DNA of 20,316 nt, taken from a virus. Positions 1 to 20,316 of this stretch are shown here, in pieces. The stretch covers positions 1 to 20,316 of IMG/VR virus record IMGVR_UViG_3300046534_000931; one strand, written 5' to 3'. Under the pieces are notes generated by a model. It was not told where the DNA came from. It ran no database searches and was given only the letters and a program-made list of their open reading frames with translations. Position 1 is the stretch's first letter. The number at the start of each line of letters is the position of its first letter. Made by a program: the position numbers and the translations under genes.

Positions 1-1672
1 AATGCTCAAAAGTGGGTGATAATGCTAATTGAGCTTGTTTATAAGTTTCGGGTGGAAATCCTACCTGTACAGTTATAAAATCTTGTCCACCCAGATCATT
101 GGTTACAAACAGAAAAGCATAGGCATCAGATAATGCTCCTGCAATGATATCAACTTGTATGCTGGTATCCGCCCATGAATCTATATTGACTTGGGTTACC
201 TTTGTGCCTGAGTAGGAACTAAATTCTACAAGCTCTACGATACCGCTTCCTTGAGTTGCGCCGAATTCTACTCCAGTAATAACCACATTAAGTTGGTTAT
301 TACCAATAACGTCATCCCCATCTACACTAGTGATTCCAACAGGGAATACGTAAGTATAAGTCTTATAAAGCCCTTCTAGGTTAAGTATCGACCAGTGACC
401 GGACTCTACATCCATAGTACCTGTAGCACCTAGAATACTGTTACTTAGTGATATTACTGAATTGGACGGAAGATTAGGTAGAATAGATGCACCACCATGA
501 GTGGCGAAAGCACCTATACCGCCTGAATTTCTGTGGTAAACCGCACTACCTGCGTAATCTATATCAACACCGTCAATAGCGGGCGCAGCGAATGGATAAC
601 CACGTTGAACGCCATCAATGATCTTCTTACCTTGATTCCAAAACATCAAGCTATGACTTGCAGAGTCTACGGTAATATCAGTTGAACCTGCTGTTGCTGT
701 GAAAGCCGCAGTATCTATGTGAGGTAATGTATCCCAAGCAAATTCAGCATCCGCATTCATGTTACCGTTAGTAGCTTCTGCCACTACCGTCTCGTTACCT
801 GATGGTAACTGCCAGAACTGCCATACCGCCCCTGAATCTAAAGTCATCGATCCACTGTCAGCGTCACTTCTCAAGGTGAATTGATCGTTAGCGGCTACAT
901 CAATAATACCAGCAAATGATAAAGCACCATTCTGGTTACTATCTGCTCCACGTTGATGAGAGTAACCACGAACACCAGTTACTTCTGTAGTCCCTCTTTC
1001 AAGAAATATAGTTGCTCCTATTCGTGACGTACCTCCTCCTTGACTTGTCTCTCCACTTACTGTCATCAAATAACGACCAGCAGTTGTAATAGTTACTGTA
1101 TCTGATGACCTAGAGAAGCCAGTCTCTTGTTGGTCGTTATTCCAATTACTTACATTAGATTCAGTGCTTGATAATGTGTTCGTAGCAGTAGTTGAGTACC
1201 TAGCGAAATCGTCAGCAGCATCTAGTTCAATGATTTGTACACCACCAAAACCAGCGACACGGTTCACTAAGCCTGACACAGAGTTATCTGCTCTATAGAA
1301 TCTGGTAGTGAACGTGTCCCCTGCTGTGGCGTTGTAGATACCAACACCGTTGATAACCATCGTCTGTTGACCGCTCGTTTTTCTTATATAACCTTCGCAA
1401 GCTGCTTCGGTCAGGTCAACACCGTTCATACGAATTCGACCTTGACCTTCTATACGCTCGTTATTAGTCGTATTTTCTGTAAAGAAACGCTCTGAGTACA
1501 TAATAAGATAAGGTGCAGTATTGGTAAGAGTGAAAGTACCCGCACTATATGTAGCAGCAGAACCTTCATCAATAACTTCATTATCCCAAAGGGCATCCAA
1601 GTTGCTTCCTGTGTTACCTAGAGCCGCAGAATCACCCAAATTTTTCAGTATTAAGAAATCACCAGCACTCAT
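1..1672 (-). CDS. Large adhesin/fibre-like structural protein with C1q/TNF-like and IPT/TIG-like domains (3' end cut by window edge)
   Basis: The frame is open from an ATG at 1672 to the left edge, giving 557 visible codons without a stop; it is too incomplete to have a C-terminus. The start overlaps the stop of the upstream LamG gene as TAATG, which indicates translational coupling. Residues about 45-150 and 175-290 look like two beta-rich jelly-roll units of the C1q/TNF type, with alternating hydrophobic strands and segments such as TAGRYLMTVSGET. Residues about 460-537 match an IPT/TIG immunoglobulin-like domain, with an ITGVEFGATQGSG segment followed by SWADTSIQVDI. No signal peptide or membrane segment is visible. 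By family knowledge these are surface-binding folds. I infer a virion adhesin or fibre tip working with the two preceding genes. The exact receptor or role cannot be read from the sequence. The domain names rest on pattern resemblance, not a profile search. Confidence 0.8.
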   Translation of the reverse strand, partial: MSAGDFLILKNLGDSAALGNTGSNLDALWDNEVIDEGSAATYSAGTFTLTNTAPYLIMYSERFFTENTTNNERIEGQGRIRMNGVDLTEAACEGYIRKTSGQQTMVINGVGIYNATAGDTFTTRFYRADNSVSGLVNRVAGFGGVQIIELDAADDFARYSTTATNTLSSTESNVSNWNNDQQETGFSRSSDTVTITTAGRYLMTVSGETSQGGGTSRIGATIFLERGTTEVTGVRGYSHQRGADSNQNGALSFAGIIDVAANDQFTLRSDADSGSMTLDSGAVWQFWQLPSGNETVVAEATNGNMNADAEFAWDTLPHIDTAAFTATAGSTDITVDSASHSLMFWNQGKKIIDGVQRGYPFAAPAIDGVDIDYAGSAVYHRNSGGIGAFATHGGASILPNLPSNSVISLSNSILGATGTMDVESGHWSILNLEGLYKTYTYVFPVGITSVDGDDVIGNNQLNVVITGVEFGATQGSGIVELVEFSSYSGTKVTQVNIDSWADTSIQVDIIAGALSDAYAFLFVTNDLGGQDFITVQVGFPPETYKQAQLALSPTFEH

Positions 1673-2904
1673 TATGCGTTAGTCTCCACGTCTGGGAACA
1701 GTGTTAAACTCTGATCTGTATCGTTTATTGTAAATCTCTGAATGATCTCCTTGAAACCATCAGCCATGTGTTGGATTACAATTGTATTGGTCAACCCGCC
1801 ATGGGCATACGCAAAGGTAGTTCCTACGTTCGCCTCTATGCCCGCTAACTCAGTGTCAAAGTTATACGGGTCCGCAATCTCATCGTCGTATATGCGAACC
1901 TCTGCCCCGTTGATTACTCCGTTTAGTGTAAAGATTGCAGGGTTGATGAAGTTGATCGTACCACCTTCGGTTACTGACCCGATACTGGCATCTGATCCAT
2001 TTATGTTTGTCCAGTTGACTGTGCCTGTGCCTGTGTACTGCACATGGATCGACGCCAAAGGATCGAAGGTTACGTTATCTGCCGATAGGTTGATCGTTCC
2101 ATTTCCGGTAATACGTATACAGCATGGGGCATTAGAACGGACTGTACCAGCAAGAGAATCTAGTCCTGCTTGATTAGTAATTGTGGCATCTGGTAACGCC
2201 CCCTTTTCAAATAACTCTCTGGCTTCTGTATCAGTCAATACTGCATCAGCACCATCAAACATATTCCATTCGTTGTACTGACCGTTAATAGGAGCCAACA
2301 AGGTTACTACTACACCCCCGACAGCAACAGTACCAGATGGGTCACCTATTTCCCCTACAGAGCGTGCGGTCAATGTAGCAGCATCAGGCTGCCTGTCAGG
2401 AGGCGCAGCATCTAACTGTTTAACCCCATCAAGATAGCCTCGGAACTCGTTACCAAATCCGTTACCTTCAAAGACAGCACATAGATGGTAGGCTCTGTTG
2501 GGGTCAAGGACTACATCCCCGAATATTTGTAATGTAAAACTAGAGCTATCAACTTCGAATACTAAGTTATTACCCCATCCTAAGATAATTCGGAAGCTTT
2601 GGTTGCCGTCACCTTCTCCGTAAATCGACTTAGGTGGGTTTTGGATAGCTGTTGCTGAGAACCAGCCTGACACTGCTTTACGGTCTTGTGCTGCGTTGTT
2701 AATAGTAGTAACACTAGGTAATGAAATTCTATCACTTATACCATCAGTCAAGTACGAATTAGAAACCCCTTCACATAGTGGAACACCCGTAAACGAGCCA
2801 CCGCTATTACTGCCGTTGTTAGCTGCAATACGGTCGTTAGCATTACCATCCAATGCATAAGCATGTGAAGGGTTTAATGCATCAATGTCGGCCGCATAAG
2901 TCAT
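1672..2904 (-). CDS. LamG/concanavalin-like jelly-roll structural protein
   Basis: This is 410 residues from an ATG at 2904. Residues about 1-237 read as a LamG (laminin-G-3-like) beta-sandwich: an opening AYALDGNANDR segment, a central AYHLCAVFEGNGFGNEFRGYLDGVKQLD stretch, and a closing NEWNMFDGA strand. These motifs are typical of sugar-binding jelly-roll domains in phage fibres. Residues about 238-330 are glycine- and threonine-rich beta repeats. Residues about 330-400 form a further small domain (GAEVRIYDDE ... AGIEANVGTTFAYAHGG) that I recall from marine phage structural proteins. There is no convincing Shine-Dalgarno sequence before the ATG. The start instead overlaps the stop of a 25-codon mini-ORF (ATGA), so translation probably relies on coupling. 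The stop overlaps the next start (TAATG), so the two adhesin genes are coupled too. A role in host-surface binding is inferred. Confidence 0.8.
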   Translation of the reverse strand: MTYAADIDALNPSHAYALDGNANDRIAANNGSNSGGSFTGVPLCEGVSNSYLTDGISDRISLPSVTTINNAAQDRKAVSGWFSATAIQNPPKSIYGEGDGNQSFRIILGWGNNLVFEVDSSSFTLQIFGDVVLDPNRAYHLCAVFEGNGFGNEFRGYLDGVKQLDAAPPDRQPDAATLTARSVGEIGDPSGTVAVGGVVVTLLAPINGQYNEWNMFDGADAVLTDTEARELFEKGALPDATITNQAGLDSLAGTVRSNAPCCIRITGNGTINLSADNVTFDPLASIHVQYTGTGTVNWTNINGSDASIGSVTEGGTINFINPAIFTLNGVINGAEVRIYDDEIADPYNFDTELAGIEANVGTTFAYAHGGLTNTIVIQHMADGFKEIIQRFTINDTDQSLTLFPDVETNA

Positions 2905-2978
2905 AGGTCACTGCTACTTACAAACTCGTAAGTAGTGATTGCTGGTGCACCAATATAATCTAAACGCCATTTATCCAT
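2901..2978 (-). CDS. Possible 25-residue mini-ORF / leader peptide ahead of the LamG gene
   Basis: ATG at 2978 opens a 25-codon frame (begins MDKWRLDYIGAP, ends VSSSDL). It stops with a TGA that overlaps the LamG ATG as ATGA. The late-promoter octamer at 2984-2991 puts the expected transcription start on or next to this ATG, so the message would be leaderless. The LamG gene lacks its own Shine-Dalgarno sequence, which makes translation of this leader plausible. It could instead be a non-coding leader. No family was recognised. Confidence 0.4.
   Translation of the reverse strand: MDKWRLDYIGAPAITTYEFVSSSDL
2914..2935 (-). other. Inverted repeat just upstream of the LamG start
   Basis: Perfect 7-bp arms (CTACTTA / TAAGTAG) enclose an 8-nt loop. 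The element lies within the 3' part of the mini-ORF and ends 9 bases before the LamG ATG. In the minus-strand RNA it would occupy the ribosome entry region, so ribosomes finishing the mini-ORF would have to melt it. The stem is A/U-rich and only moderately stable. The regulatory role is inferred. Confidence 0.35.
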
Positions 2979-2983
2979 TCTAT

Positions 2984-2991
2984 TATTTATA
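2984..2991 (-). promoter_or_regulatory. T4-type late promoter for the mini-ORF/LamG/adhesin unit
   Basis: On the minus strand this is an exact TATAAATA octamer, the T4 late-promoter core recognised by the gp55-type sigma with the sliding-clamp coactivator. It lies between the collagen-like gene's stop and the LamG gene. With normal late-promoter geometry the first transcribed base would be about 2978. Confidence 0.75.
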
Positions 2992-2997
2992 CTTAAA

Positions 2998-4164
2998 CTA
3001 TGCAGGAACGTAATTATATGTAGCTCTGTCATCCCAAATCTTAACAAATGCTGTGTCGTTATCGGCCCAGATTACATCTAGATCGTCAGCATCAACACCA
3101 GTCTTTTCGTCAAGTCTCTTGATACGCCACACAGCATCACTTACACCGCCCGACCCAGGTATGACTTCCCCGATATAGGTAAAATCGCCGTCCTTATCAA
3201 CCAATCTGTTTGTTTGTGCTTCCAAATCGCCCTTCAACCTGTCTAGTATTGCATTAAAATCTTCAGATACAAATTTCTTCTTATCCGCATTATATATTAG
3301 AATAGAATCGCCTGTTAAAAGGTTTCTAGGTTTCATCTCAACATCACGATTATCCATGATTGCGTATGAACCGCCACCGCCACCGCCGATATTCTGTGCG
3401 TTGGCCTTAGTCAATTTATTCTTATAATCATTAACACCATGAATAACCACGGCATTAACTTCCTTTTTGAGACCATCAAAGTTGATTCCATTCAACTTAC
3501 TTAATTCGTTAAACTGGTTTTCCATATTCTTGCTGAATACACTAACCGACTTATCAATTTCCTTATTCTTGTCTTTCCAATTCTTGTCTAAATGCTTGAT
3601 CGATGGAGTCTTTCCATCAAGACCTTTTTGTCCTGTTGAACCTTTGGGTCCTGACTTTCCATTTTTTCCGTCAGCACCAGATTTACCATCTTTTCCATCG
3701 TCACCATTGTTTCCGTCAACTCCATTCTTCCCTTGAATTCCGGTAGCACCTTTCTCACCAGTATCACCTTTCTCACCAGATTTTCCAGTGAATCCAACAG
3801 AACCTGTGAATCCTCGATCACCTTGAATTCCTTGAATGCCCTGCTCACCGGTGTCTCCTTTATCACCCTTTTCCTCTGTATCTCCCTTTTCACCCTGAAT
3901 ACCCATCAGACCTTGTTCGCCTAACAGTCCTGGTGCGCCCTTAGCGCCGTTATCTCCTTTAACTCCATCGATGCCATTGATACCGTCTTTACCGTCTTTA
4001 CCGTCAGCACCAGCATTTCCCTGCTTTCCTTCAATGATCGTGGAAGGAACGGCTAAATCGGCACTGAATCTTAGTGACTCTTCGAATTTTTCATCAATCT
4101 CTTTTCGAAGTTTCTTGACAATCGCAACAACAAAGGTATTGGAGAACATTTCATTAATGTTCAT
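2998..4164 (-). CDS. Collagen-like virion protein with C-terminal attachment domain
   Basis: This is 388 residues from the ATG at 4164, preceded six bases upstream by a GAGG ribosome binding site. A TTG at 4176 would add four residues but would overlap that site. Residues 1-45 form a short helical, coiled-coil-like N-terminus. Residues 46-186 are 47 consecutive Gly-X-Y triplets with one glycine replaced by glutamate at residue 97. Residues about 190-260 are charged and probably helical, and a six-glycine linker follows at 260-265. The C-terminus (DGDFTYIGEV ... VWRIKR ... FVKIWDDRATYNY) matches a domain seen in many marine phage structural proteins. The portal stop is one base upstream, so the two are translationally linked. 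Gly-X-Y tracts in phages form trimeric triple-helical stalks. A fibre or head/neck-appendage role is inferred. Confidence 0.85.
   Translation of the reverse strand: MNINEMFSNTFVVAIVKKLRKEIDEKFEESLRFSADLAVPSTIIEGKQGNAGADGKDGKDGINGIDGVKGDNGAKGAPGLLGEQGLMGIQGEKGDTEEKGDKGDTGEQGIQGIQGDRGFTGSVGFTGKSGEKGDTGEKGATGIQGKNGVDGNNGDDGKDGKSGADGKNGKSGPKGSTGQKGLDGKTPSIKHLDKNWKDKNKEIDKSVSVFSKNMENQFNELSKLNGINFDGLKKEVNAVVIHGVNDYKNKLTKANAQNIGGGGGGSYAIMDNRDVEMKPRNLLTGDSILIYNADKKKFVSEDFNAILDRLKGDLEAQTNRLVDKDGDFTYIGEVIPGSGGVSDAVWRIKRLDEKTGVDADDLDVIWADNDTAFVKIWDDRATYNYVPA
3607..4029 (-). repeat. Collagen-like Gly-X-Y tract (47 triplets)
   Basis: Glycine falls at every third residue from 46 to 184 of the encoded protein, except residue 97, where a GAG codon (3874-3876) gives glutamate. 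X and Y positions are rich in Lys, Asp, Glu and Asn (GKDG, GEKGDTG units), as in bacterial and phage collagens that are stabilised by charge pairs and lack hydroxyproline. Confidence 0.9.
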
Positions 4165-4165
4165 A

Positions 4166-5797
4166 TCAATCCTCAAGTATTTTCGTCATTGCTTCCATTA
4201 GTTTAGATTCAGTGGCACTAATTTGTATATCAACAGGTGCTTCAGGTTCTATAGGTGCAATATCAACAACATCTACCTTTTCATCAATCTCATCGCCATC
4301 GTCTTCTAGATCAGCCGCGGCCTTCTCAGTTTCAATTTGCTTAATGATTTCTTCAATTTCTTCATCGCCCTGCATAAGGATATTCTTACGAACCCATTCG
4401 GCAGAGTAATAACGTCCAACGTAATCATCAACTTCACGAAGGGTAAGGATTCTTTCGCGGAGCAATTCCGCGTTCTTCATTTCCGCGAAGTGGGAATCCT
4501 GAATAAAGTCGATTGAAATGTCATGTTTAATTTCTGCCCACTCTTCCTCATTTACAATACCTTTCAGTATCAACTGAGTGTGTAGCATATCGATGAACAG
4601 ATTTGAGAACTTCTTGCGTAGTCGACTTATGAACTTTTGGAACTTAAGTTCTTCTCGAGTTGTTTCGCTTGCACGACCCAACGATATCATGCTTTGACTT
4701 TCAGTATCGAGACGTGATACAGGTACAGTCAATGATTTGTATAACTTCTTTTGGAAGTATACGATATCATCAATTTGACCTAGGTTATCGCCGCCTGGGA
4801 GAGTAGAGATTTCAGTTCCTCGACCACCTTCGCGTCTTGGCAACCAGAAATCTTCAAGCATAGACATATGTTTGTTATTGTCTTTGAGTTCACCAGTTGA
4901 AGCGTCATAAACCATTTTGTTTTTATAACGGGCCATGATGTTTCGTAGATATTCTTCGGCTTTGCCTTTTGGAAGGTTACCAACGTCGATATAGAATATA
5001 CGTCTTTCAGGTGCGCGAGACATACGATACACAACCAAACTATCTTCCATCATTCGTAACTGGTTACAAGGTTTGATTGCTTTGTGTAAGTGAGATAGAA
5101 CCTGTGTTCTGGTTGGGTCGAATAATCCCGAGGTTACATATGTAATAGAATCAGGTGCTATTTTTAAACCGGTGCTTGATGCCATGCCGATTCCACCGAT
5201 TCCTTGTTTTTCATAGATATAGAATTCATTTGTGCCTGTAATAACTTCAGCACCACTGGCAGGGTCAGTGCCCTTTATGACTTCCTTTACCTTTCGTATT
5301 TTAGTTGCATCGATTGGACGTACTTCAATCAAACCCTTCTTTGGGTTCTTGTCATCGATTATTTTGTGATAGTATAAACGACCATCGACGTACCAACGGC
5401 GGAATATATCATGCCCTTGAAAGTTCATATTGAGCAATTCGCCAATATATTCGAATTCGTCTCTAATTAGTTTTTTGATTCGATCTGGTTGTTCAAGATC
5501 ATCAAGCACGATATCAACAGGTGATGAAGTATCGTCTGAAACGATTGCTTCATTTATGATATCGTCAATTGCCATGTCGCATTCAGCATGCATTGCAACA
5601 TTGCGATATTTGAGTATTAAGTCTTTATCATTCTCGGCTTTACCACCGTCCTGATCTAAATAAGCACCGTAATGCCCACCGGCATCGACAACATAACCGC
5701 CATCGTCATCACTTAACGCGGGTACAAAAGATGGATTTTCCTTTTCAGGTTTCTTCCCTTTCTTTACTATTTCAAATCCAAAAATGTCAATTGCCAT
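4166..5797 (-). CDS. gp20: Portal vertex protein (T4 gp20-like)
   Basis: This is 543 residues, close to T4 gp20 (524). The portal forms the dodecameric ring at the special head vertex through which DNA is packaged and ejected, and it docks the gp17 motor and then the neck. The N-terminus (MAIDIFGFEIVKKGKK) is typical of marine T4-like portals. The conserved core includes NVAMHAECDMAIDDIINEAI, MSRAPERRIFYIDVGNLPKGKAEEYL and the SRLDTESQSM / LGRASETTREELKF region. The C-terminus is acidic with clustered Glu and Asp. The ATG at 5797 follows a GAGG ribosome binding site and has a late promoter and a UUCG hairpin upstream. Its TGA lies one base from the collagen-like gene's ATG. In T4, genes 67, 68, 21, 22 and 23 follow gene 20; here an adhesin cassette follows instead. 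Confidence 0.96.
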   Translation of the reverse strand: MAIDIFGFEIVKKGKKPEKENPSFVPALSDDDGGYVVDAGGHYGAYLDQDGGKAENDKDLILKYRNVAMHAECDMAIDDIINEAIVSDDTSSPVDIVLDDLEQPDRIKKLIRDEFEYIGELLNMNFQGHDIFRRWYVDGRLYYHKIIDDKNPKKGLIEVRPIDATKIRKVKEVIKGTDPASGAEVITGTNEFYIYEKQGIGGIGMASSTGLKIAPDSITYVTSGLFDPTRTQVLSHLHKAIKPCNQLRMMEDSLVVYRMSRAPERRIFYIDVGNLPKGKAEEYLRNIMARYKNKMVYDASTGELKDNNKHMSMLEDFWLPRREGGRGTEISTLPGGDNLGQIDDIVYFQKKLYKSLTVPVSRLDTESQSMISLGRASETTREELKFQKFISRLRKKFSNLFIDMLHTQLILKGIVNEEEWAEIKHDISIDFIQDSHFAEMKNAELLRERILTLREVDDYVGRYYSAEWVRKNILMQGDEEIEEIIKQIETEKAAADLEDDGDEIDEKVDVVDIAPIEPEAPVDIQISATESKLMEAMTKILED

Positions 5798-5822
5798 TAT
5801 ACAAATACCTCTATTATAGAAA

Positions 5823-5842
5823 GGGGAGAGCGAACCCTCCCC
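5823..5842 (-). other. UUCG-capped hairpin in the portal gene leader (possible mRNA stabiliser or weak terminator)
   Basis: On the minus strand GGGGAGGG and CTCTCCCC pair over eight base pairs (one G-U) around a TTCG tetraloop, followed by TTTCTAT. It is strikingly GC-rich for this genome. It lies downstream of the late promoter at 5853-5860, so it would sit about five bases from the 5' end of the gp20 transcript. The T-run is short, so it is a weak terminator candidate for the gp18-gp19 message. UUCG hairpins are a known feature of T4 intercistronic RNA. Confidence 0.65.
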
Positions 5843-5852
5843 ATGTTTCTAT

Positions 5853-5860
5853 TATTTATA
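5853..5860 (-). promoter_or_regulatory. T4-type late promoter for gp20
   Basis: This is an exact TATAAATA octamer on the minus strand, between the gp19 stop (5870) and the gp20 start (5797). The predicted transcription start is about 5847, giving a leader of about 50 bases that begins with the UUCG hairpin. Confidence 0.8.
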
Positions 5861-5869
5861 CAGGTTCAA

Positions 5870-6397
5870 CTACGAAGTTGTGCTGCTTTCCCAATATTGT
5901 ATCTGCAATTCAACTGTGAATTCCTCAATTGTATTCTCACTATCATAATTTACATCGATAGCGGAAACATTTGAAGGCCAACAACCACGGAAATCGTAAG
6001 ATTTAGTTACGTTGCCTTCCTTGTCAAGTTGCTCAACAACCATATCTGCTGAATAATCGGTAGGATTGCTCAAACCGGTATTTGCATTATGCTGATTGAT
6101 TCCATTCATCCACTGTTCAAACGAGTTACGAACATTCATTTCAACATCATTGATAATCGTTAATGTCCAAGGTTCGAAAGTTCTGTCACCCGCGATTTGC
6201 AGTTGACGACCACGGAATGGAATCATAATCGGAGCAATGATTGATGCTGGAAGTGAAGCACCTTTAATGAGGAACGATGCAAGTTCAGGATCGCCACCGG
6301 CATAACCTGGGAAGTTGCAAGTAACTCGGAACATATTAGCCCGAGCACCACCACCTTTTAATTTTGACTTAAAGTCATCTACGCCAAGAACGGCCAT
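5870..6397 (-). CDS. gp19: Tail tube protein (T4 gp19-like)
   Basis: This is 175 residues, against 163 in T4. Hexamers of gp19 stack into the inner tube of the contractile tail, and the gp18 sheath assembles around it. Recognisable family features are the N-terminal GVDDFKSKLKGGGARANMFRVTCNFP, the LIKGASLPASIIAPIMIPFRGRQLQIAGDRTFEPWTLTI core and the C-terminal strands ending in VELQIQYWESS. The ATG at 6397 is preceded by an AAGGAG ribosome binding site placed in the 11-base gap after the gp18 stop. The gene therefore shares the transcript that starts at the late promoter before gp18. Assignment is firm. Confidence 0.96.
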   Translation of the reverse strand: MAVLGVDDFKSKLKGGGARANMFRVTCNFPGYAGGDPELASFLIKGASLPASIIAPIMIPFRGRQLQIAGDRTFEPWTLTIINDVEMNVRNSFEQWMNGINQHNANTGLSNPTDYSADMVVEQLDKEGNVTKSYDFRGCWPSNVSAIDVNYDSENTIEEFTVELQIQYWESSTTS

Positions 6398-6408
6398 AAT
6401 ATTTCTCC

Positions 6409-8094
6409 TTATTGTCCAGCGATTTCATTGAAATCGACACCGGTACGAGTAGCGATGAAATTCAATGTAATAAAGTTAATTGAGCGAGCAGGTTTAATGT
6501 AAATATCTGCAACGAAGTTATTGGTATCAATAACTTGACCAGTGTTGTTTGTACCGTCGCACACGACCTTGAAGTCAGTTACACCACGACGACCTTTGAT
6601 ATCACGCAAGAAAGGTTCAACCATGTTTCGGAATTGTGCCCGAGTAAACTCGTCATTCAATTCAAACAGTTGGAATTTAGATGCAGTAGCAATTGCCTTT
6701 TCAAGTACGATGAATAAACGACGGACGTTAATTCGATCAAAAGCGCTTGGACGTGAAAGCATTGTCTTATCACCATAAAGAACGGTGCCTTCACCTGGGA
6801 AGGAAACGACAGAGTTAACTCGAGCTTTGTAAAGATCATCACGTTCAGTCTTATTAGGATTAAACGAGATTTTAACTGTGTTCAATATTTGACCACGATT
6901 AAAACCAGCAGGCGAGAACCATGCATCACTAACTTGATCAGTGTAAGCACAAAGACCTGCGGTATGTCCATTTACAGGAACCCATACATAAACGTCATTA
7001 TACTTGTCATACATCTTAACGGCACATGAATCTGCAACTGTGTAAGAAGTAGAGGCAAGTTGATCGAAAAATGCAATTACATCAACGGCAGGTGCAGTTG
7101 AACCAACTGTGTCAGCGATAGGAGGTGAAATGAAGCCTACAAGATCAAGACGTGATTGACAAATCTTAATAGTGTTTTGTGCGAGAACGATTCCGCTTGT
7201 ATCCACAGGAGTGATCAGCAAATTTACATCAACTGTTTCAGCATCATCGAACAAATCCATTGCTAAAATCAATTCAGCATCAGAAGCGGCAGTACCGTCA
7301 AGACCACCAGTAAGTGAAACCGTTTCAACAGATTCGCCTGGGGTTACAGAAAACGTAAAAGTTGTAGTGGAAGGCAAACTAGGGTTAGTTATTGCACCTG
7401 TATCTGTTAACCAATAAATGTATGATGATTTATCATTTATTACATTTTTGTAATAATTGCTAGTTCCATTTGGAGTTTTCGCATCAGTAGCAGCAGAGAC
7501 ATATTCATATTTTTCTAATATAGTCCCTGGTGTTCCTGTAATTCCACCGAGAGCGTCAATTATAATTATATGCATTTCATCATTAGCACCACCACGATCG
7601 GCAGCATATTCGGAAGTATCTGGAGTAGAACTGAATTGTCCTCTGTATACCCAAGCATCGAAATCTGTCGATAGCGCAGCACAAGTAGAAACAATAATAT
7701 TATTTCCTATTAAGCCAGGAGCACGTGCAGCCCATACGCCGGATGCAACAGCTTCTTCATTTGAAAAGTTATCATCGTAATCGGTTTCGTTTTTGATTAA
7801 TATACCAGAAACTGAAGCCGCATTAAGAGTTCCAGTGTTTGCAGTTCGAACTACACGGAGAGAGTTACCGTAAGTTAAAAATGAAGCAGCCTGAAAGAAA
7901 GATTTGTAATTGGTTAGAGATGGTTGACCAAATATAGAAACTAATTCGGTTTCAGATGAAACCGTTGTGATTTCCATAATAGGGCCAGCGTTAAAGTCGC
8001 CTGCAAGTGCACCTATAGATGTAGATACTGCTGGCACGACATTAGTTAAGTCAATTTCCTTAACTTGTACGCCGGGAGATACTTGAAAAGCCAT
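6409..8094 (-). CDS. gp18: Tail sheath protein (T4 gp18-like)
   Basis: This is 561 residues, shorter than T4 gp18 (659), as is common in marine T4-like phages with smaller protruding domains. Sheath hexamers surround the gp19 tube and contract to drive it through the host envelope. The N-terminus (VSPGVQVKEIDLTNVVPAVSTSIGALAG) and C-terminus (INVRRLFIVLEKAIATASKF, FRDIKGRRG-type segment, DIYIKPARSINFITLNF) are the conserved assembly handles. The middle part, residues about 90-380, is variable beta-rich sequence. The ATG at 8094 has a GAGGA sequence 8-10 bases upstream and a late promoter about 66 bases upstream. gp19 follows 11 bases after the stop. Confidence 0.96.
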   Translation of the reverse strand: MAFQVSPGVQVKEIDLTNVVPAVSTSIGALAGDFNAGPIMEITTVSSETELVSIFGQPSLTNYKSFFQAASFLTYGNSLRVVRTANTGTLNAASVSGILIKNETDYDDNFSNEEAVASGVWAARAPGLIGNNIIVSTCAALSTDFDAWVYRGQFSSTPDTSEYAADRGGANDEMHIIIIDALGGITGTPGTILEKYEYVSAATDAKTPNGTSNYYKNVINDKSSYIYWLTDTGAITNPSLPSTTTFTFSVTPGESVETVSLTGGLDGTAASDAELILAMDLFDDAETVDVNLLITPVDTSGIVLAQNTIKICQSRLDLVGFISPPIADTVGSTAPAVDVIAFFDQLASTSYTVADSCAVKMYDKYNDVYVWVPVNGHTAGLCAYTDQVSDAWFSPAGFNRGQILNTVKISFNPNKTERDDLYKARVNSVVSFPGEGTVLYGDKTMLSRPSAFDRINVRRLFIVLEKAIATASKFQLFELNDEFTRAQFRNMVEPFLRDIKGRRGVTDFKVVCDGTNNTGQVIDTNNFVADIYIKPARSINFITLNFIATRTGVDFNEIAGQ

Positions 8095-8159
8095 TAGGGG
8101 TAGTCCTCATTAGAGTTAATAGTAAGATTCATAATACGGTTATATTCAATATATCATTA

Positions 8160-8167
8160 TATTTATA
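8160..8167 (-). promoter_or_regulatory. T4-type late promoter for gp18-gp19
   Basis: This is an exact minus-strand TATAAATA octamer, three bases beyond the gp17 stop (8171) and upstream of the gp18 start (8094). It separates the highly expressed sheath/tube genes from the packaging genes, as expected from their different dosage. Confidence 0.75.
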
Positions 8168-8170
8168 ATA

Positions 8171-9763
8171 TTACCAACTCGAGGAACTCATTGAAGTTCC
8201 TGCCCACATCTCACCATCTTCTGTGCCATCATCAATAAAACCAAAGGGTATTACATCGTCTTCGATCATACGCATATTTTCAGCATGCAGCATTTGGCGC
8301 AGGTCGATATCGGTTAACGATTGAAAGAATGGGGTTGATACGAAATAACCGAACATAACAAGATTCATAACAAGATCGTCATGATGTCCGTTGGTTGCTT
8401 CGTATGAACTTCCTTTCGCTTCGAAGGTCGACAATTCGATTATTGTTTCTTCATCACATAAATCAAGTCTACCTTCTTCGATCAAATCCTTCAGATTGGA
8501 GCAACCAATACGTTTCACTTTCTTAGTCATTGTAACACCAATTGAATCTGCCTTAACTGCCGATTCAAGATATACGTTCTCATATTCTAGTTCGTAATAC
8601 AAGCCATTACATACAAGAGAACCTTGATCATTACTTTCGATTACAGCATATGCATTGTTATACGCTTTGCAATACTTGTATATTACATCAGGTAATAGCA
8701 AAGGAGATATCATATTATCTCTAAATGTTGCCACTTGCCTCCATGGTTTACTCGTTATATCGATCATTATAAATGTTGAATAATCCTGACCGCGCCCTTG
8801 GGCCACGTCGACCATACACATATAAGCATGATCGGGCTCTGGTTTGTGATAAACACTTGCATTTCCTTGAGTGTATACGGCAGGACTCTTTCTCAAACCC
8901 AACAACACATTTCCGTCGATCAGGGTTAAACCGTAACCGATAAACTCATTACCAAATTCCTGTCTGAATTGAAGTGCACTTGTATTGGCAATTGTTTCTT
9001 CTTTCCATTTTTCATCACGGCCTGGGACGTCCATCCAATCAACTCGGAAGTTGGCATATGAATTGACCTTTTGTACAGCACCTTCCCATAACTTATGGAA
9101 TGAATTACCAAGTCCGTTCGCTGTCGATGTGATGATAACTCGAGAAGTCTTACCAGAGGTTATTACAGGATATGTTGATGTATAGAACTGAACATCATTC
9201 TCAACGAAAGCAAATTCGTCAAGATATAGAAGTGATATTGACATACCACGAATTGAACTACCACTTGTCGCGGCAGCAATGATTCTTGAATTATTATCGA
9301 ATTCAATCGAACCTTTGTTCAACGCTTTACAGCCAGGTTGAAGAAAGAACGGTACGTTTTCAAGCATCAACGTGATACGGGAAAGCATTTCTCTCGAAGT
9401 AGCACCCTTGTTTGCAAGTATCGCCACTGTCTTTGTCGCATGGAATAACACATACCAGAGTAAATATCCACACGATGAAATAGACTTTCCTGATTGTCTA
9501 CATGCAAGTACGATACTAAATCGATTCGAGTTGAAATGTTCAAACATATCCTTTTGGTATGGATATAGATCGAAGTCGACCAAACCATGATCGAGATGAA
9601 TTACCTTTAGATAATTAATAGCGAAATAGGCAGGGTCTGCACTACATTTCTTATATTCTGAAATCTGGTAAGCGGTGAAATTGGTTATAACGCCGGCACG
9701 TTTAACTAATGGATTACCTAGGTAATGAGAGTTCTCTTCAGCCGTTATCAGGTTTTGGGTCAT
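8171..9763 (-). CDS. gp17: Terminase large subunit, packaging ATPase/nuclease (T4 gp17-like)
   Basis: gp17 is the DNA-packaging motor that docks on the portal, with an N-terminal ATPase and a C-terminal nuclease that cuts concatemers. Counting from a TTG at 9769, the visible motifs are: Walker A CRQSGKS at 90-96; Walker B LLYLDEF with D184 and catalytic E185; coupling motif TSTAN at 215-219; and nuclease acidic residues D321 (MVDVAQGRGQD), E378 (AVIESN) and D464/D465 (GHHDDLVM). All key residues are present. Two starts are possible. The ATG at 9763 lies 12 bases from a GGAG; the TTG at 9769 lies six bases from it and would add Met-Ser. I list the ATG. Length is 530-532 residues versus 610 in T4. 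It overlaps the end of gp16, as gene 16/17 overlap in T4. Assignment is firm; the start is uncertain by two codons. Confidence 0.96.
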   Translation of the reverse strand: MTQNLITAEENSHYLGNPLVKRAGVITNFTAYQISEYKKCSADPAYFAINYLKVIHLDHGLVDFDLYPYQKDMFEHFNSNRFSIVLACRQSGKSISSCGYLLWYVLFHATKTVAILANKGATSREMLSRITLMLENVPFFLQPGCKALNKGSIEFDNNSRIIAAATSGSSIRGMSISLLYLDEFAFVENDVQFYTSTYPVITSGKTSRVIITSTANGLGNSFHKLWEGAVQKVNSYANFRVDWMDVPGRDEKWKEETIANTSALQFRQEFGNEFIGYGLTLIDGNVLLGLRKSPAVYTQGNASVYHKPEPDHAYMCMVDVAQGRGQDYSTFIMIDITSKPWRQVATFRDNMISPLLLPDVIYKYCKAYNNAYAVIESNDQGSLVCNGLYYELEYENVYLESAVKADSIGVTMTKKVKRIGCSNLKDLIEEGRLDLCDEETIIELSTFEAKGSSYEATNGHHDDLVMNLVMFGYFVSTPFFQSLTDIDLRQMLHAENMRMIEDDVIPFGFIDDGTEDGEMWAGTSMSSSSW

Positions 9764-10112
9764 GCTCAATTATTTCTCCATCATTAATCTTTTGTAGTGC
9801 GAGTTGCAAATCTGCTGTACTTCCGACGAAAAGATTGTTAGTTACATTGTCAGGCCCAGGCAATGCAGCCGTGGGTGGAATGTATTTTGTGTCAATGTCC
9901 TTTCGTTTCTTTTGAAGGTCCATAAGTTTCTCTGCCACCTCAGCATTCTGTTTCATCAGAGTACCAAGCACTTCAAATGCTCGTGGGTGCTCAAGATTCT
10001 TGGCAAGTTCCATCATAAGATCGATTGCCTCCGAACCCTTTTCAGCTAAATCATAATATTGTTTTCTTGCAAAATCATAATCACTAGTGATATCTTTTTC
10101 ATCAACTGCCAT
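9738..10112 (-). CDS. gp16: Terminase small subunit (T4 gp16-like)
   Basis: This is 124 residues. The small terminase forms a ring that recognises concatemeric DNA and stimulates gp17. The sequence SDYDFARKQYYDLAEKGSEA, then LAKNLEHPRAFEVLGTLMKQNAEVAEKLMDLQKKRKDID, is the central coiled-coil/oligomerisation core conserved in T4-like gp16. The C-terminal tail is short and acidic. The ATG at 10112 follows the gp15 stop by six bases. The 3' end overlaps the start of gp17 by about 26 bases, consistent with coupled translation of the two packaging subunits. Confidence 0.93.
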   Translation of the reverse strand: MAVDEKDITSDYDFARKQYYDLAEKGSEAIDLMMELAKNLEHPRAFEVLGTLMKQNAEVAEKLMDLQKKRKDIDTKYIPPTAALPGPDNVTNNLFVGSTADLQLALQKINDGEIIEHDPKPDNG

Positions 10113-10118
10113 ATTTTA

Positions 10119-11105
10119 TTACCAATTCTCAGTTACAGCTATTACCGTATCGGTCACAACTGTGTTTTGTATCGTTATTGTTTCGCCAACTTCAAATATT
10201 CCGGTTGGGTATGTTATAGTTAGGTCATTAGTATTTACTGCAGTTACTTGACCAACCGAAGCACTTGTTGTTCCTATAACAATATCGGATATACTAAATT
10301 GAGTTCCATCACCAACACTTACAATAATTTCATCCGCTACAGAACCAATACTTGTATTGACAGCTACTTCATATGCAGGAACTTCATCAGGGTCCGCATC
10401 GAATGGATTTAATATAGACACTTGTCTTGCAAGTAATTGTTGTGAATTAAAATCACTAAAATCGGCGGTGACCTGACGTATGATCGACTCTTGATTTATT
10501 TCACCGTAGAATCGTACTCTGGTTTCGAAGTCAAGAGTATACACGATAGTACGTTTGGTGAGGAAATCCCCTTCATAATCGTCTGCGATAGATACGCCTT
10601 GCAATACAAACGGCATATCTGTTCGAAGATTATCATTAATTTGTTTTATAGTAACTGTGTAATCCGGTTGAAAGAATGGTAATATTTGCTCGATGATTTG
10701 AAGTGCATCATCTTGGTTTTTTGCCAGAACATTCAACTGGATTCCCAATCTATACCCAACAGGTCCTAATACTCGAATCTTTCCATATAAATCTGTTGGT
10801 GTTGGATTAGGAATAGTCTGTTTTGTTCCCTTTTGCATCTTGGTGTTTGGGTCGTATTGTAATGTAGTCAATTCAAACGACATACGAGGCATTTTGATTG
10901 CAATCTTTGGGTCGTTTAAATCACTCTGTTGATCAATACGAGCAAGGAACTTCTGTTTAGGTCCGTATGCAAGTGGTACCTTGGCTATATTTTGTACTGC
11001 ACCTGCAGCATCACGACGAACAACACTGATATCATTAAACAACGTACCGAACACCGACACAGATCGTCTTATAGTTTCGTGATAAAAATGAATTCCATTA
11101 AACAT
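10119..11105 (-). CDS. gp15: Tail sheath stabiliser/tail completion protein (T4 gp15-like)
   Basis: This is 328 residues, longer than T4 gp15 (272). gp15 caps the finished tail at its head-proximal end and joins it to the gp13/gp14 neck. Family features are the N-terminal MFNGIHFYHETIRRSVSVFGTLFNDI, the VPLAYGPKQKFLARI strand, the DALQIIEQILPFFQPDYTVTI motif near residues 133-153, and the LTKRTIVYTLDFE strand. Residues about 245-328 form an extra beta-rich tail containing FSISDIVIGTTSASVGQVTAVN and FEVGETITIQNT. These repeat-like segments lie beyond the T4 core. The ATG at 11105 overlaps the gp14 stop as TAATG, so the two are translationally coupled. Assignment of the core is firm; the function of the tail is unknown. 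Confidence 0.93.
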   Translation of the reverse strand: MFNGIHFYHETIRRSVSVFGTLFNDISVVRRDAAGAVQNIAKVPLAYGPKQKFLARIDQQSDLNDPKIAIKMPRMSFELTTLQYDPNTKMQKGTKQTIPNPTPTDLYGKIRVLGPVGYRLGIQLNVLAKNQDDALQIIEQILPFFQPDYTVTIKQINDNLRTDMPFVLQGVSIADDYEGDFLTKRTIVYTLDFETRVRFYGEINQESIIRQVTADFSDFNSQQLLARQVSILNPFDADPDEVPAYEVAVNTSIGSVADEIIVSVGDGTQFSISDIVIGTTSASVGQVTAVNTNDLTITYPTGIFEVGETITIQNTVVTDTVIAVTENW

Positions 11106-12022
11106 TATACACTCCTTTCACTGAATGGGTTACTTTCAGAGAAGTCAATTATAGAATCACCTTCATTTTCGAATGTGAAGTTTTGTGCTTCGGCACTGTT
11201 AGGGAATACACCATCTTCTGTTGATGTAATATCGAACACAGTCTCTATGTTTGCGGTTGCACCAGAGTCAGAACCTATAATTTCATTGATTCCAATACCA
11301 CCTGGGATAAACGAATGGAATAATCCATCATTAGTTTCTATGTCAATAACTTTCATCTCGCGAGTATCATTTTTAACATATAACACTTCCGCACTGATTG
11401 TAATTAATGGCGATGCCTGTAAAGTTTGTGTTATAGTCTCACCATCCACAAACTCCCCTGTAATCACACCAAGTTCGAATAATGTAGTATATGAATTTGT
11501 TTCTACGGCATCAATTTCATCAATACCTGTGTTGAAATCTTCATCATTCATTTCAAATAGTCGCGCTTGCATCTTATAAACGGGTAAGTTCGATAATTGA
11601 TAGAATGGCATTTCATGTTCGACAAATGATATTTCAAAGAAACTATTAGATAATGGTAGATAAATTAAATCACCTTCGTTTGGTCTTTGTTGGAATTCTG
11701 TATTTTCGAATGACCCAACCATTTGGTCCCATCTACGTCTTGCAACTATAAAGGTCGCTTCGTCTCTTATTTCAAGACCGAATTTCGACATAAGATTTCC
11801 CTCGCCTTCAAAACCTTCGATGCCTTCAATATAAACTTCGACCATGTAGGCATCGTCAAATTGAGATTCAACGTCTTCATTGAGTACCATGTCTCGAGTA
11901 ACGATTGTACGTGGCAGATAGTAGATATCTTGGCCGTACATCTTTACAGATTCGATTATCAAATCTTCGTATAGTATTTGTTCGGAACGGACCTTGGGTG
12001 ATATGTATAGATTAGTTGGCAT
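11105..12022 (-). CDS. gp14: Neck protein (T4 gp14-like)
   Basis: This is 305 residues versus 256 in T4. gp14 forms part of the neck that seals the packaged head and accepts the tail. Recognisable segments are NLYISPKVRSEQILYEDLIIESVKMYGQDIYYLPR at the N-terminus, EIRDEATFIVARRRWDQMVG near 84-103, and RPNEGDLIYLPLSNSFFEISFVEHEMPFYQLSNLPVYKM near 113-151. Residues about 183-270 form an inserted or appended beta-rich stretch (ITGEFVDGETITQTL ... IIGSDSGATANIETVFDI). It is built from the same kind of GETI/SGAT units as the gp15 extension. The gene lies four bases after gp13 and shares its TAATG junction with gp15. Confidence 0.94.
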   Translation of the reverse strand: MPTNLYISPKVRSEQILYEDLIIESVKMYGQDIYYLPRTIVTRDMVLNEDVESQFDDAYMVEVYIEGIEGFEGEGNLMSKFGLEIRDEATFIVARRRWDQMVGSFENTEFQQRPNEGDLIYLPLSNSFFEISFVEHEMPFYQLSNLPVYKMQARLFEMNDEDFNTGIDEIDAVETNSYTTLFELGVITGEFVDGETITQTLQASPLITISAEVLYVKNDTREMKVIDIETNDGLFHSFIPGGIGINEIIGSDSGATANIETVFDITSTEDGVFPNSAEAQNFTFENEGDSIIDFSESNPFSERSV

Positions 12023-12026
12023 ATTA

Positions 12027-12782
12027 TTAACCTATCATGAAGTCTGGGGGAAACTCCCAGTTCAATTGCATCTGTTCTTCAAGCGATTGAATTTCCGCAT
12101 TTGCTTCTTCCCACATGATTTGACCTGACATTGTAACGCCGCCTGGAAGTTGCATACCTTCAAACTTCTTTAGGTTAGTGCCCCATTGTCTTTTAATCAA
12201 TTGAGTTGTGTATTTCTTTAGAAACATATCATTATAGACAGCAACATACGTTTCAGGGTCGATTATAACAGATGCATCAAGTACGATGTAATCATCCGCA
12301 ACTATATCTTTACCCCATTCGATGTACAAATATAATCTGCTCATGTGGCGACTAAATCTTACTTGGCTTGCAGTATTAAACATTCCTTGAGCAAGGGTTA
12401 ATTGACTCTGCATTTGTGCATATTGAGCCATTCCTGAAAAGCCACCACTTCTAAGATTGTAAACATCATTGAATGCCATTTGGTATTCGACGTTAAATAT
12501 TCCGCCACCACCACCAAATCCTAATCCATTAAGAGGTACAATTCTTGTTATAACGGAAATGTCTGCTGGTAAGGTTATGTATTCGTTTGTGATATCAGCC
12601 GCAGTAACTTGAATTTTGTAGTATGAATCTAACAATGCATCTGAATGATATGTTTGATAGTATTGCAGTGCTTCGTCTACTCTGTCTGCAACTTGATCAT
12701 CATCAACATTGACTTCGAGTACTGGAGCACCCAATTGTCTCAAACAATATTCGATTAATTCGTTTCGTGATGTGACGGCCAT
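12027..12782 (-). CDS. gp13: Neck protein (T4 gp13-like)
   Basis: This is 251 residues versus 309 in T4. gp13 assembles with gp14 on the filled head to complete the neck connector. The N-terminal RNELIEYCLRQLGAPVLEVNVDDDQVADRVDEALQYYQTYHSDA is the hallmark of this family. Residues about 85-100 contain a glycine-rich stretch (LGFGGGGGIFNVEYQ), and the remainder is amphipathic helices ending in QMQLNWEFPPDFMIG. The ATG at 12782 has an AGG-type ribosome binding site seven bases upstream and a late promoter about 28 bases upstream. It therefore heads the gp13-gp17 transcription unit. Confidence 0.94.
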   Translation of the reverse strand: MAVTSRNELIEYCLRQLGAPVLEVNVDDDQVADRVDEALQYYQTYHSDALLDSYYKIQVTAADITNEYITLPADISVITRIVPLNGLGFGGGGGIFNVEYQMAFNDVYNLRSGGFSGMAQYAQMQSQLTLAQGMFNTASQVRFSRHMSRLYLYIEWGKDIVADDYIVLDASVIIDPETYVAVYNDMFLKKYTTQLIKRQWGTNLKKFEGMQLPGGVTMSGQIMWEEANAEIQSLEEQMQLNWEFPPDFMIG

Positions 12783-12809
12783 TATGTTACCTGTTTATAT
12801 GGTTTGTAT

Positions 12810-12817
12810 TATTTATA
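12810..12817 (-). promoter_or_regulatory. T4-type late promoter for gp13-gp17
   Basis: This is an exact minus-strand TATAAATA octamer, 28 bases upstream of the gp13 ATG and 15 bases after the stop of the 80-aa gene. It heads the neck and packaging genes. Confidence 0.8.
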
Positions 12818-12832
12818 CAAATGAGGTTTCAA

Positions 12833-13075
12833 TTAAAATATTACTGCTTTTGCGATAGCGCGTAATTCTATTCTTTTTGGAGTATGAACTAGTGCAGCTA
12901 CTTCCTGTACAAGTTGAGGTTCATTATCTACATCATCTCCTACATCAACTACGTGCCTATGGTTAGTAGATGATATTTCCTTACCATCCTCATATATTAC
13001 AGTTCTATTCTTAACTTGAATTTGCCCATCTTCGAGAACTTCGCATGATGTTATTAGCTCTTTAGTTATTGCCAT
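12833..13075 (-). CDS. Small conserved phage protein, function unknown
   Basis: This is 80 residues from an ATG at 13075, with a good AGGAG ribosome binding site that overlaps the stop of the upstream fibre gene. The sequence (VLEDGQIQVKNRTVIYEDGKEISSTNHRHVVDVGDD) resembles a family of short proteins found beside fibre genes in marine phages, with the typical 'tvi.edGkeis...hRhv..pgdd' pattern and a C-terminal helical segment. I recall the pattern but cannot name a function. Its place directly after the large fibre suggests a fibre-associated role or an assembly helper; this is inference. Confidence 0.75.
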   Translation of the reverse strand: MAITKELITSCEVLEDGQIQVKNRTVIYEDGKEISSTNHRHVVDVGDDVDNEPQLVQEVAALVHTPKRIELRAIAKAVIF

Positions 13076-13087
13076 TTTTTATTTCTC

Positions 13088-16000
13088 CTAGTTTGCTGGG
13101 TATGTCAATGTAATTACCACTTGGTTAGATGTTGTAGTAAAGTCAGTATGCTGAAGCTGAACCCACGCTGAACCATCTTGTGTTCCGTGATTCGAACCCC
13201 AAAAAGACAGTTCGCCGTTGGCTGCATTTAACCAGCCAACAATAGTCCAATAACTGACTCTGCCAAAAAACTGTGATAATACAGGAAACGATGTATATCC
13301 TGTATTCAAAGGGGTAAATGGAAGACCTGTGACGAGTATGGCACCTCCCGTTGATGCCATCGAAACAAGAGTAGTTGTTACTGTAACCATTCTACCTACT
13401 TTTGTGTATATGGAATGACTAGAGGTTACACCGCCAGCAACAGAAGGTATCCATGTACCTTCCTCATAATCATCCAATAAGGAAGCAGTCGATCCTGCGG
13501 CACTACCCCCTACAGCGGCAAAATCAATACCCTTACCGTTAGCTATTACCACGTTTCCAACAAAAGTGGCATTTTGTGATGCATCTAACGTCAGTGCTGT
13601 GGTTGATCCGTTTGTTCTGAACCGAATTTGATTCGGTGCGTCTATATAAAGATTATCGTCACTAAACAACTGCATTATCGTAACATTAGTAGTATCATTT
13701 TTCTTAGATTGTATCCCACCTCCAGCAGAGCTGTTATTTGTTCTAATAATAGAAGGTGTTACAATACTTCCAGCAAAGGTAGCATTTTGGGATGCATCTA
13801 ACGTCAGTGCTGTGATTGCGCCGTTTGTTCCAATTATCAATCCACCAGCGTTATCTGCGCTTAACCTAGCTCTTTCGCCTGTGGTCTGATTACCCATGAA
13901 TATGTAAGATGAGTTGGTTCCTGAACCTCTTGGATAAAATGCTCCCCAGCCATCGCCACCTGTTGAGTAAACAATAGTGTTGGTAGATGGGGTTAAAAAA
14001 TATCCGTTCTGAGCATTAATGTCGCCCGCAAAAGTAGCATTTTGTGATGCATTTAACGTCAGTGCTGTTGCTGTAGCATTGTCATCAATACCTGTTGATG
14101 TGAGATTGAGCATTGTCACATCGCCCGAGAATGTTGCCGATACTTCTGTACTGGCAGCACTTCCTAAGAACCTTAATGCAGACACATTTGCTGTGTTATT
14201 ACTCTTAACCAAAAACTCCATAGCGGTGAACTGAGAGTTAAGCAGTTCATGGGTTATCGAACCCATTGAAGTACCAACAGTATCGTCAACACCACCTTGT
14301 ATTGTAAAATCTATTGATGTACCAGCAAATGCGTTTGGTTGTTGAAGCTCTAAACCGGAAGATATACTATTAGTACTAGATGATTTTCCTATAACCCTAC
14401 CATAACTAAAAACCTGATCGGCTCGAAAATCTCCATCAACAAACAGTTTTCCGGTGAACGTAGATTCAGGGAATCCTGCTCCTTCTCCTAATATTTTTAA
14501 TCCTAAAACATTGGCAACACTATTAGTCTGAACATAAAAGTTCATTTCACTTTTACCAGAACCTAGTGCATTATGTGAGATACGTCCTAGTGTGGTAGTA
14601 CCAGCAGCTACTCCAGTACCTATCGAGAAATCAATTGCTACACCAGTAACTGCGTTTGGATGTTGTAAATCTAAAAGTGTTGTATTGTTTGCTACGGTTG
14701 TGGTGTGAAGTCGTGATACACCGAATGCGGATATACCAGCAGTAAAAGCGGCATACTCATCTGCGCCGACAGTCAACCAGTTAGCGTCAGAATTATCGGT
14801 TATGTTATATCCCTCAGAACCTGTTTGCCATGTAGCTGTAGTCGCACTTGTGGCAGTTAATACTTGCCCCAATGAAGGTGTGCTGGTGTTCGTTGCTACC
14901 TTGTTACCTGCAAGGTTAGTCAGGCCATCGAATCCTTTTAAAGATGTAATTAGGCCACCATTGTCGATGTTCATTTGAACAGTACCAATGGTGGTTGTGT
15001 TGTTTGCTGCCGTATGGAATCTTAAACTAGTCGCAGAGTTGAGCGTTCCTGACCCACCTCCAATGTAAAAAATATTATCAGTTATGGTACTAACGCCAAC
15101 AAGAAGAGTAAACTCTTCTTCAGCATTTGAGAAGTGAGGAACTACTATCCTGCCAACCTTTGCTGTGTTATTACCCCGCGAGAAAGCGGCACTCTCAGCA
15201 CCAATAACTAACGCATTATTCCCATCCCATATATCCAACTGACGAGAAAATGTTGAAGATGCATCGGTCAGTGTTAGTACTGTGGCAGTTGCACTATCTG
15301 AAATACCCACTAAAGAAGCGGAAGGGAGCGTCTGCCATGTAGATGCTGTTGCACTTATTGCTGTCAATACTTGAGTAGCGGATGGGGTGCTAGTATTAGT
15401 AGTTATCTTATTGCCAGCTAAATTTGTTAATCCATCAAAACCTTTTAGTGAATCAATACTACCATCGCTATTAATAGAAAGATTTTCGGTTATTGCAGCA
15501 ACAGAATCTGCAGCGCCGGTACCAGCACTGAATAGCTTTATTTCACCTGAGGCACTCATAAACGTCAGTGTCGCAAAACCGGATGCTATGCGTTTCCATG
15601 CTCCATCAAAATAAAGATTATGGGTTAAGTAACTGGTGTTTGCAGCGCCATTACCAGCTATTACTGCATTTCCTGCCTGTACACCGTAGATTGGAGAAAG
15701 CCAAGGGGATACAGGAACTCCTCCGACAGACAATTGACTATCAAATACCGCATTTTCGTCTACGTCAACGGTTAAGAAAGTGGCATTGGAATTGTCTGTA
15801 ATATTATATAACACATTAACATAATTTCCAGGATCAATATTGACAGCACCTTGATCAGTTGTCCAATCGATGTGTTCATTAGCAACGAATCCATTTAATG
15901 CATTATGAGTAATACCCGCTTCGATTAACGTATTATTAACCCAGGCACTACCGTCCCACTTCAATAATTCACCGGTGCCTAACGTGGTTATTGTAGTGTC

Positions 16001-16228
16001 TGTTAAATCGAGAATGGTGGAAGCAATTGCTGGTAATATCGACTCGGGTAATTTATTCCCCGCGCCAATGATAGGTATATTCCCATTGAGAATACCTGTG
16101 TCTAAAGCAGCCGCAGTACCAATCGCAGATGTTTCAACTTTATCAGAATTTAGATTGTTAAAGTTAGCATCGATCTCGTTATTGGTTAGCAGTGTGCCCT
16201 TGCCTGCTCTTGTTACAATAGTAGCCAT
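13088..16228 (-). CDS. Large modular tail fibre protein
   Basis: This is 1046 residues. The N-terminus (TRAGKGTLLTNNEIDANFNNLNSDK) is the virion-attachment signature of many marine phage fibres. The shaft consists of duplicated modules: YNITDNS units at 141 and 474; SLKGFDGLTNLAGNK units at 259-302 and 428-469; paired domains at 518-581 and 626-689 (LQHPNAVTG.AIDF / LQQPNAFAG.SIDF); and ALTL.ASQNATF units at 722-733, 807-818 and 878-889. The C-terminal domain from about 915 (LDDYEEGTWIPSV ... YTKVGRMVTVTTTLV) is a common phage fibre end domain. No S74-type self-cleaving chaperone is visible. The ATG at 16228 lies five bases after the preceding gene's stop. It is probably a host-range determinant. 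It shares repeats with the partial fibre gene at the right edge. Confidence 0.88.
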   Translation of the reverse strand: MATIVTRAGKGTLLTNNEIDANFNNLNSDKVETSAIGTAAALDTGILNGNIPIIGAGNKLPESILPAIASTILDLTDTTITTLGTGELLKWDGSAWVNNTLIEAGITHNALNGFVANEHIDWTTDQGAVNIDPGNYVNVLYNITDNSNATFLTVDVDENAVFDSQLSVGGVPVSPWLSPIYGVQAGNAVIAGNGAANTSYLTHNLYFDGAWKRIASGFATLTFMSASGEIKLFSAGTGAADSVAAITENLSINSDGSIDSLKGFDGLTNLAGNKITTNTSTPSATQVLTAISATASTWQTLPSASLVGISDSATATVLTLTDASSTFSRQLDIWDGNNALVIGAESAAFSRGNNTAKVGRIVVPHFSNAEEEFTLLVGVSTITDNIFYIGGGSGTLNSATSLRFHTAANNTTTIGTVQMNIDNGGLITSLKGFDGLTNLAGNKVATNTSTPSLGQVLTATSATTATWQTGSEGYNITDNSDANWLTVGADEYAAFTAGISAFGVSRLHTTTVANNTTLLDLQHPNAVTGVAIDFSIGTGVAAGTTTLGRISHNALGSGKSEMNFYVQTNSVANVLGLKILGEGAGFPESTFTGKLFVDGDFRADQVFSYGRVIGKSSSTNSISSGLELQQPNAFAGTSIDFTIQGGVDDTVGTSMGSITHELLNSQFTAMEFLVKSNNTANVSALRFLGSAASTEVSATFSGDVTMLNLTSTGIDDNATATALTLNASQNATFAGDINAQNGYFLTPSTNTIVYSTGGDGWGAFYPRGSGTNSSYIFMGNQTTGERARLSADNAGGLIIGTNGAITALTLDASQNATFAGSIVTPSIIRTNNSSAGGGIQSKKNDTTNVTIMQLFSDDNLYIDAPNQIRFRTNGSTTALTLDASQNATFVGNVVIANGKGIDFAAVGGSAAGSTASLLDDYEEGTWIPSVAGGVTSSHSIYTKVGRMVTVTTTLVSMASTGGAILVTGLPFTPLNTGYTSFPVLSQFFGRVSYWTIVGWLNAANGELSFWGSNHGTQDGSAWVQLQHTDFTTTSNQVVITLTYPAN
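13557..13617 (-). repeat. 61-bp near-identical repeat, copy 1 (fibre gene)
   Basis: This 61-base segment matches 20232-20292 in the other fibre gene at 59 of 61 positions. It encodes the TTALTLDASQNATF(V)G motif. Two further diverged copies in this gene lie near 13775-13810 and 14030-14065. It is a likely site for homologous exchange between the fibre genes. Confidence 0.85.
14822..15454 (-). repeat. Region bounded by duplicated SLKGFDG modules in the fibre gene
   Basis: About 43-residue modules beginning SLKGFDGLTNLAGNK and ending TWQT occur at 15323-15454 and 14822-14947. They share TNTSTPS and QVLTA blocks at protein level and are diverged at DNA level, so the duplication is not recent. 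They look like repeated registers of the fibre shaft. Confidence 0.75.
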
Positions 16229-16233
16229 GGCTA

Positions 16234-16683
16234 TTAATTAATTGTGATAGTCCAAGTGATAGAAAGTGAATCATCAACTCCTTTATTGACAACTGGAAAA
16301 TCTGTTCGTGCAAGCATTGTTCCTGCTGCACCAGCATCAAATATTCCTGCTTCTGTGATTGCACCGGTGCCTGTTCCGTTTGGAAATTGGGCAACATAGG
16401 CAACATTATTAGTCGAGGCAATATCAGATGTTAATGTAACTCGTGAAGCACCAATTTCAGCACCAAGAGCAGTATTACCTACGGCAGCTGTTGTTGCATC
16501 GGTTCCAACTGCCATATGAGACATAACAGTAGGTGTTGTAGTACCGGAAAGACGGGAAGCAATAAAGTTCTTACCAACAGTTACAACTATGTTTTCTGTT
16601 AGAACGTTCTCTTTTACTTTACCATCAGGGCCCGTTAATACTATGTTTAGTTTACCTGTGGCTTTGATTGTATCTGTGATCAT
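16234..16683 (-). CDS. Small virion structural protein (marine phage fibre-associated family)
   Basis: This is 149 residues from an ATG at 16683, with an AAGGA ribosome binding site and a late promoter upstream. The sequence GKVKENVLTENIVVTVGKNFIASRLSGTT, then MSHMAVGTDATTAA, then GAITEAGIFDAGAAGTMLARTDFPVVNKGVDDSLSITWTITIN, matches a widespread family of small phage proteins. They lie next to tail fibre genes and are often annotated only as structural or hypothetical. It is beta-rich and lacks cysteine, signal peptide and membrane segments. It precedes the large fibre by five bases and shares its transcript. A role as a fibre base, collar or baseplate-associated protein is inferred from position. 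Confidence 0.8.
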   Translation of the reverse strand: MITDTIKATGKLNIVLTGPDGKVKENVLTENIVVTVGKNFIASRLSGTTTPTVMSHMAVGTDATTAAVGNTALGAEIGASRVTLTSDIASTNNVAYVAQFPNGTGTGAITEAGIFDAGAAGTMLARTDFPVVNKGVDDSLSITWTITIN

Positions 16684-16716
16684 GGGATTTCCTTGTTAAA
16701 TTTGTATTTACTTAGT

Positions 16717-16724
16717 TATTTATA
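16717..16724 (-). promoter_or_regulatory. T4-type late promoter for the 149-aa protein and large fibre
   Basis: This is an exact minus-strand TATAAATA octamer directly after the stop codon of the 542-residue gene (16725) and 33 bases before the ATG at 16683. It heads the unit containing the 149-aa protein, the large fibre and the 80-aa protein. Confidence 0.78.
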
Positions 16725-18353
16725 TTAAAACGATTGCGTGATTCCGACATAATCTTCCCCGAAGTAATCAAAACCTTCAACATAATCTTGCATTAAGGCC
16801 ACGCCTGAATCAGCAGCAACCGTCAACTCATTAATGGATTTATCAACATTTAAAATGACCTCATCCAGAGCCGATATAATATCATTAATAACACGACTTA
16901 AACCAACAAAGATTACTATAAAATCCGAGGCCGTAGTTGTATCAACCAAAGGAGTCTTAGATAAGTGAGAGACATATGCATCAGCTGCATTGACTCCATC
17001 AACAACACCTTTATCCAATCCTAAAACAATATTCTCCAATATTGAAATGATATCGAAGATAGATTTGCCTGCACTTAATAATGTTATTATACTGTCAGAT
17101 GTTAATGTGGAATCGCCGAATAAGGATTTTGAGATATCCTTCGAGGTTATCGAATCCCCCGAAATTATCGAATCTGATATGATTCGATCTGCATCATATA
17201 ATAACACGATATTATCGACAACTGTTACCATGTTGTTGAGCAACTTAGTTATGTCAATTGACAAAACCTCAGTTGTTGATAATGATTCATTAAAGATCTT
17301 TGACGATGATACGTTAACGCCGTCAAAGACCGCTAATGAATCAGACAGAGATTTATCAAAGTCTGCTGAATACTCATCAACGACCGTTATTATACTAGTG
17401 GCGCTTTTAGTTAATTGGAATGTGACGCCATCAGGTACAGCAACAAGATCAATTGCAAATGCATCATCATTCAAAGATTTATCAATATCAAAGAAGTAAG
17501 TTTCGACGGTGCCGACGGTGCTTGTAATACCCTTATTAGGTGTTAATGCAATAATTCCTGTTGGTGATATGGAATCCGTAAAGGTCTTATCAACATTTAA
17601 AGATGTACTATCAAATATATCTAATGAATCATCAAGGGAAGCGTCTAAATCGAAAGTGATGTTACTTAATGTTGTAACATTATCATTAAATTGTCGTGAT
17701 GCATCAAACAATAATTCGATATTTGATGTGGCTGAAACTGAATCGCCTAGAACCTTTCTGGGTTCTATATAGATTGAATCTATAACAGTACCGGTAAAAT
17801 CAAATATATTCTTTGCTTGAAATATCGATATAAGTTCGTTTGACGATACTGTAGATGATATTTCCTTATTCACACCAAAAGACAATTCTTCCGTGGTTAT
17901 GAGTTCCTCTATAGGTGATCTCACAAACTGACTTACATAATAGAAGTTATCTGTCGGTGCATCTAAAGAATCGTAAAAATTCTTTCCTGCCGCAACATCA
18001 ATAATATCGTCTGCTGTCAATACCTCTTCAAACATTTTAAGTGCCCGAAGTATTGTCTTAACTAGATTAACATCTATGAATGGTTCGTACTGATTTGCAG
18101 AACCTGATAATATAGATTCCACATTACATAATAAATCTTTAAATCGTACATCAACGTTGGCTCTTGCTTTAATAAGAGCGGCAAGATTGGCCGTCGATGC
18201 TTCTTTGAATTTGGATATTTCGTTTGCAAAACCGCGAAGCAAACTGACATTATCAGAAACCGATGCAGAACCTAATGGAGACATATCCTTTGTCTCCGAG
18301 GTTTTTAAAACTTTGGTGTTTGTTATCTTTGCATTACTGAACTTCTTGCTCAT
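16725..18353 (-). CDS. Repetitive fibre-like protein made of about 18-residue repeats
   Basis: This is 542 residues from an ATG at 18353. Residues 1-115 are a non-repetitive, partly helical head, probably the attachment part. From about residue 122, and clearly from 162 to 519, the chain is about nineteen tandem units of 18-20 residues. The consensus is K-S-hydrophobic-x-D-S-hydrophobic-x-x-x-D-x-hydrophobic-x-L-x-hydrophobic-D (examples: KSLSDSLAVFDGVNVSSS, KLLNNMVTVVDNIVLLYD). The C-terminus, FDYFGEDYVGITQSF, resembles the YF.EDYVG..r.F ending of repetitive marine phage tail proteins. Lack of cysteine-rich or helical content in the repeats suggests a beta-strand-turn fibre shaft. The function is inferred as a tail or head fibre; no enzymatic motif is visible. 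Confidence 0.8.
   Translation of the reverse strand: MSKKFSNAKITNTKVLKTSETKDMSPLGSASVSDNVSLLRGFANEISKFKEASTANLAALIKARANVDVRFKDLLCNVESILSGSANQYEPFIDVNLVKTILRALKMFEEVLTADDIIDVAAGKNFYDSLDAPTDNFYYVSQFVRSPIEELITTEELSFGVNKEISSTVSSNELISIFQAKNIFDFTGTVIDSIYIEPRKVLGDSVSATSNIELLFDASRQFNDNVTTLSNITFDLDASLDDSLDIFDSTSLNVDKTFTDSISPTGIIALTPNKGITSTVGTVETYFFDIDKSLNDDAFAIDLVAVPDGVTFQLTKSATSIITVVDEYSADFDKSLSDSLAVFDGVNVSSSKIFNESLSTTEVLSIDITKLLNNMVTVVDNIVLLYDADRIISDSIISGDSITSKDISKSLFGDSTLTSDSIITLLSAGKSIFDIISILENIVLGLDKGVVDGVNAADAYVSHLSKTPLVDTTTASDFIVIFVGLSRVINDIISALDEVILNVDKSINELTVAADSGVALMQDYVEGFDYFGEDYVGITQSF
16797..17870 (-). repeat. Tandem about 18-residue (about 54-bp) protein repeats
   Basis: About nineteen degenerate units are visible in the translation, most opening with Lys (often after Asp or Ser) and carrying an internal Asp-Ser and a later Asp. 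The DNA is much more diverged than the protein pattern, so the repeat is old and maintained by selection on structure. Confidence 0.75.
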
Positions 18354-18366
18354 AAGACATAGTTAC

Positions 18367-18705
18367 TTAGTAACTGGTGATGCCGGCAGTTACCGTTACA
18401 ATTCCCTCAACTGCTCTATATTTCTCACCAGTGATAGTATCTTCGACAACCAAATCATACAGGTATCTTCCCGCTTTAATGACAGTACTCTCTTCGTCAG
18501 TCAATGACATAAATACTTCTCCCGCGGTTAACACACCAAAGCTTGTTGTGAAATTGATGCTAGACACCGAAGCGGCATTCTTCTTCATTTGAGCAGTGGC
18601 GGTATAATTGGTTAAATCGTACGCCTCATTGTTCGCCCCTGTAATTGAAATTCTTACAGAGAAAGTCGAACCTTGATCGAGTGTTAAGTTCTTAATTATC
18701 GCCAT
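18367..18705 (-). CDS. Ig/BppU-like small structural protein
   Basis: This is 112 residues from an ATG at 18705. The pattern LTLDQGSTFSVRISITGANNEAYDLTNYTATAQMKKN ... FMSLTDEESTVIKAGRYLYDLVVED ... AVEGIVTVTAGITS is a beta-sandwich domain common in phage baseplate and fibre-base proteins. It is similar in outline to BppU N-terminal or DUF2479-type domains. It contains no cysteines, signal peptide or membrane segment. It lies two bases after the DUF1617-like gene and upstream of the repetitive fibre, with tight spacing that implies one transcript. It may be an adaptor joining fibre to virion; that role is inferred. Confidence 0.78.
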   Translation of the reverse strand: MAIIKNLTLDQGSTFSVRISITGANNEAYDLTNYTATAQMKKNAASVSSINFTTSFGVLTAGEVFMSLTDEESTVIKAGRYLYDLVVEDTITGEKYRAVEGIVTVTAGITSY

Positions 18706-18707
18706 GT

Positions 18708-19070
18708 TTAATCGTCTTTAAATAACCATGACACTACCATAATGTCACCGGCTGATAGTTTAGCATCGGAACCTAAGTCTTCAATATTCAACTTCTTAAT
18801 ATCAATTTCGATTTCGGAAGATAATAATTCATTAAACTTAGATTGGAATTCTTCTTTGTTTTCTTCCAATACGACAATAGAGCCTTCATTGTCTTCATCG
18901 GGTGCACCATATTTAGTAAACAAAGCCATTCTCTTCTCTGAGAAGAGTTTGAATACTTCGTTAATTTCAGTTACGTTTTTCGCCAATTTCACCGCACTAG
19001 CTAAAGGTAGGTCAAAAGCGACCATTTTTTCAAGGATAGGTTGTGCGTTTACAATTTCAATAGTTTTCAT
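18708..19070 (-). CDS. DUF1617-like phage protein
   Basis: This is 120 residues. It opens MKTIEIVNAQPILEKMVAFDLPLASAVKLAKNVTEINEVFKLFSEKRMALFTKYGAPDEDN and continues with EEFQSKFNELLSSEIEIDIKKL. This is the pattern of DUF1617, a small helical phage family of unknown function that occurs among tail genes. It is mostly helical and charged. The ATG at 19070 has only a weak GAG-type ribosome binding site, but a late promoter lies 41 bases upstream, so it is the first gene of its unit. The family assignment is by recalled sequence pattern; a profile search would settle it. Confidence 0.78.
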   Translation of the reverse strand: MKTIEIVNAQPILEKMVAFDLPLASAVKLAKNVTEINEVFKLFSEKRMALFTKYGAPDEDNEGSIVVLEENKEEFQSKFNELLSSEIEIDIKKLNIEDLGSDAKLSAGDIMVVSWLFKDD

Positions 19071-19110
19071 TTAGTTCAATTCTCAATTAATGTTGTTGTT
19101 TATTCAATGT

Positions 19111-19118
19111 TATTTATA
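19111..19118 (-). promoter_or_regulatory. T4-type late promoter for the DUF1617-like/repetitive fibre unit
   Basis: This is an exact minus-strand TATAAATA octamer 41 bases upstream of the ATG at 19070. It is directly preceded, in transcription direction, by a perfect 14-bp palindrome at 19119-19132. It faces away from the sigma-70 promoter at 19241-19269. Confidence 0.78.
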
Positions 19119-19132
19119 CATCTTATAAGATG
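19119..19132. promoter_or_regulatory. Perfect 14-bp palindrome next to the late promoter
   Basis: CATCTTATAAGATG is identical on both strands and touches the late-promoter octamer at 19111-19118. T4-type late promoters have no -35 element, so this is not needed for the promoter itself. It may be a dimeric protein-binding site or chance in AT-rich DNA. Confidence 0.4.
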
Positions 19133-19176
19133 ATATACTTTAAATAATGAGAAATTCATTAATATGTTCCCAAAAT

Positions 19177-19224
19177 CGACATAATGTCGCAAACTGATCA
19201 CTTTATGTCGCGGCCTGAACATAA
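19177..19224. promoter_or_regulatory. Operator-like cluster of ACATAA/TTATGT half-sites upstream of the plus-strand gene
   Basis: CGACAT-A-ATGTCG at 19177-19189 is a dyad of six-base arms. TTATGT at 19203-19208 and ACATAA at 19219-19224 form a second, spaced dyad. ATGTCGC is repeated directly at 19184 and 19205, 21 bases apart (two helical turns), and the following bases also match well. The cluster ends 16 bases before the TTGACA box, a position where regulators commonly act. No regulator gene is in the window. Confidence 0.5.
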
Positions 19225-19240
19225 TATATGAAATCAGTTG

Positions 19241-19269
19241 TTGACAAACTGCTAATAACCATGTAAAAT
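19241..19269 (+). promoter_or_regulatory. Consensus sigma-70 promoter for the exported-protein gene
   Basis: TTGACA at 19241-19246, a 17-base spacer and TAAAAT at 19264-19269 make a near-perfect bacterial housekeeping promoter. The expected start is about 19276, followed by a GGAG ribosome binding site and an ATG at 19314. It is unlike the late promoters in the window and would be read by unmodified host polymerase. Confidence 0.8.
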
Positions 19270-19313
19270 GATCGTATGAATTGGAAAAACCATTGGAACT
19301 TGGAGATCTTATT

Positions 19314-19661
19314 ATGAATATTAAAATGTTATTAGTTGGAGCGGTTTTGTTGGTTTCTGGTGCAGCACAAGCAGAGACGAACTGGTACAGAGTAACGGCA
19401 AACAGTTTGTTGTTTGTCGATATGTTGCAAACTGTAGAGATATCAAAAAACGAGAGATTCCATGAGAAAAACCCAATACTAGGTACACAACCCACAGAGC
19501 GAGAAGTGTACCAATATTTCGCGATGGCGACCTTGTTGGTTAACCTTATCGGTGAATCGATTCCTGATGAACACAGAGACAACTTCTATATAGCAACAGC
19601 AGTGGTTCAATCTAAAGTCGTGTTTGAGAATATCCAACTTGGAGTTAAGATTAAGTTTTAA
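19314..19661 (+). CDS. Small exported protein of unknown function (moron-like)
   Basis: This is 115 residues from the ATG at 19314, with a GGAG ribosome binding site eight bases upstream. An in-frame TTG at 19281 lies too near the predicted transcription start and lacks a site. Residues 1-20 are a clear signal peptide: Lys at 4, a hydrophobic LLVGAVLLVSG core, and an AQA cleavage site before Glu21. The mature protein is about 95 residues. It contains LLFVDMLQTVEISKN, a YHE/FHEKNPILGTQPTEREVYQYFA segment and a mildly hydrophobic stretch near 68-80. I recall similar short proteins in other phages, with a 'D..QT..i......e.NPilG..P....v..YF' pattern, but no assigned function. It is the only plus-strand gene and has its own host-type promoter. 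A role in altering the host envelope, such as superinfection exclusion, is inference. Confidence 0.82.
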   Translation: MNIKMLLVGAVLLVSGAAQAETNWYRVTANSLLFVDMLQTVEISKNERFHEKNPILGTQPTEREVYQYFAMATLLVNLIGESIPDEHRDNFYIATAVVQSKVVFENIQLGVKIKF

Positions 19662-19675
19662 TTGCGTATGCCATA

Positions 19676-20316
19676 TTAGTCTATGTACTGGATAGTAACC
19701 CAGCCTCGAACACCCCCAGGTGCTGTCACATATGAAGATGAATCGAATTGTCCTCCGTCTCCTCTCCTTAAACCTATTGAAGTTGAATCCCAGAATATAC
19801 CATGATTTGATGTTGTTTCTGTGTGGTCTTGAAAACCAAGATCATGAGCCTGACTATTCGCATCATTTCTAATAGTCGCAACTACTGTCGTTATTTTTGA
19901 GTAAGTCAGGCCGTGTACAACTGAAAAATCCGGATTGGAGCTCATATTCCACGCGCCGATATTAAGAAACCTAGTATTCAGTTTTATATTACTGTTTACT
20001 GCTCCAGAGGTTATCGTGCCTGCAAAAGTGGCGTTCTGAGATGCATCTAGGGTCAGTGCATCTGTAGCACCATTAGTTCTAAACCGGATGTCAATAGGTG
20101 AGTCCATGTACACCTTATCATCACTAAATAATTGCAGCAACGTAAAAGTTGTATTATCGTTTTTCTTTGACTGGAACGTTCCCCCACTCGCGACGTTCTC
20201 TAATAATATGGAACCACCAGCAGCTACCCCACCAACAAAAGTGGCATTTTGTGATGCGTCTAACGTCAGTGCTGTGGTTGATCCGTCTGTTCCGAATACT
20301 AAATATCCATTATCTC
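19676..20316 (-). CDS. Second fibre-like protein, C-terminal part (5' end beyond window edge)
   Basis: The frame is open from the right edge (first complete codon ends at 20314) to a TAA at 19676-19678, giving 212 visible residues; no start is in the window. The visible part begins with shaft repeats closely related to the 1046-residue fibre: TTALTLDASQNATFVGG, then QSKKNDNTTFTLLQLFSDDKVYMDSPIDIRFRTNG, then ALTLDASQNATFAGTI. It ends with a different tip domain, NIGAWNMSSNPDFSVVHGL ... ATIRNDA ... GLRRGDGGQFDS ... GVRGWVTIQYID. I recognise this as a widespread C-terminal domain of phage and bacterial surface proteins. It converges with the exported-protein gene, with only 14 bases between the stops. 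It is probably an alternative or additional host-contact fibre with a swapped tip. Confidence 0.85.
   Translation of the reverse strand, partial: DNGYLVFGTDGSTTALTLDASQNATFVGGVAAGGSILLENVASGGTFQSKKNDNTTFTLLQLFSDDKVYMDSPIDIRFRTNGATDALTLDASQNATFAGTITSGAVNSNIKLNTRFLNIGAWNMSSNPDFSVVHGLTYSKITTVVATIRNDANSQAHDLGFQDHTETTSNHGIFWDSTSIGLRRGDGGQFDSSSYVTAPGGVRGWVTIQYID
20232..20292 (-). repeat. 61-bp near-identical repeat, copy 2 (right-edge fibre gene)
   Basis: It is identical to 13557-13617 except for two transitions (59 of 61). A more diverged copy lies at about 20022-20064 in the same gene. The flanking KKND...LQLFSDD segment is also shared with the 1046-residue fibre, but at lower identity. Confidence 0.85.

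Follow-up and report, generated by a model that had tools for sequence, protein, structure and literature searches.

A 20,316-base virus record, IMG/VR IMGVR_UViG_3300046534_000931, which was analysed over its whole length (the window), carries a moron, P0001, an extra gene oriented opposite to the late fibre operon of a T4-like phage. As judged from sequence comparison, P0001 belongs to an undescribed and widespread family of small exported proteins, whose members come from one Erythrobacter plasmid and from over 100 contigs of uncultivated phages. The gene, its promoter match, its export signal, its family, its predicted fold, its C-terminal tail resembling the β-signal by which bacteria recognise outer-membrane proteins (OMPs) and its convergent position beside a fibre gene are near certain. 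As to function we favor, tentatively and by analogy with Llp of phage T5 (probability about 0.3), an interference with the assembly or display of OMPs that would lead to superinfection exclusion at the outer membrane.

The gene and its transcriptional setting

The minus strand of the window carries T4-type late genes, namely those for terminase, sheath, tube, portal, neck proteins and fibres. The nearest annotated record for the terminase is that of phage C48C1 (Kyanoviridae; 65% identical), and the virus is a T4-like (Kyanoviridae-like) phage. Its host is likely Gram-negative because the relatives of its portal protein include those of Methylophilales and cyanobacterial myophages. A collagen-like fibre protein with GXX repeats is encoded on the minus strand at 2998–4176, between the portal gene and a structural gene (1672–2904).

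As had been predicted, P0001 is the sole plus-strand gene: when the list of open reading frames was read, no other plausible one was found in the window, and the other credible genes all lie on the minus strand. That the reading frame is a real gene follows from the existence of more than 100 diverged homologues. The original prediction placed it between minus-strand late fibre genes, which is correct for the late module and for the right neighbour, a fibre gene, but not for the left neighbours, which are a conserved protein (phrog_1401) and, instead of a fibre, a fibre-assembly-like protein (Table 1).

Table 1. Positions in the window of P0001, its parts and the elements around it.
Feature	Position	Strand	Remarks
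P0001 gene (CDS)	19314..19661 including stop	+	115 aa; family D..QT...E.NP[IL]LG.HP; homologues
Signal peptide MNIKMLLVGAVLLVSGAAQA, residues 1–20	19314..19373	+	predicted cut between AQA and E; hydrophobic core 5–15
Family motif HEKNPILGTQP, residues 50–60	19461..19493	+	alignment of 79 sequences
β-signal-like strand QLGVKIKF, residues 108–115	19635..19658	+	consensus from PMC10945584
Sigma-70-type promoter TTGACA-17-TAAAAT	TTGACA 19241–19246, TAAAAT 19264–19269	+	11/12 consensus match
Shine-Dalgarno GGAG	19302–19305	+	8 nt upstream of ATG, read directly
Two tandem 21-nt repeats (71% alike), palindrome CGACATAATGTCG at upstream edge	19179..19220	+	just upstream of promoter
T4-type late promoter TATAAATA	19111..19118	−	serves divergent gene 18708–19070
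Divergent late gene, left of P0001	18708..19070	−	120 aa; phrog_1401, conserved, function unknown
Convergent fibre gene, C-terminal part	19676..20314	−	open at window edge

Direct reading of the letters bore out the proposed sigma-70-type promoter and the ribosome binding site of the gene. The promoter is one of only two 11/12 matches in the window; when the 110 nt preceding the P0001 start were shuffled, 0.3% of the shuffled sequences scored as well (P = 0.003). It should be noted that pairs of the form TTGACA-N15-19-TANNNT occur once in the window versus 2.4 times expected by chance; the weight of the promoter therefore rests on its position, the bare count being unremarkable. The tandem repeat with CGACATAATGTCG just upstream is a possible operator and is absent from every other locus that was fetched.

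The motif TATAAATA, the core of the T4 late promoter, is present in six copies in the window (at 2984, 5853, 8160, 12810, 16717 and 19111), all on the minus strand and each roughly 30–80 nt 5′ of a minus-strand gene. Only 2.0 copies were expected, and six were reached in 1 of 100 shuffles. These sites mark the late transcription units. Since P0001 lies on the plus strand and has no such promoter of its own, the late programme and P0001 face opposite ways, and the predicted moron layout holds at this locus with respect to the promoter (a sequence match only) and to the reverse orientation. A terminator of its own was not found: no terminator-like site is listed near 19661, and the downstream sequence folds no better than shuffles (z = −0.2). 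The corresponding stretch of C48C1 contains same-strand genes only and no homologue of P0001, its fibre region being rearranged so that there is no clean empty site; neither was a homologue found elsewhere in the annotated collection holding C48C1.

A sister contig, L002, covers only the end of the P0001 gene, which is identical there, and encodes a 742-aa fibre with a diverged tip. The fibre tips (19676–19990 versus 122–600 of L002) differ, whereas the flanking DNA on both sides, the end of the plus-strand gene and the upstream fibre part, is identical; this points to a recent replacement of the tip. The stop codons of the two convergent genes overlap in L002.

The family and the neighbourhoods of its members

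P0001 matched nothing in profile and sequence searches of Pfam, PHROGs, NCBIfam and PDB sequences. The motif HE.NPILG..P was found in 19 IMG/VR contigs, nearly all of which encode short proteins with an export signal and the same overall layout. A relaxed motif gave at least 120 matches, and among the matches listed a hidden Markov model recognised at least about 116 distinct members. The family core reads D..QT...E.NP[IL]LG.HP...R...N: in an alignment of 79 sequences E51, N53, P54, G57 and P60 are invariant, and D36, T40, L56, H59 (Q in P0001) and N106 are nearly so. The strict motif had one match, to a non-homologous protein, in 85,000 prokaryote genomes. The designation "virus-only" was nevertheless dropped because the Erythrobacter plasmid member shows that the strict pattern misses some members. 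With six family members as queries, tblastn gave no match in isolate phages even at E = 10, a silence that may partly reflect record filtering and is not taken as absence from these phages; the sequence collections may also omit near records.

For the relatives, genes were called as greedy open reading frames, and the fibre identity of many neighbours was judged by eye. Two neighbours were called for 105 relatives; in 55 of them the family gene has the orientation of both neighbours, and in 18 it is opposed to both. Most relatives are therefore probably expressed together with late genes, and early, independent expression is not a property of the whole family; the predicted arrangement of a moron with its own promoter is supported for P0001 but not as a family rule. 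A good sigma-70 match was present in only 2 of 15 relatives with a divergent upstream neighbour. One relative, L013, repeats the arrangement of P0001: it opposes both neighbours, has TTGACA-17-TATACT upstream and lies between a fibre-like gene and genes for a holin-like protein and a peptidase-like endolysin (the last two named by eye). The homologue on the Erythrobacter plasmid opposes both neighbours as well.

In 30 of 72 relatives the gene that follows downstream is convergent, and about 16 of these 30 genes look fibre-like by eye; for three (L077, L105 and L016) there are PHROG tail-fibre matches. Lysis genes are neighbours elsewhere, for example an amidase endolysin in L010 and a lysozyme in L116, and some relatives are found amid metabolic genes (radical SAM, queuosine-type). 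In L070, L126 and L148 the family gene adjoins a queuosine-type transporter gene (VUT_1), and in the first two there is a QueE-like gene too. A conserved operon in L150, L116, L045, L050 and L130 encodes an exported protein of 250–273 aa, the family protein, an exported protein of 582–597 aa and a membrane coiled-coil protein; in L116 the lysozyme comes next. A search for conserved neighbours among the relatives revealed no single constant partner gene, which characterizes the family gene as itinerant.

Export signal, predicted fold and C-terminal tail

The signal-peptide calls were made by eye and hydropathy. Cleavage of P0001 after AQA leaves a mature part of 95 aa, in agreement with the original prediction. 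The family members carry Sec signal peptides or lipoboxes, the latter mostly without Asp at +2; a lipobox-like site is present in about one fifth of the relatives, and P0001 has no cysteine. The core helix exceeds the usual transmembrane threshold in only 13% of the members, and the mature helices of P0001 stay below it (peak 1.16). Structure prediction, which had been named as a check, was run: in the AlphaFold models P0001 and L010 share a three-helix bundle plus signal helix, followed by an unpaired tail (pLDDT 91). With helix 1 running up, helix 2 down and helix 3 up, D36, T40, the E.NPILG loop and N106 would lie at one end of the modelled bundle. No solved fold in the PDB matches P0001, and in BFVD the best structure match (E = 3.7e-6) is a viral protein without a name; phage holins in that database are weakly similar in fold.

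The C-terminus QLGVKIKF fits every defined position of the β-signal consensus of OMPs, ζ-x-G-x-x-[aromatic/hydrophobic]-x-[aromatic/hydrophobic] (PMC10945584). In the 79 sequences position −1 is aromatic in 90%, positions −3, −5 and −7 are hydrophobic in 91–94%, positions −2 and −4 are polar in 91%, and position −6 is Gly in 80%. This alternating signature was found in 63 of the 79 members and in 28 of the 37 whose identity is below 40%, and not one of 633 neighbour proteins shows it; the published consensus plus a final aromatic residue is present in 52 of 79 members versus 1 of 1320 other open reading frames of the same contigs. The tail is missing from a few exported members (L053, L069), and some members without a separate signal peptide have kept it (e.g., L118, L054). 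As additional evidence for a strand, the odd/even spacing of the residues that follow N106 was weak and was not used.

P0001 thus has the C-terminal consensus of a substrate of the BAM machine and no β-barrel domain, the model consisting of three helices. The sequence suggests that a helical protein with such an orphan β-signal acts on BAM or on outer-membrane receptors. The earlier statement that no function is readable was too weak in that it overlooked both the conserved motif and this C-terminus.

Possible functions and comparison with known systems

The mechanism that we favor is as follows. Its own host-type promoter would drive expression of P0001 early, against the late fibre operon; the small helical protein would be exported via Sec with loss of the signal peptide and would work in the periplasm on the side of the outer membrane. 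There the tail, imitating an OMP β-signal, would most likely dock on BAM or on another outer-membrane edge strand and hinder the display of new OMPs, phage receptors included, so that the infected cell would be closed to further adsorption. Such a blocker is plausible by analogy because an OmpC final-strand peptide holding the β-signal inhibits the assembly of several OMPs (PMC10945584). A general target is favored since the family is conserved across unrelated fibres. The promoter of P0001 versus the opposed late promoters, the likewise opposed genes of L013 and the Erythrobacter plasmid, the export signals, the β-signal-like tail, unpaired in both models, the relatives that converge on fibre-like genes and the precedent of T5 Llp argue for exclusion; the many co-oriented relatives, the scarcity of sigma-70 matches, the members that have only one of export signal and tail and the endolysin neighbours of some relatives argue against it. 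The more specific proposal of a BAM decoy, in which the exported helical family occupies BamA/BamD and halts OMP assembly during infection, is rather doubtful. The best-conserved residues, E.NP[IL]LG.HP together with D36, T40 and N106, are not needed by such a decoy as such and hint at a binding or catalytic site.

The main rival to exclusion is lysis or outer-membrane disruption, which is nearly as likely. P0001 would then be a lysis accessory acting at the end of infection, either disrupting the outer membrane in place of a spanin or setting the timing of lysis as an exported antiholin. The lysis genes near L010, L116 and L013, the lipoprotein versions, anchored like o-spanins, the co-orientation of most relatives with late genes and the weak likeness to holins are consistent with this. 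However, P0001 has a host-type promoter and no late promoter, there is no lysis neighbour within 20 kb, neither a coiled coil nor a spanin or holin family match was found in P0001, and its invariant polar motif sets it apart from spanins and holins.

Equally close to the favored reading in likelihood is an enzyme or binding protein of the inner membrane or periplasm resembling DUF5658 (PF18902), a membrane-protein family that includes archaeal members. DUF5658 shares D..T...E.NP and the final N in three helices with the P0001 family. In such a protein D36, T40, E51, N53 and N106 on three helices would form a polar site that modifies or binds lipid, a peptidoglycan precursor or a small molecule, and the tail would be a local structural strand. 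This would account for the invariant and nearly invariant residues, and it agrees with the radical SAM and queuosine-type genes around some relatives and with the resemblance of L129, L101 and L118 to three-helix membrane proteins. The DUF5658 profile matched 3 of 79 relatives weakly (best E = 1.1e-4) and P0001 not at all, so that the curated cut-off is not reached; this distant similarity is compatible with a possible inner-membrane site of action and counts against the favored reading. Against this reading stand the rarity of transmembrane-grade core helices, the lack of a PDB fold match and the alternating tail with its final aromatic residue, which it leaves unexplained.

That P0001 binds one specific outer-membrane receptor from the inside, without a general effect on BAM, is unlikely. 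The precedent is Llp of phage T5: its gene adjoins oad, the gene for receptor binding, and the protein, exported early, acts in the periplasm, where it blocks the receptor (PMC9586334, PMC4728585). This precedent also lends support to the earlier suggestion that an envelope product could block the adsorption of rivals. The layout beside a receptor-binding gene is llp-like, and the fibre tip has diverged from that of L002. But a blocker of one receptor would be expected to differ from fibre to fibre, whereas the family is conserved over very different phages and fibres, and the identity of the shared part of the P0001 gene across the tip swap argues against a matching to the tip. A virion or fibre accessory component, as the adjoining fibre gene might suggest, is very improbable and was rejected because of the cleavable signal peptide (or lipobox) and the orientation on the opposite strand, late promoters being absent as well.

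If the tail is a working β-signal, rivals would be shut out generally and not receptor by receptor, and a family common in uncultivated phages, yet nameless in the profile libraries searched, would provide phages with a natural inhibitor of BAM, a complex that is essential and serves as an antibiotic target as well. In the literature no paper was found on DUF5658 or on a phage-encoded BAM inhibitor.

With known systems P0001 shares some features and differs in others. Like other phage morons it has its own promoter, reverse orientation and a place between late genes; unlike them it has no detectable terminator after the gene, and most relatives are arranged otherwise. OMPs with a β-signal form a barrel, whereas the rest of P0001 is helical. 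Spanins and holins/antiholins are, like the family, small exported envelope proteins, and endolysin genes lie near some relatives. In contrast to DUF5658, signal peptides or lipoboxes and sub-threshold helices prevail among the members, and the tail is β-signal-like. The Llp proteins of T5 and BF23, lipoproteins that cause superinfection exclusion by blocking the receptor and that are unrelated to each other (PMC4728585), are, as P0001, small exported phage proteins encoded beside a receptor-binding gene. P0001 differs from them in having a signal peptide without a lipobox and in being, over its 95 aa, all-helical with the conserved E.NPILG motif; no homology to them was found, and its family recurs beside unrelated fibres.
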